In this document: positions 1 to 64,000 of the stretch, piece after piece
How positions within the stretch are numbered: the stretch's first letter is position 1
Layout of the letters: every line of letters starts with the position of its first letter
Assembly: GCF_010671605.1 (NCBI RefSeq)
Contig: NZ_JAABOO010000004.1
Location: 434,001-498,000, forward strand
Direction of reading: 5' to 3'
DNA from: Leptobacterium flavescens
Lineage (GTDB): Bacteria; Bacteroidota; Bacteroidia; Flavobacteriales; Flavobacteriaceae
Length of the DNA: 64,000 bases
Notes under the pieces: model-generated
Databases searched by the model: none
What the model saw: the letters and a program-made list of their open reading frames with translations, nothing else
Told to the model about the DNA's origin: nothing
Translations under genes and position numbers: made by a program

Positions 1-563
1 ATATCCCCTTTAATAACATATACCAGAGACCTGGGGCCTATATCTATCTTTTGAGTATCCTCCAGGTAAGCGAGTTCCAGTTGTGTGCTGTTGTTGTCTT
101 CCTGTCCGTAGACCTTTATTCTTTTTCCTTTTTCGGCTTTGTAGATACGAAAGGAAGCTTCGGGTTTTTCTTCCTGGGGAAGCACCCACATTTGCAACAT
201 TCTGGTCGGGGTATCTCCCGTGTTCTTTTCGTTGTGCATAAAACCTTCCAGGCCGGCTTTCTGAACCTGAAATTCCATTGTATTGACATTTACGCCGTGT
301 TCCAGAGAACCCTGATGCGCCAGAGCCCCTTCTGCAACAAAAGTAAGTACATCTATATGCCTGTGCGGATGCAATCCGGTTTCCACTCCCGGATCAAAAT
401 AAGAATCCGATAGATACACCAGGTTCCCGATCCCGGTCCATGTACCTTCCCGAACTCCGGCCCCCGGGCCGTAATAACGATGTACGATAAGTCTCTTTTG
501 CCGGATCCCGTTAAAACCTCCGCTTTCTATATCTTCTTTATTGAGTTTTCCTGTTACTGCCAT
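1..563 (-). CDS. Pirin family protein (3' end cut by window edge)
   Basis: The gene starts at the ATG complementary to 561-563 and runs off the left edge, so about 187 N-terminal residues are visible. It is a cupin-type pirin: HPHRH at residues 65-69 and HNE at 110-112 match the HxH and HxE metal ligands of the family, and the N-terminal RYYGPGAG region is also typical. Pirins bind iron; some are quercetinases, others redox-responsive co-regulators, and the substrate here is unknown. It is divergent from pyrF with about 100 bp between the starts. Family assignment is firm, function is not. Confidence 0.85.
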   Translation of the reverse strand, partial: MAVTGKLNKEDIESGGFNGIRQKRLIVHRYYGPGAGVREGTWTGIGNLVYLSDSYFDPGVETGLHPHRHIDVLTFVAEGALAHQGSLEHGVNVNTMEFQVQKAGLEGFMHNEKNTGDTPTRMLQMWVLPQEEKPEASFRIYKAEKGKRIKVYGQEDNNSTQLELAYLEDTQKIDIGPRSLVYVIKGD

Positions 564-624
564 TGCTTTTTTTATACAATTTAGTCCTTTTATTTTAAAA
601 AATCTTTCACAGAAAAGTATTTAA

Positions 625-632
625 TATCTTTG
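625..632 (+). promoter_or_regulatory. Bacteroidota -7 promoter box for pyrF
   Basis: TATCTTTG fits the Bacteroidota -7 consensus TAnnTTTG and lies about 30 nt before the pyrF start. The -33 TTTG is poor: only TTT is seen, about 18 nt upstream. Confidence 0.55.
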
Positions 633-662
633 CGGAGATTTTTCAAATTAAGATAACCGAAA

Positions 663-1481
663 ATGAGCATAAAAGAGCTGGTTAAGCAGATTAATGCCAA
701 GAAATCATTTCTCTGTATCGGTCTGGATGTAGACCTCAATAAGATCCCCGAACATTTGCTAAAGGAAGAGGATCCGATCTTTGCTTTTAACAAGCAAATT
801 ATCGATGCAACTCATCACCTGGCAGTAGCCTATAAACCCAATACTGCTTTTTATGAGGCTTATGGGATAAAGGGATGGGAATCACTCGGGAAGACCATCA
901 GTTATCTTAATGAAAAATACCCTGAGATCTTTACGATTGCTGATGCCAAGAGGGGAGATATAGGAAATACCAGTGCGATGTACGCAAGAGCCTTTTTTGA
1001 GGATATGAATTTCGATTCGGTTACCGTAGCTCCGTATATGGGGAGTGATTCCGTAGAGCCTTTCCTTTCTTTTGAAGGGAAGTTTACAATTCTTCTGGGG
1101 CTGACCTCAAATAAAGGAGCTTTCGATTTTCAGACCGGGATCTCGGACGGGAAGGAATTGTATAAAAAAGTCCTCGAAAGATCCAGAGAATGGGAGAATA
1201 GCGAGCGTTTGATGTATGTAGTTGGAGCTACCAAGGCAGAATACCTGGCAGATATCCGCCGGATCATTCCGGACAGTTTTTTACTGGTTCCCGGAGTAGG
1301 GGCACAGGGAGGAAGCCTGGAGGAAGTCTGCAAATACGGAATAACGGAAGATATAGGCCTGTTGATCAATTCTTCGAGAGGGATCATTTACGCTTCTTCC
1401 GGTACTGATTTTGCTGAAGCGTCCAGGGCCAAAGCCGAAGAATTACAGAAGCAAATGGAAGATATCCTGAACAAGCGATAA
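663..1481 (+). CDS. pyrF: Orotidine 5'-phosphate decarboxylase
   Basis: This cytoplasmic enzyme performs the last step of UMP synthesis, decarboxylating OMP. The catalytic motif DAKRGD with following IGNT is at residues 94-103, and the substrate-binding GLDVD is at 20-24. At 272 residues it belongs to the longer PyrF subfamily (type 2) found in Bacteroidota, mycobacteria and others, not the 230-residue E. coli type. The phosphate-binding end, around GVGAQGG, is intact. The next gene begins 13 nt after the stop, so the two are probably co-transcribed. Confidence 0.97.
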
Positions 1482-1494
1482 GGAGCATTGACAA

Positions 1495-2289
1495 ATGAAA
1501 GTGATAAAGGATCAGATCTCCAGAACCGTAGAAATACCCGAAAACACTGAACGGATCGTTTCCCTGGTACCTTCTCAAACCGAACTGCTGTATGATCTGG
1601 GCCTGGAAGACCGCATTGTGGGGATCACCAAATTTTGTGTACATCCCTTCCACTTCAAGTCTACCAAAACTATTGTTGGCGGAACCAAGCAGGTAAAAGC
1701 CGATCGTATTAAGGAGCTAAAACCCGATATCATTCTTTGTAACAAGGAAGAGAATTCCAAAGAAATAGTGGAAGAGCTGGAGAAAATAGCTCCGGTTCAT
1801 GTTTCGGATATTTTCAGTATTGATGATGCGACCGACCTGATAAAGGTTTACGGCGATATTTTTGATTGCCGGGTTGCTGCCAATAAGATCATCGACAAGA
1901 TCCGTTTTAACCTGGAGGATTTTAAAAAATTCATGGAATCCCGCCCTTCTCATAAAGTAGCCTATTTTATCTGGAGAAAACCCTGGATGGCCGCTGCAAG
2001 GAATACCTTTATTCAGCACCTTCTGGAGCTGAATAAGTTTGAAAATGTCTACGGAGATCGCGACCGTTATCCGGAAGTGGATATTAGTAAAATACGAGAG
2101 GAAGGTGATCCCGAACTTATCCTGTTATCATCCGAACCTTTTCCGTTTAAGGACGAACACGCTTTTGAAGTTGGAAGATATACTCATCACGGGAAGACGG
2201 TCTTTGCCGACGGCGAATTCTTTAGCTGGTACGGTTCCAGGCTCGTAAAGGCTTTCGATTATTTTAAACAGCTGCATCTGCAGCTGTAA
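1495..2289 (+). CDS. Cytoplasmic helical-backbone metal receptor (BtuF-like fold)
   Basis: The 264 residues match the periplasmic-binding-protein-2 fold (PF01497) used by BtuF and siderophore/heme receptors: RIVSLVPSQTELLYDLG near residue 20 is the family's N-terminal signature, followed by GITKFCVHP. There is no signal peptide or lipobox, so the protein should stay in the cytoplasm, and no ABC permease or ATPase is adjacent. It follows pyrF by 13 nt. A cobalamin ligand would suit the B12-dependent mutase encoded 10 kb away, but that is only inference. Confidence 0.75.
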   Translation: MKVIKDQISRTVEIPENTERIVSLVPSQTELLYDLGLEDRIVGITKFCVHPFHFKSTKTIVGGTKQVKADRIKELKPDIILCNKEENSKEIVEELEKIAPVHVSDIFSIDDATDLIKVYGDIFDCRVAANKIIDKIRFNLEDFKKFMESRPSHKVAYFIWRKPWMAAARNTFIQHLLELNKFENVYGDRDRYPEVDISKIREEGDPELILLSSEPFPFKDEHAFEVGRYTHHGKTVFADGEFFSWYGSRLVKAFDYFKQLHLQL

Positions 2290-2311
2290 GTCAGTCCTGT
2301 AAAACAAAAAA

Positions 2312-2327
2312 CCGATTAAAAAATCGG
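2312..2327 (+). terminator. Terminator after the BtuF-like gene
   Basis: A 6-bp hairpin CCGATT/AATCGG with an AAAA loop is preceded by an A-run and followed by CTTT. It ends the pyrF unit 23 nt after the stop. The T-tract is short, so strength is uncertain. Confidence 0.6.
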
Positions 2328-2455
2328 CTTTAAACTAACTAACTCAAATAATTTCCTGTGGATCGCGAACGACGATGCAAAAGAACAAAGATTGTTTTTT
2401 ACCCGTGTTAATTTAATATTAGGAATAGATTAATTTACTGTATTTCAGAATAAAA

Positions 2456-2482
2456 AAAGAAGCTGCCTTAGACAGCCTCTTT
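2456..2482 (-). terminator. Terminator after susD
   Basis: A 10-bp stem with one mismatch (AAAGAAGCTG with CAGCCTCTTT, 7-nt loop) is followed on the minus strand by a T-rich tract. It lies 84 nt beyond the susD stop and closes the SusCD unit. Confidence 0.7.
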
Positions 2483-2565
2483 GGGTTTAGAATATATATA
2501 GGATTAGTTAGATACAATATTTGGGTTAATGAAACCTCCGCACCATAAATGCGAAGGTATCGATT

Positions 2566-3984
2566 CTAAAAATTGCCCGGATTTTGAGTGATGTTGGGAT
2601 TGTTGGTTATCTCGTCATCAACTATCGGGAAAATAACCTTATCAGCTCCCGGAGCGGTTGCTGCCCCGCCTCCCGGACGTAAATTCAGGTTATTTCTCAG
2701 TAAATCCATTCTCCTGTGACCTTCAAAACAAAGCTCCTTTCTCCTTTCAAGAAGGATCGCATCCAGGTCTACCGAACCCAGATTGGCAAGACTGGCTCTG
2801 TTTCTCAGTAAATTGATATCGTTAAGAGGTGTGTCGCCTGTAGTGGTTCCGCCTCTTAGATTAGCTTCTGCCCTGATGAGGTACATTTCGGTAATTCGAA
2901 GTACCATTCCGTCGGAAGCATTATTGGTGATATCGGGATATTTGGTGGTAAAGAAAGTATCATTACCTCCCGCATCGGTTGCGGGTGCCGATAAATCATC
3001 AAAACGCCTGTCTCCCGGCTCTGCAGCAAAGGCATCTAACAGATCCTGGCTGAAAGGAGCATCGCCCCGTCCACCCGGAGCCGGATTATAGAAATTTACA
3101 TAAACTTCATCAGAACCTGCAGGCTCCTGTGGCCCGTCTGTAGGAGTATTTACCACTACAAAAACATGCTCCGAAGAAGTTGGGTTGTTATCGTAAAAAT
3201 CGTAGTTGGGCGCCAGTGAATATTGTCCGGACTGAATAACCTGATTGGCAAAATCTGCGGCCTGAGCCCATTGTTCTCTGTAAAGATATAACCTGGCCAG
3301 TAATGCACGGGCAGAACCTGCTTCCGCACGAACCCCGTTATTTTCAGGCAGATCTGCTATGGCCTCCATAAGATCCTGTTCTATCTGTGCATGCACCTGA
3401 TTTACCGTAGAACGCTCCAGCTGGAACTGAGAAATATCTCCACCTTCAAAAGGTTGCAGTACCAAAGGTACTCCGAGGTTGGTTCCTCCTGATATCTGAA
3501 ATGGCTGCGCAAAAAGGTTCACCAACTGAAAATAGGTGACAGCTCTTAAAAACTTGGCCTCAGCAACAAACTGGGTCTTGTCCTCTTCGGTTAAGCCACC
3601 GGTTACATCGTTAATATCTATAGGCGGTAAATTAACGATCACATTATTGGCCGCTCCTATAAGCTCATAGGCATCCAGCCAGATATTATCTATAGATGTA
3701 TTTGTGGCCAGCGTTTCAAACTGATCTACCTCCTGAAGGGAAGGGAAACTACCCACGAAATTCACGTTATCCGACATAAAATCGGACATGAGTTGTCCCA
3801 TTCCGTTCAGGTCTCCACTCTGGTTTTTACTGTATATTCCAACTACGGCACCGTTAATGGTAGCCCTGCTACTGAAAACAGTATTTGTTGCAACATTGTC
3901 TTCCGGTATCACATCCAATTGGTTTTCACATGAAATAAATGCCAGGATGCTTACGAATAGAGTTATTATTTTAAATTTTTTCAT
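2566..3984 (-). CDS. SusD/RagB family nutrient-binding outer-membrane lipoprotein
   Basis: SusD-like proteins sit on the cell surface as lids of SusC channels and capture glycans or peptides. The N-terminus has a lipoprotein signal with lipobox LAFISC, cysteine at residue 19. The helical TPR-like SusD core follows, with the family's C-terminal region ERRKELCFEGHRRMDLLR. At 472 residues it has normal length. It starts 18 nt after the susC stop, so the two are one operon. No glycosidase, protease or sulfatase is beside it, so the substrate cannot be guessed. Confidence 0.95.
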   Translation of the reverse strand: MKKFKIITLFVSILAFISCENQLDVIPEDNVATNTVFSSRATINGAVVGIYSKNQSGDLNGMGQLMSDFMSDNVNFVGSFPSLQEVDQFETLATNTSIDNIWLDAYELIGAANNVIVNLPPIDINDVTGGLTEEDKTQFVAEAKFLRAVTYFQLVNLFAQPFQISGGTNLGVPLVLQPFEGGDISQFQLERSTVNQVHAQIEQDLMEAIADLPENNGVRAEAGSARALLARLYLYREQWAQAADFANQVIQSGQYSLAPNYDFYDNNPTSSEHVFVVVNTPTDGPQEPAGSDEVYVNFYNPAPGGRGDAPFSQDLLDAFAAEPGDRRFDDLSAPATDAGGNDTFFTTKYPDITNNASDGMVLRITEMYLIRAEANLRGGTTTGDTPLNDINLLRNRASLANLGSVDLDAILLERRKELCFEGHRRMDLLRNNLNLRPGGGAATAPGADKVIFPIVDDEITNNPNITQNPGNF

Positions 3985-4002
3985 CGTTTGCTATTTTTTT
4001 AA

Positions 4003-7000
4003 TTAAAATGATATTCTGGCACCAAATAAAAATGATTTAGACTGTGGCGCAGTAAAAAATGATTCTCCCTGGAACAACGGATCTATATCGTCTGTTACCT
4101 CCGGATCGATACCTCTGAGCTCACTGCCCTTAATAGTAAACAGATTGGTGGCTGTAAGGTAGAATCTGATCCCTGAAACAACATCGCTAAATCCTTTCAA
4201 TGCATCTTCCGGCAGGGTGTATCCGAGCGTTACGTTCTTCAACCTCAGATAAGACCCGTCTAGTTGTTGTTGTGAAGAACGCTGATTGAACAGGTTAAAA
4301 GTAGAACTTGTCGGACTGGGTAAGAACGCATTGTCTCCCGGTTGTCTCCAGAAGTTCAGGTTTTGCCTTCTGATGTTTACTATACCACCAATGGCATCGT
4401 TACCATCGGCAAAACGAAGCCCGTCAATAACGATATCGTTCCCGTACGAGTAGTTCATTAATATATTCAGATCAAAATTCTTATAGCGTATGGTATTGGT
4501 AATACCTCCCGAAAAATCCGGTAACGGACTTCCGGTCACTACACGGTCTGCACTACTAGGATTGGTAGTAACATTACCGTTTACATCCAGCCATTCGGCA
4601 TCACCGGTTTGAGAATTTACCCCGATAAAGCGTATCAGGAAGAAATTGTTAAGAGATTCTCCTTCAATAGCTCTTTGTATGGGCCCGTCAATAATACGCC
4701 TTCCCTGAGCATCTGTGGCTGCATCATCATTAAGCCTTAACAGCTCATTATCTATAAAAGCAATATTAAAACTGGTGGTCCACTCAAAGTTGTCATTCCG
4801 TATGTTTACGGTATTCAGGTCGAACTCCCATCCCGAATTCCTCATTTCTCCGATATTACGGCTAATAGATGCGAAACCGGTTTGTGGCGGAAGGACCTGG
4901 TTAAGGAGCAGATCACTGGTCTTCTTATTAAAATAATTGACATTAAAACTGATACGTCCGTCCAGGAATATCGATTTGATCCCCACATCAATGGTCCTAC
5001 TCTCTTCCCACTTAATATCCGGGTTTTCCGGCTGATTGGGAATTACCCCGGACTCTCCGTTATAATCTCCGATAGCACCGGCGGAAAACAGACCCAGAGA
5101 CGGGAATGTCCCCAAACGATCGTTACCTACGGTACCTATACTTCCTCTGAGTGAGAGATAGTCAAAGAACTCAAGGTCCTGGACAAAGGATTCCTGTGAA
5201 AGTATCCATCCGGCAGCAGCCGACCAGAAATAACCGAAACGATTATTCGGACCGAACCTTGAAGAACCATCCCTTCTCAGGGAACCTTCAAGGATGTATT
5301 TCCCCTGGTAATCATAGGATACCCTTCCGAATAGACCGTATAATTTAGAGGGGAATCTGTCGCCGTTAAGCACGGTAGGAGTGGAACCTGAACCGAGATT
5401 CCTGAGGTCATCCGTAAGGAAACCTGTAGATGATACATTAGAACGTGTTCTCAGGGTCTCTTCGTAGTTTAATCCTATAAGCGCTGTAATATTGTGATCT
5501 TCGGCAAAGGTATCCGTATAGGTAATGGTCTGATTGGTTAACCACCTGTCCTCATTAACAAATATCTGCTGTGCGAGTCCGCCTGGAGTATTGAATTCTG
5601 CCTGTCGGACAAATTCTTCCAGGTTGAGTTTATCTACCCCGATTTCGGAGCGCCAGGTTAACTTATCGAATAATTTTACCTCTAAAAAGGCATTTCCGAT
5701 AAGCCTGAAGGTCTTGAGCTCATCTGAGTTAAGAGCTACACGTGCAAAGATGTTCGGAATAAATGAACCCGACTGGACAAAGTTACCTTCGTCATCAAAT
5801 GCACGAACTACCGGACTCTGTAAAAAGGCTGTTGTGAAAGGGGCATTAATATTGTTCTCCACTCCAACACGATTGAGTCGCTGATTGGTTACTCCCAGAT
5901 TCATTCCCGCGCGTAACCAATCATTGATATCGCTATCAATATTAATACGTGCTCCTGTTCTCTCGAGAGTGTTACCAATAATAAAACCTTCTACATCCTG
6001 ATAGTCAGCTCCGAAAAAGAAAGAGGTTTTCTCTCCACCACCCCGGATCCCCAGGTTGTAGTTCTGAGTAACTCCTGTTCGTTGTACGCCTCCCAGCCAA
6101 TCGGTTCCGGGATCTCCGATAGCTCCCAGACCAAGCGATTCGGGAGTAACGGTAGTACCTTGCTGAATGGAAGCTACTTCTGCTTTAAACTGACGGAACT
6201 CATCGGCGGTTAAGATGTCCGGAACATCGGTAGACTCAGAAAACTGAGTATTTATGTCCAGGTTAACCGTAATTTTAGAGTTCTTACGTCCTTTTTTAGT
6301 GGTGATAAGGATTACCCCGTTTGCACCACGGGCACCATAGATGGAGGTTGCCCCTGCATCTTTAAGCACTGTTAACGATTGTATATCGTTAGGGTTGACA
6401 TATGAAAGGGGGTTGATTCCGGTATTTCCCCCGCGATTTAGTGTATTTGTTTCAGTATCGGTAATAGGTACGCCATCTATAACGATTAAGGGTTGACTTC
6501 CCGAGTTAATTGAGTTTACTCCCCTTACCCTGATCACCGCTGCTGAACCCAATACTCCGGATGCATTCACTATCTGGGTACCTGACGTTTGCCCCTGCAA
6601 TAACTGATCTGCAGAAACTACCTGCAGGTCTTCGATAGCTTCTTCCTTAATAACGGCAACATTCTGAATGATCTTTTTCTCCTGCTGATTTCCGTATCCA
6701 ATTACAACAACCTCTTCAAGAGCTTGTGCATCAACTGTCATTTGAACATTAATGGTATCGGCTGCACCGATAACACGTTCAGTTCTCTGAAACCCTACAT
6801 AGGTAAAGACAAGCGTTTGACCTACACTGGCAGTGATGGTGTAATTCCCATCAAAATCGGTTTGAGTTCCTACCGTAGTTCCCTGAACTACAATATTAAC
6901 ACCGATCAGCGGCAGGCCCTGGTCGTCTGTTACGTTACCCGTAATGGTTTTTTCTTGTGCGAATGCCGATGTGAAGCAAAAAGCTATCAACAGCAACACC

Positions 7001-7017
7001 CCAGTAATTTTTCTCAT
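4003..7017 (-). CDS. SusC/RagA family TonB-dependent outer-membrane receptor
   Basis: This is the transport channel paired with the SusD protein. Order: signal peptide ending SAFAQ (about residue 21), carboxypeptidase-regulatory-like beta-sandwich (about 22-100, TGNVTDDQGLPLIGVNI), a TonB-box-like EEVVVIGYG, plug domain (about 115-230, with the typical YGARGANGVILITTKKG), then a 22-strand-type barrel ending in phenylalanine (GARISF). At 1004 residues it is full length. It is TonB-dependent and needs ExbBD-TonB, not in this window. The 229-bp gap upstream carries a candidate operator. Confidence 0.97.
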   Translation of the reverse strand: MRKITGVLLLIAFCFTSAFAQEKTITGNVTDDQGLPLIGVNIVVQGTTVGTQTDFDGNYTITASVGQTLVFTYVGFQRTERVIGAADTINVQMTVDAQALEEVVVIGYGNQQEKKIIQNVAVIKEEAIEDLQVVSADQLLQGQTSGTQIVNASGVLGSAAVIRVRGVNSINSGSQPLIVIDGVPITDTETNTLNRGGNTGINPLSYVNPNDIQSLTVLKDAGATSIYGARGANGVILITTKKGRKNSKITVNLDINTQFSESTDVPDILTADEFRQFKAEVASIQQGTTVTPESLGLGAIGDPGTDWLGGVQRTGVTQNYNLGIRGGGEKTSFFFGADYQDVEGFIIGNTLERTGARINIDSDINDWLRAGMNLGVTNQRLNRVGVENNINAPFTTAFLQSPVVRAFDDEGNFVQSGSFIPNIFARVALNSDELKTFRLIGNAFLEVKLFDKLTWRSEIGVDKLNLEEFVRQAEFNTPGGLAQQIFVNEDRWLTNQTITYTDTFAEDHNITALIGLNYEETLRTRSNVSSTGFLTDDLRNLGSGSTPTVLNGDRFPSKLYGLFGRVSYDYQGKYILEGSLRRDGSSRFGPNNRFGYFWSAAAGWILSQESFVQDLEFFDYLSLRGSIGTVGNDRLGTFPSLGLFSAGAIGDYNGESGVIPNQPENPDIKWEESRTIDVGIKSIFLDGRISFNVNYFNKKTSDLLLNQVLPPQTGFASISRNIGEMRNSGWEFDLNTVNIRNDNFEWTTSFNIAFIDNELLRLNDDAATDAQGRRIIDGPIQRAIEGESLNNFFLIRFIGVNSQTGDAEWLDVNGNVTTNPSSADRVVTGSPLPDFSGGITNTIRYKNFDLNILMNYSYGNDIVIDGLRFADGNDAIGGIVNIRRQNLNFWRQPGDNAFLPSPTSSTFNLFNQRSSQQQLDGSYLRLKNVTLGYTLPEDALKGFSDVVSGIRFYLTATNLFTIKGSELRGIDPEVTDDIDPLFQGESFFTAPQSKSFLFGARISF

Positions 7018-7139
7018 AGATTAAATTTTAATTTGAAAATTATTTTTGAGTTAATGCAGTTGGGAAAAAGGCAGGCAAGAAGATTCGATAGCTAATCAAA
7101 TAAATCCAGACTAAATGAGATCAAAGTTTAATGGATTTT

Positions 7140-7200
7140 AAGGTAAATTTTCTTACGCTGCCTTCATACAATTGCAACCTAAAAAAAGTCAATTTACCTT
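7140..7200. promoter_or_regulatory. Candidate operator: perfect 10-bp inverted repeat upstream of susC
   Basis: AAGGTAAATT at 7140-7149 recurs as its exact reverse complement at 7191-7200, 41 bp apart. The pair lies between the AraC-type regulator gene and susC, about 120-180 bp before the susC start. Inverted half-sites in this place suit binding by the adjacent regulator, but no binding evidence exists. The rest of 7018-7246 shows no ORF and no clear -7 box. Confidence 0.35.
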
Positions 7201-7246
7201 GCTTTATGGGTGCTTCCTATAATAGTTTACTATCCCCGAAAAAGGT

Positions 7247-8788
7247 TTACGCAATTTTTACGGATTCCTCGCTGGAGAACTGTTCTATATACTGGGTAGG
7301 AGTAAGGCCGGTCTCTTTTTTAAAGGCCTTGTTAAAGGTTACCTTGTTGTTGTAACCTATTTCATAAGCGATATTTATGATGCTGAAGTTTTTATAATGA
7401 TCGCTTTCAAGAATAGCTTTTGCCTCCTGGATCCTGAATTTATTGAGGAGCTCAAAGAAGTTCATTTTAAAGTGTTCGTTAATCACCTGGGAAGTATTAT
7501 GCCTGGTAGTGCCCAGTTTTTCGGAAAGGATATCCAGGGTAATATTATTTTCCCTGTATATCTTGGCCTCGTTGAAAAGCGATATCAGGTCGTTCTTTAA
7601 TTCCTGCGACAGGCTATGGGTAAGCCCTGAGTTCTTATACTTCGGAAGCACGGGAAACGAACCTTCTTCCGAAAGGATAAAGGGTTTGTGAAAGATCCCG
7701 GGTTGTACATAGGCAGAATAGCCCACATAAAGTACCAGTAAGGACATCGATATAACCTGCGGATGTATGAGGTAACTGTTATTGATAACCCCGGTAATGA
7801 TAAGACCGTAAACTATATAGAAGAAGATATAGCTCGTATTAAAGATGATTATATTCTTCTGCCACTTCAGGTTCTGTGCATTTATCCTTTTATGATCCGC
7901 CCTGGAAGTGATCTTCATGTAGGTCTTGTAAATAAGATAGCCGTAGACAATCAGAGAGATAGCTTTGGTAACGGTAATGCTTATCAATTCTATATAACTC
8001 CTTTCTCTGTTAAGGAGGCGGTTTAATTTTTCTTCAACCGGCAGGGCATAGGCCGATGGGATCATATATGCCAGGAACAATACAAAAGGTAGCAGATGTA
8101 AAAGGTCTGCCTTTTTGAAACGGTAGTTTTCCGCAGTACGTTTAAAATAGAAATACAGTAAGGGGCCATATAAATAGGAAAAAGTGGCTGTTATTCTTAA
8201 TGAATGCGGAAAATTATATTCGAAATGGGTTAGATACAGGCTGATATGAATAATGAAGAGGGAATGCAGAAAAATAAATAAGCCGATCAGCAGATTGGCA
8301 ATTCTGTCAGTTTCTCTTTTCAGATTGAGCACCAGAGCAATAAAAAGCCCGATAAAACCGGTATACAGATAAAGTAGCGTCCAGATATCGAAGCTGGGCA
8401 GGTATCTATCTGCAACTTCCTTGAATTCTGTGGTTTCCTTTATTGTGTCGAAGCGTTCGTTGAAAATAAAGGAGGTATTGTATTCTTTTTTCAGGTACTT
8501 TTCCAGAAAATCGGAAGCCAGCGGAGCATCGTTAATAGACGCATAACTCAGCGCTATTTTTTTGGTAGCTTCTATATGATCGGGATTCTTCTGATCGGTC
8601 TCCTGAGCCACCTGGGAAAAAAGTTCTATGGCTTTGTGATATTCTTCGCTCTGAAAAAACTTATTTGCTAAAATGAAAACCTCTTTGCTGTCGTCTTGTT
8701 CTGCAAACGGAATAGTAAAAGCATTACAATATGAGCAGACAACAATAAGTAATAACCATAAGGATGTTATTTTATTTATTGATCTCAT
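7247..8788 (-). CDS. Seven-helix membrane regulator with C-terminal AraC-type DNA-binding domain
   Basis: Three parts are visible in 513 residues. The N-terminus has a signal/anchor and a short TPR-like periplasmic region (about 30-125, with FFQSEEYHKAIELFSQVAQ). Seven hydrophobic helices span about 130-370. A cytoplasmic AraC domain fills about 405-510, with the second helix-turn-helix in NNKVTFNKAFKKETGLTPTQ. Such proteins sense a signal in or outside the membrane and bind DNA while anchored. It lies directly upstream of the SusCD genes on the same strand, so it probably controls them; that is inference from position. Confidence 0.88.
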   Translation of the reverse strand: MRSINKITSLWLLLIVVCSYCNAFTIPFAEQDDSKEVFILANKFFQSEEYHKAIELFSQVAQETDQKNPDHIEATKKIALSYASINDAPLASDFLEKYLKKEYNTSFIFNERFDTIKETTEFKEVADRYLPSFDIWTLLYLYTGFIGLFIALVLNLKRETDRIANLLIGLFIFLHSLFIIHISLYLTHFEYNFPHSLRITATFSYLYGPLLYFYFKRTAENYRFKKADLLHLLPFVLFLAYMIPSAYALPVEEKLNRLLNRERSYIELISITVTKAISLIVYGYLIYKTYMKITSRADHKRINAQNLKWQKNIIIFNTSYIFFYIVYGLIITGVINNSYLIHPQVISMSLLVLYVGYSAYVQPGIFHKPFILSEEGSFPVLPKYKNSGLTHSLSQELKNDLISLFNEAKIYRENNITLDILSEKLGTTRHNTSQVINEHFKMNFFELLNKFRIQEAKAILESDHYKNFSIINIAYEIGYNNKVTFNKAFKKETGLTPTQYIEQFSSEESVKIA

Positions 8789-9000
8789 TTTAGCTGGGTT
8801 ATCTATAGGAAAGTTACTAAAAAAAGAAAAAAAGAATCTTAATGTTATCTTAAAGCCGTAATGCCCGATAATAATTTACTCTTGTTTTTAAAAAAATATG
8901 TATATCGAATTAACTGCTTGATAGCCAGTTCTGAAAGGATAGTTTTATATTTTATTAACGTAGATTGATACTTTTTTAACATTTGTAAAAAACCGCGAAT

Positions 9001-9513
9001 ATGCGCCTTAAAATTATTGTGCTGTTTACTTTTTTCAGCTCTTTTTTAGTTGCTCAGGATCAGAAATGTAACTGTTGTACCGATAAACATACCGAATTTG
9101 ATTTCTGGAAAGGCGATTGGGAAACCTATAATCCGAATGGTAAACTGGCGGGAACGAATCTTATAGAAAAAATACAGGGAAACTGCATTCTCAGGGAAAA
9201 CTGGGTAAGTGTCAATGCCGGATATACCGGTACCAGCTATAATTTCTACAATATGCAATCCGATCAATGGGAGCAGATATGGATAGATAATCAGGGGCAA
9301 AGCCTTCATCTTAAAGGGAATCTGAAAGGTAAAAAGATGGTGATGCTCAGCGACAAGATCCCTCAGGCCAATGGGAAATTCACAATTAACAGGGTAAGCT
9401 GGACTCCCAACCCGGATGGAACGGTACGTCAGCTATGGGAAACATCCGAAGACGGTACTAACTGGACGGTGGCCTTCGATGGCCTTTATCGAAGGAAAGC
9501 TAAGGATAAGTAA
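9001..9513 (+). CDS. Small exported DUF1579-like protein with Cys-rich mature N-terminus
   Basis: The 170-residue product has a signal peptide ending FLVAQ (about residue 19), then a CNCC cluster at about 24-27, followed by the EFDFWKGDWETYNPNGK pattern of DUF1579-like proteins, a lipocalin-like beta fold of unknown role. The conserved tryptophans near the end (QLWETSEDGTNW) are present. The gene is alone on its strand and its last 14 bp overlap the convergent kinase gene. No substrate can be inferred. Confidence 0.7.
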   Translation: MRLKIIVLFTFFSSFLVAQDQKCNCCTDKHTEFDFWKGDWETYNPNGKLAGTNLIEKIQGNCILRENWVSVNAGYTGTSYNFYNMQSDQWEQIWIDNQGQSLHLKGNLKGKKMVMLSDKIPQANGKFTINRVSWTPNPDGTVRQLWETSEDGTNWTVAFDGLYRRKAKDK

Positions 9514-10474
9514 TGTTCAGGAGAGCATCTGTGTCTTTACTGTCCTTAAAAACATCAAAAGTCTTCCCCTGGGTCCTTAAAGCACCGAGGATATTCGCAT
9601 ACTGAGCAGCTTTTACCGGATCTTTATAGCGAACAAATCCGTAAGCAAGCCCTCCAGCAAAAGAATCGCCGCAACCGGTGGTATCCACTACATTATCTAC
9701 CTTCATAGAAGCTACAAAGTGTTTTTTTAACTGTCCTTTTTCCATGCTGTATACCATGCATCCCCGGGAATCTAGGGTAACATACAGGAAAGAAACTCCC
9801 TTCTCAAGTACATAAGCAGCAAAATCATCGAGATGGGAAGTGTCGTTCTCATCGTAAAGCTCATCTTCTTCATAGGAATAATCCCTGTCGTACCAGGAAC
9901 ACTGCGATTCTTCCAGGTTCATTTTTAAAATATCGATATAGGGCAGCCATTCATCCTTATCACTCCAGTATTTTCTAAACCTCTTTCCACCTTCATTTAC
10001 AGAAGTGGTGGGGCCATGTGCATCAAAAATAACCCTGGCTTTACTCTTTTCCTTAATGAATTTTAAGGTATCGAGGGAGATCTCAAAATCGGTAATTGGG
10101 ACAAAAACAAAAGCATCAGAATCCAGAAAAGCTTTTACATCTTCTGGCCCTATCGACTGCATTTTGGAAAGTTGTTTTTCCAGACGGTTATTCTGATCGA
10201 CGAACTTTAATTCTATGATCGTTCCCCTGTCATTCTCACTGCTGATACCATTCTGATTAATATTCCCGTAGCCGTTAAAAAGCGATGATATCTCTTTATG
10301 ATCTGCCTGATGTACATGAGAAATAGGGATCACTTCCCCTTCCTTGTCCAACAGCCTGGACAGCGCTATTGCAGGGTGAGTAACACAACCATACTTCCGG
10401 ATTATTTCATCCCGGTGAGTAATGATCGTATCCCGTGGGATAGGACCTGCTATGGCTATCTTATAAAAACTCAT
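9500..10474 (-). CDS. PfkB/ribokinase family sugar or nucleoside kinase
   Basis: The 324-residue protein has the ribokinase-family C-terminal signature: VDTTGCGDSFAGGLAYG near residues 265-281 gives the anion hole and catalytic aspartate. The N-terminal GP.PRD motif replaces the usual GD. The family phosphorylates sugars, nucleosides or vitamins with ATP; the substrate is not evident. Its ATG overlaps the stop of the upstream DUF4197 gene by 1 nt (TAATG), so translation is likely coupled. The 3' end overlaps the convergent gene by 14 bp. Confidence 0.88.
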   Translation of the reverse strand: MSFYKIAIAGPIPRDTIITHRDEIIRKYGCVTHPAIALSRLLDKEGEVIPISHVHQADHKEISSLFNGYGNINQNGISSENDRGTIIELKFVDQNNRLEKQLSKMQSIGPEDVKAFLDSDAFVFVPITDFEISLDTLKFIKEKSKARVIFDAHGPTTSVNEGGKRFRKYWSDKDEWLPYIDILKMNLEESQCSWYDRDYSYEEDELYDENDTSHLDDFAAYVLEKGVSFLYVTLDSRGCMVYSMEKGQLKKHFVASMKVDNVVDTTGCGDSFAGGLAYGFVRYKDPVKAAQYANILGALRTQGKTFDVFKDSKDTDALLNITYP

Positions 10475-11184
10475 TATCTGTGATCCTGTAATGCAAAAAC
10501 TCTTCGGAGCAGATCGGTCGTCCTTGAAGAAACTTTATTTCTTATTTGTTTTTCTTCAACCGAGATCATGGTAAATACTCCTTCCAGAGCTTCCGTGGTA
10601 ACATAATCCGTAAGATCGGGATTTACTTTGTTAAATACAATGGGTAAATTATTATAGCGGGTAATCAGGTTCTTCCAGATCTGATCTGCACCGACTTTTG
10701 TAAAAGAATTTTCTATAACCGGATGGAATTTGTTGTACAGCGCCTGGGTAGTTCTGTTCTCCAGATAAAGGGTAGCGGCATTATCATCTCCCAAAAGAAT
10801 GTTTTTTGCATCTGCAAAGGTGATCCCCTTAACAGCGTCCACAAAAATAGGCGTTGCTTCCTTAACGGCATCTTCCGCCGCCCTGTTAAGTACCTTCAGG
10901 CCTTCATCTGCTAATTTACTCAAACCTACATCACGCAGGGTTTTATCTACTTTCTTAAGCTCTTCCGGAAGCAGGATCTTTACCAGTTCGTTCTTGAAGA
11001 ATCCGTCTTTCTGGGTCAGTTTGCTTACTTGCCTGTCAATTCCTAAGTCAAGTGCCTGTCTTAAACCTGAGGCTATTTCTTCATTTCCAAGCCCGCCCTG
11101 GGGCAACTGATTTACCACATTCTGCAATTCATCACAGGAAGTAAAAAATAAAAGAGCGAAAACAATGAAAATCTTTTTATGCAT
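10474..11184 (-). CDS. DUF4197 domain-containing lipoprotein
   Basis: A lipoprotein signal with lipobox FFTSC (cysteine near residue 17) precedes a mostly helical DUF4197 domain: the run GLGNEEIASGLRQALDLG and the central FADAKNILLGDDNAATLYL are characteristic. The product is 236 residues, normal for the family, and should lie in the envelope. Function is unknown. It is the first gene of a two-gene unit with the PfkB kinase (1-nt overlap) and diverges from the MBL-fold gene with 41 bp between starts. Confidence 0.9.
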   Translation of the reverse strand: MHKKIFIVFALLFFTSCDELQNVVNQLPQGGLGNEEIASGLRQALDLGIDRQVSKLTQKDGFFKNELVKILLPEELKKVDKTLRDVGLSKLADEGLKVLNRAAEDAVKEATPIFVDAVKGITFADAKNILLGDDNAATLYLENRTTQALYNKFHPVIENSFTKVGADQIWKNLITRYNNLPIVFNKVNPDLTDYVTTEALEGVFTMISVEEKQIRNKVSSRTTDLLRRVFALQDHR

Positions 11185-11225
11185 ATTTGGCTTATATTTA
11201 AATGTTGATTCAAAATTAAGCTTTT

Positions 11226-12182
11226 ATGTTAAGAAAATCCTTTATGAGCCTGGCTTTTTGTGTGTTCTGCCTTCTGTGCAGTTGTCAAAAAAAAGAAGCG
11301 GAACCCGAAACAGCTGAACTTCCGGAAGGGCAGTATCTTGTGGTACTCGGAATAGCTCAGGATGCCGGTTTCCCTCATATTAATTATCCCGAAGAATGGG
11401 AGGATGTTTATAAAGGGAACAGGAAAAGACAACTGGCAACCTGCCTCGGTCTTGTCGATACAAAGCAAAAGCAAAAATGGATCTTCGAAGCCAGCCCCGA
11501 TATGCCGCAACAGTTGCATAACCTGGAAGCAAGGCATCTCAAAACCGAAAACCTGACAGACGGAGTGTTTCTCACTCATGCTCATATAGGACACTATACA
11601 GGTTTAATGCATTTTGGAAGGGAAGCTATGGGAGCCAACCGGATTCCCGTATATGCCATGCCGAAGATGAAAAGCTTCCTACAGGAAAATGGCCCCTGGA
11701 GCCAGTTGGTAAAGCTTAATAATATTGAGATCAGGGAGCTTGCAGATGAAACCCCTGTAGAACTGAACCAAAGCCTGAAGGTAACCCCATTTCTGGTACC
11801 GCACAGAGATGAATTTTCAGAAACGGTCGGATACAAAATAGAGGGCAGGGAAAAAACAGCGCTCTTTATTCCCGATATCAATAAATGGAGGATCTGGGAG
11901 AAAGATATCCTTGAGGAAGTAAAAAAGGTAGACTATGCCTTTCTGGATGCAACCTTCCTGGAAAACGGAGAAATACCTAGAGATATGAATGAAGTGCCTC
12001 ATCCTTTTATAGAGGAAACTGCCAAACTTTTTGAAGATCAGCCTGCTGAGGTAAAATCGAAAGTGGTGTTTATACACTTCAATCATTCGAATGGAGCTCT
12101 GAACGCTTCAAATCAAAAAAGAAAAAGCCTGGAAAAGCAGGGATTTCGCTTTGCAGCGGAAGGCGATATTTTTGATTTGTAA
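11226..12182 (+). CDS. MBL-fold (PqqB-like) metallohydrolase lipoprotein
   Basis: A lipobox (LLCSC, cysteine near 20) anchors a metallo-beta-lactamase fold. The signature region reads THAHIGHYTGL, with glycine where the common HxHxDH has aspartate, as in PqqB-related proteins. A later histidine (VPHRDEF) and aspartate (FIPDINKW) complete a possible metal site. No pqq genes are nearby, so a role in PQQ synthesis is not supported; a hydrolase of unknown substrate in the envelope is the safer reading. Length, 318 residues, fits the family. Confidence 0.82.
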   Translation: MLRKSFMSLAFCVFCLLCSCQKKEAEPETAELPEGQYLVVLGIAQDAGFPHINYPEEWEDVYKGNRKRQLATCLGLVDTKQKQKWIFEASPDMPQQLHNLEARHLKTENLTDGVFLTHAHIGHYTGLMHFGREAMGANRIPVYAMPKMKSFLQENGPWSQLVKLNNIEIRELADETPVELNQSLKVTPFLVPHRDEFSETVGYKIEGREKTALFIPDINKWRIWEKDILEEVKKVDYAFLDATFLENGEIPRDMNEVPHPFIEETAKLFEDQPAEVKSKVVFIHFNHSNGALNASNQKRKSLEKQGFRFAAEGDIFDL

Positions 12183-12264
12183 AACATTAAAAGATATTTA
12201 AAATTCTACCGATTTCATTGCTAATTTCGTAAATTGCACCACCAAAAAAGAGACTTCATTAACA

Positions 12265-15200
12265 ATGGAACAAATAAAACCCTATAAGCCTAATAATAAA
12301 GTAAGAATTGTAACTGCAGCATCGCTTTTTGACGGACATGATGCGGCCATCAATATTATGCGAAGGATCATACAGTCGACCGGAGTGGAAGTTATTCATC
12401 TCGGGCATGACAGAAGTGTGGAAGAAGTGGTTAACACGGCTATTCAGGAAGATGCAAATGCCATTGCCATGACCTCTTATCAGGGAGGGCACAATGAGTA
12501 TTTTAAATATATGTATGACCTGCTTAAAGAAAAAGGAGCAGAGCATATCAAGATCTTCGGAGGAGGAGGAGGAGTGATCCTTCCGGAGGAGATCAAAGAA
12601 TTGATGGATTACGGGATTACCCGTATCTATTCTCCGGATGACGGAAGAGAACTGGGATTACAGGGAATGATCAACGACCTGGTACAACGTTCCGATTTTC
12701 CGATCGGTGACCAGTTGAACGGAGCAGTGAACCACCTGGCGGAAAAGAAACCTTCGGCTATTGCAAGGCTGATCTCATCGGCTGAGAATTTCCCGGAAGT
12801 TGCCAAAGATGCCCTGGAATCCATTCATAAGAAAAATAAAGATTCAAAAACACCTGTGCTGGGTATTACCGGTACGGGAGGAGCTGGAAAATCGAGCCTT
12901 GTCGATGAATTGGTAAGACGTTTTCTGATAGACTTCCCTGAAAAGACCATCGGGCTTATCTCTGTCGATCCTTCCAAAAGGAAAACAGGAGGAGCATTAC
13001 TTGGAGACAGGATACGTATGAACGCCATTAATAACTCAAGAGTATACATGCGTTCCCTGGCAACGCGCCAGTCTAACCTGGCTCTGTCTAAATATGTTTC
13101 TGAAGCTGTTGAAGTACTGAAAGCTGCAGAATACGATCTGATCATTCTGGAAACTTCCGGGATCGGGCAATCGGATACCGAAATTTTAGAACACAGCGAT
13201 GTTTCCCTCTATGTAATGACACCCGAATTCGGGGCGGCTACACAGCTGGAAAAAATAGACATGCTGGATTTTGCAGATCTGGTAGCCATCAATAAGTTTG
13301 ATAAAAGAGGATCTCTGGATGCGTTAAGAGATGTAAAGAAACAATACCAGCGAAATCACAATTTATGGCATTCCGATCCGGAGAGTTTACCGGTTTTCGG
13401 CACCATAGCTTCTCAGTTCAACGATCCGGGAATGAATACGCTTTATAAGGCTATCATGGATACGATTGTTGAGAAAACAGATGCAAAACTGTCTTCGGAC
13501 TTCCATATTTCCAAAGAAATGTCCGAAAAGATCTTTGTGATCCCTCCAAGCAGAACACGTTATCTTTCGGAGATCTCAGAAAATAACAGAGCTTATGATA
13601 AGACCGTGAACGCTCAGGTAGAAGTTGCCCAGAAGTTATACGGGATCTGTAAGACCATAGAGTCGGTTACAGGAGTTGTCCCTCAGTTAGACAAAAGCGG
13701 AATTACCGCAAATACGGAGCAAGCCGAAAATAAGGACCTGGTAAGAATGCTGCTGGCCGAGTTTGACAGAGTTAAGTTAAATCTGGACCCCTATAACTGG
13801 GAAGTGATCATCGGTTGGTCTGAAAAAGTAGATAAATATAAAAATCCCGTTTACAGTTTTAAAGTAAGGGATAAGGAAATCAAAATAGAAACACATACGG
13901 AATCCCTTTCTCATACGCAGATCCCAAAAGTGGCTTTACCAAAGTACCAGGCCTGGGGAGATATTCTGAGATGGACCCTTCAGGAAAATGTTCCCGGAGA
14001 ATTCCCGTATGCATCCGGACTTTATCCGTTTAAAAGAACAGGAGAGGATCCTACCCGTATGTTTGCTGGGGAAGGAGGACCGGAAAGAACGAACAGACGT
14101 TTCCACTATGTAAGTTTGGGAATGCCGGCCAAAAGGCTGTCCACGGCTTTCGATTCTGTAACTCTTTACGGAAATGACCCGGATCACCGCCCTGATATTT
14201 ATGGGAAAATAGGAAATGCGGGAGTATCTATCTGCTGCCTGGACGATGCCAAAAAACTGTATTCCGGTTTTGATCTGGCACACCCTATGACCTCGGTGAG
14301 TATGACCATAAATGGTCCGGCACCGATGTTGCTCGGTTTCTTTATGAATGCAGCGATCGATCAGCAATGTGAGATGTACATCAAGGAACACGGGCTGGAA
14401 GCAGAAGTAGAGGCGAAGATCAAGAAAATATACAAGGATAAAGGAATAGAAAGACCAACCTATAACGGAGAATTACCGGAAGGTAACGACGGTCTTGGGC
14501 TTATGCTTTTAGGTGTGACTGGAGATCAGGTGCTCCCTGCAGAGGTATATCAGGAAATAAAGACAAAGACCCTTAGCGCGGTAAGAGGAACGGTTCAGGC
14601 CGATATCCTGAAGGAAGATCAGGCGCAGAACACCTGTATTTTCTCTACTGAGTTTGCCTTAAGGCTGATGGGAGATGTACAGGAATATTTTATTGAAAGG
14701 AATGTAAGGAACTTTTATTCGGTCTCTATTTCGGGTTATCATATTGCAGAAGCAGGAGCTAATCCGATAACGCAGCTGGCACTTACACTGGCAAACGGCT
14801 TTACCTATGTGGAATATTACCTGAGCAGGGGAATGGACATCAATAAATTCGGTCCGAATTTATCTTTCTTCTTCTCTAATGGGATCGACCCTGAATATGC
14901 GGTAATAGGTCGCGTAGCGAGAAAAATATGGGCTAAAGCGTTAAAATATAAGTACGGGGCCAATGCCCGTGCTCAGATGCTGAAATATCATATCCAGACC
15001 TCGGGACGTTCGCTTCATGCCCAGGAAATCGATTTTAACGATATAAGAACTACCCTTCAGGCACTATATGCCATTTACGATAACTGTAACTCTCTGCATA
15101 CAAATGCATATGATGAAGCCATTACCACACCTACCGAAGAAAGTGTGAGAAGAGCAATGGCCATACAGCTTATTATAAATAAGGAATTAGGGCTGGCCAA

Positions 15201-15684
15201 GAATGAAAACCCAATCCAGGGATCCTTTATTATTGAAGAACTGACAGATCTTGTGGAAGAAGCTGTTTTGTCTGAATTCGACAGGATCACGGAAAGAGGC
15301 GGAGTATTAGGAGCGATGGAAACTATGTATCAGCGTTCCAAAATACAGGAAGAGAGCCTTTATTATGAGACCTTAAAGCATACCGGAGAGTTCCCTATTA
15401 TTGGGGTAAATACTTTCCTGAGCTCCAAAGGCTCTCCAACGGTGATCCCTGCTGAGGTGATCCGGGCAACCGAAGAAGAGAAGCAATTCCAGATCACTAC
15501 CCTGCAGAATTTACATAAGGCGGGAGCAGATCAGACGGTTGAAATATTGGCGAAAGTTCAGGAAGCTGCCATTCAGAACAAAAATATCTTTGAAGTTCTG
15601 ATGGAAGCTACCAAAATATGTTCTTTAGGTCAGATCACTTCTGCTTTATTTGAAGTAGGTGGTCAGTACCGAAGAAATATGTAG
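12265..15684 (+). CDS. icmF: Fused isobutyryl-CoA mutase / G-protein chaperone IcmF
   Basis: This 1139-residue protein combines three units of B12-dependent acyl-CoA mutases. Residues about 10-145 are the cobalamin-binding domain (FDGHDAAIN, the histidine being the lower cobalt ligand, and GGGGG). Residues about 195-420 are a MeaB-like GTPase with Walker [10 protein letters not shown] and NKFD. Residues about 550-1139 are the mutase barrel. [16 protein letters not shown] replaces the methylmalonyl-CoA mutase PYPTMYT region, and [13 protein letters not shown] follows the IcmF type. The expected reaction is isobutyryl-CoA to n-butyryl-CoA, or a close branched acyl-CoA. Confidence 0.92.
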
Positions 15685-15710
15685 AGAAAAAATAGACTAC
15701 AAATATCAGG

Positions 15711-15755
15711 TTCCAAACTCCAAAAGTATGATCATTACGTACACGGAGTTTGGAA
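15711..15755 (+). terminator. Long-stem terminator after icmF
   Basis: An 11-bp perfect stem TTCCAAACTCC/GGAGTTTGGAA with a 23-nt loop is followed by TTTCTATTTTTT, 27 nt after the icmF stop. Confidence 0.75.
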
Positions 15756-15789
15756 TTTCTATTTTTTGGATGGTATGCACAAAAAGAAA

Positions 15790-15809
15790 CCCTGACATTT
15801 CTGCCAGGG
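15790..15809 (-). terminator. Terminator for the minus-strand gene at 15848
   Basis: On the minus strand CCCTG, a 10-nt loop and CAGGG are followed by TTTCTTTTT. It lies about 40 nt beyond the stop of the helical protein gene. The stem is short but the T-tract is good. Confidence 0.6.
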
Positions 15810-15847
15810 CCAACCTTTACTTACTTTATGAAAAAACGGTTATTTAG

Positions 15848-16267
15848 TTACTTTCCCGGAGAAACCTGAGTGGATTTATTCATCCATTCTATAAATTGCT
15901 TTCTAAACAATTTGGTTTCTTTTCTCAGCATATTTAAAAAAGCCACCTCTTTAAGTTTACTGCGTTCGAGTCGATCACAATTTTCCAGGATATTAGCCAC
16001 TACTTTTTTAATGAGCTGGCTTCTTTTTAGTCTGAGTCTGTAAACATTCGTGTTGGCTGCTGCTGCTACATTTGAAGTAAGCATTACAGCATCCGAAATC
16101 AAATAATCTGCATAATAATCTCTAAGGGCACTCTGCTTGTCATAAGACGGTTCTTCCTTATTTTCAGATGTATAGGAAGCCAGAGAGCGACATAATTTAA
16201 AGATCTCAATTGACTTGAGATATAGTGGCATCTGCCTTATATTATTTTCCTTAGAAACTATCATCAC
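15848..16267 (-). CDS. Hypothetical all-helical protein
   Basis: I do not recognise this 139-residue product with certainty. It is predicted to be entirely helical and basic, with no signal peptide or membrane segment. The arrangement (long helices around residues 12-32, 45-75, 80-105 and 108-132) resembles small four-helix-bundle proteins of the S23/intervening-sequence type, but no signature proves it. It stands alone between terminators, diverging from the Lrp gene across a 120-bp AT-rich gap. Confidence 0.7.
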   Translation of the reverse strand: MMIVSKENNIRQMPLYLKSIEIFKLCRSLASYTSENKEEPSYDKQSALRDYYADYLISDAVMLTSNVAAAANTNVYRLRLKRSQLIKKVVANILENCDRLERSKLKEVAFLNMLRKETKLFRKQFIEWMNKSTQVSPGK

Positions 16268-16387
16268 GCTTTTGAATATTCAAATTTACATCGATTTTAA
16301 AGCTATTTACCTTTTAATTTTAAAGTAAAATGATATTTTTACTATTAAATTTAAATGGAAGATTATTTTATTTTTTAAAATGCAAGT

Positions 16388-16828
16388 ATGGATCAGTTAA
16401 ATTGGCAAATATTAGAATGTTTGCAGGAAAATGCACGTCAATCTTTTGCGGAAATCGGTAGAAAAGTGGGACTTACGTCGCCGGCGGTTGCAGAACGGGT
16501 AAAAAAAATGGAAGATAACGGTGTGATCACCGAATACAGAGCTTTTGTATCCCCGATGGAAGTTGGGTATCAATTGAAGGCTATTGTAACCCTGAGCGCA
16601 TTTATGGGAAGGTTAAAACCTTTTCTGATCAAAGTAAAGGAATTCGAAGAAGTCATTAACTGTTACAGGGTAACCGGAAATGAGAATGTGATCATGGAAG
16701 TGGTACTGAAAAATCAGTTGCACCTGGAAAAATTTATTGACGAACTGCTTCATTATGGAGAAACCAAGACTCATATCGTACTTTCCGACGTGATAACCAA
16801 TAACGCGGTGAAACGAAGTAAGAGCTAA
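16388..16828 (+). CDS. Lrp/AsnC family transcriptional regulator
   Basis: The 146 residues form a full-length feast/famine regulator. The N-terminal helix-turn-helix is at about 3-55 (ILECLQENARQSFAEIGRKVGLTSPAVAERVKKM), the ligand-binding RAM domain at about 65-140. These proteins bind amino acids and act as octamers or dimers. It precedes a membrane LuxR-type regulator by 51 bp and an AGCS amino-acid symporter by 1.3 kb on the same strand; the symporter is a plausible target, though no operator is visible. Confidence 0.93.
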   Translation: MDQLNWQILECLQENARQSFAEIGRKVGLTSPAVAERVKKMEDNGVITEYRAFVSPMEVGYQLKAIVTLSAFMGRLKPFLIKVKEFEEVINCYRVTGNENVIMEVVLKNQLHLEKFIDELLHYGETKTHIVLSDVITNNAVKRSKS

Positions 16829-16879
16829 GCATCTCTCCTGTAAAAAAGATTTTATTACTTTTAAAGCAAAACCAATTAT

Positions 16880-18022
16880 ATGCTGAATACAATAGAATAT
16901 ACGGTTACGGCCATAGTCTGCCTGATCACGGCCTTTGTTATTCAGCGTATTTATTTTAAGGAAAAGAAAAGGAATGCCACTGCCGAATCGGTTAAGGGAA
17001 TTAAATGGTTTGGCCTTGCTATTTTTTCCTGGGGAGCGGGAGCGCTTCTGAATTTTATCCTTGTGGCGCTTAACGGAGTTGCCGCCGACCATAAATTCAT
17101 TATTTATTTCGGGGTACTGATCTCCCTTCTAAATTCCCTTTTTATCCTTCTTTCTATTCCTTCCATAGAACACAGCAGAAAAAGACATATTGTTATCCGT
17201 ATCATAGAACGTTTTTCTGAGCGAGAGGTCTTTCTCATTTTCGGGAGCATACTTATGATGATCGCTTTTGTGTTCGTAGCAGTTTCCTATGTAAATGAAA
17301 CGGCTAATAATTCCTATATCTGGCTGATAGATATCCCTATTTCTCTGGTAGTTGCCTATGTATTGCTTCAGGAGTTGAATAAAGCCTTCTCCAACAGGAA
17401 AATGCGCTTTATGTACCTACCTTCCTTCGGATTGTTCCTGCTGATAGTCATTGCAGTAACCCACAGAATAGTCCCTCAGGAAGAAATAGAAGGTTTTCTG
17501 GACGTGGGTATATGGAATCTCATTGGGGTGATAACAGCGGTATCATTTAAATTCTTGTTTATCCTGCTCTTCTCGATCCTCCTGTACAGTTGGAAATTCC
17601 TTTCCGAAAAGGAGCAGCAACAAGGCGAATTGGAACGCCTTGGGAAAGAAAACCTGGAACTGGCCGCCAGCAGGGAGAACAATCAACTTACTATTGAAAG
17701 TCATCTGGATACCATAAAAAGCTTAAAGAAGAAACTTTCCGACAGTGAAAAGGAGGTAGAGAATTTAAGAGAATCTTCAAAAATTGAATTTTCAGATCGG
17801 CAAAAAGAAGTGCTGGGCAACCTGGGGCTATGCGGAATGCAAAAATCCTATACGGAGATCGCCGAGGAGATGCATATCAGTGTAGACGGTTTGCAGGCGC
17901 ATATCCATCAGATCAAGAAACTGCTGAGTATAAGCGGAGCAGGAGGGAAAGAGCAACTTATAGCTTATGCAAAGAACAACGATCTTCTGCGTTTTGCCTC
18001 TATACATTGCGAGGATAAATAA
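16880..18022 (+). CDS. Seven-helix membrane protein with C-terminal LuxR-type HTH
   Basis: Seven hydrophobic helices span residues about 5-240. A charged coiled coil (about 245-310, KKLSDSEKEVENLRES) leads to a helix-turn-helix at about 315-375 (FSDRQKEVLGNLGLCGMQKSYTEIAEEM) resembling LuxR/GerE domains. It is therefore a candidate membrane-tethered transcription factor. No phosphoacceptor or kinase domain is present. The next gene, an AGCS symporter, starts 123 bp downstream on the same strand and may be a target. The architecture is clear; signal and target are unknown. Confidence 0.75.
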   Translation: MLNTIEYTVTAIVCLITAFVIQRIYFKEKKRNATAESVKGIKWFGLAIFSWGAGALLNFILVALNGVAADHKFIIYFGVLISLLNSLFILLSIPSIEHSRKRHIVIRIIERFSEREVFLIFGSILMMIAFVFVAVSYVNETANNSYIWLIDIPISLVVAYVLLQELNKAFSNRKMRFMYLPSFGLFLLIVIAVTHRIVPQEEIEGFLDVGIWNLIGVITAVSFKFLFILLFSILLYSWKFLSEKEQQQGELERLGKENLELAASRENNQLTIESHLDTIKSLKKKLSDSEKEVENLRESSKIEFSDRQKEVLGNLGLCGMQKSYTEIAEEMHISVDGLQAHIHQIKKLLSISGAGGKEQLIAYAKNNDLLRFASIHCEDK

Positions 18023-18145
18023 AAATACTTTCCTTCAGTACTTAAGTATATGTTTAATCATTTTGCTTAAAAAAAACACCTATGCTTAATCTTTGGTCTT
18101 AAGCAGATTAGTGGAATCTTCGTCCGAAACTAAAAACTTTTCAGG

Positions 18146-19732
18146 ATGAAGAAATTAGCATGCCTGTCCGTTTGTTTGTTATTCTCTTTTACCTCCTATG
18201 CACAGGAGACGAATACTCTGGACGATCGTATTAATGAAAATTTCCGGGCAGCCACTCAGTGGTTTGTCGATGGCATTTTTGCCGAAATACCCATTACTAA
18301 CAGTGTTGGGATCCCCTGGGTTCTTATTGTGCTTATTTTGGGGGCCAGTTACTTTACACTTTATTTTAAGGGGATCAATTTAGGAGGATTCAGGACTTCC
18401 GTCAACATCATCCGCGGAAAATATGACGAACTGGAAGATGAAGGAGAGGTAGAGATCTCTGAGGATGTTATTTCTGCTTCCGGAGACCATCCCGATACTG
18501 TGAGGGTGGAAGGTCATCACGGAGAGGTGAGTCATTTTCAGGCTCTGACTGCTGCTTTATCGGCTACTGTCGGTCTGGGAAATATTGCAGGGGTTGCTAT
18601 TGCATTATCTATCGGAGGGCCCGGAGCTACCTTCTGGATGATCCTGGTGGGAATGCTGGGAATGGCTTCCAAATTTGTAGAGTGCACCCTGGGAGTTGCC
18701 TATCGTGAGATAGATGAGAACGGAGTGGTTTACGGAGGCCCGATGTACTATCTGAAGAAGGGTTTAAGGGAAAAAGGGTTTGCAAAACTGGGAAAAGTAC
18801 TGGCCGTGATCTTCTCTATAATGTGCATAGGAGGTTCTTTCGGGGGAGGGAATATGTTTCAGGTAAACCAGGCTTTTAAATTATTCGAATATGTGACCGG
18901 AGCAGAGGAGAGTTTTATTTATGGTAAAGGATGGCTGTTCGGTCTTCTGATGGCCATTTTCGTGGGGATAGTAATTATAGGCGGAATAAAGAAAATTGCA
19001 AAAGTTACAGATAAGATCGTACCGGCTATGGTGGTCATGTACGTCATAGCGGTACTCGTTATTCTCGGGGTCAATTATCAATCAATACCGGATGCTTTCC
19101 GGGCGATCCTAAATGGTGCTTTCAGCCCGGAGGGTATTGCCGGTGGTTTTGTGGGAGTATTGATCCAGGGATTTAAAAGAGCGGCTTTTTCCAATGAGGC
19201 CGGAATAGGCTCTTCGTCCATAGCCCATTCGGCCGTTAAGACCAGGTATGCTGCCAGTGAAGGGCTGGTGGCACTCCTGGAACCTTTTATAGATACGGTA
19301 GTCGTATGTACGATGACGGCCCTGGTACTGATCATAACAGGACAGATAGAGATCGGCCGGGTTATATCCGATGAGCAGGGTGTCATCCTTACTTCTAATG
19401 CGCTTGCCAGCGGGATCTCCTGGTTTCCGTATCTGCTCACTCTGGCGGTGGTGCTCTTTGCTTTCTCCTCTATGATATCCTGGTCTTATTACGGGTATCA
19501 GGCCTGGTCCTATCTTTTCGGAAGGGGTAAGCGTACCGAATATACCTATAAAGTAATTTTCTGCCTCTTTGTAATTGTAGGTGCTGCGGCGAGTTTAAAT
19601 GCAGTAACAGACTTTTCCGATGCTATGATCTTTGCTATGCTGGTACCGAATATGATCGGTTTGTTTATCCTGACGCCCAGAGTAGCTCAGGAATTGAAAA
19701 AATATAGAAAAGCAATTAAGGTCATAGATTGA
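18146..19732 (+). CDS. alsT: AGCS family sodium:alanine symporter
   Basis: This inner-membrane protein couples Na+ entry to uptake of alanine, glycine or a related amino acid. Family hallmarks include ALSATVGLGNIAGVAIA near residue 140 and FKRAAFSNEAGIGSSSIAHS near 345. About ten membrane helices follow. The N-terminus carries an extra signal-like segment (LLFSFTSYAQ) and a short periplasmic stretch before the first core helix, which is common in Bacteroidota members. At 528 residues it is slightly longer than Bacillus AlsT. The substrate is inferred from the family. Confidence 0.93.
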   Translation: MKKLACLSVCLLFSFTSYAQETNTLDDRINENFRAATQWFVDGIFAEIPITNSVGIPWVLIVLILGASYFTLYFKGINLGGFRTSVNIIRGKYDELEDEGEVEISEDVISASGDHPDTVRVEGHHGEVSHFQALTAALSATVGLGNIAGVAIALSIGGPGATFWMILVGMLGMASKFVECTLGVAYREIDENGVVYGGPMYYLKKGLREKGFAKLGKVLAVIFSIMCIGGSFGGGNMFQVNQAFKLFEYVTGAEESFIYGKGWLFGLLMAIFVGIVIIGGIKKIAKVTDKIVPAMVVMYVIAVLVILGVNYQSIPDAFRAILNGAFSPEGIAGGFVGVLIQGFKRAAFSNEAGIGSSSIAHSAVKTRYAASEGLVALLEPFIDTVVVCTMTALVLIITGQIEIGRVISDEQGVILTSNALASGISWFPYLLTLAVVLFAFSSMISWSYYGYQAWSYLFGRGKRTEYTYKVIFCLFVIVGAAASLNAVTDFSDAMIFAMLVPNMIGLFILTPRVAQELKKYRKAIKVID

Positions 19733-19814
19733 AAATTTTGTAAATTTATAAGTAGGAAATGCATCTTTTTTTCATTTGCTGAGTCTTATATATGAACACA
19801 AAAAATTTGAACAA

Positions 19815-19916
19815 ATGAAAAATAAAAATTGTAACTGCACCTGCTCCTCCTGTGTGGAAGGACAGTGCCAGAATTGTAGTTGTGTTGAATGCAGCTGCTC
19901 AGGATGTAATTGCTAA
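19815..19916 (+). CDS. Cysteine-rich microprotein (33 aa, 11 Cys), metallothionein-like or leader peptide
   Basis: A 34-codon frame runs from ATG 19815 to TAA 19914-19916. The product has 33 residues with cysteines at 6, 8, 10, 13, 18, 21, 23, 26, 28, 31 and 33, arranged as CxC and CxxC pairs. It has no signal peptide, hydrophobic stretch or aromatic residue. An intrinsic terminator follows 25 nt after the stop and a sigma-factor gene begins 72 nt after it. The composition suggests a metal- or thiol-binding peptide; the position equally allows a cysteine-codon leader peptide. I know no named family for it. Confidence 0.6.
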   Translation: MKNKNCNCTCSSCVEGQCQNCSCVECSCSGCNC

Positions 19917-19940
19917 AGATTAAAATAAAACAATTGAAGA

Positions 19941-19965
19941 ACAAAGCCGCTTTTAGTGGCTTTGT
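19941..19965 (+). terminator. Terminator between the Cys-rich ORF and sigZ
   Basis: A 10-bp stem ACAAAGCCGC/GTGGCTTTGT with one G-U pair and a 5-nt loop is followed by TTTGCTTG. It separates the microprotein from the sigma gene, whose start is only 24 nt downstream, leaving no room for a normal promoter between them. Confidence 0.75.
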
Positions 19966-19988
19966 TTTGCTTGTAATACGAGATAGTT

Positions 19989-20534
19989 ATGACTACTTCA
20001 GCTATTTGGGATTCTTATGCGGATGATGTGAGAAGGTTTATTCTGAGCAGGGTTGGAAATGAAAGCCAGGCAGATGATCTTCTCCAGGATGTTTTTACCA
20101 AAATTCACCTGAAGGCAGATCAGTTAAGGGATGATTCCCGGATGAAATCCTGGATATTTACCATTGCAAGGAATACCGTTTATGACTTTCTGAAGAAAAA
20201 CCGCTTTGAGGAGGAATTACCCCAGGAACTACCCGATGAAGTGACTGAGGAAAAGAACACCCATACAGAAAAGGATTGCCTGCCGGGAATAATCAGGTCC
20301 CTTCCAAAGAAATACAGGGATCTTTTGTTTTTATCCGATATAAAGGGAATTAAACAAACAGCTCTGGCAGAACAATTCGACCTTCCTCTTCCAACCGTAA
20401 AATCAAGAATACAAAGGGCACGGAAAATGATAAGCCAGAGTTATATGGACTGTTGTGATTATAAGCTGAATGCAGAAGGAAAACTGGTAGGAGAGATCAA
20501 GGAAAAGGAAAACTGTAAAATGTGTAATCACTAA
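19989..20534 (+). CDS. sigZ: SigZ-like ECF RNA polymerase sigma factor with Cys-rich tail
   Basis: The 181-residue protein has sigma region 2 at about 8-70 (NESQADDLLQDVFTKIH, RMKSWIFTIARN) and region 4 at about 98-150 (LPKKYRDLLFLSDIKGIKQ, followed by a recognition helix). The tail has a CC pair near 158-159 and CKMC near 176-179, matching the C-terminal cysteine cluster of SigZ-type factors and offering a metal or redox switch. No anti-sigma gene is adjacent. The upstream neighbour is the Cys-rich microprotein; the Nudix gene follows by 23 nt, probably in the same transcript. Confidence 0.87.
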   Translation: MTTSAIWDSYADDVRRFILSRVGNESQADDLLQDVFTKIHLKADQLRDDSRMKSWIFTIARNTVYDFLKKNRFEEELPQELPDEVTEEKNTHTEKDCLPGIIRSLPKKYRDLLFLSDIKGIKQTALAEQFDLPLPTVKSRIQRARKMISQSYMDCCDYKLNAEGKLVGEIKEKENCKMCNH

Positions 20535-20557
20535 TTTAGCAGTATTAAACAGAAGAT

Positions 20558-20953
20558 ATGCTGATTGACAAACTGGCCTGGATCGAATTAAAAGATCAGA
20601 AGATATTGAGTACTCTGAGCAAAGGGAAGGATAAATTTTATATCCCCGGAGGCAAAAGAGAAGAAGGCGAAAGTGATACGGATGCCCTGAAAAGAGAGAT
20701 AAAAGAAGAATTAAGCGTAGAATTGGTGGATGATTCCATTCAGTACCTGGAGACTTTCCAGGCACAGGCCCACGGGCATGCAGAAGGTGTGGAGGTTAAA
20801 ATGACCTGTTATACTTCCGATTACCGGGGAGAGTTGAAACCCGATTCGGAAATAGAGCGTATTGTCTGGCTTAACTTTAAGGATATTGATAAAGTATCGC
20901 CCGTAGATAAAATTATTTTTCGCTGGTTAAAAGAAAAAGAATTATTAAAATAA
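20558..20953 (+). CDS. Nudix hydrolase
   Basis: The 131-residue enzyme has a complete Nudix box, GGKREEGES at about 29-37 leading to REIKEELSV at about 45-53 (GX5EX7REUXEEXGU pattern). Members cleave nucleoside diphosphates linked to another moiety, using Mg2+. The substrate is not evident; short Nudix proteins of this type include 8-oxo-dGTP and (d)NTP diphosphatases. It starts 23 nt after the sigma factor stop and is likely co-transcribed with it. Confidence 0.9.
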   Translation: MLIDKLAWIELKDQKILSTLSKGKDKFYIPGGKREEGESDTDALKREIKEELSVELVDDSIQYLETFQAQAHGHAEGVEVKMTCYTSDYRGELKPDSEIERIVWLNFKDIDKVSPVDKIIFRWLKEKELLK

Positions 20954-20998
20954 TTCGAATTCTTTTTTTTGGCGGGATTTTTGATACATTAATAGCGG

Positions 20999-21006
20999 TA
21001 ATTTTG
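20999..21006 (+). promoter_or_regulatory. -7 promoter box before the alpha/beta hydrolase gene
   Basis: TAATTTTG matches TAnnTTTG, with a TTTTTG upstream (spacer 15 nt, slightly short). It lies 45 nt before the ATG. Confidence 0.45.
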
Positions 21007-21050
21007 GCCTGGATCGGTGGAGCGGGTAGCCGGTTACCGTATAACTAAAA

Positions 21051-22442
21051 ATGATAAAACTTCGGAACGTGAAAATATTTCTCTACGCTATTTCAATTTG
21101 CTTCTCTACTATTGTTTACGCACAGGAATTCAGAATACATAAGGGCCAGGTAATAGATTTTGTTGCCATGGTAAATGACTCCCTTAAGGAATCCTATTCT
21201 ATTTACCTTCCAAAGAGTTTTGATGAACAGAAAAAATGGCCGGTTATCTATGTATTCGATCCGGAGAAAGACGGGAAGAAAGGAGTAAGTGCGTTTTCCG
21301 AAGGTGCGGAGAAGTTCGGATATATAGTTGTTGGTTCCAACAATATAGATGACGGTTCGCCTCAGCTTAATTTCAGAGCTTTTCAGAGGTTATCAAAAGA
21401 AATATCAACCTTGTTCCCTATTGATGAATCCGGAGTATATGTAGCCGGTTTTTCCGGAGCGGCCAGACTGGCTTCTTCTATCGCTATATTATCGTCAAAA
21501 ATAAAGGGCGTCATTGCCTGTAATGCAGGTTTTAGTTCTGCATATCAACCCAGAAAAAACACTTTTTCCTTTGTCGGAATAGTGGGAGATACCGATTTTA
21601 ACTTTGTAGAACTTCAGAATACTGTTGCTTTCCTGAAGCGGAGAAAATTTGAGGCAGAACTTTTTGTATTTGAAGGGGAACATGAGTGGCCTCCTAAATT
21701 CTATCTCACCAAAGCAATTGGTAGCCTGGAGTTAAAAAGAATGACCAAAGGCGAGAAAGAGAAAGATGAGACGTTTGCGAAAACGCTATACGAAGAGGAC
21801 TACCGAAATGTACAGAGCCTGATCAGCAAGCAGCAACCCACCAGGGCCATAGAAGAACTCGACAGAATGAGAACGAGTTACAGGTTTTATTTTGAGGTGG
21901 ATAGCCTGAAGAATAAGGAAAGGAGTATTAGAAGGACTCCTATCCTGAGAAAGAAAATATCATCCGAAAGGCAGGCTTTAGCAGAAGAAAGATTACGCAG
22001 ACTGGATTATATAGATATATTTTCTGAGGATATCGACACTATTTTTATGGATAACCTTGGGTGGTGGGAGAGTGAAATAAAGATCCTGGATGAACTGATC
22101 AAAGGTGAGAATAAAGAAAAGCAGAAAATGGGGAAACGCCTTAAAGACCTGCTTTATCAACTCGGAACTGAAACGGCTGAAGGACTCGATGCTGGCAAGT
22201 ATAAGGAAAAAGTGCTCTATCTGCAGATCTTCAGAACGCTGGCAGATCCTAAGGCATATGATGCCTATTTAAAGATCATGGTCCTGAGTTCCAGGGATCA
22301 GAACTTTGATATGGCACTTTATTATACCGAAGAACTTCTGAAGAACGGTTTTAAGGATAAGGACAAACTTTATGAAGAACAGGGAATGTCCTTGCTTCGC
22401 ATTCAACCAGAGTTTATCGAACTGATCAGGAAATATCTTTAA
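21051..22442 (+). CDS. Exported alpha/beta-hydrolase-like protein with helical C-terminal half
   Basis: A signal peptide (cleavage near IVYAQ, about residue 25) precedes an alpha/beta-hydrolase domain of about 230 residues. GFSGAAR near 136-142 is a nucleophile elbow with serine, GDTDFNF near 182 could give the acid, and GEHEWPP near 208 the histidine, so the triad looks complete. The second half (about 235-463) is helical, charged and TPR-like at the end. It resembles esterases of Bacteroidota with unknown substrate. The last 4 bp overlap the convergent retropepsin gene. Confidence 0.72.
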   Translation: MIKLRNVKIFLYAISICFSTIVYAQEFRIHKGQVIDFVAMVNDSLKESYSIYLPKSFDEQKKWPVIYVFDPEKDGKKGVSAFSEGAEKFGYIVVGSNNIDDGSPQLNFRAFQRLSKEISTLFPIDESGVYVAGFSGAARLASSIAILSSKIKGVIACNAGFSSAYQPRKNTFSFVGIVGDTDFNFVELQNTVAFLKRRKFEAELFVFEGEHEWPPKFYLTKAIGSLELKRMTKGEKEKDETFAKTLYEEDYRNVQSLISKQQPTRAIEELDRMRTSYRFYFEVDSLKNKERSIRRTPILRKKISSERQALAEERLRRLDYIDIFSEDIDTIFMDNLGWWESEIKILDELIKGENKEKQKMGKRLKDLLYQLGTETAEGLDAGKYKEKVLYLQIFRTLADPKAYDAYLKIMVLSSRDQNFDMALYYTEELLKNGFKDKDKLYEEQGMSLLRIQPEFIELIRKYL

Positions 22443-23617
22443 TTAAAGCTTTGGAGGGTCACCTTTTTATAGGGGATCTCAACATCTTTATCCCTGTTTC
22501 CTAAACGGATAAACAGACTTTCCTTTTTATCGGTTTTTTGCCTGAGGTATTCTTTAAGCTGGCACCAGTCGTCAAAACGATCGGCAGGCTTTTTATCAAT
22601 AAAACTTATTTCGTCCATCAGATTCAGAGCCCCTGAAAAAGGCTCTCCGGACCTTATCTGAATGATCTTGAATTTCCCTTCTACCGGATAGATGCGAACC
22701 CCGTAAGATGTTTCCAGCTCAGGATCTGTTTCTTCGGGATTGCTCAGGATATACTCTCTTTTTAGCGAGTTGATGATGAGGTTATACTTTTTAAAATATT
22801 CCAAACCGATCCGGGCTTCGTATTTTAAATAGCGGGTAAAAATAATTTTGGGAGCAACAGAAAGTTCTCCTCCCGAATATTTTAATTTTTTATTTCTGTG
22901 AATGGTATAGGTCGTATCTATATTCCCAAGGCCGGTTACCGACAGAGAGGAAATGCCCACTTTCTTTTCTATTTCACTGCTTCTCAACAGGCTTCCCTTG
23001 CGTAGGATATTCACTTTCAATTCTCCGGAAAAACCAGTGTCTACTTTGGTTCTAAGCAGGGTTCCGTCTACTCTAAAGTTAATAATGGTGCTATTGTTGG
23101 AAGATATGTTTGTTTTAATTCTTTTACCTTCTTCACTAAAAGGCTTTAAAGAAATAAACATTTTTTGTTGCTTAAAATCGATCTTCCAGTTTACGATATT
23201 GATGATGGAAGCTCCGATAATTCCATCAACCGGATCACATGGAAAGAATTTTTTGGTATCGATAAGATATGCGCTTGCTTTGGAAAAGGAAAACTCACTT
23301 ATCTCGATTTGCTTTACTCTGGCTGTTCTGACATAAGTCCTGTTGTTATTCCCATCAGTAATACGAACGCGTTTTCTGAAAGATACTTTACTGCGTTCTG
23401 CGAATTCCTTGTTAAAGCAGCTGTGCGTGGCGCCATTATCAAAAATAAACCGGCCTTCAACTCCGTTTACCTTTGCTTTGATCACCATCAGCCCTCCCAC
23501 ATATTCAAAAGGGATCTCATAAACATTATTTTTCTTGTCCTGAACATAGGAATACGCGGTAAAAGATGAAAAATAATTTACCGTAACCAGTAGCAGAAGA
23601 AGGTAATATCTGTTCAT
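22439..23617 (-). CDS. Retropepsin-like aspartyl protease with PDZ domain
   Basis: An export signal (first 22 residues) leads to two tandem retropepsin-like halves. The first has FIFDNGATHS near residue 57, with asparagine where DTGA/DSGA is usual; the second has VDTGFSG near 192. Together they could form one active-site pair within a single chain. The C-terminal part (about 300-385) is PDZ-like (GALNLMDEISFIDKKPAD). The protein should be periplasmic or on the surface. The amidohydrolase gene ends 8 bp upstream on the same strand, suggesting one operon. Confidence 0.82.
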   Translation of the reverse strand: MNRYYLLLLLVTVNYFSSFTAYSYVQDKKNNVYEIPFEYVGGLMVIKAKVNGVEGRFIFDNGATHSCFNKEFAERSKVSFRKRVRITDGNNNRTYVRTARVKQIEISEFSFSKASAYLIDTKKFFPCDPVDGIIGASIINIVNWKIDFKQQKMFISLKPFSEEGKRIKTNISSNNSTIINFRVDGTLLRTKVDTGFSGELKVNILRKGSLLRSSEIEKKVGISSLSVTGLGNIDTTYTIHRNKKLKYSGGELSVAPKIIFTRYLKYEARIGLEYFKKYNLIINSLKREYILSNPEETDPELETSYGVRIYPVEGKFKIIQIRSGEPFSGALNLMDEISFIDKKPADRFDDWCQLKEYLRQKTDKKESLFIRLGNRDKDVEIPYKKVTLQSFN

Positions 23618-23625
23618 TAAAGATC

Positions 23626-25209
23626 TTATTCTTTGATTCCGGGTTGCTTCAGGTTAAAATTTTCTTTCTTTTTGGCTTCATCAACCATAGCTTTCACGTC
23701 TCTCAATAAACGCTTGGCATCGAAAACGACCCCGTCTTTTACGGTATATTTTACACCACCCACTCTTACTACTTCGTTCTCTTCGGTAAGTCTTATAGCT
23801 CCGGTACCGTAAAGGACCTTAAGGTTAGCCAGCGGATTTTCTTCCACGATCACAAAATCGGCAAGTTTACCTATCTGCACCGACCCTATCTTATCGTCCA
23901 TTCCCAGCGCTTCCGCACCGTTCAGGGTAGCAGCTCTGATCACTTCCAGAGGGTGAAAACCTGCTTCTCTCAGTAATTCCAGCTCTCTGATATAAGCAAA
24001 GCCGTAAAGCTGGAAGATAAAACCGGAATCGGATCCCGTGGTCACTCTACCTCCTCTGTTCTTGTATTCGTTGATAAAGGTCATCCATAATCTGAAATTT
24101 TCCTTCCATGCAATTTCCTGTTCCGTACCCCAGTCATGCCAGTATGATCCATGAGATATCTTGCTGGGCTGATAAAATTTCCATAGGGAAGGAAGAGTAT
24201 AATCTTCGTGCCACTCAGCTCTTCTGGCTCTGTGCAGATCCCTGCTGGCCTCATAAATATTAAAAGTCGGATCCAGAGTAAAATCAAGTGCTATCAGCTC
24301 ATCCATTACCTTGTTCCAGTGCTCCGAATAAGGCTTGGCAGCCTGTTGCCAGAGTTTTCCAGCCTCCTCAAACCGGTGCTGTTCATTCTGATAATTATAA
24401 TTCAAAGGGTAATTCTGTACAGTTCTGTCATCAAACAGTGCTTCCGGAAGTCCGTACCAGTGCTCCATAGAGGTAAGTCCTGCTCTGGCCGAATGAAGTA
24501 CATTCCAGCGTGCTACACTTAGCTGAGCATGGTGGGAAGCAGATCGCAGCCCGAGCTTTTTATTTTCATCCAGGGCAGCTTTCATTATTTCGGGTTCTGC
24601 TCCGAAAAATTTTATTCCGTCAGCTCCTTTCTTCGCATTTTGCCTAACCCATTCTCTGGCCATTTCCGGAGTGGAGATAGGATCTTTACTTCCCTGTCCG
24701 AACCCTGTATATGCAAATACCCTGGGCGCTACTATTTTATTGGCAGCACTGCGTTTTTTGAGGTCCAGTGCCCAGTCAAGTCCGCGACCACTGGGTTCAC
24801 GTACGGTAGTAACCCCATGTGCCATCCACAGTTTAAAAACATAATCCCAATCTGCTCCCTGGGCAACTCCGCCAATATGACCGTGCATATCAATAAACCC
24901 GGGAAGAAGATACATACCGTCACAGCGCAGTTCTTTACCACCTGCTTTTAGTTTTGGGCGTTTACTTTCATCTATCGGAACTCCGGGATAACCCACTACC
25001 TGTATATCTTTAATAACATTATTTTCTACAACGATATCTATGGGCCCCCTCGGAGGTGCTCCATCCCCGTTAATCAACATCACCCCTCTTATGATAAGCT
25101 GGGAATAGGGTCCGTCTCCCAGGTAATTATCGGATTCCTGACTGTGAAGCGGAAGATTAAAAAAGAATAAACTAAGGATAAAAACAATTGAAGAAGCTAG
25201 AGATCTCAT
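23626..25209 (-). CDS. Exported amidohydrolase-family metal-dependent hydrolase
   Basis: The 527-residue protein starts with a signal peptide (ending near LHSQ, about 24) and has the amidohydrolase fold: the metal motif GFIDMHGHIGG near residue 107, histidines at SASHHAQ and SMEHWYG in the middle, and the aspartate in TTGSDSGF near 395. The C-terminal beta-sandwich segment with GKLADFVIVEENPL is typical. Related enzymes act on imidazolones or peptides; the substrate here is unknown. It is first in a unit with the retropepsin gene (8-bp gap). Confidence 0.88.
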   Translation of the reverse strand: MRSLASSIVFILSLFFFNLPLHSQESDNYLGDGPYSQLIIRGVMLINGDGAPPRGPIDIVVENNVIKDIQVVGYPGVPIDESKRPKLKAGGKELRCDGMYLLPGFIDMHGHIGGVAQGADWDYVFKLWMAHGVTTVREPSGRGLDWALDLKKRSAANKIVAPRVFAYTGFGQGSKDPISTPEMAREWVRQNAKKGADGIKFFGAEPEIMKAALDENKKLGLRSASHHAQLSVARWNVLHSARAGLTSMEHWYGLPEALFDDRTVQNYPLNYNYQNEQHRFEEAGKLWQQAAKPYSEHWNKVMDELIALDFTLDPTFNIYEASRDLHRARRAEWHEDYTLPSLWKFYQPSKISHGSYWHDWGTEQEIAWKENFRLWMTFINEYKNRGGRVTTGSDSGFIFQLYGFAYIRELELLREAGFHPLEVIRAATLNGAEALGMDDKIGSVQIGKLADFVIVEENPLANLKVLYGTGAIRLTEENEVVRVGGVKYTVKDGVVFDAKRLLRDVKAMVDEAKKKENFNLKQPGIKE

Positions 25210-25387
25210 TGCAGATTATTTAATGAATTAGTTAATTGAGGTTGAATTTACAATAATTTTAAGGAAATGGGTAAACCCTTTAAATGATTGTTAATACCTC
25301 AACATATTTAATGAAGAAATGTTATTTTTTAATAACAGGATTAAAGCTTATCGGATAATTGTTTATTCCTGGTGATTTTAAAGCGAA

Positions 25388-26137
25388 TTAATTTTCGATA
25401 ACCACATGCGGTACTTCATCGAGCTTCCAGTCAATGACCAGGCCTCCTGCCAGTGATCTCGCTATTTCCGCGCCGTACAAATATTCGCATAGATAGAGAG
25501 AGGCTTCAAAACTCTTTGCTCCTCCTGCCGATGTGATATATTTTCCATCGTGGACAAACAGCGTTTCACTTCTTACATCCAGTTGAGGAAACATTTCCTT
25601 GTACCGGGCTATATCGGATGGGAAAGTAGTAGATGCCACTTCATCCAGCAGGCCTGCTTTAGCAAGAACAAAAGCCCCGTCGCAATGAGAGGTCATAAAC
25701 AAGGCATTTTTATCTGTTTCCCTGACAAAATCTATCATTACCTGATCTTCCAGATCGGTATCCAGATGATGTTCGGCACTCGGAACTACCAGGATATCTA
25801 TCTTAGGAAGCGAATCTTTGGTGTAATCGAAATCGGGAATGATCCGGACGCCTTCAAAAGTGGTAATGGGCTCCGAAGTATTGGCAACCGTAAACACATT
25901 CATTTGTTTGATGTTCTCACGGTATTGAGTATGCTGAAAAATATCGAAAGGAGCCGTAAATTCAGTATTATAGGTACCATCCATTATCAGGAAGGCTACA
26001 TTATATCTGTTAGGCTCAAGTTTGGGAAAGCTTTTTGTTTCCTTCTCAGCCGTTACTGTTGTTTGCTGTTCTTTTTTCTGTTGACAGGAAATCAGAAGGA
26101 AGCCCGCAAGTATGATAATGAGAGATCTGAAATTCAT
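25388..26137 (-). CDS. DJ-1/PfpI family lipoprotein
   Basis: A lipobox (FLLISC, cysteine near 18) and a 25-residue linker precede a glutamine-amidotransferase-like DJ-1/PfpI domain. The nucleophile cysteine is in TSHCDGAFVLAKAGLL near 149-164, preceded by ILVVPSAEHH. Related proteins include ThiJ, isonitrile hydratase and the ligand domain of GlxA-type regulators. Lipid anchoring of this domain is unusual outside Bacteroidota. The role is unknown. It follows the MFS gene by 71 bp with a hairpin between them. Confidence 0.83.
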   Translation of the reverse strand: MNFRSLIIILAGFLLISCQQKKEQQTTVTAEKETKSFPKLEPNRYNVAFLIMDGTYNTEFTAPFDIFQHTQYRENIKQMNVFTVANTSEPITTFEGVRIIPDFDYTKDSLPKIDILVVPSAEHHLDTDLEDQVMIDFVRETDKNALFMTSHCDGAFVLAKAGLLDEVASTTFPSDIARYKEMFPQLDVRSETLFVHDGKYITSAGGAKSFEASLYLCEYLYGAEIARSLAGGLVIDWKLDEVPHVVIEN

Positions 26138-26155
26138 GAATGGGATATTTTAAAT

Positions 26156-26185
26156 CACCTTGTCCCTTAAGAAAGGAACAAGGTG
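26156..26185 (-). terminator. Hairpin between the MFS and DJ-1 genes
   Basis: A 13-bp stem with one mismatch and a 4-nt loop AAGA (CACCTTGTCCCTT with AAGGAACAAGGTG) lies 23 nt beyond the MFS stop. It is followed on the minus strand by ATTTAAAAT, a weak T-tract, so it may only partly terminate. Confidence 0.5.
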
Positions 26186-26208
26186 AAGGATTTACATTCA
26201 AATATACA

Positions 26209-27444
26209 CTATTCTTTAATAGCCAGGGCTTTGGTTTTTTTAACTGGAACAGCCATCGACTTTTTTAGGCCGCTAAGGATAAAAATACTTGTCCCGAGAA
26301 AGAGGGCCATGATGTACCAGTTGGCATCAAAACCAAAATTCTCCGTAGTCTGCATCCCGATAATGGGAGCCAGAATATGGGCCAGGGAAAAGCTCATGGC
26401 ATACAAAGCCATATACGCTCCCTTGTTCTTGTTTTTGGCCCGTTCCAGAGCAAAAGCATTGGAAAACGGAAAGGAGATCATTTCTCCCAGGGTCACAGCC
26501 AGCATCCCCGCAACTACAAATACGATCCAGTCGTCTATATTCAGCATTAAAAAACTCAGGATGATCAAAAATATCCCCCAGTTGATCAGGGAGATCATAC
26601 TTCTTCCCGATTTTTCTAATCCGGCAACCAATGGCATTTCAAATACTGCTATCAGGAAGCCGTTCAAAAAGAAGATCCAGCCGATCTCCTTCGGACTTAA
26701 ATGAATAACCTCCTTGTAATACAAGGGGATCGTACTGAAGTACTGCATAAAAGTTATAGACATCAGAAGGATAGCTATAAAAAACAGTAAATAGTTCTTA
26801 TCTCTATAGGGAGATTTGCCCGGTTGTTTTAATTCTGCTTTATCCGGTTTAACCGCTTGCCTTCTGTCCAGTAACACCAGGATCAGGACAGCTCCCAGAA
26901 TACAGGTAATACCATCTACCCAGAACAGGCTTCCGTAACCCAGTATTTCTATAATAAAACCACCCAGTGCCGGACCTATGGAAAAGCCCAGATTGATAGC
27001 CAGACGAATAAGAGTTACCGATCTGGTTTCGTTACCCGGTTTACTATAGGTATCGATAGCCACAAAGATGGCAGGGCGGAACATATCGGCTATTAATGTC
27101 AGCAAAAATGTTCCCGCACACAGGGTCCAGAACGTCTGGAAATACTGAAGCCCGATAAAGATAAAGCCGGAAGTAAAAAGACTGGAGAACATGATCGGAT
27201 AAAAACCGATCCGATCAGAAAACCGCCCGCCCAGATATGTTCCCAAAAGCGAACCTGCTCCGAAGAACATCATGATCCAACCTATATCCTTATAGGTAAA
27301 ACCAAGATCGTCCTTCAGGTAAATTGAAAGAAAGGGTACCACCATGGTACCGGCTCTGTTTATAAATGTAATCAGAGCGAGAAGCCATATCTCTTTGGAC
27401 AGGCCTCCGAAGGAATTTACGTAGTTAGAAAATAACTTTTTCAT
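26209..27444 (-). CDS. MFS transporter
   Basis: About twelve membrane helices in 411 residues define a major facilitator. The loop 2-3 motif GGRFSDRIG near residue 73 is the family's conserved G-x-x-x-D-R sequence, and the two six-helix halves are split by a charged loop near 190-210. The family exports drugs or moves small solutes; substrate unknown. The transcript appears to begin with a leader containing an attenuator-like structure (27474-27551). Confidence 0.9.
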   Translation of the reverse strand: MKKLFSNYVNSFGGLSKEIWLLALITFINRAGTMVVPFLSIYLKDDLGFTYKDIGWIMMFFGAGSLLGTYLGGRFSDRIGFYPIMFSSLFTSGFIFIGLQYFQTFWTLCAGTFLLTLIADMFRPAIFVAIDTYSKPGNETRSVTLIRLAINLGFSIGPALGGFIIEILGYGSLFWVDGITCILGAVLILVLLDRRQAVKPDKAELKQPGKSPYRDKNYLLFFIAILLMSITFMQYFSTIPLYYKEVIHLSPKEIGWIFFLNGFLIAVFEMPLVAGLEKSGRSMISLINWGIFLIILSFLMLNIDDWIVFVVAGMLAVTLGEMISFPFSNAFALERAKNKNKGAYMALYAMSFSLAHILAPIIGMQTTENFGFDANWYIMALFLGTSIFILSGLKKSMAVPVKKTKALAIKE

Positions 27445-27473
27445 GGATTAAGGTTGATTGTTACAAATAAAAA

Positions 27474-27551
27474 AGCCCCGACGTTTTACGGTCAGGGCTT
27501 ATGCTTTTGGATTTTATATTTAAATAATCACAATACATAGCAGTCCCGACC
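27474..27551 (-). promoter_or_regulatory. Attenuator-like leader of the MFS gene
   Basis: On the minus strand AGCCCTGAC and GTCGGGGCT form a 9-bp terminator stem followed by TTTTTT (27469-27474), 30 bp before the MFS start. An upstream GGTCGGG (complement of 27545-27551) can pair with the same CCTGACC arm, giving a competing antiterminator. Two mutually exclusive helices before a transporter gene suggest transcription attenuation by a ligand, a protein or leader translation. I cannot match it to a named riboswitch. Confidence 0.5.
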
Positions 27552-27647
27552 CCTCTTTTTAGTGGTATAGACATTACATTGTATTGAAATCGGTTTCATT
27601 TTTTTCTGATTTATAGGCACAAAGCTAATTAAAAAATGAATAAGTTG

Positions 27648-27655
27648 TATTTTTG
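27648..27655 (+). promoter_or_regulatory. -7 promoter box for the DUF1684 gene
   Basis: TATTTTTG fits TAnnTTTG exactly and lies 11 nt before the ATG, so the mRNA would have a very short leader. No -33 TTTG is obvious. Confidence 0.4.
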
Positions 27656-27666
27656 AATTTTAAAGA

Positions 27667-28323
27667 ATGATGAAAAATTTTTATTTAGTTATTGCACTAT
27701 TGATGTTGTTTTCCTGTAACAATGGAAAGAAGTATCATGATAATCAGCAGGTTGAGTTGTTTGAAGAGGTTGAGGAACAGGAAGATGCGCTTTCGGATAT
27801 CAGAAAATTTCAGCGAAAACTTAATAAAGAATTTAAGGATCCCGAAACTTCTCCTCTGACAGATAAGGATAGAATTGGTTTTAACGGCCTGGATTTTTTT
27901 CCGATAGATACTACCTACAGGGTTAAAGCAACTCTGGTAAGAACACCGGATGAATTGCCTTTTTTAATGCCTACTACAACATCCCGTAAATCGCATGAAG
28001 TTAAATACGGGGAATTGCATTTTACCATTGAAGGAAAAGAGCTTGTTTTAAATGTATATCAGAATCAGCAGTTAAAACTGACACAGGAGTACAAAGATTA
28101 CCTTTTTCTTCCATATACGGACGAAACCAATGGTACTGAAACCTATGGCGGAGGGCGTTATATAGACCTCTCTGTTCCGGAAGGGGATACCCTTATTCTT
28201 GATTTTAATAAATCATACAATCCGTATTGCGTTTATAATCCTAAATATTCCTGCCCGATAGTTCCCGGAGAGAACAGGCTGGATGTGGATATTAAGGCTG
28301 GGGTAAAGGACTATGAAAAGTAA
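27667..28323 (+). CDS. DUF1684 domain-containing lipoprotein
   Basis: A lipobox (LLMLFSC, cysteine near 17) precedes an acidic linker and the DUF1684 domain. The C-terminal signature is clear: GGGRYIDLSVPEGD near 157-170, FNKSYNPYCVYN near 177-188 and CPIVPGENRLDVDIKAGVK near 193-211. The domain is common in Bacteroidota and Actinobacteria and has no proven function. Length is normal at 218 residues. It is a single-gene unit. Confidence 0.9.
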   Translation: MMKNFYLVIALLMLFSCNNGKKYHDNQQVELFEEVEEQEDALSDIRKFQRKLNKEFKDPETSPLTDKDRIGFNGLDFFPIDTTYRVKATLVRTPDELPFLMPTTTSRKSHEVKYGELHFTIEGKELVLNVYQNQQLKLTQEYKDYLFLPYTDETNGTETYGGGRYIDLSVPEGDTLILDFNKSYNPYCVYNPKYSCPIVPGENRLDVDIKAGVKDYEK

Positions 28324-28373
28324 GACCCAGCAATAATTACTACTACCGGGCCTGTCAACTAACACACTTGTAT

Positions 28374-29438
28374 TTAGAAAGAATAAATTGCTGCTATAAG
28401 AAAGGATGCCAGGTTGTTGCTGGCAACCAGATCGGGATCGGTAAATATATCCGAAGAAGCCGAATCCAGGCGTAATTCAGGTTTTATGGTCAGATCTTCC
28501 ACGGTATAGCTTCCGGTTAGGGTAAAGGCGATAACATTCTCATCTTCCACATTGTTGTCCTCAAAAAAAGTATTGAAATACTCCGCTCTTAAACCCAGGG
28601 AAAAACTTTCGGATGTTTTGTATTGCGGATAAAGAGCTATTCCGTAGAATCCATCCCCGTCCGTAGTATTGTAAGTGGTATTTATTCCCAGGTAGACATC
28701 CTCATTCAGGTCGACACCGGCTGTGAGATCTGCCTGAAAAGTTGCATCATCCGTATCTACAGGGCCTTGTTTCCCGTAAATGAAATTCAGATAGGCTGCA
28801 CCTTTTTCCGTGGTATAAGACAATTGAGTTCCCAGGGAATACTGCTCCGCAGGATTGAACTCAGTAAAATCGGTAGCATTCAATATGCCTAACATCAGCG
28901 ACCACTTTTCAGACAGCAGGATATCTGCTTTCAAACCTGTATGTGAAAAAGGTCCGAAAGAAAACATATAAGAAGTAGAATAATTAAAATTGTCTGTGGG
29001 AGAGATCACCTCATAACCCAGGAAAGTGTTGAAGTTCCCGAAGGTAAGCTTTAGTTTATCGTTCAGGTTCCAGTATACGTACAACTGATTAACGATATTG
29101 GAAGAACCTTCGGACAGAAAGACTGCATCTTCTCCCCGTGGGCCGAACACCAGATCGGCAGTAAAGCCTACTTTCTCACCTTCGTAACTACCGATCAGAT
29201 TTACGAATCCAAGTGCAAATCCGGGATCATTGGCAAAAGAGGTAGGCGGAGCGAGGACAGCTCCTTCTTCATTCTTATTCGGGCCGTTAAAGTTATATCT
29301 GTAATAGGCATCAACAGAACCATCGAAGCTGAATTTCTTCTTTTCCTCATTTTCCTGGGCAAAAAAATAAGAACTTGGTAAAATTAATGCTGAAAAAAAT
29401 ACTTTTTTTACGATATTTGTAAACGTGATTGTTTTCAT
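28374..29438 (-). CDS. Outer-membrane beta-barrel porin (OmpL/Bbp2-like) linked to amtB
   Basis: The 354-residue product has a signal peptide (cleavage near YFFAQ, about 27) and alternating amphipathic strands throughout, ending in a C-terminal phenylalanine (AAIYSF) as expected for Bam-assembled barrels. It resembles the putative beta-barrel porin-2 family. Its place downstream of glnK-amtB and a leader sequence shared with amtB suggest that it lets nitrogen compounds across the outer membrane; this is inference. Confidence 0.8.
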   Translation of the reverse strand: MKTITFTNIVKKVFFSALILPSSYFFAQENEEKKKFSFDGSVDAYYRYNFNGPNKNEEGAVLAPPTSFANDPGFALGFVNLIGSYEGEKVGFTADLVFGPRGEDAVFLSEGSSNIVNQLYVYWNLNDKLKLTFGNFNTFLGYEVISPTDNFNYSTSYMFSFGPFSHTGLKADILLSEKWSLMLGILNATDFTEFNPAEQYSLGTQLSYTTEKGAAYLNFIYGKQGPVDTDDATFQADLTAGVDLNEDVYLGINTTYNTTDGDGFYGIALYPQYKTSESFSLGLRAEYFNTFFEDNNVEDENVIAFTLTGSYTVEDLTIKPELRLDSASSDIFTDPDLVASNNLASFLIAAIYSF

Positions 29439-29455
29439 AATTAAAGAGAATTAAT

Positions 29456-29474
29456 TGTTTGGTAGTTAGTTGAT
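29456..29474 (-). repeat. Leader repeat copy upstream of the porin gene
   Basis: The 19-nt sequence (plus strand tgtttggtagttagttgat) differs at one base from the copy before amtB (30837-30855). It lies 17 nt before the porin ATG. Confidence 0.7.
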
Positions 29475-29497
29475 CGAGAGATCAATAGTTATGTTTC

Positions 29498-29572
29498 GTT
29501 TTTTTATCCATCAATTTTTCTTGTTGAAAAGATTACATTACGGAGTACTTGGCGGAGTACTCCGTTTTTTTT
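29498..29572 (+). ncRNA. Candidate plus-strand small RNA between porin and amtB genes
   Basis: Two minus-strand genes flank a terminator that points the other way. The stem ACGGAGTACT/AGTACTCCGT (29540-29549 with 29556-29565) is perfect, and eight T residues follow on the plus strand only. Upstream, TTG at 29470 and TATGTTTC at 29490-29497 (17-nt spacer) form an imperfect plus-strand promoter. A transcript of roughly 70 nt is possible. Alternatively the hairpin is a weak minus-strand processing site after amtB. Confidence 0.3.
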
Positions 29573-29583
29573 ATTCTTCTGAT

Positions 29584-30828
29584 TTAGTGCTGATTGAGTC
29601 TGAAGTCGGGATAGGCATCCATTCCGTGTTCATGTTTATCCAGACCCTGAAGCTCTTCCTGCTTGGATACCCTTAATCCTATAGTCTTCTTAATGGTGTA
29701 AAGGAAGAGGAATGCAGTGAGGAGGCAGAAAGTCCCAATGATCAGCACTCCGAATAACTGAGTAAATAATTGGGTAAGGCCTGCTTTAGAACCGAAAACA
29801 CCTACGGCCAGGGTTCCCCAGATACCACATATAAGATGAACGGCTATTGCACCAACGGGATCGTCCAGTCTTAAACGATCTATAAATGAAACTCCTGCTA
29901 CAATAATTCCTCCGGCGATAAGGCCAATCAGAATAGCATCGGTCGGGGTCATCAGATCTGCTCCGGCGGTGATACCTACGAGTCCACCGAGTATCCCGTT
30001 AAGGAACATGGTCAGGTCGTAATTTTTGTAGATGAGGGCAGAGACCACAAAAGCGGCTATTCCTCCCGACGCTGCAGCCAGACTGGTGGTTACAAGGGTA
30101 AGGGAAGTAGCGGCAGGATCTGCAGAGAGTACGGAACCTCCGTTAAAACCGAACCATCCCAACCAAAGGATAAAGACCCCCGCAGCTGCAAGCAGAATAT
30201 TATGCCCGGGAATGGCCTGAACTTCACCTTTATCGTTAAATTTCCCGATTCTCGGACCCAGCAGGAATACTGCTACAATGGCTGCCCATCCTCCGACAGA
30301 GTGTACCAGGGTAGACCCGGCAAAATCGTAAAAACCCCATTTATCCAGAAAACCACCTCCCCATTTCCAGGAACCGGCAATCGGATATACGATACCTACA
30401 TATAAAACGGTGAACAGCATAAAAGAACCCAGTTTGATACGTTCTGCTACCGCACCGGAAACAATGGTTGCAGCAGTGGCGGCAAACATACCCTGGAAAA
30501 GAAAATCCGTCCAGTAAGTATAACCCTCGTTATAGGAGAGGTCCAGGGCTCCTTCTTTAAAAGGGGCGCTTAGTCCGAACAGGTTAAAGAAATAATCCGG
30601 GATCACTCCGGCGATAAAACTTCCCGGATACATGAGGTTAAAGCCTACAAGGCAATAAAGCAAGAGGCCAATACAAATTATAAATACATTTTTAAAGAGA
30701 ATATTTATCGTGTTCTTCTGCCGTGTAAGGCCAATTTCAAGGAATGAAAACCCCAGGTGCATAAAGAAGACCAGGGCGGTACATATCATCATCCATACGT
30801 TGTTGGTAGTTAAAGTAACTCCTTCCAT
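29584..30828 (-). CDS. amtB: Ammonium transporter
   Basis: This 414-residue channel has eleven membrane helices and a C-terminal cytoplasmic tail, which the PII protein would bind. Recognisable parts are the FQGMFAATAATIVSGAVAERI region near 115, the DFAGSTLVHSVGGWAA stretch near 170 with the first pore histidine, and AVHLICGIWGTLAVGVF near 325. It lies 26 bp after glnK. Expression under nitrogen limitation is expected from the arrangement. Confidence 0.96.
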   Translation of the reverse strand: MEGVTLTTNNVWMMICTALVFFMHLGFSFLEIGLTRQKNTINILFKNVFIICIGLLLYCLVGFNLMYPGSFIAGVIPDYFFNLFGLSAPFKEGALDLSYNEGYTYWTDFLFQGMFAATAATIVSGAVAERIKLGSFMLFTVLYVGIVYPIAGSWKWGGGFLDKWGFYDFAGSTLVHSVGGWAAIVAVFLLGPRIGKFNDKGEVQAIPGHNILLAAAGVFILWLGWFGFNGGSVLSADPAATSLTLVTTSLAAASGGIAAFVVSALIYKNYDLTMFLNGILGGLVGITAGADLMTPTDAILIGLIAGGIIVAGVSFIDRLRLDDPVGAIAVHLICGIWGTLAVGVFGSKAGLTQLFTQLFGVLIIGTFCLLTAFLFLYTIKKTIGLRVSKQEELQGLDKHEHGMDAYPDFRLNQH

Positions 30829-30836
30829 AATAATTC

Positions 30837-30855
30837 TGTTTGATAGTTAGTTGAT
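30837..30855 (-). repeat. Leader repeat copy upstream of amtB
   Basis: The 19-nt sequence (plus strand tgtttgatagttagttgat) is 18/19 identical to 29456-29474. It ends 8 nt before the amtB ATG and overlaps the glnK stop region by 1 nt. Confidence 0.7.
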
Positions 30856-31193
30856 TAGTTAAGTGATTGTTTTCCTTTTTCCTTTGTCCGGATCCTGTAA
30901 GCTTCCTCTACAGGAGAGACAAAGATCTTCCCGTCTCCCACATTGCCGGTATAAGCGGCGGACAGCAATGCATTGACGGTACGATCCAGAAATTCATCGG
31001 AAACTACAATTGAAAGAAAGCGTCTCTGTATATCGGTGGTACTGTAACTTACCCCCCGATATACATGCCCTTCCTTTTCGTTGCCTACTCCGGTTACATC
31101 CCAGTAACTGAAGAAGTTTACCTCAATCTGATGAAGTGCATCCCTGACATCATCAAATTTGGATTTTCGAATAATGGCTTCAATTTTTTTCAT
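30855..31193 (-). CDS. glnK: PII nitrogen regulatory protein
   Basis: The 112-residue protein keeps the PII trimer fold: MKKIEAIIR start, T-loop with VYRGVSY (the second tyrosine corresponds to the uridylylated Tyr51 of GlnB), and the C-terminal signature YTGNVGDGKIFVSPVEEAYRIRT. It senses ATP/ADP and 2-oxoglutarate and blocks AmtB when nitrogen is plentiful. The T-loop is 2 residues shorter than in E. coli between GH and VYRG. It is first gene of glnK-amtB-porin. Confidence 0.95.
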   Translation of the reverse strand: MKKIEAIIRKSKFDDVRDALHQIEVNFFSYWDVTGVGNEKEGHVYRGVSYSTTDIQRRFLSIVVSDEFLDRTVNALLSAAYTGNVGDGKIFVSPVEEAYRIRTKEKGKQSLN

Positions 31194-31237
31194 AATTAAT
31201 CGGTTTGACGCCGATAAAACTATAATAAAAAAACAAC

Positions 31238-31310
31238 ACCCTGTATATTTTTAGGGGTCATAGATTGATTTTTATCAAATTTTGAATTTATACCCCTATA
31301 AAATTAGGGT
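31238..31310. promoter_or_regulatory. Two ACCCC-AGGGT dyads upstream of glnK
   Basis: ACCCCTATAAAATTAGGGT at 31292-31310 and, on the other strand, a 21-nt dyad at 31238-31258 beginning ACCCCTAAAAATATA and ending AGGGT, share ends and A/T-rich centres. They lie 45-117 bp before the glnK start and their centres are about 53 bp apart. They may bind a nitrogen-responsive regulator. The rest of 31194-31419 is AT-rich and shows no gene. Confidence 0.35.
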
Positions 31311-31419
31311 ATGATATTTTGAAGTGTATAAAAATGTGAAATTCAAATGAGTTTTAGAGGGGGTAGGAACACGAATTAAGGTATTCGGGGGAAAAGTATT
31401 CCGATATAAATGAATAGTA

Positions 31420-31791
31420 TTAAAAGAATTTTACCAGCCAGCTTCCGAACCAGACCGCAAATATGGCCAGAGTAAAACTTATGATCGTATAAATAGAGAA
31501 AGACAGCATATCCCCGGCTTTGAGCAAAGCGTGGTTCTCATAGGCAAAAGTAGAAAAGGTGGTAAAGCCTCCACAGAAACCGGTGGCCAGTAATAAAGTT
31601 TGATTGGTAGACAGCATTTCGTTGCGTGCAGCAAGCCCTAGAATGATCCCTATAAATAAACTACCCAGAACATTGGCAGCAAAAGTTCCGTAGGGAATAC
31701 CGGTTTCCGGACTGTTGAGTAATCTGCTTAGCAGGTATCTCATTACGCTACCGAAACCGCCTCCGATAAAAACTAGTAAAAACTGTTTCAT
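31420..31791 (-). CDS. crcB: Fluoride efflux channel CrcB/Fluc
   Basis: The 123-residue protein has four membrane helices and the family's motifs: GGGFGSVMRYLLSR at about 10-23, GTFAANVLGSLFIGI at about 35-49 with the pore-lining asparagine, and GFCGGFTTFSTFAYE at about 71-85 holding the central sodium site and the phenylalanine box. Dual-topology dimers export fluoride. No fluoride riboswitch could be recognised upstream. The gene stands alone between spacer regions. Confidence 0.94.
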   Translation of the reverse strand: MKQFLLVFIGGGFGSVMRYLLSRLLNSPETGIPYGTFAANVLGSLFIGIILGLAARNEMLSTNQTLLLATGFCGGFTTFSTFAYENHALLKAGDMLSFSIYTIISFTLAIFAVWFGSWLVKFF

Positions 31792-31863
31792 CTATTTTGA
31801 GATTTTTAGTGGATTGAAAATTAAGCAAAGAAATAATTTCAAATATGCTTGTTTCAAATAAAA

Positions 31864-31894
31864 ACGCCATCCCTGTAAATTAAAGGAATGGCGT
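31864..31894 (-). terminator. Terminator after the SRPBCC/GyrI gene
   Basis: A 10-bp stem with one mismatch (ACGCCATCCC with GGAATGGCGT) is followed on the minus strand by TTTTATTTG, 20 nt after the stop. Confidence 0.75.
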
Positions 31895-31914
31895 AAATAT
31901 ATAATTTTAATGGA

Positions 31915-32934
31915 TTAGTTAGATTTAACCGGAAGATAAATTTCCGTAGTCCAGTCGGCGGGATTAGGATGTTGTCCGGGATCATTGGTATAAACTTCCA
32001 GCATTGGGCCTTCAACAGACTCGAGTTTGTTGTCTTTCATATATTGCTGGGCAGTTTCCCAGGCAGCTTTCAGATTGCTGTAGTTTCCTGTGAGCGTTGT
32101 TTTCAATGCCGCAAAGGAAGGAAGTTCTCCTGTTACTATTCCGCTGTCTGAATTGGTGATGACTTTCTCGGTAGTTGGAATACAGCAGGAAAGGATAACA
32201 GCATTGTTCTCATTATCGATCTCTCTGTAATACACAAAAGGAGCTCCGGCCATGGTTACTTTATTCTGAATGGCATACTCTCCGATCTGACCCATCATCT
32301 CCCTGATCTTTTCCGGGATCTCAGACGTCTTACAGGATACTGTGTTGTAAATATAGAATCCGCCACCATGGTCTACAACGCCATTGACATTCACGGAATA
32401 TTTTTTCATCCCGTCTACAATAACACTGTCCAGTTTTTCAAGACCTCTTTCATACATGGGGCCCACAGTTTTTTCCATAGAACCTGCAAAAGTGGTATAC
32501 AGCTTAAACATAAAGTTCTTGGTTCCCTTCATTCCCCATGTAACTTCGGTACCTTTATCTGTTTCATTAAACGCCCAGTATACATCCGAAGGTTCAAAAT
32601 CTTCAAAGCTCAATTTCTGGTCAATACTTTTATTTGCATCTGCCGAAACAGTTTCCATTTTACCTTTCCCGTCTTTTCCGTTCCAGGTATAGCTTCCACC
32701 TACACCCACAGTATTCGCTGCATAGTTGTAGGTCATAGTTGGGTCCTGTTCCTGCCAGGGGCCCCAGCTCTCCCAGTTTTTATAATCGTTTATATTGTTG
32801 TAAACAACAGAAACAGGAGCCTCGATCAGCCTCGAGCGCTTCACTTCGTAATCGGCCGGCTGGACCGCTACATATATGGATACTGCAATAATGGCAATTA
32901 ATAGCAGGAAGAATAAATATTTTACGATTTTCAT
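31915..32934 (-). CDS. Membrane-anchored SRPBCC + GyrI-like ligand-binding protein
   Basis: The 339-residue product has an N-terminal membrane helix (about 4-24). Next is an SRPBCC/polyketide-cyclase-like domain (about 30-175) containing NINDYKNWESWGPW. A GyrI-like/AraC-effector domain (about 185-336) contains TMAGAPFVYY and the closing ADWTTEIYLPV. Both folds bind small hydrophobic ligands; neither shows catalytic residues. The DNA-binding domain usually joined to GyrI-like domains is absent. Function is unknown, possibly ligand sensing or detoxification. Confidence 0.82.
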   Translation of the reverse strand: MKIVKYLFFLLLIAIIAVSIYVAVQPADYEVKRSRLIEAPVSVVYNNINDYKNWESWGPWQEQDPTMTYNYAANTVGVGGSYTWNGKDGKGKMETVSADANKSIDQKLSFEDFEPSDVYWAFNETDKGTEVTWGMKGTKNFMFKLYTTFAGSMEKTVGPMYERGLEKLDSVIVDGMKKYSVNVNGVVDHGGGFYIYNTVSCKTSEIPEKIREMMGQIGEYAIQNKVTMAGAPFVYYREIDNENNAVILSCCIPTTEKVITNSDSGIVTGELPSFAALKTTLTGNYSNLKAAWETAQQYMKDNKLESVEGPMLEVYTNDPGQHPNPADWTTEIYLPVKSN

Positions 32935-33109
32935 AAGTATTGTTTTTTGGATTAGGTCATCGCTAATTTACAAAAAAATAGACTTTTTGTTTTACGAATT
33001 AAGCTAAACCTGAAACAATACAAAAGGAATTCAAAAAGAAATTTTCGTTCTTTTTTGAACAGGGGAGACTAGTAAATACACAAATGATATTACCTGAATT
33101 CAGTAAAAA

Positions 33110-33289
33110 TTATACTGCTTTCTTGTAAGTATTCACCTGGATTTTATTTTCGGAATCTTGTGCTGCTCGCTTAACAATACTTAATTGTCGTTGCTTTGTA
33201 GAAGGTCTTTTACTTTTGTTCACGCTAAATACTAGCAAAAAAACATTGATTAGGAGCAAGCTAAATAGTATAGCAAAAAATGTTAACAT
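33110..33289 (-). CDS. Small single-pass membrane protein (59 aa)
   Basis: A 60-codon frame runs from the ATG complementary to 33287-33289 to the stop at 33110-33112. The product has one N-terminal hydrophobic helix (residues about 2-22, AILFSLLLINVFLLVFS) and a basic, polar tail of 37 residues. This helix-plus-tail shape, including a LLVFSVN end of the helix, looks like short proteins common in flavobacterial genomes. No function is known. It lies alone in the interval 32935-33426. Confidence 0.6.
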   Translation of the reverse strand: MLTFFAILFSLLLINVFLLVFSVNKSKRPSTKQRQLSIVKRAAQDSENKIQVNTYKKAV

Positions 33290-33426
33290 CGCTTTTTATT
33301 TTAAAACCACCATTGCAAATTTAAGAAATTATTATGTTAAAACGACATAATTCTTATAAAATTGTGAGAAAATGCTTGTTTTTTTTATGAGTGAATAAAA
33401 AGATGCTAATATTTTATAAATCCGGG

Positions 33427-33615
33427 TTAATCTTTTATCAGAAATTTTATAATGAAAAGAATGATCACAAAAAGGATAAACCCGAGCAATATCCATTTGG
33501 TCCCCTTATAGTATTTAAGGTGAAGGTTTTTATCTTTTCTGTAACTGAAAAGCATAACTGCTATAAAAGCAATAACAAAAAAAATGGCGAAAGCCCATTG
33601 TCCTGTACTGAACAT
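33427..33615 (-). CDS. Small two-helix membrane protein (62 aa)
   Basis: The 62-residue product has two hydrophobic helices (about 6-23 and 42-59) joined by a basic loop SYRKDKNLHLKYYKG. The pattern suggests a real small inner-membrane protein with the loop in the cytoplasm. It diverges from the MazG-like gene with only 37 bp between the starts. The overlapping plus-strand frame (33391-33639) is lysine- and asparagine-rich with no recognisable pattern and was rejected. Confidence 0.65.
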   Translation of the reverse strand: MFSTGQWAFAIFFVIAFIAVMLFSYRKDKNLHLKYYKGTKWILLGFILFVIILFIIKFLIKD

Positions 33616-33652
33616 ATTTATATTTTTATGCGAAATTAATTAAAATTTAATC

Positions 33653-34036
33653 ATGAAGAGAAAACTTGATGCTGTTGCCGAATTTCACAAAGCATTCGGA
33701 TTAGGAGTTAAGGAAGAGCCTGCTGCTTTTCTGGGAGAAGATAAGTTAAAGCTGCGTTTTAATTTAATGGCCGAAGAAAATGAGGAATACCTTGAAGCTG
33801 CCAGGGAAAACGACCTGGTTGAAGTAGCAGATGCCCTTGGCGACATGCTTTATATTTTATGCGGAACTATTCTGGAACACGGAATGCAATACAAAATAGA
33901 AGAAGTGTTTGAAGAGATACAGAGAAGTAATATGAGTAAACTTGGGGAAGATGGAAAACCTATTTACAGGGAAGACGGAAAGGTGATGAAAGGGCCCAAT
34001 TACTTTAAACCCGATATCGAAAAAATATTGAACTAA
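33653..34036 (+). CDS. MazG-superfamily nucleotide pyrophosphohydrolase-like protein
   Basis: The 127-residue protein has the all-alpha NTP pyrophosphohydrolase pattern: MAEENEEYLEAARENDLVEVADALGD at about 38-63 gives the ExxE and ExxD metal-binding motifs. The C-terminal part (GKPIYREDGKVMKGPNYFKPD) is typical of the phosphoribosyl-ATP-pyrophosphohydrolase-like branch. It may clean noncanonical nucleotides. No histidine-biosynthesis gene is adjacent, so a HisE role is unlikely. It shares a bidirectional terminator with ilvE. Confidence 0.85.
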   Translation: MKRKLDAVAEFHKAFGLGVKEEPAAFLGEDKLKLRFNLMAEENEEYLEAARENDLVEVADALGDMLYILCGTILEHGMQYKIEEVFEEIQRSNMSKLGEDGKPIYREDGKVMKGPNYFKPDIEKILN

Positions 34037-34040
34037 TAAA

Positions 34041-34063
34041 AAAGGAGGCTCATGGCCTCCTTT
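34041..34063. terminator. Bidirectional terminator between the MazG-like gene and ilvE
   Basis: AAAGGAGGC and GCCTCCTTT form a perfect 9-bp stem with loop TCATG, with A- and T-runs on both sides. It serves both convergent genes and ends 2 nt before the ilvE stop. Confidence 0.85.
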
Positions 34064-34065
34064 TT

Positions 34066-35133
34066 TTAGATCTTATATCTCCATCCGAATTTATCTTCCG
34101 AATTGTTATATTGAATATCCATCAGGGTTTTCTTGAAATATCCTGCGTAGGAGTCCTCAAGCTTAGGGAGCTCGAATTTTTTATCCTGGAAAGCAAATCC
34201 TGAGATCGGATTTATTACCGCAGCAGTACCGCTTCCGAAAATCTCCTTTAAATTATCGTTCTCAGCAGCTTCAATTACTTCCTTTACAGAAACCCTTCTT
34301 ACTTCTACATCGATTCCTGCATCCTCCGCAAGAGCAATTACACTCTTTCTGGTTACCCCGTCAAGGATACGGTCGTTGTTGGGAGAGGTAAGGAGTTTAT
34401 CTCCGATCCTGAAAAATACGTTCATAGTTCCCGCTTCTTCCAGGTATTCGTGAGAACTTGCATCTGTCCAGATTATTTGCTGATACCCCTGAGCGTTGGC
34501 CAGGCTGGTCGGATAAAACTGAGCAGCATAATTTCCTGCTGCTTTGGCAAATCCTACACCACCGTCTGCAGCCCTGCTGAATTTTTCAGCGATCTTTACC
34601 CTTACTTCTCCTGAATAATATGCTTTGGCAGGAGAGCAAATGATCATAAATTTATAATCGCTGGAAGGGGAGGCTGATACTCCCGGCTCCGTTGCAATAA
34701 CAAAAGGCCTAAGGTATAGTGAATTTCCAAATCCTTTTTGGATCCAGTTCTTTTCTAATTGAAGAAGGGTTTTTAGACCCTCAAAGAAAAACTCTTCCGG
34801 AAATTCCGGTATCGCTAATCGCTGAGAAGATAAATTAATTCTCCTGAAATTTTCATCCGGTCTGAACAACCAGACATCATCATTATCGTCTTTATATGCC
34901 TTCATTCCTTCAAAAACTGCCTGCCCGTAATGGAAAACCTTGGCAGAAGGATCTATAGTAATAGGCTGATAAGGAACAATTTCAGGTTTCTTCCATTCTC
35001 CCTCAGAATAGTCGCAAACAAACATATAATCGGTAAAAACCTTTCCAAAATCCAGATTGTCAAAGTCAACCTGATCAATTTTGGAAGCTTTAATTTGTTC
35101 TACTTCGATGTTTAAAACAGTATCATTTTTCAT
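34066..35133 (-). CDS. ilvE: Branched-chain amino acid aminotransferase
   Basis: This PLP enzyme transaminates leucine, isoleucine and valine and their keto acids. The 355 residues belong to the longer BCAT group: HYGQAVFEGMKAYK near 66-79, FRPDENFRRIN near 88, the PLP lysine in GFAKAAGNYAAQFYPT near 193, and EEAGTMNVFF near 230 are all family landmarks. Length is typical for Bacteroidota BCATs. It is a single-gene unit. Confidence 0.95.
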   Translation of the reverse strand: MKNDTVLNIEVEQIKASKIDQVDFDNLDFGKVFTDYMFVCDYSEGEWKKPEIVPYQPITIDPSAKVFHYGQAVFEGMKAYKDDNDDVWLFRPDENFRRINLSSQRLAIPEFPEEFFFEGLKTLLQLEKNWIQKGFGNSLYLRPFVIATEPGVSASPSSDYKFMIICSPAKAYYSGEVRVKIAEKFSRAADGGVGFAKAAGNYAAQFYPTSLANAQGYQQIIWTDASSHEYLEEAGTMNVFFRIGDKLLTSPNNDRILDGVTRKSVIALAEDAGIDVEVRRVSVKEVIEAAENDNLKEIFGSGTAAVINPISGFAFQDKKFELPKLEDSYAGYFKKTLMDIQYNNSEDKFGWRYKI

Positions 35134-35263
35134 GCATCAGATAATTTGCCACAAAATTAGATAAATAAAGGATGCTTAGAAACTAAAAATTCGATTAAAA
35201 TATCTTTATTTTGTGATAAAATGTAACCTAATTATAAATAATACCAATAAAAAGAACATTTAA

Positions 35264-35776
35264 ATGAGGAAATTAGTTATTCTAAGTATTGCTGTTATGT
35301 CTTTTATAGGATGTAAAACCGATAGCGAAAAAAAGGAAACAGTTAAGGAAGAAGCCGAAATTGTTAAACAAGACAATTACCTTTCTTTCGGAGAAGTGAT
35401 AGATGCCGAAAATTCCCTGAACAGCCTTTCTGCTACCGAAACCTATGAGGCCATGGCTTTAAACGATACCACAGATCTTAAATTCACAGCTAAGGTAAAT
35501 GCCGTGTGTAAAGCAAAAGGATGTTGGATGCGTCTGAAACTGGATAATGGAGAAGAGGTTATGGTCAAGTTTAAGGACTACGGTTTTTTTGTTCCCAAGG
35601 ATATAGAGAACAAAGAGGTGGTTGTAAACGGAAAAGCCTTTGTTAATGAGGTGCCGATAGATGAACAGCAGCACTATGCCAAGGATGCGGGTAAGACCGA
35701 AGAAGAAGTAGCGGCTATTACCGAACCTAAAAAAACCTATTCTTTTATAGCAGACGGAGTTCTTATCCGCAAATAA
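35264..35776 (+). CDS. DUF4920 domain-containing lipoprotein
   Basis: A lipobox (MSFIGC, cysteine near 17) and an acidic linker precede the DUF4920 domain. Its core KAKGCWMRLKLDNGEEVMVKFKDYGFFVPKD lies near 85-115, with a short conserved Cys pair (CKAKGC), and GVLIRK closes the protein. The domain is OB-fold-like and of unknown function, common in Flavobacteriia. The next gene starts 1 nt after its stop, so translation is probably coupled. Confidence 0.88.
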   Translation: MRKLVILSIAVMSFIGCKTDSEKKETVKEEAEIVKQDNYLSFGEVIDAENSLNSLSATETYEAMALNDTTDLKFTAKVNAVCKAKGCWMRLKLDNGEEVMVKFKDYGFFVPKDIENKEVVVNGKAFVNEVPIDEQQHYAKDAGKTEEEVAAITEPKKTYSFIADGVLIRK

Positions 35777-35777
35777 A

Positions 35778-36458
35778 TTGAAAAGAAAGATCATAAATAC
35801 TGCCGATGGTTCCGCTACCATATACCTGGAAGAATGGAACGAACATTACCACTCCAAACACGGAGCTGTAAATGAAGCTTATCACGTGTTTATAAAGAAT
35901 GGACTTTCCCTCTTTTCCGACAGGGAGCTTTCTGTTCTGGAAATTGGTTTCGGAACCGGGCTGAATGCCTTTATTACCTTCCTGGAAGCACCTGCGCTCA
36001 AACTCAATATAGATTATACCGGAGTGGAAGCTTATCCCGTAACAGAAGAAGAATTAAAATTGCTGAATTATCCGGAGCAGTTAAAAGCAGAAGATAAAGA
36101 AGCTGTTTTTAAGAAAATGCACCGGAGTAAGTGGGAGAAAAAGACCCCGATAGAAAAGGGTTTTGACCTTTGTAAACGCCAGCAAAGTTTTGAGGAGATT
36201 GAAGATGAAGCGTGTTTTGATCTTGTTTATTTCGATGCCTTTGGAGCAAGGGTTCAACCTGAATTGTGGACGGAAGATATCTTTTTAAAAATGTTCAGGG
36301 CTTTAAGACCGGGCGGAGTATTGGTCACTTATGCTGCAAAAGGAAGCGTAAGGAGAGCCATGCAGGCCGTAGGTTTTGAAGTAGAACGCTTACCCGGCCC
36401 TCCAGGCAAACGTGAAATGCTGAGAGCAACGAAGCATTTCGAGGGGGGCGAAAATTGA
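35778..36458 (+). CDS. mnmD: MnmD-type tRNA (mnm5s2U34) methyltransferase
   Basis: The 226-residue protein matches the methyltransferase half of E. coli MnmC, which makes mnm5(s2)U34 in tRNA from the aminomethyl form with SAM. The SAM site VLEIGFGTGLNAF lies near 54-66 and YFDAFGARVQPELW near 152-165 is the family signature. The FAD-dependent second half of MnmC is absent, as usual for MnmD. The start is TTG at 35778, 1 nt after the DUF4920 stop; no ATG occurs early enough. mnmA, acting on the same nucleotide, is 24 kb away. Confidence 0.9.
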   Translation: MKRKIINTADGSATIYLEEWNEHYHSKHGAVNEAYHVFIKNGLSLFSDRELSVLEIGFGTGLNAFITFLEAPALKLNIDYTGVEAYPVTEEELKLLNYPEQLKAEDKEAVFKKMHRSKWEKKTPIEKGFDLCKRQQSFEEIEDEACFDLVYFDAFGARVQPELWTEDIFLKMFRALRPGGVLVTYAAKGSVRRAMQAVGFEVERLPGPPGKREMLRATKHFEGGEN

Positions 36459-36579
36459 AAACAGAGGGGTATTTGGCGATGAAAATACCTTAACAGAAAC
36501 TTAAACAATACTGTTAAACCTTCATAAAAACAAATCCTTACCTTTTCAAAAGCCGTAATTTTGTTAAAAACAGTTGGGA

Positions 36580-37518
36580 ATGAAGGTATTAATAACAGGT
36601 GCAACAGGCTTGATCGGTTCTGAGATCGTAAAATTATCTCATGAACGCGGTATAGATGTGCATTACCTCACAACCAGCAAAAACAAGATCTCGGACAAGG
36701 ATAACTACAGAGGCTTTTACTGGGACCCCGAAAAAGAGCAGATAGATGTATCCTGCCTGGAAGGAGTTGATGCAATTATCAACCTGGCGGGAGCCAGTGT
36801 GGCAAAGCGCTGGACCGGCCCTTATAAAGAGAAGATCAGGAGCAGCAGGATCCAATCGGTAAGAACGCTTCGGGAGGCTATCGATCAATCGAAAAACCAC
36901 AATATTAAATCCTTTGTTTCGGCTTCAGCCATAGGGATATACCCCGATTCCCTGACTGAATATTATGAAGTTGATGAAAAAAGAATCGATGATTCGTTCC
37001 TGGGCAGGCTTACCTCAGAATGGGAAGCAGCGGTAGATGAACTCTCGGGAAGTGATATTTCGGTAGCTAAAGTACGGGTAGGCCTTGTGCTTTCTTCAGA
37101 CGGAGGGGCTCTGAGCCAAATGGTTAAACCGATAAAATACTATGCCGGAGCTGTTTTTGGAAACGGAGAGCAGTGGCAATCATGGATACATATCAGGGAC
37201 CTGGCGGAAATATTCCTCTATATTACCGAAAAAAAGATGACAGGAGTGTTTAACGGAGTAGCTCCAAACCCTGTTACACATGAAAAGCTGATAAAAGAGA
37301 TCGCTTCTCAATTAAATCGCCCTCTCTTTTTACCCAATATTCCCAGGTCGATGTTGAAACTTGTGCTGGGAGAAATGTCTTCCCTTTTATTTTCAAGCCA
37401 GCGGGTGAGCTGCAAAAGATTGGAAAACTTCGGATTCCACTTTCAATATCCGAATATAAAAGGAGCCCTGGAAAACATCCTTTCTGAGGAAAAAGAACTT
37501 AACTACAAGCCGCTCTAA
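36580..37518 (+). CDS. TIGR01777-family NAD(P)-dependent epimerase-like protein
   Basis: The 312-residue protein is an extended SDR resembling YfcH: the Rossmann motif is GATGLIG at about 7-13, INLAGASVAKRWT near 65 is the family hallmark, and SASAIGIYP near 113 holds the catalytic serine region and tyrosine. The C-terminal DUF1731-like segment is present. I start at ATG 36580 because an upstream in-frame TTG adds only two residues. The reaction is unknown; some relatives affect cell division. Confidence 0.9.
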   Translation: MKVLITGATGLIGSEIVKLSHERGIDVHYLTTSKNKISDKDNYRGFYWDPEKEQIDVSCLEGVDAIINLAGASVAKRWTGPYKEKIRSSRIQSVRTLREAIDQSKNHNIKSFVSASAIGIYPDSLTEYYEVDEKRIDDSFLGRLTSEWEAAVDELSGSDISVAKVRVGLVLSSDGGALSQMVKPIKYYAGAVFGNGEQWQSWIHIRDLAEIFLYITEKKMTGVFNGVAPNPVTHEKLIKEIASQLNRPLFLPNIPRSMLKLVLGEMSSLLFSSQRVSCKRLENFGFHFQYPNIKGALENILSEEKELNYKPL

Positions 37519-37569
37519 TCCGGCAATTCTATATTTTATACCCTGATCATATAAAAAGTTTGATGACAT

Positions 37570-37602
37570 TTTGACATTTTTAATGAAATGGCAGTACTTT
37601 TG
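37570..37602 (+). promoter_or_regulatory. Promoter of grpE-dnaJ
   Basis: TTTG at 37570-37573 and TACTTTTG at 37595-37602 form a full Bacteroidota promoter with a 21-nt spacer. The start of transcription should be near 37609, about 30 nt before the grpE ATG. TTTTGCCGT (37598-37606) and ACGGTAAAA (37618-37626) form an imperfect dyad over the start point. Confidence 0.65.
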
Positions 37603-37638
37603 CCGTTCTAAAACCAGACGGTAAAATTGGCAACAATT

Positions 37639-38190
37639 ATGAGTAAAAAAGTGAAAAAAGAAAAACAGAAAGATATAAACGATCAGGTACAGGAAGTGGA
37701 GAACGGTACGGAAACAGTAGTAGAGGAGAGAGAAGAGTTATCTGTGGAGGAGCAGCTTCAGGAGGAGTTAGCTAAGGAAAAAGATAAGTTTTTACGTCTC
37801 TTTGCCGAGTTTGAAAATTTTAAAAAGAGAACAGCAAAAGAACGTATAGAGCTTTTTAAGACGGCAAATCAGGATGTGGTACTGGCAATGCTTCCGGTAT
37901 TGGATGATTTTGACCGTGCGCTGAATGAGATCGCTAAATCTGATGATAGCGAACTTTTTAAGGGAGTGGAACTCATCAGCAATAAATTCAGAGAAACTCT
38001 AAAGAATAAAGGACTTACAGGGATAGAAGTAGCTCAGGGAGATACTTTTGATGCCGATGTTCACGAAGCAATTACACAGATCCCTGCTCCGTCAGATGAG
38101 CTGAAAGGGAAAATCATCGATGTTGTAGAGAAGGGATATAAACTGGGAGAGAAAATAATCCGTTACCCCAAGGTAGTTGTCGGGCAATAA
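37639..38190 (+). CDS. grpE: Nucleotide exchange factor GrpE
   Basis: GrpE releases ADP from DnaK. The 183-residue product has the acidic, charged N-terminal coiled coil (about 5-75), FLRLFAEFENFKKRTAKER near 55-75, and the C-terminal beta-wing domain with GVELISNKFRETLKNKGL near 115. It ends YPKVVVGQ, as usual. I start at ATG 37639; the longer frame from TTG 37627 adds four residues and begins within the predicted leader. dnaJ starts 63 bp downstream in the same unit; dnaK is not in the window. Confidence 0.96.
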   Translation: MSKKVKKEKQKDINDQVQEVENGTETVVEEREELSVEEQLQEELAKEKDKFLRLFAEFENFKKRTAKERIELFKTANQDVVLAMLPVLDDFDRALNEIAKSDDSELFKGVELISNKFRETLKNKGLTGIEVAQGDTFDADVHEAITQIPAPSDELKGKIIDVVEKGYKLGEKIIRYPKVVVGQ

Positions 38191-38253
38191 CCTCCTGTCC
38201 TCTAAATAAGGAAGATATTCAATGGTATGTCCTGCATACCTAAAAAATATAGA

Positions 38254-39372
38254 ATGAAACAAGATTATTACGAAATACTGGGAGTAGATAAAAGTGCTTC
38301 AGCAGCCGAAATAAAAAAGGCATACAGAAAAAAAGCTATTAAGTATCACCCGGATAAGAACCCCGGAGATAAGGAGGCAGAAGAGAGTTTTAAAAAGGCT
38401 GCCGAGGCTTATGAAGTATTAAGTGATCCCGATAAGAAAGCAAGATACGATCAGTATGGTCATGCTGCTTTTGACGGTGCCGGCGGATTTGGCGGAGGTA
38501 ATATGAACATGGAAGATATCTTCAGTCAGTTTGGTGATATTTTCGGTGGAGCCTTCGGAGGCGGTTTCGGTGGTTTTGGCGGATTTGGCGGAGGAGGCCA
38601 GAGACGTGTTAAAGGAAGTAACCTGCGTATTCGTATCAAATTAACCCTGGAGGAGATTGCCAACGGGGTAGAGAAAAAAATAAAGGTCCGCAGGAAAGTA
38701 CAGGCTCCGGGAGTAACCTATAAAACCTGTAGTACCTGTAACGGGCACGGACAGGTAACCAGAGTAACCAATACCATCCTGGGAAGAATGCAAACGGCAA
38801 CAACCTGTACTACATGTGGAGGAGCCGGACAGGTAATGGATAAGCGTCCTGCAGATGCTGATGCACAGGGACTTCGAATAGAAGAAGAAACAGTTCCGAT
38901 CAAGATCCCCGCAGGAGTTGTGGACGGAATGCAGTTAAAAGTTACCGGTAAAGGAAATGAGGCGCCGGGGAACGGAATATCCGGAGATCTTCTCGTGGCT
39001 ATTGAGGAAGAAGAACACAGCACCCTTAAAAGGGAGGGAGATAACCTTCACTACGATCTGTATGTGAGTTATCCCGAAGCTGTTCTGGGGACTTCCAAGG
39101 AAATAGATGCGGTTACCGGAAAAGTAAGAATAAAACTGGAAGCGGGTATTCAATCAGGTAAGATATTGAGATTGAGAGGAAAAGGGATCCCGAGTATAAA
39201 CGGATATGGTAAAGGTGATCTGCTGGTACATGTAAATGTATGGACGCCTAAGAACCTGAATAAGGAACAACGCGATTTCTTTGAAAGAATGCAACACGAG
39301 GATAATTTTATCCCCAAACCAGAGAGGGGAGATAAATCATTTTTCGAAAAGGTAAAAGATATGTTTTCTTAA
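38254..39372 (+). CDS. dnaJ: Chaperone DnaJ with a single zinc site
   Basis: DnaJ delivers clients to DnaK and stimulates its ATPase. The J domain is complete with HPD at 32-34, and the Gly/Phe region is at about 70-115. Only two CxxCxGxG-type motifs occur (CSTCNGHG near 159 and CTTCGGAG near 185), so one zinc site replaces the two of E. coli DnaJ. The C-terminal client-binding and dimer domains are intact. At 372 residues, starting at ATG 38254 ([11 protein letters not shown]), the length is normal; an upstream in-frame ATG adds nine unlikely residues. Confidence 0.96.
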
Positions 39373-39397
39373 AACACCTCAGTTTTAAAAAAAAGCG

Positions 39398-39405
39398 TAT
39401 CTTTG
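39398..39405 (+). promoter_or_regulatory. -7 promoter box of a candidate small RNA
   Basis: TATCTTTG lies 26 nt after the dnaJ stop, with no ORF following. No good -33 box is seen. It would start a transcript near 39412. Confidence 0.45.
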
Positions 39406-39411
39406 AATTGC

Positions 39412-39491
39412 ACTAGTATAGCCTAGTGTTAATTTTTTCTTTTTCATAGCAATTTTTCCCATCCTTAATACATATTAAGGGTGGGTTTTGT
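39412..39491 (+). ncRNA. Candidate small RNA of about 80 nt after dnaJ
   Basis: Downstream of a TATCTTTG box is hairpin CACTAG/CTAGTG (39411-39416 with 39423-39428, extendable through AATT/AATT), then a U-rich linker. A terminator of 12 bp with one mismatch follows (39458-39469 with 39474-39485), then TTTTGTTTTTT. No ORF fits. The hairpin-linker-terminator layout is that of a trans-acting small RNA, or else the 3' end of the grpE-dnaJ mRNA. Confidence 0.4.
39458..39485 (+). terminator. Terminator between dnaJ and the ABC genes
   Basis: CCCATCCTTAAT pairs with ATTAAGGGTGGG (one mismatch, loop ACAT), followed by TTTTGTTTTTT. It ends the dnaJ transcript or the candidate small RNA. Confidence 0.8.
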
Positions 39492-39550
39492 TTTTTATGG
39501 ATATCCCTTCAAAAAAAGTGTATTTTTGACTTTGGTTGATTGTATTTCAA

Positions 39551-39558
39551 TATCTTTG
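39551..39558 (+). promoter_or_regulatory. -7 promoter box for the ABC exporter operon
   Basis: TATCTTTG lies 66 nt before the ABC ATPase start. TTTG copies at 39525-39528 (22-nt spacer) and 39531-39534 (16-nt spacer) are possible -33 boxes. Confidence 0.55.
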
Positions 39559-39623
39559 AAAAATTACCTTGATTTTAGGTGATCTGCCTTGAAAACCTGG
39601 GATAAACAAAATGAATACCTTTT

Positions 39624-40562
39624 ATGAATAATTTGCTTGAAGCAAAAAATGTGGTTAAGCGATTTGGCGATTTTACTGCATTAAACGATGTGTCTGTCAA
39701 TGTTCCGAAAGGAAGTATCTTCGGTCTTTTAGGGCCTAACGGAGCAGGAAAGACAACACTTATCAGAATTATTAACCAGATTACCTACCCCGACTCAGGA
39801 AGCGTACTATTTAACGGAGAACCTCTTCAGGCAAAGCATATTGCCATGATCGGTTATTTGCCAGAAGAACGCGGATTGTACAAAAGTATGAAGGTGGGAG
39901 AGCAGGCACTTTACCTGGCTCAGTTAAAAGGACTCAGCAGATCTGAAGCAAGAAAGAGGCTTAAATACTGGTTTGAACGCCTGGAGATTGGCGATTGGTG
40001 GGGAAAGAAAGTACAGGAGCTTTCCAAAGGTATGGCCCAGAAGATACAATTTGTAGTTACCGTACTTCACCAGCCCGAACTGCTTATTTTTGACGAGCCC
40101 TTCAGTGGTTTCGATCCGATCAATGCCAACCTGATCAAAGATGAGATCCTCGAGCTTAAAAATCAGGGAGCAACCGTTATTTTTTCCACACACCGTATGG
40201 AATCGGTAGAAGAGCTATGCGATCATATCGCCCTTATCCATAAATCGAAAAAAATACTTCACGGAAAGTTAAACGATATTAAGAGGAATTATAAGAACAA
40301 TACCTACGAGGTAGGTTTGGAAAGTGAAAATAAAATTAGATTACGACAGGAACTGGAACAGAAATTCAATGTTGCTGATGCTCATTTTAAAACAGTAGGC
40401 GACGAACTTAAACTCAGGATACAATTGGAAAACAGCGATAATGCCAATGACCTGCTTGGGTATTTGTCAGATAAGGCCGTGGTTTCACATTTTGTGGAAG
40501 TCATTCCCGATGCAAACGATATTTTTATACAAACTGTAAAAAAGAATGAAAGCCATGGATAA
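39624..40562 (+). CDS. ABC transporter ATP-binding protein (NatA-like)
   Basis: The 312-residue ATPase has Walker A GPNGAGKTT near 39-47, signature LSKGMAQK near 136-143 (a variant of LSGGQ), Walker B LLIFDEPFSGFDP near 155-167 and the switch histidine in FSTHRME near 189. A DUF4162-like C-terminal region follows (about 225-310). It pairs with the ABC-2 permease whose gene overlaps its end by 8 nt. Such pairs export ions, drugs or lipids; substrate unknown. Confidence 0.93.
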   Translation: MNNLLEAKNVVKRFGDFTALNDVSVNVPKGSIFGLLGPNGAGKTTLIRIINQITYPDSGSVLFNGEPLQAKHIAMIGYLPEERGLYKSMKVGEQALYLAQLKGLSRSEARKRLKYWFERLEIGDWWGKKVQELSKGMAQKIQFVVTVLHQPELLIFDEPFSGFDPINANLIKDEILELKNQGATVIFSTHRMESVEELCDHIALIHKSKKILHGKLNDIKRNYKNNTYEVGLESENKIRLRQELEQKFNVADAHFKTVGDELKLRIQLENSDNANDLLGYLSDKAVVSHFVEVIPDANDIFIQTVKKNESHG

Positions 40563-41892
40563 ACTGAAACTGATCATAAAGAGAGAGTACCTGGCTAAAG
40601 TGAGAAACAGGTCATTTATTGTAATGACCATTTTGAGCCCTATTCTTATTGTGGGGATGATAGCCCTGATCGTATTTCTTACCAAAGTAAATGCAGATGA
40701 AAAGAAAATAATTGCTGTTTTGGACGACAGCGAGCATTTCCATAACGTATTTAAAACAACCGATGCTCAATCTTATGTTGTATTTAAAGACCTCGGTTTA
40801 CAGGAAGCCAAGGATTCTGTGGTTTCTATAGGTTATTACGGGCTCTTGCATTTTCCATCCGGAGACGACCTCAATTCCATTGCGGCAAATTCGGCTTTTT
40901 ATTCCAATAAGGCTCCCGGTATCGGGATCTTATCGGATATGGAAAGTACTATTGAGAACAGGTTGAGGGAAGAAAAATTAAAAGGCTACGGATTGAATTC
41001 CAGAGACCTGGAAGATATAGGCAGGAATTTTGAGATCAGAACAGAGAGCTTTACAGGAGAGCGCAACCTTAAGGGAGTTAATGAAATAAAGGCAATTATC
41101 GGCGGAAGTTTCGGTTACCTTATCATGATGTTTATAATCATCTATGGGGCTTTTGTAATGAGAAGCGTTATAGAAGAAAAGACCAGCAGGATCATAGAAG
41201 TGATCATCTCGTCGGTAAAACCCTTCCAGCTTATGCTGGGCAAGATATTGGGAACGGCTATGGCTGGGGTAACCCAGTTTGTTATATGGATTATTTCTGC
41301 CGGAGTGCTGTCATTGATTTTATTTTCTGTGATGGGGATCGATATGGATGCCTTTAACTCTACGGCCAACCTTCCTCCCGAAACGATGGATGCCATGGCA
41401 GAGATCACTGATTCTCAGGATAAATTACAACCGTATATACAGGAGTTAGGGAAGCTTCCTATAATAACCCTTCTGGTTTCTTTTGTGATCTATTTTATCC
41501 TCGGATACCTGATCTATAGCTCTATTTATGCAGCTATCGGAGCTGCGGTGGATAATGAGACGGATACCCAGCAATTTATGCTCCCCGTAATTATGCCTTT
41601 GGTTTTGGCAATCTATGTGGGCTTTTTCTCGGTTTTTGAAAACCCTCACGGACCTATAGCCGTAGGTTTCTCATTGTTTCCGTTAACCTCTCCTATTGTA
41701 ATGCTGATGCGCCTCCCCTCGGGAATTGGCGCCGACGGAGTACCCTTGTGGCAGTTTATTACTTCTATACTGCTTCTTATCGGAACCTTTATATGTATCG
41801 TATGGCTGGCGTCTAAGATCTACAGGGTTGGAATATTGATGTATGGAAAAAAACCTTCCTATAAAGAACTGTATAAATGGTTAAAATATTAA
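40555..41892 (+). CDS. ABC-2 family transporter permease (NatB-like)
   Basis: The 445-residue membrane protein has the layout of NatB-type exporters: one N-terminal helix (about 20-42), a large extracytoplasmic domain (about 43-180), then about five further helices. KIEEKTSRIIEVIISSVKPFQLMLGKI-like sequence near 210 is the conserved cytoplasmic loop. I use ATG 40555; ATG 40546 is also in frame and adds three residues. It overlaps the ATPase gene by 8 nt and is followed at once by an mscS-type gene. Confidence 0.9.
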   Translation: MDKLKLIIKREYLAKVRNRSFIVMTILSPILIVGMIALIVFLTKVNADEKKIIAVLDDSEHFHNVFKTTDAQSYVVFKDLGLQEAKDSVVSIGYYGLLHFPSGDDLNSIAANSAFYSNKAPGIGILSDMESTIENRLREEKLKGYGLNSRDLEDIGRNFEIRTESFTGERNLKGVNEIKAIIGGSFGYLIMMFIIIYGAFVMRSVIEEKTSRIIEVIISSVKPFQLMLGKILGTAMAGVTQFVIWIISAGVLSLILFSVMGIDMDAFNSTANLPPETMDAMAEITDSQDKLQPYIQELGKLPIITLLVSFVIYFILGYLIYSSIYAAIGAAVDNETDTQQFMLPVIMPLVLAIYVGFFSVFENPHGPIAVGFSLFPLTSPIVMLMRLPSGIGADGVPLWQFITSILLLIGTFICIVWLASKIYRVGILMYGKKPSYKELYKWLKY

Positions 41893-41893
41893 T

Positions 41894-42727
41894 ATGAAGG
41901 AAATTAAAGAGTTTTTGTCGCTTACTATTTACAAGACCGAAGGTGTGAGTATTACGATCGGTACTTTTTTACTGATCCTTATAAGCTGCATCCTCGCCTT
42001 CTATTTATTAAAACTTATCAGGAGACTGATAACCCGTAAACTTCCGGAAGATGATAAGAACAAATTTGTCAGCATCTTTAAGTTTATCAACTACCTGGTT
42101 TATATTATCCTCATCATCTCGGTCCTGAATGCTTCCGGGGTGAACCTTACCGTTTTACTGACGGCTTCAGCAGCCTTGTTTGTCGGACTGGGTTTTGCGT
42201 TGCAGCATTTATTTCAGGATATTATTTCAGGAATCCTGATAATTCTCGACCAATCTCTTCACGTAGGTGATATTATAGAAATAGAAAATAAGGTAGGAAA
42301 GGTATTTGATATAAAACTGCGAACAACGAGAGCCATCACCAGAGATGATAAAATACTCGTAATTCCAAATCATAAATTCCTCACAGACACCATTTATAAC
42401 TACACCCAGAATCACAAAATGACGAGGGAGACAATCAATATTGGAGTAGCATACGGAAGTGATACCGAATTGGTGCAGAGCATACTTTTGGAATGTGTGG
42501 GAGATCAGAAGGGGGTACTCAAGAAACCCAAACCCATTGTCCTCTTTGAAGATTTCGGAGATTCCGCCTTGTTATTCGGGGTCTACTATTATATAAACGA
42601 TAGTTATAATTCACCCCTGATCAGCAGCGATATTCGATATGAAATAGATAAGAAGTTTAGAGAAAATCAGATTGTTATTCCGTTCCCGCAGAGGGATGTA
42701 CATATTTTTCAGGACGGAAATAAATGA
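41894..42727 (+). CDS. Small-conductance mechanosensitive channel (MscS family)
   Basis: The 277-residue protein has three membrane helices and the MscS pore and beta-domain signature GLGFALQHLFQDIISGILII near 98-117, followed by VGDIIEI. MscS channels form heptamers and release solutes on hypo-osmotic shock. The gene starts 1 nt after the permease stop, so it belongs to the ABC operon. The C-terminal domain ends with the usual IPFPQRDVHI. Confidence 0.93.
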   Translation: MKEIKEFLSLTIYKTEGVSITIGTFLLILISCILAFYLLKLIRRLITRKLPEDDKNKFVSIFKFINYLVYIILIISVLNASGVNLTVLLTASAALFVGLGFALQHLFQDIISGILIILDQSLHVGDIIEIENKVGKVFDIKLRTTRAITRDDKILVIPNHKFLTDTIYNYTQNHKMTRETINIGVAYGSDTELVQSILLECVGDQKGVLKKPKPIVLFEDFGDSALLFGVYYYINDSYNSPLISSDIRYEIDKKFRENQIVIPFPQRDVHIFQDGNK

Positions 42728-42753
42728 TCTGAGTGCTAAGAATTAAAATTGTT

Positions 42754-43635
42754 ATGAAATACTTCAGATTTTCACACGCATTGATATGTTTTGTGTGTAT
42801 GGGCTTTTCTTTTGCCGGATTTTCACAGGTAAGCGACCTGGGAGGAATAGATTATACAGGTATTTTCGGAAAAGATGATGATCCGAATTTCGGAAGGGTA
42901 AGGGTATGGCTTAATATTCCAACCAAATTGAACGACAGAGAGCATTACCTCGTAAACGGGGTGCGTTACAGCAATGCTAAGATCACCTTTAATCAGGATT
43001 ATGGTTTTGATACTTCCGATCTGGAAGAGTTCCATGCTCTGGAATACACCCTGGGCTATACTTTCCCCCTAAATGAAAAATGGAGGTTTACGGCCCAGTT
43101 TTCGCCCACTATTGCCTCCAACCTGGCAAACAAGCTTACTTTCGATGATATTATTTACAGCGGGGGGATCATTCTTATCCGTACCCTTAATAACGAGAAG
43201 AAGAGCAGGCTTTCGGTAGGACTTACTTATAATCAGACCATTGGGATCCCGGCACCCATTCCGTTTGTAACCTATTGGAGAGAGGTGAATGAACATTTTA
43301 CGTATACGGTTGGGGTACCTATTAGCAAGGTGAAGTATTTTTTCAATAATAAAAAAAGCAGCCTGGAAGCTTTTGCCCGTCTGGATGGTTATTTTGCCAA
43401 CTTAAGTAATGATATTCAGGTAAATGGAACCAACGCAGAAAAAATATCCCTTTCACAGGTAGTTACTGGTATAGGATTTGATAAATACTACGGGAAACGA
43501 CTTAACTTTTTTGTAAAAGCCGGATATTTGCTTAGGAACTCCTTACGCCTTAATGAGAATATTAGCGATGAAGTTTTTAATTTTGATTTATCCAATTCGT
43601 TTTATTTTAGAGGAGGGTTTAAATTTAATTTTTAA
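42754..43635 (+). CDS. DUF6268-like outer-membrane beta-barrel protein
   Basis: The 293-residue protein has a signal peptide (ending near FAGFSQ, about 26) and alternating strands through to a C-terminal phenylalanine (GGFKFNF), as expected for an outer-membrane barrel. The pattern resembles DUF6268 family barrels of Bacteroidota. I start at ATG 42754; a GTG at 42733 would add seven residues before the signal peptide. It follows the MscS gene by 26 bp and precedes the NtrC-like gene by 5 bp, so it is probably part of the same long operon. Confidence 0.72.
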   Translation: MKYFRFSHALICFVCMGFSFAGFSQVSDLGGIDYTGIFGKDDDPNFGRVRVWLNIPTKLNDREHYLVNGVRYSNAKITFNQDYGFDTSDLEEFHALEYTLGYTFPLNEKWRFTAQFSPTIASNLANKLTFDDIIYSGGIILIRTLNNEKKSRLSVGLTYNQTIGIPAPIPFVTYWREVNEHFTYTVGVPISKVKYFFNNKKSSLEAFARLDGYFANLSNDIQVNGTNAEKISLSQVVTGIGFDKYYGKRLNFFVKAGYLLRNSLRLNENISDEVFNFDLSNSFYFRGGFKFNF

Positions 43636-43640
43636 AAAAT

Positions 43641-44804
43641 ATGTCCAGAATTTTAATCATAGAAGATGAAGCGGCGATCAGGAGGGTATTGGTAAAGATA
43701 CTTTCCGAAGAGAACGATTCCTACAATGTGGAGGAAGCGGAAGACGGTTTGTCGGGAATGGAAAAAATAAAAAAGGAAGATTACGACCTGGTTCTCTGCG
43801 ATATTAAAATGCCTAAGATGGATGGCGTTGAGGTATTGGAGGCGTCCAGAAAGATAAAACCGGAAATTCCCTTTGTAATGATCTCGGGTCATGGCGATCT
43901 CGATACCGCTGTAAATACCATGAGATTAGGGGCTTTTGATTATATATCCAAACCACCGGATCTTAACAGGCTTTTAAATACGGTAAGGAATGCACTGGAC
44001 AGAAAAGAACTTGTTGTTGAGAACAAGGCGCTCCGCAAGAAAGTGAGTAAGAACTACGAGATGATAGGGGAGAGTAACGGGATTATTCGTATTAAAGATA
44101 TGATAGAGAAGGTTGCTCCCACAGATGCACGTGTATTGATCACCGGACCTAACGGTACCGGGAAAGAGCTGGTAGCTCACTGGTTGCATCAGAAAAGCGA
44201 AAGGGCAGGTTCTCCCATGATAGAAGTGAATTGTGCCGCTATTCCTTCCGAACTCATAGAAAGTGAGCTTTTCGGCCACGTTAAAGGAGCTTTTACCTCG
44301 GCTGTTAAGGACAGGGCAGGTAAATTTGAAGCTGCAAACGGAGGAACCATTTTCCTGGATGAGATTGGAGATATGAGTCTTTCTGCTCAGGCTAAGGTAC
44401 TTCGTGCCCTTCAGGAGAACAAGATCTCCAGGGTAGGTAGCGATAAAGATATTAAAGTGAATGTAAGGGTAGTTGCGGCTACCAATAAAGACCTTAAAAA
44501 AGAGATCAAGGACGGAAAGTTCAGGGAAGACCTCTATCACAGGTTAGCAGTGATCCTTATTGAAGTTCCGGCTTTAAATGACCGCAGAGATGATATTCCG
44601 CTGCTGGTATCTCATTTCTCCGGTAAAATTGCAGGGGAACAGGGAACTCCGACCAAAAAATTCTCGGATAAGGCAGTTAAACTCCTGCAGGAGTACGACT
44701 GGACCGGAAATATCAGGGAATTGAGGAATGTAGTGGAACGCCTGATGATCCTCGGAGATAATGAGGTTTCCGAAGAAGATGTAAAACTTTTTGCAAGCAA
44801 ATAA
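43641..44804 (+). CDS. NtrC-like response regulator without DNA-binding domain
   Basis: Receiver domain (about 3-118) with phosphoacceptor Asp54 in [11 protein letters not shown] is followed by a sigma-54-type AAA+ domain (about 140-365). Walker A is GPNGTGKE near 171 and Walker B is FLDEIGDM near 237. The sigma-54-contact loop reads GAFTSA instead of GAFTGA. The protein ends at residue 387, right after the AAA+ lid, with no Fis-type helix-turn-helix. It could activate sigma-54 RNA polymerase from solution. No sensor kinase is adjacent. A strong terminator follows. Confidence 0.9.
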
Positions 44805-44825
44805 AGAGATCAGATCCTTATAAAT

Positions 44826-44859
44826 AAAAGGCGCCATTCTAGCTAGAATGGCGCCTTTT
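44826..44859. terminator. Perfectly palindromic terminator between convergent genes
   Basis: The 34-bp sequence is a perfect palindrome, AAAAGGCGCCATTCTAG and its complement, with A- and T-runs at the ends, so it can terminate both the NtrC-like gene and the minus-strand gene at 44912. Confidence 0.85.
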
Positions 44860-44911
44860 CGGTTAATTGTTCTTAATTTAAAGAATTTGGTGGTGGTTAT
44901 TTATTTGTAAA

Positions 44912-45751
44912 TTAGTTTTTAAAGGCACAGCTTTCCAGCCCGTTCATTGCCTGCTTGGCAATTAATCTCGCCTTTTCGGTATAATATCTTTTAGTACCCT
45001 GAAGGGATTCTGATTCAAGTGCTTTTTCTGCCCGGATATAACTTTCAAAGATTATGTCATAAGCTTCCTTACACCCAAGAACTTCACTAAGCTCTGTAAT
45101 GGATTTTTCAAAGTTCTGAAGTGCCTGCTCAGCCTTGACTTTTAGCTTGATCTGCTGTTGAAGTTCTTTTTGACGTTCCAGTTCTCTTTGCTCGTTCAGT
45201 TTTCTCTGAGCTTCGAGTTCCTGTTCCAGCTTTTTCTGCTCTTCCAGCAATTGTTGTTGCTGTTGCTGCAGTCTTTTCTGCTGATCCAGGATCTTTTGTT
45301 CGTTTGCTTTGGAAGCATCATCCGTTCCACTGTCACTTATATACTCACTGTCATCAAAAACAGTCTGCCGCTTACCGGAAGTACACATTTCAAGGAACCC
45401 TATCAGGTTCTGTGCATCTGCATAAGCTTTTTTTGCGTAAAACCTTCCCTTGTCCCAATCTTCAGGATCGGACGCTTTTTTCAGGTTTTCAGTTCCGTCA
45501 ATAACAGCATTGATCGCGTCCTGGCATCCGCAGTTCTCAATAAGGCCTCTTGTTTTTTCAAAAGCCTCTATTGCACGATCTGCATAATACTTCTGATGAT
45601 CGAAGTTATCGGCTTTTAGAGATTTCTTTGTGTGGAACAATGCGTAACTCGCAGAAGAGTGTGCTTCAGCACAATCTCTACAGTCGTCTTCAGCAGCTTG
45701 AATACTATAAAATCCAAGGAGAATCCATAGAAAAGTGAATGTAGTTTTCAT
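44912..45751 (-). CDS. Exported coiled-coil protein with three similar Tyr/Cys helical repeats
   Basis: I do not recognise a named family. A signal peptide (ending near IQAAE, about 20) leads to two helical segments, KYYADRAIEAFEKTR...ENC near 53-73 and RFYAKKAYADAQNLIGFLEMC near 103-123. A Q/E-rich coiled coil spans about 155-215, and a third similar segment, KRYYTEKARLIAKQAMNGLESC, lies near 254-275. Each has paired aromatics, basic helix and closing cysteine, so disulfides are likely in the periplasm. Early CRDC and CGC pairs add to this. Function is unknown. Confidence 0.6.
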   Translation of the reverse strand: MKTTFTFLWILLGFYSIQAAEDDCRDCAEAHSSASYALFHTKKSLKADNFDHQKYYADRAIEAFEKTRGLIENCGCQDAINAVIDGTENLKKASDPEDWDKGRFYAKKAYADAQNLIGFLEMCTSGKRQTVFDDSEYISDSGTDDASKANEQKILDQQKRLQQQQQQLLEEQKKLEQELEAQRKLNEQRELERQKELQQQIKLKVKAEQALQNFEKSITELSEVLGCKEAYDIIFESYIRAEKALESESLQGTKRYYTEKARLIAKQAMNGLESCAFKN

Positions 45752-45848
45752 GGCGATTAAGTTTATTTTAAAATTTTGGGCATTACAATATTACAACTTT
45801 CTTTCAAAATATGAAAGTTTCGGCCGTTTTTAGCATAAAAGACAAGGG

Positions 45849-45878
45849 TTGCTTATATACCTTTTCTTAGTATCTTTA
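45849..45878 (+). promoter_or_regulatory. Promoter of the PPK2 gene
   Basis: TTG at 45849-45851 and TATCTTTA at 45871-45878 are separated by 19 nt, a good Bacteroidota promoter, 20 nt before the ATG. Confidence 0.6.
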
Positions 45879-45898
45879 GACCAGTAATGAATAAATAA

Positions 45899-46777
45899 AT
45901 GAAGAAAATACGCAGTAAGGATTATAAGATCGACACTTCAATCAACTTAAACGACAGGGATACCCTAGATGATTTTAAGGAATCTGATAAGAAACTTAAA
46001 AATGAACTGGAAGAAGTACGTGAGAAACTGGGTGAACTTCAGGATACGATCTATGCACACGGCAAATACGGAGTCCTGATATGCATTCAGGGAACGGATA
46101 CAGCAGGAAAAGACAGCCTTATCCGTGAAGTCTTCAAAGATTTTAATACCCGCGGGATCGTGGTTCATAGTTTTAAGGTTCCTACCGAGCTGGAACTGAA
46201 GCACGACTTTTTATGGAGGCACTATATTGCTTTACCTGCCAGGGGTAAATTCAGTGTTTTTAACAGAACACACTATGAAAATGTGTTAGTAACCCGCGTA
46301 CATCCCGAATATATTATGAATGAAAATATTCCGGGAATAGATAGCGTAGATAAAGTAGATGATGCTTTCTGGCAGATGCGTTTTGATCAGATCAATGCGT
46401 TTGAAAAACATATTGCTCAGAACGGAACGATCATTTTTAAGTTCTTCCTGCATCTTTCAAAAGGAGAACAGAAGAACAGATTACTCAGGAGGCTGGAGCT
46501 AAAGCAAAAGAACTGGAAGTTCTCTCCCGGAGACCTGAAAGAGCGTAAACTATGGGATGAATACCAGGTGTGTTATCAGGAAGCGATTAATAATACTTCC
46601 AGAGAACATGCCCCCTGGTATGTGATCCCTGCAGACAGAAAGGATGGAGCGCGACTAATTGTTGCAAATATCCTGTTAGAGGAATTAAGGAAATATAAAG
46701 AAATTGACGAACCCGAACTGGATGATGAGATAAAGGCACGACTGGATGAATTTAAACGTCAGTTAGAATCGGAATAA
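45899..46777 (+). CDS. Polyphosphate kinase 2 family protein
   Basis: PPK2 enzymes transfer phosphate between polyphosphate and nucleotides. The 292-residue protein has Walker A GTDTAGKDS near 63-71, the RxYE-like lid region (NRTHYENVLVTRVHP near 121-135) and FFLHLSKGEQKNRLLRRL near 180. It is a single-domain PPK2. Direction (AMP or ADP phosphorylation) cannot be told with certainty from sequence alone. It precedes an exported peptidase by 37 bp and may share its transcript. Confidence 0.93.
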   Translation: MKKIRSKDYKIDTSINLNDRDTLDDFKESDKKLKNELEEVREKLGELQDTIYAHGKYGVLICIQGTDTAGKDSLIREVFKDFNTRGIVVHSFKVPTELELKHDFLWRHYIALPARGKFSVFNRTHYENVLVTRVHPEYIMNENIPGIDSVDKVDDAFWQMRFDQINAFEKHIAQNGTIIFKFFLHLSKGEQKNRLLRRLELKQKNWKFSPGDLKERKLWDEYQVCYQEAINNTSREHAPWYVIPADRKDGARLIVANILLEELRKYKEIDEPELDDEIKARLDEFKRQLESE

Positions 46778-46814
46778 GGAAGTTATAATATTAACAAATA
46801 AAAAAAAGCGGCAG

Positions 46815-48209
46815 ATGAGAAAACTGTTTTTAGCGCTATTGCTAATTTCAACACAGGTATTTTCACAAAGTGAAGATGAGAAACAATTAAAAAAGATCTA
46901 TACTACCTCTCTTACCAACGGACAGAGCTATGAGTGGCTGGACCACCTTTCCAATCAGATTGGAGGGAGATTATCAGGATCCCTTAATGCGGAAAGAGCG
47001 GTTCGATATACAAAAGGACAATTAGATTCATTAGGATTAGACAGGGTTTGGTTGCAACCGGTTATGGTACCCAAATGGGTGCGCGGAGCTCCCGAATTTG
47101 CCTATGTGGAAACTAAGCCAGGGGTAACCACCAATGTGCCGATCTGTGCTCTTGGCGGATCTATAGCTACGCCCGACGGAGGTTTAAAAGCAGAGGTTAT
47201 TGAAGTAAAGGGAATTGAGGAACTGGAGAAGCTCGGAAGAGAGGCTATTGAAGGAAAGATCGTCTTTTTCAACAGGCCGATGCAGGCCGATCTGATCAAC
47301 ACTTTTGAAGCCTATGGCGGATGTGTGGATCAACGGTATTCCGGTGCGAGGGAAGCCGGCAAATACGGAGCTGTTGGTATCATTGTACGTTCAATGAACC
47401 TTCGCCTGGACGACCTGCCTCATACAGGGGCTATGAGTTATGGCGATTTGCCTGTACAACACCGTGTCCCTGCAGCTGCGATCAGTACGAATGGAGCAGA
47501 ACTATTGAGTTCACTGCTAACACTTAATCCCGATCTGCAATTTTATTTCCGCCAGACCTGTAAGCAATTCAAGGATGTACAATCCTATAATGTTATCGGA
47601 GAAATAAGAGGAAGTGAATATCCTAATGAAATTATGGTAGTTGGCGGGCACCTGGATTCCTGGGATCTGGGAGACGGATCTCACGATGACGGAGCGGGAT
47701 GTGTACAGAGTATGGAAGTTCTTCGCCTGTTGAAGGAAACCGGATATCGCCCGAAAAGGACCATCAGGGTTGTTTTGTTCATGAATGAAGAAAACGGATT
47801 GAGGGGAGGAAATGAATATGCAAAGGTGGCTAAGTCCAAAGGAGAAAATCACGTTTTTGCTCTGGAAAGCGATTCAGGCGGATTTACACCACGAGGCTTT
47901 TCTTTCGATTGCTCGGATGAGAACTTTGCGCAGGTTCAGAAATGGAAGTCTTTATTTGAGCCATATCTGATCCATTATTTTAAAAAAGGAGGAAGCGGAG
48001 CCGATATAGGACCGTTAAAAAATGACGGGATAGTACTCGCAGGTTTGAGACCCGATTCTCAACGCTATTTCGACTATCATCATGCCGAGAACGACACTTT
48101 TGATGCAATCAATAAAAGAGAACTGGAGCTGGGTGCAGCAACGATGACCGCTCTAATTTATCTTTTTGACAAATACGGCACGATAATGCCTAAAAAAGTA
48201 AAGGGATAG
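46815..48209 (+). CDS. Exported M28 family metallopeptidase with PA domain
   Basis: A signal peptide (ending near QVFSQ, 18) precedes an aminopeptidase-type M28 domain with an inserted protease-associated domain (about 125-255). The two-zinc site is complete: GHLDSWD near 276, SHDDGAG near 288, catalytic MNEENG near 323, ESDSGG near 350 and YHHAEND near 430. The fold and residues resemble plasma glutamate carboxypeptidase-like enzymes. It is expected in the periplasm and probably trims peptides. Confidence 0.93.
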   Translation: MRKLFLALLLISTQVFSQSEDEKQLKKIYTTSLTNGQSYEWLDHLSNQIGGRLSGSLNAERAVRYTKGQLDSLGLDRVWLQPVMVPKWVRGAPEFAYVETKPGVTTNVPICALGGSIATPDGGLKAEVIEVKGIEELEKLGREAIEGKIVFFNRPMQADLINTFEAYGGCVDQRYSGAREAGKYGAVGIIVRSMNLRLDDLPHTGAMSYGDLPVQHRVPAAAISTNGAELLSSLLTLNPDLQFYFRQTCKQFKDVQSYNVIGEIRGSEYPNEIMVVGGHLDSWDLGDGSHDDGAGCVQSMEVLRLLKETGYRPKRTIRVVLFMNEENGLRGGNEYAKVAKSKGENHVFALESDSGGFTPRGFSFDCSDENFAQVQKWKSLFEPYLIHYFKKGGSGADIGPLKNDGIVLAGLRPDSQRYFDYHHAENDTFDAINKRELELGAATMTALIYLFDKYGTIMPKKVKG

Positions 48210-48222
48210 CCGCTGGCTATCC
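48204..48222. terminator. Bidirectional terminator after the M28 gene
   Basis: GGATAGCC and GGCTATCC form an 8-bp stem with a GCT loop, followed by TTTTTTATT. The peptidase stop codon lies within the left arm. Confidence 0.8.
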
Positions 48223-48226
48223 TTTT

Positions 48227-48841
48227 TTATTTTCTGATATAATATTCAACGATCGCAAGGTTCGGAACCCAGCATAGCCAGGCTATGATCCTGTATGAAG
48301 GAACGAATTCCATTCCGAAGCCCGCAATGAAAACAGGAAGCCATAATCTTAGGGTAACTGCGGCAAAGCAGAGCGCATAACTGCGTTTCATCCAGCTTTT
48401 ATGTGATTCGATATTCTTTTTCCTGATATGCAGATAAGCCTGGGAGGTGGTGTATAACCATAGCACTGCCAGTGTGGCAAAACCCATGGCCGGTACCAGG
48501 CCACCGGTAGCATAAAAGGAAATGTAGAAACCCGATACCGCACTGATCAGTACCGAGAACACATATAATTTTCCGAGATTCCTGTGAAGCTTCAGGAGGC
48601 GCGTATGCGATTTCCTGAAAAACTGCGAAAAACCTGATAGTAAGGCGAGCCCGCCAAAACTTATATGCAAGTAAAATGCCAGTCTCCATAACTGATTCCC
48701 CAAAAGAGCACTGCTTTTACTGGCTAAAAGCCCCTGGGTCATATTATCGGTAATGAAGTAAAAAATAGGATAAAGGCCAATAGTAATGGCGAAGACGGTG
48801 AAAAAGATCCAGCCCGTGTCTGAAGTGATTTTTTTTAGCAT
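48227..48841 (-). CDS. DUF2306 domain-containing membrane protein
   Basis: The 204-residue protein has six to seven hydrophobic helices. The DUF2306 landmarks are present: HISFGGLALLSGFSQF near 59-74, LHRNLGKLYVFSVLISAVSGFY near 84-105, and IESHKSWMKRSYALCFAAVTLRLWLP near 143-168, including conserved histidines that could bind heme or metal. Function is unknown. It stands alone, convergent with the M28 gene. No gene is seen in 48842-49038. Confidence 0.85.
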   Translation of the reverse strand: MLKKITSDTGWIFFTVFAITIGLYPIFYFITDNMTQGLLASKSSALLGNQLWRLAFYLHISFGGLALLSGFSQFFRKSHTRLLKLHRNLGKLYVFSVLISAVSGFYISFYATGGLVPAMGFATLAVLWLYTTSQAYLHIRKKNIESHKSWMKRSYALCFAAVTLRLWLPVFIAGFGMEFVPSYRIIAWLCWVPNLAIVEYYIRK

Positions 48842-49038
48842 GATTTTTTGATCGGTTTAATTAGTAGACGCCGGGAACTATAATATGTTACAGTTTTTTC
48901 CCTGATAGATCAAAAAGAAGGGTGTGGTATTATGCTGACTCTAAGATGATTGAACTCCTTTGAGTGTGCGCAAGAAGGATAATGAACGAATATGAAAATA
49001 CCCGTTAAAAAAATAAAGGACAGTTAAGCGCAGACAGG

Positions 49039-49392
49039 TCAGATCCCTTCATCCAGCAGGCTTTTTAATTCTGCTGTTGTTTCCTTGGTAATCTGATTCT
49101 GCTCATTGAGTAGCCTCAGCATATAGCCCACTCCGTTATTAGCCGTAATACGCAGATCGGTTATTCTCTTCACAAATTCATTGATCTCCGTCTGCTCTTT
49201 ATGAGAAAGCTTCGGAATGAGGTTATTGGCAAAATCTATGAAATTGTCAATAATATCTTCGTGTTTCTGATTTTCTTCAGCAAGTTGTTGCAGAAGCGTA
49301 CTGATCATTTGCCCGGTTTCGTTAGACCTTTTGGCAATGCGCTGGGTATAATTGAGCTTAACTAGTTTAAGTTCTTTGTCAGTAGGATTCAT
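49039..49392 (-). CDS. Hypothetical helical coiled-coil protein
   Basis: I do not recognise a family. The 117 residues are helical, with heptad-like patterns at about 28-60 and 70-110, and no signal or membrane segment. Composition is ordinary for the region. It diverges from the immunophilin gene; the 100 bp between them carries that gene's promoter. Confidence 0.55.
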   Translation of the reverse strand: MNPTDKELKLVKLNYTQRIAKRSNETGQMISTLLQQLAEENQKHEDIIDNFIDFANNLIPKLSHKEQTEINEFVKRITDLRITANNGVGYMLRLLNEQNQITKETTAELKSLLDEGI

Positions 49393-49462
49393 GAGTTGGG
49401 TTTTAATAGCTTATTTTATATATGAACGTAAATTAGTGTTCGTTATTGGAAAAAGGAATCAC

Positions 49463-49470
49463 TATCTTTG
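49463..49470 (+). promoter_or_regulatory. -7 promoter box for the immunophilin gene
   Basis: TATCTTTG lies 24 nt before ATG 49495. It overlaps the alternative TTG start at 49468, which argues for the ATG. Confidence 0.55.
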
Positions 49471-49494
49471 CAGCTCGAATTTAAAAAAATAATT

Positions 49495-50427
49495 ATGCAA
49501 GAAGGTATATATGCTAAATTTAACACCTCTAAGGGGGAAATATTAGTAAAACTTACCCACGATAAAACACCCGGAACCGTTGGAAATTTTGTTGGTCTGG
49601 CGGAAGGAAATCTGGAAAATGAAGTAAAACCTCAGGGGCAACCCTATTACAACGGATTAAAATTCCACAGGGTAATTCCCGACTTTATGATCCAGGGAGG
49701 ATGTCCCCAGGGAACAGGTGTCGGAGGACCCGGATATCAGTTTGATGATGAGTTTCATTCAGACTTAAGACACAGTGGTCCCGGAGTACTTTCTATGGCC
49801 AATGCCGGTCCCGGAACTAACGGGAGTCAGTTCTTTATCACTCACCTGGAAACACCATGGCTGGATGATAAACACAGTGTTTTTGGTTTTGTGGAAAGCG
49901 GACAGGAAGTTGTTGATGCGATTGCTCAGGGAGACAGCATAGACAGTATTGAAATTGTACGTGTTGGAGAGGAAGCCGAAAAATGGAATGCTGTTGAAGC
50001 TTTCAGGACTTTCGAAGGAAGCAGGGAAAAGAGACTGGCAGAGGAAAAAAGAAAAGCCGAAGAAGAACTTGATAAACTTTCTGCAGGTTTTGATAAGACA
50101 GACAGCGGATTGAGATACAAGATCATTCAGAAAGGAAACGGACCCAAAGCAGAAAAGGGAAATAATGTTTCCGTACACTACGAAGGGCAATTGACCAACG
50201 GAATGGTTTTCGATTCTTCCTATAAGCGTAAAGAACCTATCGATTTTCAATTAGGTGTAGGTCAGGTGATCCCGGGATGGGACGAAGGGATCGGTTTATT
50301 GAATGTCGGTGATAAAGCGCGTTTGGTAATACCTTCAGACCTTGCTTACGGAAGCAGAGGAGCAGGAGGGGTTATTCCTCCGAATGCCACACTTATTTTT
50401 GATGTGGAATTAATGGATATCAAATAG
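49495..50427 (+). CDS. Cyclophilin-FKBP fused peptidylprolyl isomerase
   Basis: Two unrelated prolyl-isomerase folds lie in one 310-residue chain. Residues about 5-150 are cyclophilin: FHRVIPDFMIQGGCP near 57, the catalytic FHRVIPDFMIQGG arginine, GPGTNGSQFFI near 102 and DDKHSVFG near 122. A charged helix (about 175-200) links to an FKBP domain (about 205-310) with VSVHYEGQLTNGMVFDSS, VIPGWDEGIGLL and the YGSRGAGGVIPPNATL loop. Dual-family immunophilins are known from flavobacteria and apicomplexans. No signal peptide, so cytoplasmic. Confidence 0.95.
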   Translation: MQEGIYAKFNTSKGEILVKLTHDKTPGTVGNFVGLAEGNLENEVKPQGQPYYNGLKFHRVIPDFMIQGGCPQGTGVGGPGYQFDDEFHSDLRHSGPGVLSMANAGPGTNGSQFFITHLETPWLDDKHSVFGFVESGQEVVDAIAQGDSIDSIEIVRVGEEAEKWNAVEAFRTFEGSREKRLAEEKRKAEEELDKLSAGFDKTDSGLRYKIIQKGNGPKAEKGNNVSVHYEGQLTNGMVFDSSYKRKEPIDFQLGVGQVIPGWDEGIGLLNVGDKARLVIPSDLAYGSRGAGGVIPPNATLIFDVELMDIK

Positions 50428-50453
50428 AGATACGTTAAGAATAAAAACAAAAA

Positions 50454-50472
50454 ACTCCGCTCAAGGCGGAGT
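50454..50472. terminator. Bidirectional terminator after the immunophilin gene
   Basis: ACTCCGC/GCGGAGT, 7 bp with loop TCAAG, has A-runs on the left and TTTTTTT on the right, and serves both convergent genes. Confidence 0.85.
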
Positions 50473-50494
50473 TTTTTTATTGCTGTACTTTCTT

Positions 50495-51136
50495 TTAGTT
50501 CAGATTGGGCTGAGGTGTTAACCTTAAATAAGGTTTTACTTCCTTAAAGCCTTTGGTAAACATAGTTTCGGCTTCTTCGTTGGTAATAGCCGGACTGATC
50601 ACCACTTCTTCTCCATGTTGCCAGTTGGCTGGAGTAGCTACCTTGTGATAAGCAGTAAGCTGCAGCGAATCGATAACCCTCAGGAGTTCATCAAAATTCC
50701 TCCCTGTTGAAGCGGGATAGGTAATGATAAGTTTTACGGTCTTATCCGGCCCTATAACGTAGACCGAACGAACTGTTAGGGTAGCATCCGCATTCGGATG
50801 GATCATATCATACAATTCAGAAACCTTTCTGTCTTCATCGGCTATGATCGGAAAATTAACCGTGGTATTCTGAGTTTCATTAATATCATTTATCCACCCT
50901 TTATGAGATTCCAGACCGTCAACACTTAAGGCAATAACCTTGGCATTGCGCTTTTCAAATTCTTCTTTATACTTTGCTACCGTACCTAATTCGGTAGTAC
51001 AAACCGGTGTATAATCTGCCGGATGTGAGAATAGAACTCCCCAGCCGTCGCCCAGGTATTCGTGAAAATTGATTTCACCTTCCGAGCTTTGAGCGGTAAA
51101 GTCGGGAGCCACATCACCTAGTCTTAAAGTTGCCAT
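50495..51136 (-). CDS. 1-Cys peroxiredoxin (Prx6 family)
   Basis: The 213-residue enzyme reduces H2O2 and organic peroxides. The peroxidatic cysteine is in HPADYTPVCTTELG near 38-51. The long C-terminal extension (PANWQHGEEVVISPAITNEEA near 165-185) is characteristic of the Prx6 group. No resolving-cysteine motif is seen. It is a single gene with a shared terminator on its 3' side. Confidence 0.94.
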   Translation of the reverse strand: MATLRLGDVAPDFTAQSSEGEINFHEYLGDGWGVLFSHPADYTPVCTTELGTVAKYKEEFEKRNAKVIALSVDGLESHKGWINDINETQNTTVNFPIIADEDRKVSELYDMIHPNADATLTVRSVYVIGPDKTVKLIITYPASTGRNFDELLRVIDSLQLTAYHKVATPANWQHGEEVVISPAITNEEAETMFTKGFKEVKPYLRLTPQPNLN

Positions 51137-51243
51137 ATAATTTTTTTTAATTAATTATTTATTACCTAATAAAAATAAGGTAGAAAATCGGTTATAATGC
51201 TTACTTTTATGTTAAAGTTTATCACCGTATTTACCTTAAAATT

Positions 51244-51780
51244 ATGACTGAAAAAGAGCTTGAAAAATTAAGATATCCAACGGGTAAATTCCAATGCCCG
51301 GAGGAGATCACATCCGAAGATCTGGATCGCTGGACAAAGGTCCTGGAAGAACTTCCTGCAAAGCTGGAAAATCTTGTAGAAGGGCTAACCGACGAACAAC
51401 TGGCTACTCCATACAGGCCGGGAGGGTGGACCATCAGACAGGTAGTGCATCATATTGCAGACAGTCATCACAACAGTTATACCCGTTTTAAGTGGGCCCT
51501 GACCGAAGAAAACCCGCTTATAAAAGTATATCAGGAAAAGAACTGGGCAGATCTGATAGATGCTAAGAACGCTCCCATCCGTATGTCTCTGGACTATCTG
51601 AGAGTACTGCATGCAAAACTCGTATACTTAATAAGGCGACTTACCTCAGACCAGTTGAAGAGAACTTTTATTCATCCGGAAGATAACAGTGAAGTATCCC
51701 TGGCCGAAAATATCGGGAAATACGCCTGGCACGGGAATCACCATTATACCCATATTAAAAACGCCCTGGAGCGTATGTAA
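51244..51780 (+). CDS. YfiT/BstA-like DinB-superfamily metal-dependent hydrolase
   Basis: The 178-residue protein has the DinB four-helix fold and the YfiT-type signature: RYPTGKFQCP near 10-19, RPGGWTIRQVVHHIADSHHNSY near 59-80 and YAWHGNHHYTHI near 161-172, which supply three metal-binding histidines. Related enzymes act as thiol transferases (bacillithiol) or unknown hydrolases. It is alone, with a shared terminator. Confidence 0.9.
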   Translation: MTEKELEKLRYPTGKFQCPEEITSEDLDRWTKVLEELPAKLENLVEGLTDEQLATPYRPGGWTIRQVVHHIADSHHNSYTRFKWALTEENPLIKVYQEKNWADLIDAKNAPIRMSLDYLRVLHAKLVYLIRRLTSDQLKRTFIHPEDNSEVSLAENIGKYAWHGNHHYTHIKNALERM

Positions 51781-51785
51781 AAGTA

Positions 51786-51809
51786 AAAAGCGGTAGGTGT
51801 ACCGCTTTT
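51786..51809. terminator. Bidirectional terminator after the YfiT-like gene
   Basis: AAAAGCGGTA/TACCGCTTTT, a perfect 10-bp stem with loop GGTG, is followed by ATTT. It overlaps the stop of the convergent thioredoxin-like gene by 2 nt. Confidence 0.8.
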
Positions 51810-52362
51810 ATTTCCATTTGATGTTACAACCTATACTGGGTTTTTGATTTTCGGCTATGGCCTGATCATTCAATAAAGCATTCAGAGCACCTCTCATATC
51901 CTTACCTGTAACGGGGATGCCGTTTCCCGGACGTGAATCATCCAGTTGTCCGCGATAAACAAGCGTTGACTCCCTGTCGAAAATATAAAAATCCGGAGTA
52001 CAGGCAGCATCGTAACTTCTGGCTACCTCCTGACTTTCATCATAGAGATAGGGGAAACTGAATCCTTGCTCTCTGGCGTTCTCCTTCATTAGGTGAGGCG
52101 CATCCTGCGGATAATTCACCACATCATTACTGGAAATAGCTGCAAAACCTATTCCCTGGCTCTGGTAATCCTTTGCCAACCTGGAGATCTCCTGGTTCAC
52201 ATGAATTACAAACGGGCAATGGTTACATATAAACATGATAACCGTTCCCTTTTCTCCTTTAATATCCTGAAACTGAATATTTTTATCTGAAACCGTATCC
52301 AAAAGATTGAAATCGGGAGCCGCCGTACCTAAAGGCAGCATATTACTTTCTGTTCGTGCCAT
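51808..52362 (-). CDS. Thioredoxin-like AhpC/TSA family protein
   Basis: The 184-residue protein has a peroxiredoxin/thioredoxin fold with FICNHCPFVIHVNQE near 43-57, giving a CxxC active site (CNHC), and ACTPDFYIFD near 124. It follows the family of predicted thiol reductases common in Bacteroidota. I start at the ATG complementary to 52360-52362; a longer frame reaching 52524 would add 54 residues and overlap the divergent DUF962 gene. No signal peptide. Confidence 0.87.
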   Translation of the reverse strand: MARTESNMLPLGTAAPDFNLLDTVSDKNIQFQDIKGEKGTVIMFICNHCPFVIHVNQEISRLAKDYQSQGIGFAAISSNDVVNYPQDAPHLMKENAREQGFSFPYLYDESQEVARSYDAACTPDFYIFDRESTLVYRGQLDDSRPGNGIPVTGKDMRGALNALLNDQAIAENQKPSIGCNIKWK

Positions 52363-52452
52363 TTTTTTGTTTTTGAAATTACAAAGAATCTTCAAATCCC
52401 CGTAAGGAAATACAAAAAATCGTAAATTGTACTTCCAACAAAAACGAATACC

Positions 52453-52914
52453 ATGAAAACACTGGAACAATGGTTTGAGGAATACGGTGTTAGCCATCAG
52501 AACAAAACCAACAAGGCAATACATTATATCTGTGTTCCTGCTATTTTTTTCTCCATAGTGGGTTTATTAATGAGCATTCCCACTACTTTTCTGGAAAATC
52601 TCTTTCCTTTTGAGAATCCTTTTATTGAAAACTGGGCAACCATGGTGCTTGTACTGGTGCTGTTTTTCTATGTACGCCTGTCATTATTAATGGCCTTTAA
52701 GGTCCTGTTGTTTGCTGCTTTTTGTGTAATTGCCAATCATTTTATTGCGCAGTATGCGCCTCTGTGGCTGGTATCCCTGATCATTTTTGCAGTGGCCTGG
52801 ATCGGCCAGTTCTACGGACATAAAATAGAGGGGAAGAAGCCTTCTTTCCTCAAAGACCTTCAGTTTTTATTAATCGGCCCTGCCTGGGTCCTCGATAATA
52901 TCTTTAAAAAATAA
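52453..52914 (+). CDS. DUF962/Mpo1-like membrane protein
   Basis: The 153 residues contain three to four membrane helices and the Mpo1/YGL010w-like pattern: WFEEYGVSHQNKTNKAIHYICVP near 7-29, and a late GQFYGHKIEGKKPSFLKDL near 122-140. The histidines bind iron in yeast Mpo1, a 2-hydroxy fatty acid dioxygenase of alpha-oxidation. The bacterial role is untested. Its stop overlaps the start of csaA by 1 nt (TAATG), so the two are translationally coupled. Confidence 0.88.
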   Translation: MKTLEQWFEEYGVSHQNKTNKAIHYICVPAIFFSIVGLLMSIPTTFLENLFPFENPFIENWATMVLVLVLFFYVRLSLLMAFKVLLFAAFCVIANHFIAQYAPLWLVSLIIFAVAWIGQFYGHKIEGKKPSFLKDLQFLLIGPAWVLDNIFKK

Positions 52915-53246
52915 TGGAAATAACCTGGGACGACTTTATGAAAGTCGAAATGCGGGTGGGAACTATCCTGGAAGTAAACGATTTTCCCAAAGCCCGGAAA
53001 CCTGCCTATCAGCTTACCATAGACTTCGGAGAAGAAATAGGGATCCGGAAATCTTCGGCGCAGGTAACAAAGCGCTATACTAAAGAGGAACTCTTAAACA
53101 GGCAGGTCATCGCTGTTGTGAACTTCCCTAAAAAGCAGATCGCCAATTTTATGAGTGAATGCCTGGTTATGGGAGCCGTAGACGGAGATGATGTTATTCT
53201 GATAGCTACAGAAGCCCGGGTAAAGAACGGTTTAAGGATAGGCTAG
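52914..53246 (+). CDS. csaA: CsaA-type tRNA-binding domain protein
   Basis: The 110-residue protein is a free-standing OB-fold tRNA-binding domain. Landmarks are FMKVEMRVGTILEVNDFPKARKPAYQL near 8-34 and the late VMGAVDGDDVILI. CsaA is a proposed secretion-related chaperone that binds tRNA as a dimer. It overlaps the DUF962 gene by 1 nt and ends 2 nt before the convergent EEP gene, with no terminator visible between. Confidence 0.9.
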   Translation: MEITWDDFMKVEMRVGTILEVNDFPKARKPAYQLTIDFGEEIGIRKSSAQVTKRYTKEELLNRQVIAVVNFPKKQIANFMSECLVMGAVDGDDVILIATEARVKNGLRIG

Positions 53247-53248
53247 GT

Positions 53249-54175
53249 CTATTCCCTGATCAATTCTACAATTAACGGGTAATGATCCGAACCGATATTC
53301 GGTCCTGTTCTTCTGTCCGTTACCTTAAGGTCCTCGCTTACAAAACAATGATCTATACTGGCCGAGACCAAAGGCATTTGGGTATGCCAGCTGTTCTGTA
53401 TCCCGAATCCGTATCTGCTGTCAACCAGCCCAGTTTCTTTAGTAAGACGGTTCATATTAGCAGAAAAGCCGGAGCAATTCAGATCGCCAATGACAATAGT
53501 ACTTTTTCTTTGTTCCCGTACGAGGGAATTGATACGTTTAAATTCGCTATTCCTGATCTTAAAGCCATTGGCATCTACCGGAGCAACCGTATGAATTCCG
53601 AGAAGGACGATGCTTTCCTTATTAAAGTCGAACTCTGCCAGGAATGAAAGATGATCCACTTCGTTTAGATACAGCTCTTCAATCTTTTTAAAGGGGATCT
53701 TGCTAAAAATACCAATCCCGTAATTACCGGTTCTCGGGGCCATACGGTAATGGGGATATACAGCCAGCAGCGGAGCCATTTCCCTTTCCCAGTGTGGGGT
53801 TAGTTCCTGAAGCACAAAAACATCGAAGTCCTCTTTCTCAATAAATTCTCTGACTCTCTGGTACTCCTTATTAGAAGACCATACATTAATACCGCCTACT
53901 TTCAGGCGCTCAGTATCCGGATATTCTTCCGGCGGATAATAAAAAGGAAGGATCTCTAAACCGATAACAAGAGAAAGCAATGCGAATAGAATAACTTTTG
54001 CCCGGTCTTTTTTCCAGAGGGAAAACAGGAGTACTGCAATAAAAAAGAAAAAATAATACATCCTGAAATGAGAGAAATAATCAAACAACCAGTAATAAGC
54101 TCCCAGGTAGGAGAGAAGGAAACTCAGGACGCTTCCAAACAAAATACCGTTTATTGTAAAATACTTTCCTTTCAT
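53249..54175 (-). CDS. Membrane-anchored endonuclease/exonuclease/phosphatase family protein
   Basis: Three N-terminal helices (about 10-30, 36-53, 58-76) anchor an EEP catalytic domain. NVWSSNKEYQR and FDVFVLQELTPHW near 115-127 hold the metal glutamate, HTVAPVDANG near 198, VIGDLNCSG near 228 the catalytic aspartate/asparagine pair and GSDHYPL near 297 the terminal histidine. The active site faces the periplasm by topology. The family includes nucleases and phospholipid phosphatases; substrate unknown. It follows a GNAT gene by 6 bp. Confidence 0.87.
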   Translation of the reverse strand: MKGKYFTINGILFGSVLSFLLSYLGAYYWLFDYFSHFRMYYFFFFIAVLLFSLWKKDRAKVILFALLSLVIGLEILPFYYPPEEYPDTERLKVGGINVWSSNKEYQRVREFIEKEDFDVFVLQELTPHWEREMAPLLAVYPHYRMAPRTGNYGIGIFSKIPFKKIEELYLNEVDHLSFLAEFDFNKESIVLLGIHTVAPVDANGFKIRNSEFKRINSLVREQRKSTIVIGDLNCSGFSANMNRLTKETGLVDSRYGFGIQNSWHTQMPLVSASIDHCFVSEDLKVTDRRTGPNIGSDHYPLIVELIRE

Positions 54176-54181
54176 ATATAA

Positions 54182-54691
54182 TTAAGAACTGTTGATGAAC
54201 AACATAATTTTTGAATCTTCTCCCGGAGAAGGGATCATCTTATCAAATTCCATTTCCAGTTTCTTCAGGAGGTGGATGGAACGCTCATTTTCCTGATCGG
54301 TAATAGCGGCTATTTTTTCCAGTTTCAATTCTTTTTTTGCATACTTCATGGTTGCCTGCGCAGCTTCCAGGGCAAAACCATTTCCTTCAAATTCGGGCAT
54401 TAGGGCAAAGCCGATATCCGGATATTCCAGATGTTCCCGTTTTACCAGCCCACAGATCCCCAGTGCCGTTTTATCCGCTTTGGCTTCCATCAGATATAAA
54501 CCATAACCGAAAGTCTGATAACTTTTCAGGAATCGTTCTTCAATATAGTTGATCGCATCTTCCGGAGTTTTAACACCCCTGTCTCCTATAAACTTAAGCC
54601 AGCCCGGAGAATTCATCAACCGGAGCAGGAAGTCGTGGTCATTCCTCTCTAGTTCTCTCAGATATAGACGTTCGGTTTCAATTACGATCAT
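54182..54691 (-). CDS. GNAT family N-acetyltransferase (RimJ/RimL-like)
   Basis: The 169-residue acetyltransferase begins IETERLYLRELERNDHDFL, the usual RimJ/L-type start, and has the GNAT acetyl-CoA region around GNGFALEAAQATMKYA near 110-125. I use ATG 54691; the TTG at 54697 is in frame and adds two residues. The start lies just after the TGA of the DUF1801 gene, so translation is coupled. The substrate is unknown; small molecules or ribosomal protein N-termini are typical. Confidence 0.88.
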   Translation of the reverse strand: MIVIETERLYLRELERNDHDFLLRLMNSPGWLKFIGDRGVKTPEDAINYIEERFLKSYQTFGYGLYLMEAKADKTALGICGLVKREHLEYPDIGFALMPEFEGNGFALEAAQATMKYAKKELKLEKIAAITDQENERSIHLLKKLEMEFDKMIPSPGEDSKIMLFINSS

Positions 54692-54693
54692 TC

Positions 54694-55110
54694 TCAATTC
54701 TGTTTTTTGGAAAGTTCATCAATGGTAATAGCTTCAAAAAGATAGGATTTTACCAGATCTGCATCAATCTCGCTTAACTTCTTAAAATCCCTCCAATATA
54801 CCTGTTTTCTGTTTTCCTTCGACAAAAAACCGATCTCATCTTGTAGCAGATATCCTTTTGTGAAACCCAGACGGACCCCTTCATAAGTCTTTTTCTTTCC
54901 CCAGAGCACAGAGGCAGGCCAGATAAAGCATACATTCGAATATCGTTTGTAGAAAGGCACATTATACGACAGCTTTTCGGTACAATTCGGAAAACATTCC
55001 AGGATAAGCTTTCTTAAGTAAAGGGTGATTTCCAATTCATCCTGAGGGAGATAGTCGAGGAATTCCTCTACCGACCCAAAACTGACGTTTTGCATTTTTT
55101 TTGCGCTCAT
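54694..55110 (-). CDS. DUF1801 domain-containing protein
   Basis: The 138-residue cytoplasmic protein has the YdhG/DUF1801 pattern: FGSVEEFLDYLPQDELEITLYLRKLILECFP near 11-41, a KLSYNVPFYKR stretch near 47 and GVRLGFTKGYLL near 80. The fold is CyaY/frataxin-like. Function is unknown. It is the first gene of a unit with the GNAT and EEP genes, linked by overlap or by gaps under 10 bp. Confidence 0.85.
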   Translation of the reverse strand: MSAKKMQNVSFGSVEEFLDYLPQDELEITLYLRKLILECFPNCTEKLSYNVPFYKRYSNVCFIWPASVLWGKKKTYEGVRLGFTKGYLLQDEIGFLSKENRKQVYWRDFKKLSEIDADLVKSYLFEAITIDELSKKQN

Positions 55111-55188
55111 GGATTTAATGGAATACAGATTGTTTCTTCAAAGATAAATTATTGGATTATTAAAATTAAAACAATCATCTTTGTGTTT

Positions 55189-55428
55189 ATGGAAATAGGA
55201 AATAACAAAGAAGAACTTTTAAAGCTGGCATTTTATAAAATGCCTTTCGGAAAATATAAAGACCGTTATCTGATAGATCTACCCGAAGCTTATCTGACCT
55301 GGTTTCAACTGAAAGGTTACCCCAACGGAAAGCTGGGAGAATACCTGAAATCAACCTATGAGATCAAGATCAACGGCCTAGAACATCTTATCCGTACCAT
55401 ACAAAAACAATTTCCACAGAACAGATAA
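55189..55428 (+). CDS. DUF3820 family protein
   Basis: The 79-residue protein is compact, with the DUF3820 signature MPFGKYKDRYLIDLPEAYLTWF near 18-39. It is a small conserved family that has been linked to quorum-sensing-regulated virulence factors in other bacteria; the role here is unknown. I start at ATG 55189 (MEIGNN), since the longer frame from 55090 overlaps the divergent DUF1801 start and adds 33 residues unlike the family. Confidence 0.85.
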   Translation: MEIGNNKEELLKLAFYKMPFGKYKDRYLIDLPEAYLTWFQLKGYPNGKLGEYLKSTYEIKINGLEHLIRTIQKQFPQNR

Positions 55429-55535
55429 CAGCTTAGATGAGGTTTCCCTTGTGTTTATCTGCTCTGTATCAAAAACTAAGATTTTCGAAAACCTATTTTC
55501 ACATAATTCATTACAATTAATCCGTAATCTATTCG

Positions 55536-55543
55536 TACCTTTA
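55536..55543 (+). promoter_or_regulatory. -7 promoter box for pyrG
   Basis: TACCTTTA is close to TAnnTTTG and lies 35 nt before the ATG. Confidence 0.4.
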
Positions 55544-55553
55544 CGCCCCGTAA

Positions 55554-57236
<1,683 letters not shown>

Positions 57237-57322
57237 CAGACCAAAAGCAATAGTTGAATAAGTATCATTGCATGCTTTTTATGTAATGTCTTATGTTTTA
57301 ATATACGTACTGAACAATAAAT

Positions 57323-59203
57323 ATGGAACAAAAGAAATTTGATTTTAACTCGATAATAGGTTTTGTTTTGATCGGGTTGATCTTGATCTGGTATCTCTAC
57401 AACAATCAGCCTACTCCCGAAGAGCTGGAAGAGCGAAAAGCCCAGCAGGAGCAGGTAGAAAAGGAAAGGAAGGAAGAAGAAAGCAAGAATGCCAGTATAG
57501 CCGATGTACAGGAAGAAACCCCTGTAGATCTGAGCGATTCTACGGCTTTGGCCAAATATCAAAGTACTTTAGGAGCCTTCGGATATGCCGCAAGCCTGCC
57601 TTCGGCAAAGGATACCTATACGGTACTGGAGAACGATGTACTCTACTTAAAGATCAACAATAAAGGTGGACAGATCGCAGAAGTGAAGATGAAGAATTAT
57701 GTGACCTATGATTCTATTCCGGTTTACCTGGTGAAGGATAACAATGCATCTTTTAACCTGAGTTTCGGAACTACAGATAACAGGACACTAAGTACAAAAG
57801 ACCTTTATTTTGAGCCTCAGCTTAGCGAGAATGGAGATACCAAGGTGCTTTCCATGAAGCTGAAAGTTTCTGAGAGCAAATACCTGGAATACCGCTATGA
57901 GCTAAAACCCGGAGATTACCTTCTTGATTTTACGGTAAGATCTCAGGGATTGAACGGTATCCTGAACAGCTCACAACCGGTTAACCTGGACTGGAAATCT
58001 AAGTCTATCAGGCATGCCAAGAGTATTCAGTATGAGAATCGTTATACCAGGCTTACTTATCAGCATGACGGAAAAAAGGTAAATAAATTAAGCCAGGGTG
58101 GTGATGATAATGAAGAGGAAAAAGATGTGAAATGGATCTCCTATCGTCAACATTTCTTTAGCTCTATCCTGATTGCCGAAACTCCTTTTAAAACTGCAAA
58201 CTTAGCATCGCAGAACCTGGTAGAAGAAGAAAGTAAGGAAGCCAAATGGACCAAAGCTTACGCCAGTAGCATTCCGTTGGAACTTAAAGGTGGAGAGCTT
58301 AATTACAATCTTAACTTGTATTACGGACCGACAGATCTTAAGACATTCAATAAGTATAAGGAGTTAGACCTGGCAGATTCCATTCCCTTCGGATGGGGGA
58401 TCTTCGGATGGATCAACAAACATGTGTTTACACCGATGTATAGCTGGTTAAGCGGATTCCTTCCTTATGGTGTGGCTATTATAATTATGACCATCCTTGT
58501 GCGTCTGGCATTATCTCCGGTAACTTATAAATCCTATCTGTCTCAGGCTAAAATGAAGGTTTTACGCCCGGAGATCACAGAGATCAATAATAAGTTCAAG
58601 GATGAGCCTATGAAAAAGCAGCAGGAAACAATGAAGCTGTACAATAAGGCAGGCGTCAGCCCGATGAGTGGTTGTGTCCCGGCATTGCTGCAGCTACCGA
58701 TTTTCTATGCCTTATTCATGTTTTTCCCGACGGCCTTTGCACTTCGTCAGAAGCCATTCCTGTGGGCAGAAGACCTGTCTTCTTATGATGTGGTGGCCAA
58801 CCTGCCGTTTAACATCCCGTTTTACGGAGATCACGTGAGTTTATTCCCGATCCTGGCGTCTGTGGCTATCTTTATTTATATGCAGATGACTACGGGTCAG
58901 ACTATGCAAACCCAGCAGCCGGGAATGCCGAATATGAAATTCATCATGTATCTCTCTCCGCTAATGATGTTATTCTTCTTTAACAACTATGCAAGTGGAT
59001 TGAGTTTATACTATTTCATCTCTAACCTGATTACCATCTTTATTATGTTAGTGATCAAAAACTACATTATAGATGATGAGAAGATCCATGCTAAAATAGA
59101 GGAGAATAAGAAGAAGCCTAAGAAGAAGAGCAGATTCCAGCAGCGTATGCAGGAAATGATGGAGCAGGCAGAAGCTCAGAAAAAAGCAAGAAACAAAAGA
59201 TAA
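57323..59203 (+). CDS. yidC: Membrane protein insertase YidC
   Basis: YidC inserts and folds inner-membrane proteins with or without SecYEG. The 626-residue protein has an N-terminal helix (about 10-27), a large periplasmic domain (about 30-360) and the conserved hydrophobic core of five helices from about 370. Typical core sequences are ILVRLALSPVTYKSYLSQAKM near 390 and MSGCVPALLQLPIFYALFMFF near 450. The basic C-terminal tail (ending KKARNKR) suits ribosome contact. A strong terminator follows. Confidence 0.97.
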   Translation: MEQKKFDFNSIIGFVLIGLILIWYLYNNQPTPEELEERKAQQEQVEKERKEEESKNASIADVQEETPVDLSDSTALAKYQSTLGAFGYAASLPSAKDTYTVLENDVLYLKINNKGGQIAEVKMKNYVTYDSIPVYLVKDNNASFNLSFGTTDNRTLSTKDLYFEPQLSENGDTKVLSMKLKVSESKYLEYRYELKPGDYLLDFTVRSQGLNGILNSSQPVNLDWKSKSIRHAKSIQYENRYTRLTYQHDGKKVNKLSQGGDDNEEEKDVKWISYRQHFFSSILIAETPFKTANLASQNLVEEESKEAKWTKAYASSIPLELKGGELNYNLNLYYGPTDLKTFNKYKELDLADSIPFGWGIFGWINKHVFTPMYSWLSGFLPYGVAIIIMTILVRLALSPVTYKSYLSQAKMKVLRPEITEINNKFKDEPMKKQQETMKLYNKAGVSPMSGCVPALLQLPIFYALFMFFPTAFALRQKPFLWAEDLSSYDVVANLPFNIPFYGDHVSLFPILASVAIFIYMQMTTGQTMQTQQPGMPNMKFIMYLSPLMMLFFFNNYASGLSLYYFISNLITIFIMLVIKNYIIDDEKIHAKIEENKKKPKKKSRFQQRMQEMMEQAEAQKKARNKR

Positions 59204-59233
59204 GTTAGCTTTAGCAACTTTATCAGATAAAAC

Positions 59234-59267
59234 AAGATCTCAGTAAGCGAAAGTTTACTGGGATCTT
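59234..59267 (+). terminator. Terminator after yidC
   Basis: AAGATCTCAGTAA pairs with TTACTGGGATCTT over 13 bp including one G-T pair, loop GCGAAAGT, followed by TTCTTTT. It ends yidC 31 nt after the stop. Confidence 0.85.
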
Positions 59268-59444
59268 TTCTTTTAGGGGTATAAACCACCTCACCTGCTT
59301 GAATGCAGGTAGCCCTTCTTAAAAAGGAGGGGAATTTTAATGTACACCAATATAAAAAATTCCTTCCCTTAAAGAAGGGAAGATGGCTTTAACGCAGTTA
59401 AAGACGGAAGGGTTATAATAACGAAAGATGTTCTTTTAACTGTG

Positions 59445-59506
59445 TATTACGAGGAGTATGACGACGAAGTAATCTTTCCAATATATAGTAAGATCGCTTC
59501 TCTATG
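59445..59506. repeat. Degenerate copy of the GCGAGGAG...GACGAAGCAATCT-type dispersed repeat
   Basis: The unit starts ACGAGGAGTATGACGACGA, then AGTAATCTTTCC, and ends with AGATCGCTTCTC as an imperfect inverted arm. I recall a widespread intergenic palindrome of this type, with cores GACGAAGCAATCT and AGATTGCTTC. This copy has several substitutions. Family assignment is from memory, not a search. Confidence 0.4.
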
Positions 59507-59745
59507 TTTGTCTGCCGACAAGACAAGCTCGCGATGGCAGGAGGGTTTATTTCTGTTCGTTTTTGGGTCAAGCCAAAAATGAATGAAAGCAATTCTTTTA
59601 GTACACCCCTAAGGTCCCCTCAAGGGGACAATCTTGTAGCCTTAACTTTCATTAAGTCGGAATTATTAACCATATTCACTCTGCCTACCGAAAGGTAGGC
59701 TGGGATGAGGGATTTTATCGAATCAATAATGAAAATTGGAAGAAT

Positions 59746-59782
59746 GCCCTCACCTTAATCCTCTCCAAGGGGGAGAGGAAAC
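59746..59782. repeat. CCTCACCTTAATCCTCTCC-type palindromic repeat
   Basis: The unit reads CCCTCACCTTAATCCTCTCC then AAGGGGGAGAGGAAAC. It is a familiar intergenic repeat class in Bacteroidota and can form the 7-bp hairpin CCTCTCC/GGAGAGG. Confidence 0.5.
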
Positions 59783-59817
59783 TATATATCTAAACAAGAA
59801 CCTTCTCTAAATAAAAA

Positions 59818-59846
59818 AAGCATCCGGGGCAAGGATGCTTTTTTAT
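59818..59846. terminator. Orphan bidirectional terminator in the yidC-mnmA gap
   Basis: AAGCATCC/GGATGCTT, 8 bp with loop GGGGCAA, has an A-run before and TTTTTT after it, so it can act on both strands. No gene precedes it on either strand within 600 bp. It ends 5 nt before the 461-bp element at 59851. Confidence 0.8.
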
Positions 59847-59850
59847 TTTG

Positions 59851-60311
59851 CTATACGAATATAGCGCTCGTCTTAATTGTGTGGCATGAGGCTAACTATT
59901 AAATAGTACTTTCATACCGCCAAAATGGTCATATGTAAATCGGTAACCCGCCCCCAAGGAAAAAAAAACTTAATCGGTTTTCCCTGGGAGCGAAATATTT
60001 TGAGGAGTATCTTTTACCACAATAGGTTGTGGCCTAAGTTCTTTAGAAGAGAAAAAACTTAAGATACTATTATAGAGTCTTCGTAAAAATTTTAATGTGG
60101 AATTACTGGGGTAGTAAGTTCTCATAGTCGTAGGTTATTTAATTTTTTAAGGCAAGACGAATCTATATATTCGCTCCATACCGACAAAAAACTTCCGAGC
60201 AAATGCACGATCTTTTCTATGAACGGTAAATTTTGACCTCAAAATCTAAATAAAATGCTAAAATGGACCCCTGTGTTCCGAGCTGATTTTTTATAAAATA
60301 TATTCGTATAG
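59851..60311. other. 461-bp geneless element with perfect 13-bp terminal inverted repeats and RNA-like helices
   Basis: CTATACGAATATA at 59851-59863 recurs as its exact complement at 60299-60311. Between them no coding frame is plausible. Complementary pairs include CCCAAGGAAAA/TTTTCCCTGGG (59953-59963 with 59978-59988, one mismatch), AGTATCTT/AAGATACT (60006-60013 with 60061-60068), which encloses CCACAA/TTGTGG (60017-60032) and AAGTT/AACTT, ACTAT/ATAGT (59895-59907), and ATTTTG/CAAAAT (60230-60245). It may be a MITE-like element or a structured RNA closed by the 13-bp helix. It matches no tmRNA, RNase P or SRP feature that I know. Confidence 0.45.
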
Positions 60312-60375
60312 TTTAAAACAATCGATGGCATAGTAAATACCAATGAGAGAAGAAGCGTAGCTTATATTGATTTTG

Positions 60376-60383
60376 TAAATTTG
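60376..60383 (+). promoter_or_regulatory. -7 promoter box for mnmA
   Basis: TAAATTTG fits TAnnTTTG and lies 34 nt before the mnmA ATG. The -33 box is unclear. Confidence 0.5.
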
Positions 60384-60417
60384 CAGTTGAAAAAAATTGC
60401 GAGAATAAGTATAACTG

Positions 60418-61605
60418 ATGAAAAGAGTAGTTGTTGGTTTATCGGGAGGAGTAGATTCCAGTGTCACAGCCTATTTGCTGAAAGAGCAGGGCTATGAGGT
60501 AATTGGCCTGTTCATGAAGAACTGGCATGACGATTCTGTGACCATTTCCAATGAATGTCCCTGGCTGGAAGACAGCAATGATGCAATGATCGTTGCCGAG
60601 AAACTAGGTATTCCCTTTCAGACGGTAGACCTGAGTGAAGAATACAAAGAACGTATTGTAGATTATATGTTTAATGAATACGAAAGGGGGAGAACACCCA
60701 ACCCGGACGTACTTTGTAACCGGGAGATCAAATTTGACGTATTCATGAAGATCGCTTTAAGCCTGGGTGCCGACTATGTGGCTACCGGACATTATTGCAG
60801 GAAGGGAGAGATAGAGAAAGATGGTAAAAAAGTATATCAGCTGCTTGCCGGAAAGGATTCTAATAAAGATCAGTCCTATTTCCTGTGTCAGCTTTCTCAG
60901 GAACAGTTGAGCAAAACACTTTTTCCTATTGGAGAGTTGACCAAACCGGAAGTAAGGGAGATCGCTACCGAACAGGGATTGGTAACGGCAGATAAAAAGG
61001 ACTCACAAGGATTGTGTTTTATCGGGAAGGTCCGTCTACCGGAATTCCTTCAGCAGAAATTAAAACCGAAAGAAGGAGATATTGTTGAGGTCCCATCCGG
61101 GAATCTCCATTATCAGAGAAATATCCCTGTATTTGATTCCAAAGAGGCAGAGCTGGCTTTCTTTGCAGAAAAATTCAGCTATTCCCCGGAAGACGGAAAA
61201 GTGGTTGGAAAGCACCAGGGAGCCCACTACTTTACCAAAGGACAACGTAAGGGACTTAATGTTGGAGGTACCGTAGAACCTTTGTTTGTTATAGATACCG
61301 ATGTAGATGAGAATATCATCTATACCGGCCAGGGAAAGGAACATCCGGGATTGTTCAGGAGAACGATCTTCGTTAATAATGATGAACTGCACTGGATACG
61401 TGAAGACCTGCAGTTAAATGAAGATGAATCCATGAACGTAAAGGCCCGTATTCGTTACAGGCAGCCTTTACAGGATGCAGTATTGTACAGAGTGAGTTCG
61501 GGAATGTATATAGATTTTAAAACTCCGCAAAGCGCCATTACCGAAGGGCAGTTTGTAGCCTGGTATCAGGATGACGAACTGGTAGGTTCGGGCGTTATTT
61601 CATAA
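60418..61605 (+). CDS. mnmA: tRNA-specific 2-thiouridylase
   Basis: MnmA activates and thiolates U34 of tRNA-Glu, -Gln and -Lys. The PP-loop is [11 protein letters not shown] near 7-17. The catalytic cysteines are in [12 protein letters not shown] near 96-107 and [11 protein letters not shown] near 198-208. The C-terminal beta-barrel ends near GSGVIS. At 395 residues it is slightly longer than E. coli MnmA (about 370), with an insert near 228-250. The nitronate monooxygenase gene follows by 12 bp. Confidence 0.96.
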
Positions 61606-61617
61606 TAAAAAATATAG

Positions 61618-62559
61618 ATGCAAAACAAGATCACAGAACTTTTCGGCACCAAATATCCTATTGTACAAGCAGGGATGATCTGGGCCAGCGGCTGGCGATT
61701 GGCCTCTGCCGCTTCCAATTCAGGAATTTTAGGACTCATCGGAGCAGGCTCCATGTACCCGGAGGTACTGCGAGAGCATATTCAGAAATGTAAAAAAGCC
61801 ACCGATAAACCCTTTGGGGTAAATGTTCCTATGCTATATCCCGATATCGATAAGATCATGGATATTATTGTGGAGGAAGGTGTAAAGATCGTTTTTACAT
61901 CAGCAGGAAATCCTAAAACATGGACCTCCTGGTTAAAGGAACGCGGTATTACCGTGGTTCATGTGGTAAGTAGCGTGAAGTTTGCATTAAAAGCTCAGGA
62001 TGCAGGAGTTGATGCGGTGGTGGCCGAAGGCTTTGAGGCCGGCGGACATAACGGAAGGGAAGAGACCACTACTTTTACCTTAATTCCTATGGTAAAGGAG
62101 AAACTGTCTATTCCTTTAATTGCTGCCGGAGGAATTGCCACCGGAAGGGGAATGCTTGCTGCCATGGTACTCGGAGCAGATGCCGTTCAGGTAGGAAGTC
62201 GTTTTGTGGCTTCAGAAGAAGCATCCTCACATATTAACTTCAAGCAGAAAGTAGTAGATGCCAAAGAAGGGGATACACAGTTAACCCTGAAAGAACTGGC
62301 TCCCGTACGTATGCTTAAAAATAAATTCTTTGATGACCTTCAGGAGTTGTATTCAAAGGGCCCGAGTGTAGACGAATTAAAAGAACTGCTGGGAAGAGCA
62401 AGAGCCAAGCGAGGGATGTTTGAAGGTGACCTGGTAGAAGGAGAACTGGAAATCGGACAGATTGCAGGACTGATCAATGAGATTAAACCGGTATCGGAAA
62501 TCGTTGAGGAAATGATCTCCGAATTCGAAAAGACCAAAAGCGAAAGCCTGAACTTTTAG
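61618..62559 (+). CDS. Nitronate monooxygenase / FabK-like FMN enzyme
   Basis: The 313-residue TIM-barrel flavoprotein has PIVQAGMIWASG near 14-25, FEAGGHNGREETTTFTL near 138-154 and IAAGGIATGRGMLAAMVLGADAVQVGSRF near 168-196, the FMN-binding signature. Members oxidise nitroalkanes or, in the FabK branch, reduce enoyl-ACP. The missing EFAMGW-type signatures leave the branch open; nitronate monooxygenase-like is the usual label. It ends 4 bp inside the convergent MFS gene. Confidence 0.85.
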   Translation: MQNKITELFGTKYPIVQAGMIWASGWRLASAASNSGILGLIGAGSMYPEVLREHIQKCKKATDKPFGVNVPMLYPDIDKIMDIIVEEGVKIVFTSAGNPKTWTSWLKERGITVVHVVSSVKFALKAQDAGVDAVVAEGFEAGGHNGREETTTFTLIPMVKEKLSIPLIAAGGIATGRGMLAAMVLGADAVQVGSRFVASEEASSHINFKQKVVDAKEGDTQLTLKELAPVRMLKNKFFDDLQELYSKGPSVDELKELLGRARAKRGMFEGDLVEGELEIGQIAGLINEIKPVSEIVEEMISEFEKTKSESLNF

Positions 62560-63731
62560 GAACGACTCTTTCGGTAGAGGGATAAAAGTCCGAATAAAGG
62601 ACCGATAAACAGAATAACAAAGATATAGTGAGCATTGGTTTCATTTATCAGTGAGTTGAGTAGTTGTATACTAACTATAGTGATGGAAAAACCTATGCAG
62701 TTAACGATGGTAAGGGCCGTACCTTTAATCTCCGGACTTGCACTCTGAGCCACCAGGGTAGAGAACAGGGGAGAATCTGCAATAACTACCATTCCCCAGA
62801 ATAATAGGAAGATAATAAGAAGCCACAGTGAGGCCTGCTCAAGTAGGAGCGGGGACATAAGGCAACAAATACCGGAAAGCAGTAATGCGGTAGCAGCAGT
62901 CTTTTTTACTCCCTTTTTTTCTGAAATATATCCACCTATAACACAAGCCAGTCCGCCGATGGCAATGATAAGGAATGACCACAGGGGAATATTGAGATTG
63001 ATTTCGGGATGTATTTTGAGGTAATTGGTTAAAATGACCGGAACAAACACCCAGAAGGCATAGAGTTCCCACATATGTCCAAAATATCCGAAAGCTGCTT
63101 TTTTAAAGGGAGGGTTTTTAAAGATCCTGTAAATAGCGGAAAGGTCCAGTTTCTTTCCGGCCTTTCTGTACGGACCATCCGGTACCAGGCCTAAAATAAT
63201 AAAGCCGCCGGAAAGGCATAATAAAGAGGTGCCTTTTATGACCATTCTCCACGGAAGGTTACCACCAATACTTTTTAAAAGATGAGGAAAAGCGGTCCCT
63301 AAAACCAGGGCACCCACCAGAAATCCAAGTGCTTTTCCCAGGCCTTTTTCATAATAATCGGCTGCGATTTTCATTCCTACCGGATAAATTCCCGCAAGGA
63401 AGAAACCGGTAAGAAAGCGAAGACTTAGAATGGTTGTCAGGCTCTGTCCTTCAATAACGATCAGGAAGTTTGCCAGGGCTCCGAAAACCGCACTCAGAAA
63501 AAAGACCCTGGACGGTGGAAAACGATCAGCCAGGTTTAAGAGTGCATAACTTAATGTTCCGCTGATAAAACCAAACTGAACAGCCGAAATTATATGCCCG
63601 AGGTCTTTCTCCGAAAGCTGGTAGTCGACGATGAGGTTCGATATGACCGCATTTCCTGCAAACCAGAGTGAGGTACAGAAAAACTGGGCAATAATAATAG
63701 CAGGAAGAATATATAAAGGCCTTTCTCTCAT
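62556..63731 (-). CDS. MFS transporter
   Basis: The 391-residue protein has twelve membrane helices. It keeps LADRFPPSRVFFLSA near residue 67 as the loop 2-3 region, a variant of the GxLADRxG motif. ILPAIIIAQFFCTSLWFAGNAV at the start resembles CynX/NreB-type transporters in tone, but the substrate is unknown. It starts 3 bp after the end of the truncated Nudix gene, so the two share an operon. Confidence 0.88.
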   Translation of the reverse strand: MRERPLYILPAIIIAQFFCTSLWFAGNAVISNLIVDYQLSEKDLGHIISAVQFGFISGTLSYALLNLADRFPPSRVFFLSAVFGALANFLIVIEGQSLTTILSLRFLTGFFLAGIYPVGMKIAADYYEKGLGKALGFLVGALVLGTAFPHLLKSIGGNLPWRMVIKGTSLLCLSGGFIILGLVPDGPYRKAGKKLDLSAIYRIFKNPPFKKAAFGYFGHMWELYAFWVFVPVILTNYLKIHPEINLNIPLWSFLIIAIGGLACVIGGYISEKKGVKKTAATALLLSGICCLMSPLLLEQASLWLLIIFLLFWGMVVIADSPLFSTLVAQSASPEIKGTALTIVNCIGFSITIVSIQLLNSLINETNAHYIFVILFIGPLFGLLSLYRKSRS

Positions 63732-63734
63732 TTG

Positions 63735-64000
63735 TTATTGCTCCATTAATTTATTGATCTGCGCATATTGCAGCAGCATAATGGTTTTGGCGTCTTTGAT
63801 AGTTCCTTTTCTGATCATTTCCAGGCTTTCGGTAAAATCCATTTCAATCACTTCAATATCTTCATGCTCGTCGGGATGTCCTCCACCTTGTCCCACTTTC
63901 ATTTCTGCTTCGTATTCGGCGATAAAAAAATGCAGGATCTCGGTAACCGATCCGGGAGACATATAGGATTCGAATACTTTTTCTATCCTGCTTACCCGAT
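63735..64000 (-). CDS. Nudix hydrolase, GDP-mannose/ADP-sugar type (5' end beyond window)
   Basis: Only the C-terminal 87 codons are in the window; the frame continues in sense past 64000. RIEKVFESYMSPGSVTEILHFFIAEY is a standard end of ADP-sugar pyrophosphatases of the NudF/NudK type, followed by GGGHPDEHEDIEVIEM near the C-terminus. The Nudix box itself lies outside. The annotation rests on this C-terminal pattern. It precedes the MFS gene by 3 bp. Confidence 0.8.
   Translation of the reverse strand, partial: RVSRIEKVFESYMSPGSVTEILHFFIAEYEAEMKVGQGGGHPDEHEDIEVIEMDFTESLEMIRKGTIKDAKTIMLLQYAQINKLMEQ

Follow-up and report, generated by a model that had tools for sequence, protein, structure and literature searches.

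The window analysed here, a 64,000-nucleotide stretch of the Leptobacterium flavescens genome, contains a compact unit in which a small cysteine-rich open reading frame (ORF) is followed by a hairpin and then by a gene for an ECF sigma factor. A first-pass annotation, made from the letters of the window, had described this arrangement, and its conservation in relatives places it beyond chance. The features of the locus are the following:

19760..19786, + strand: predicted SigZ-dependent operon promoter with the ECF-type motif TGCATCTTTTTTTCATTTGCTGAGTCT; its N17 spacing is identical in 56 of 56 non-redundant loci, it has one exact match in the genome, and it tracks the presence of sigZ
19815..19916, + strand: metallothionein-like ORF of 33 amino acids with 11 cysteines, conserved in relatives
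19938..19968, + strand: hairpin of 14 predicted base pairs followed by T-rich sequence, a candidate terminator or attenuator between the two genes (folding, shuffled controls)
19989..20534, + strand: SigZ-family ECF sigma factor with a cysteine tail (NCBIfam SigZ models best but below their cut-offs, Pfam sigma regions 2 and 4, AlphaFold model)
20277..20279, + strand: codon of linker Cys97, a candidate metal ligand (with His92)
20451..20525, + strand: cysteine tail, C155 C156 ... C176 xx C179

The family sample comprised 60 orthologous sigma loci, 56 of them non-redundant, whose named hosts are all Flavobacteriaceae and include Aquimarina, Kordia, Tenacibaculum, Polaribacter and Winogradskyella. 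At all 60 loci, a cysteine-rich ORF of 31–37 amino acids lies shortly upstream of the sigma gene. Among the neighbours of the 56 non-redundant loci, there is no conserved third gene. A gene for an AgcS-type sodium:alanine symporter lies upstream of the operon at window positions 18146–19732, probably as mere shared synteny; it was rejected as an operon member because it is upstream in only 12 of the 56 loci and is no obligate neighbour. A Nudix gene was also rejected, being absent from the recurrent neighbours of those loci.

The product of the small ORF, MKNKNCNCTCSSCVEGQCQNCSCVECSCSGCNC, has 33 residues, 11 of which are cysteine, as the annotation had counted. These 11 invariantly spaced cysteines are nearly always kept among the 60 family loci, and at least 11 cysteines are retained in 51 of the 56 non-redundant ones. 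In an alignment of 22 sequences, all 11 cysteine columns are invariant and Gly16 is nearly so. Across 23 gap-free ORFs, pS is 0.70 and pN 0.25 (dN/dS ~0.24), and the cysteine codons TGT and TGC are used interchangeably. Judged by these comparisons, the small ORF encodes a protein under selection. Very short, about one-third cysteine (11/33) in CxC and CxxC arrangements and conserved in its spacing, the peptide has the sequence features of the metallothionein functional class, and it would be expected to bind d10 metals as thiolate clusters. Searches of Pfam, NCBIfam and PDB sequences returned no match, and neither a curated model nor a solved member places it in the bacterial SmtA/BmtA metallothionein family; it would represent a family of miniature metallothioneins absent from curated libraries. 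No second such ORF was found elsewhere in the same genome.

Cysteines are lost or the ORF is frameshifted in 5 of the 56 loci (four from Aquimarina, and L061). At L044, L033, L035, L053 and L061, the small ORF shows such changes with the sigma gene and promoter intact, possibly a recent decay. Conversely, the peptide occurs without this sigma factor in eight family genomes. The metallothionein-like ORFs of sigma-less family genomes (L117 and L119–L124) mostly lack the promoter motif described below, and one of them (L120) has a CDF exporter gene nearby. In L117, an apparent degenerate promoter remnant accompanies lost cysteines, which fits the expectation after loss of the sigma factor.

The downstream gene encodes a protein of 181 amino acids that matches PF04542 and PF08281 above cut-off and scores 79.3 against the TIGR02937 cut-off of 42.9; it has regions 2 and 4 and no region 3, as do ECF members of the sigma-70 family. 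Among all NCBIfam sigma models, the best are those for SigZ (TIGR02959 and NF007215), which align over the full length with 158.3 bits against a cut-off of 168.65 and 172 bits against 212, respectively. Because neither curated cut-off is reached, we treat the protein as a close SigZ relative by sequence rather than a certified member. The AlphaFold model (mean pLDDT of 85.6) resembles solved ECF sigma factors: the sigma2 and sigma4 domains look normal, the linker is floppy, and a short tail with strand elements follows residue 156; solved ECF structures align to it only up to about residue 154. Among 55 family sigma factors, C97 in the linker and C155, C156 and C176 in the tail are invariant, C179 is present in 54 and H92 in 53. 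The linker thus carries a single conserved cysteine, Cys97, together with His92, and has CC in one subclade. The annotation had correctly noted the ending of the protein, with CC at residues 155–156 and CxxC at 176–179, but its inventory omitted the linker cysteine. In a phylogenetic tree, most metallothionein-linked sigma factors fall in one supported clade (95/84), and at least one metallothionein-linked pair (L171/L172) stands apart.

Upstream of the small ORF, the motif TGCATCTTTTT-N12-(A/C)GTCT is near-invariant at all 56 non-redundant loci. The distance from TGCATC to GTCT is exactly 17 nt at every one of them, and GTCT usually lies 25–34 nt 5′ of the start codon. In L. flavescens, the motif has a −35-like TGCATCTTTTT and a −10-like GTCT and reads TGCATCTTTTT-N12-AGTCT; ECF −10 elements typically contain a GTC core. 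The regulatory picture drawn in the annotation had left this element out. The exact pattern occurs once in the genome, and further SigZ sites there were rejected, since matches with one mismatch (four) were as frequent as those of a reversed control (four). Among 149 family genomes, the motif is found in 18 of the 24 with the sigma factor and in 3 of the 125 without it. In g131, a sister genus whose members group with Tenacibaculum in the phylogeny, the corresponding counts are 40 of 42 and 0 of 17, and the reversed-pattern control gave no match. We predict that the motif is an ECF-type promoter recognised by this sigma factor.

Between the two genes, the annotation had placed a 10-bp terminator 25 nt past the stop codon of the small ORF. 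A hairpin is indeed present there; it begins 21 nt past the stop and is predicted to have 14 bp. In all 55 testable loci, the hairpin exceeds mononucleotide-shuffled sequence in stability (z of −3 or lower, median −5), and its sequence is unrelated between lineages despite its constant presence. It sits 7–25 nt 5′ of the sigma start in most loci and is followed by a moderately T-rich tract (5.0 T per 10 nt, against 3.9 expected). A simple promoter and terminator scan listed neither the hairpin nor the promoter motif. The possibility of a vegetative promoter between the hairpin and sigZ was rejected, because TAnnTTTG is not enriched there (3 of 56 loci, against 3.3 expected). The view that this interval leaves no room for a promoter therefore holds, and the suggestion that sigma expression depends on read-through gains support from the sole conserved promoter lying upstream of the small ORF.

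The same motif precedes other genes in relatives. Beyond the metallothionein–sigZ pair, the sites in genus g131 lie before genes for DUF3703, CDF, CzcA-type RND and ZntA-type exporters and a TonB receptor. The site before DUF3703 (PF12487) is found in about ten genomes, ~385 nt before the metallothionein site. At L195 (1501–1881), L196, L199, L205, L207, L209 and L220, the DUF3703 gene and a SigZ-type promoter of its own immediately precede the promoter of the metallothionein, a position that suggests a metal-related role for DUF3703. Other sites precede a His-rich CDF exporter related to ZitB (G131, G499, G506, G528, G537 and G489), a CusA/CzcA-family RND pump (G503), a ZntA/CadA-type P-ATPase (G512) and the TonB receptor (G534). 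One extra site in the genus (G487), inside or antisense to a gene, was read as chance. SigZ relatives occur in 41 of 345 genomes across Bacteroidota, with the motif before sigZ itself elsewhere in the phylum. Differently spaced cysteine-rich peptides carry the motif up- or downstream of sigZ at L153, L154, L157, L160–L162, L171 and L172, and the motif also precedes genes for arsenite methyltransferase (ArsM; L163, L165 and L167) and ArsI/CadI (L168). These arsenic genes near SigZ relatives are candidates for sigma-controlled arsenic resistance. Genes for ACR3, ArsC, MerTP and an ArsP-like permease are frequent neighbours of SigZ relatives in Bacteroidota. At L176 and L181, the gene upstream of the SigZ relative resembles selD (selenide-water dikinase) on visual inspection, and the motif stands before both sigZ and a PAP2-like gene; a link to selenium is possible.

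We consider it fairly likely that the locus is an autoregulated metallothionein–sigma operon: the SigZ-family ECF sigma factor would have a cysteine-based metal sensor of its own, and the hairpin would hold its level under that of metallothionein. Comparison among relatives establishes how the operon is laid out, which promoter motif it has, that this motif is linked to the sigma factor and that the hairpin is present; from there, we infer metal binding, the direction of the sensing switch, the identity of the metal, termination at the hairpin and the feedback. A rise of a thiophilic divalent metal in the cytoplasm, most likely Zn(II) or Cd(II), would lead to its binding by the linker cysteine C97, perhaps with H92, and by C155–C156 and C176-x2-C179 of the tail. 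The metal-loaded sigma factor would become active with no need for an anti-sigma factor and would take RNA polymerase to its one dedicated promoter before the 33-residue metallothionein gene. Most transcripts would stop or be trimmed at the hairpin, yielding much metallothionein, and read-through would supply slightly more sigma factor, a positive autoregulation. Metallothionein would then lower the free metal and switch the sigma factor off. By analogy with Fe(II) in OrbS, metal could instead inhibit the sigma factor. The first of the annotation's two proposals was a metallothionein-like buffer produced in surplus relative to a sigma factor that senses metals or thiols. It is well supported by the conservation, by the promoter that both genes share and by the regulon of relatives, with zinc or cadmium as the probable metal.

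Several parts of this scheme can be read differently. The inducer is probably zinc or cadmium, because the closest larger regulon consists of Zn/Cd-type efflux genes, in a genus that has the motif before CDF, CzcA and ZntA-like exporters. It could also be As(III), Hg or Cu, because other SigZ lineages adjoin arsenic or mercury genes. The same operon might thus respond to arsenite, mercury, copper or disulfide or electrophile stress rather than to Zn/Cd; motif-sharing relatives adjoin genes for ArsM, ArsI/CadI, ACR3, ArsC and MerTP, and As(III) binds to vicinal cysteines (CC, CxxC), which are also open to oxidation, but in view of the exporters we regard this as unlikely. The hairpin probably acts as a terminator, placed as terminators are before the sigma start and with an excess of T. 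Because its T-tract is only moderately T-rich, however, it may instead stabilise or process the mRNA, so that RNA decay sets the sigma level. The long stems and the AT-rich genome are in keeping with this variant, which would change one step of the main model and to which we give a limited, minority weight, a little above that of a different inducer.

The role of the peptide is a further point. It accompanies the sigma factor at every family locus, and both proteins are rich in cysteine, as might be expected of a dedicated sigma-binding partner, an anti-sigma factor or metal donor, rather than a buffer. Yet other SigZ lineages have differently spaced cysteine peptides or none, the peptide exists without sigZ, and the promoter is common to other efflux genes; we consider a dedicated partner improbable. 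The second proposal of the annotation, a leader peptide sensing Cys-tRNA, by which ribosomes stalling at the 11 cysteine codons would let polymerase read through into sigZ when Cys-tRNA is scarce, draws on the many such codons immediately 5′ of a conserved hairpin. In a leader peptide of a cysteine attenuator, the peptide would be tied to the regulated terminator of the downstream gene. Here, by contrast, it is found without the sigma factor in eight family genomes, and other lineages have cysteine-rich peptides downstream of sigZ, each with its own copy of the motif. Moreover, cysteine spacing and Gly16 are conserved, the regulon of relatives is metal efflux, and the predicted fold has no obvious antiterminator, in line with the annotation's own remark. 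Attenuation by Cys-tRNA was therefore rejected as very improbable.

The proposed metallothionein–sigma operon, a two-gene unit of a marine Flavobacteriaceae-type bacterium conserved across the family, appears to be a defence circuit against heavy metals that has escaped description, because in relatives zinc/cadmium exporters and arsenic genes have this promoter as well. More tentatively, and with slightly less than even confidence, we propose that the SigZ-type sigma factors of Bacteroidota form one class of one-component, anti-sigma-free sensors of soft metals and metalloids, with one promoter type (TGCRTCYTTT-N12/13-CGTCT) and repeated recruitment of miniature metallothioneins unrelated to one another. 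In Flavobacteriaceae, the regulon would have collapsed to a single promoter with two products in a hairpin-fixed ratio, a complete sensor–effector loop in which metallothionein and the sigma tail compete for the same metal. If the operon works as described, SigZ-type sigma factors of Bacteroidota gain a predicted promoter, regulon and signal, and this would be the first sigma-controlled metallothionein, as far as our literature search showed. The motif makes the SigZ regulon readable from sequence alone across the phylum, and the loop, with its two genes, is compact enough for reconstruction as a metal sensor.

In the literature searched, we found no link between a sigma factor and a metallothionein, no regulon, promoter or signal for SigZ, and no description of a system of this layout, as the annotation had anticipated. 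The parts are of known kinds (an ECF sigma factor with a cysteine tail, a metallothionein, autoregulation); what appears undescribed there is their combination, along with the peptide family, the promoter and the regulon. The SigZ family (TIGR02959/PRK09637) is the best match over the full length, with scores here under both curated cut-offs. The SmtA/SmtB operon of cyanobacteria also sets a short cysteine-rich metallothionein beside its regulator; SmtB, however, is a zinc-dependent repressor of the ArsR type that is divergently transcribed (PMC7387436), whereas the regulator here is a sigma factor encoded 3′ of the metallothionein-like gene on the same strand, with a hairpin between them, and the 33-residue peptide has no detectable relation to curated families. 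According to the consulted parts of PMC8999054 and PMC9023288, CorE, CorE2 and OrbS sense Cu, Cd/Zn and Fe, respectively, through cysteine tails without an anti-sigma factor. As at our locus, CorE and CorE2 of Myxococcus xanthus (ECF44, now ECF238) are ECF sigma factors with no linked anti-sigma gene, a C-terminal cysteine extension, a cysteine in the sigma2–sigma4 linker and a connection to metal-resistance genes; those parts do not mention a metallothionein gene (PMC8999054, PMC9023288). CorE2, described there as Cd/Zn-activated, has the tail CC-x3-C-x2-C-x-C and a linker CxC (PMC8999054, PMC9023288), in contrast to the tail CC-x19-CxxC and the single linker cysteine, Cys97 with His92, found here. 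OrbS, the iron sensor of Burkholderia, likewise replaces an anti-sigma factor with a metal-binding cysteine tail, as would the protein studied here, but it is inhibited by Fe(II) and controls siderophore genes. With C155, C156, C176 and C179 near-invariant beyond sigma4, our sigma factor shares the cysteine-rich C-terminal extension of the CorE-like group; we do not file it there, because the linker CxC motif and the CorE tail spacing are missing, and by its anatomical resemblance to CorE, CorE2 and OrbS we predict that its activity depends on metal.
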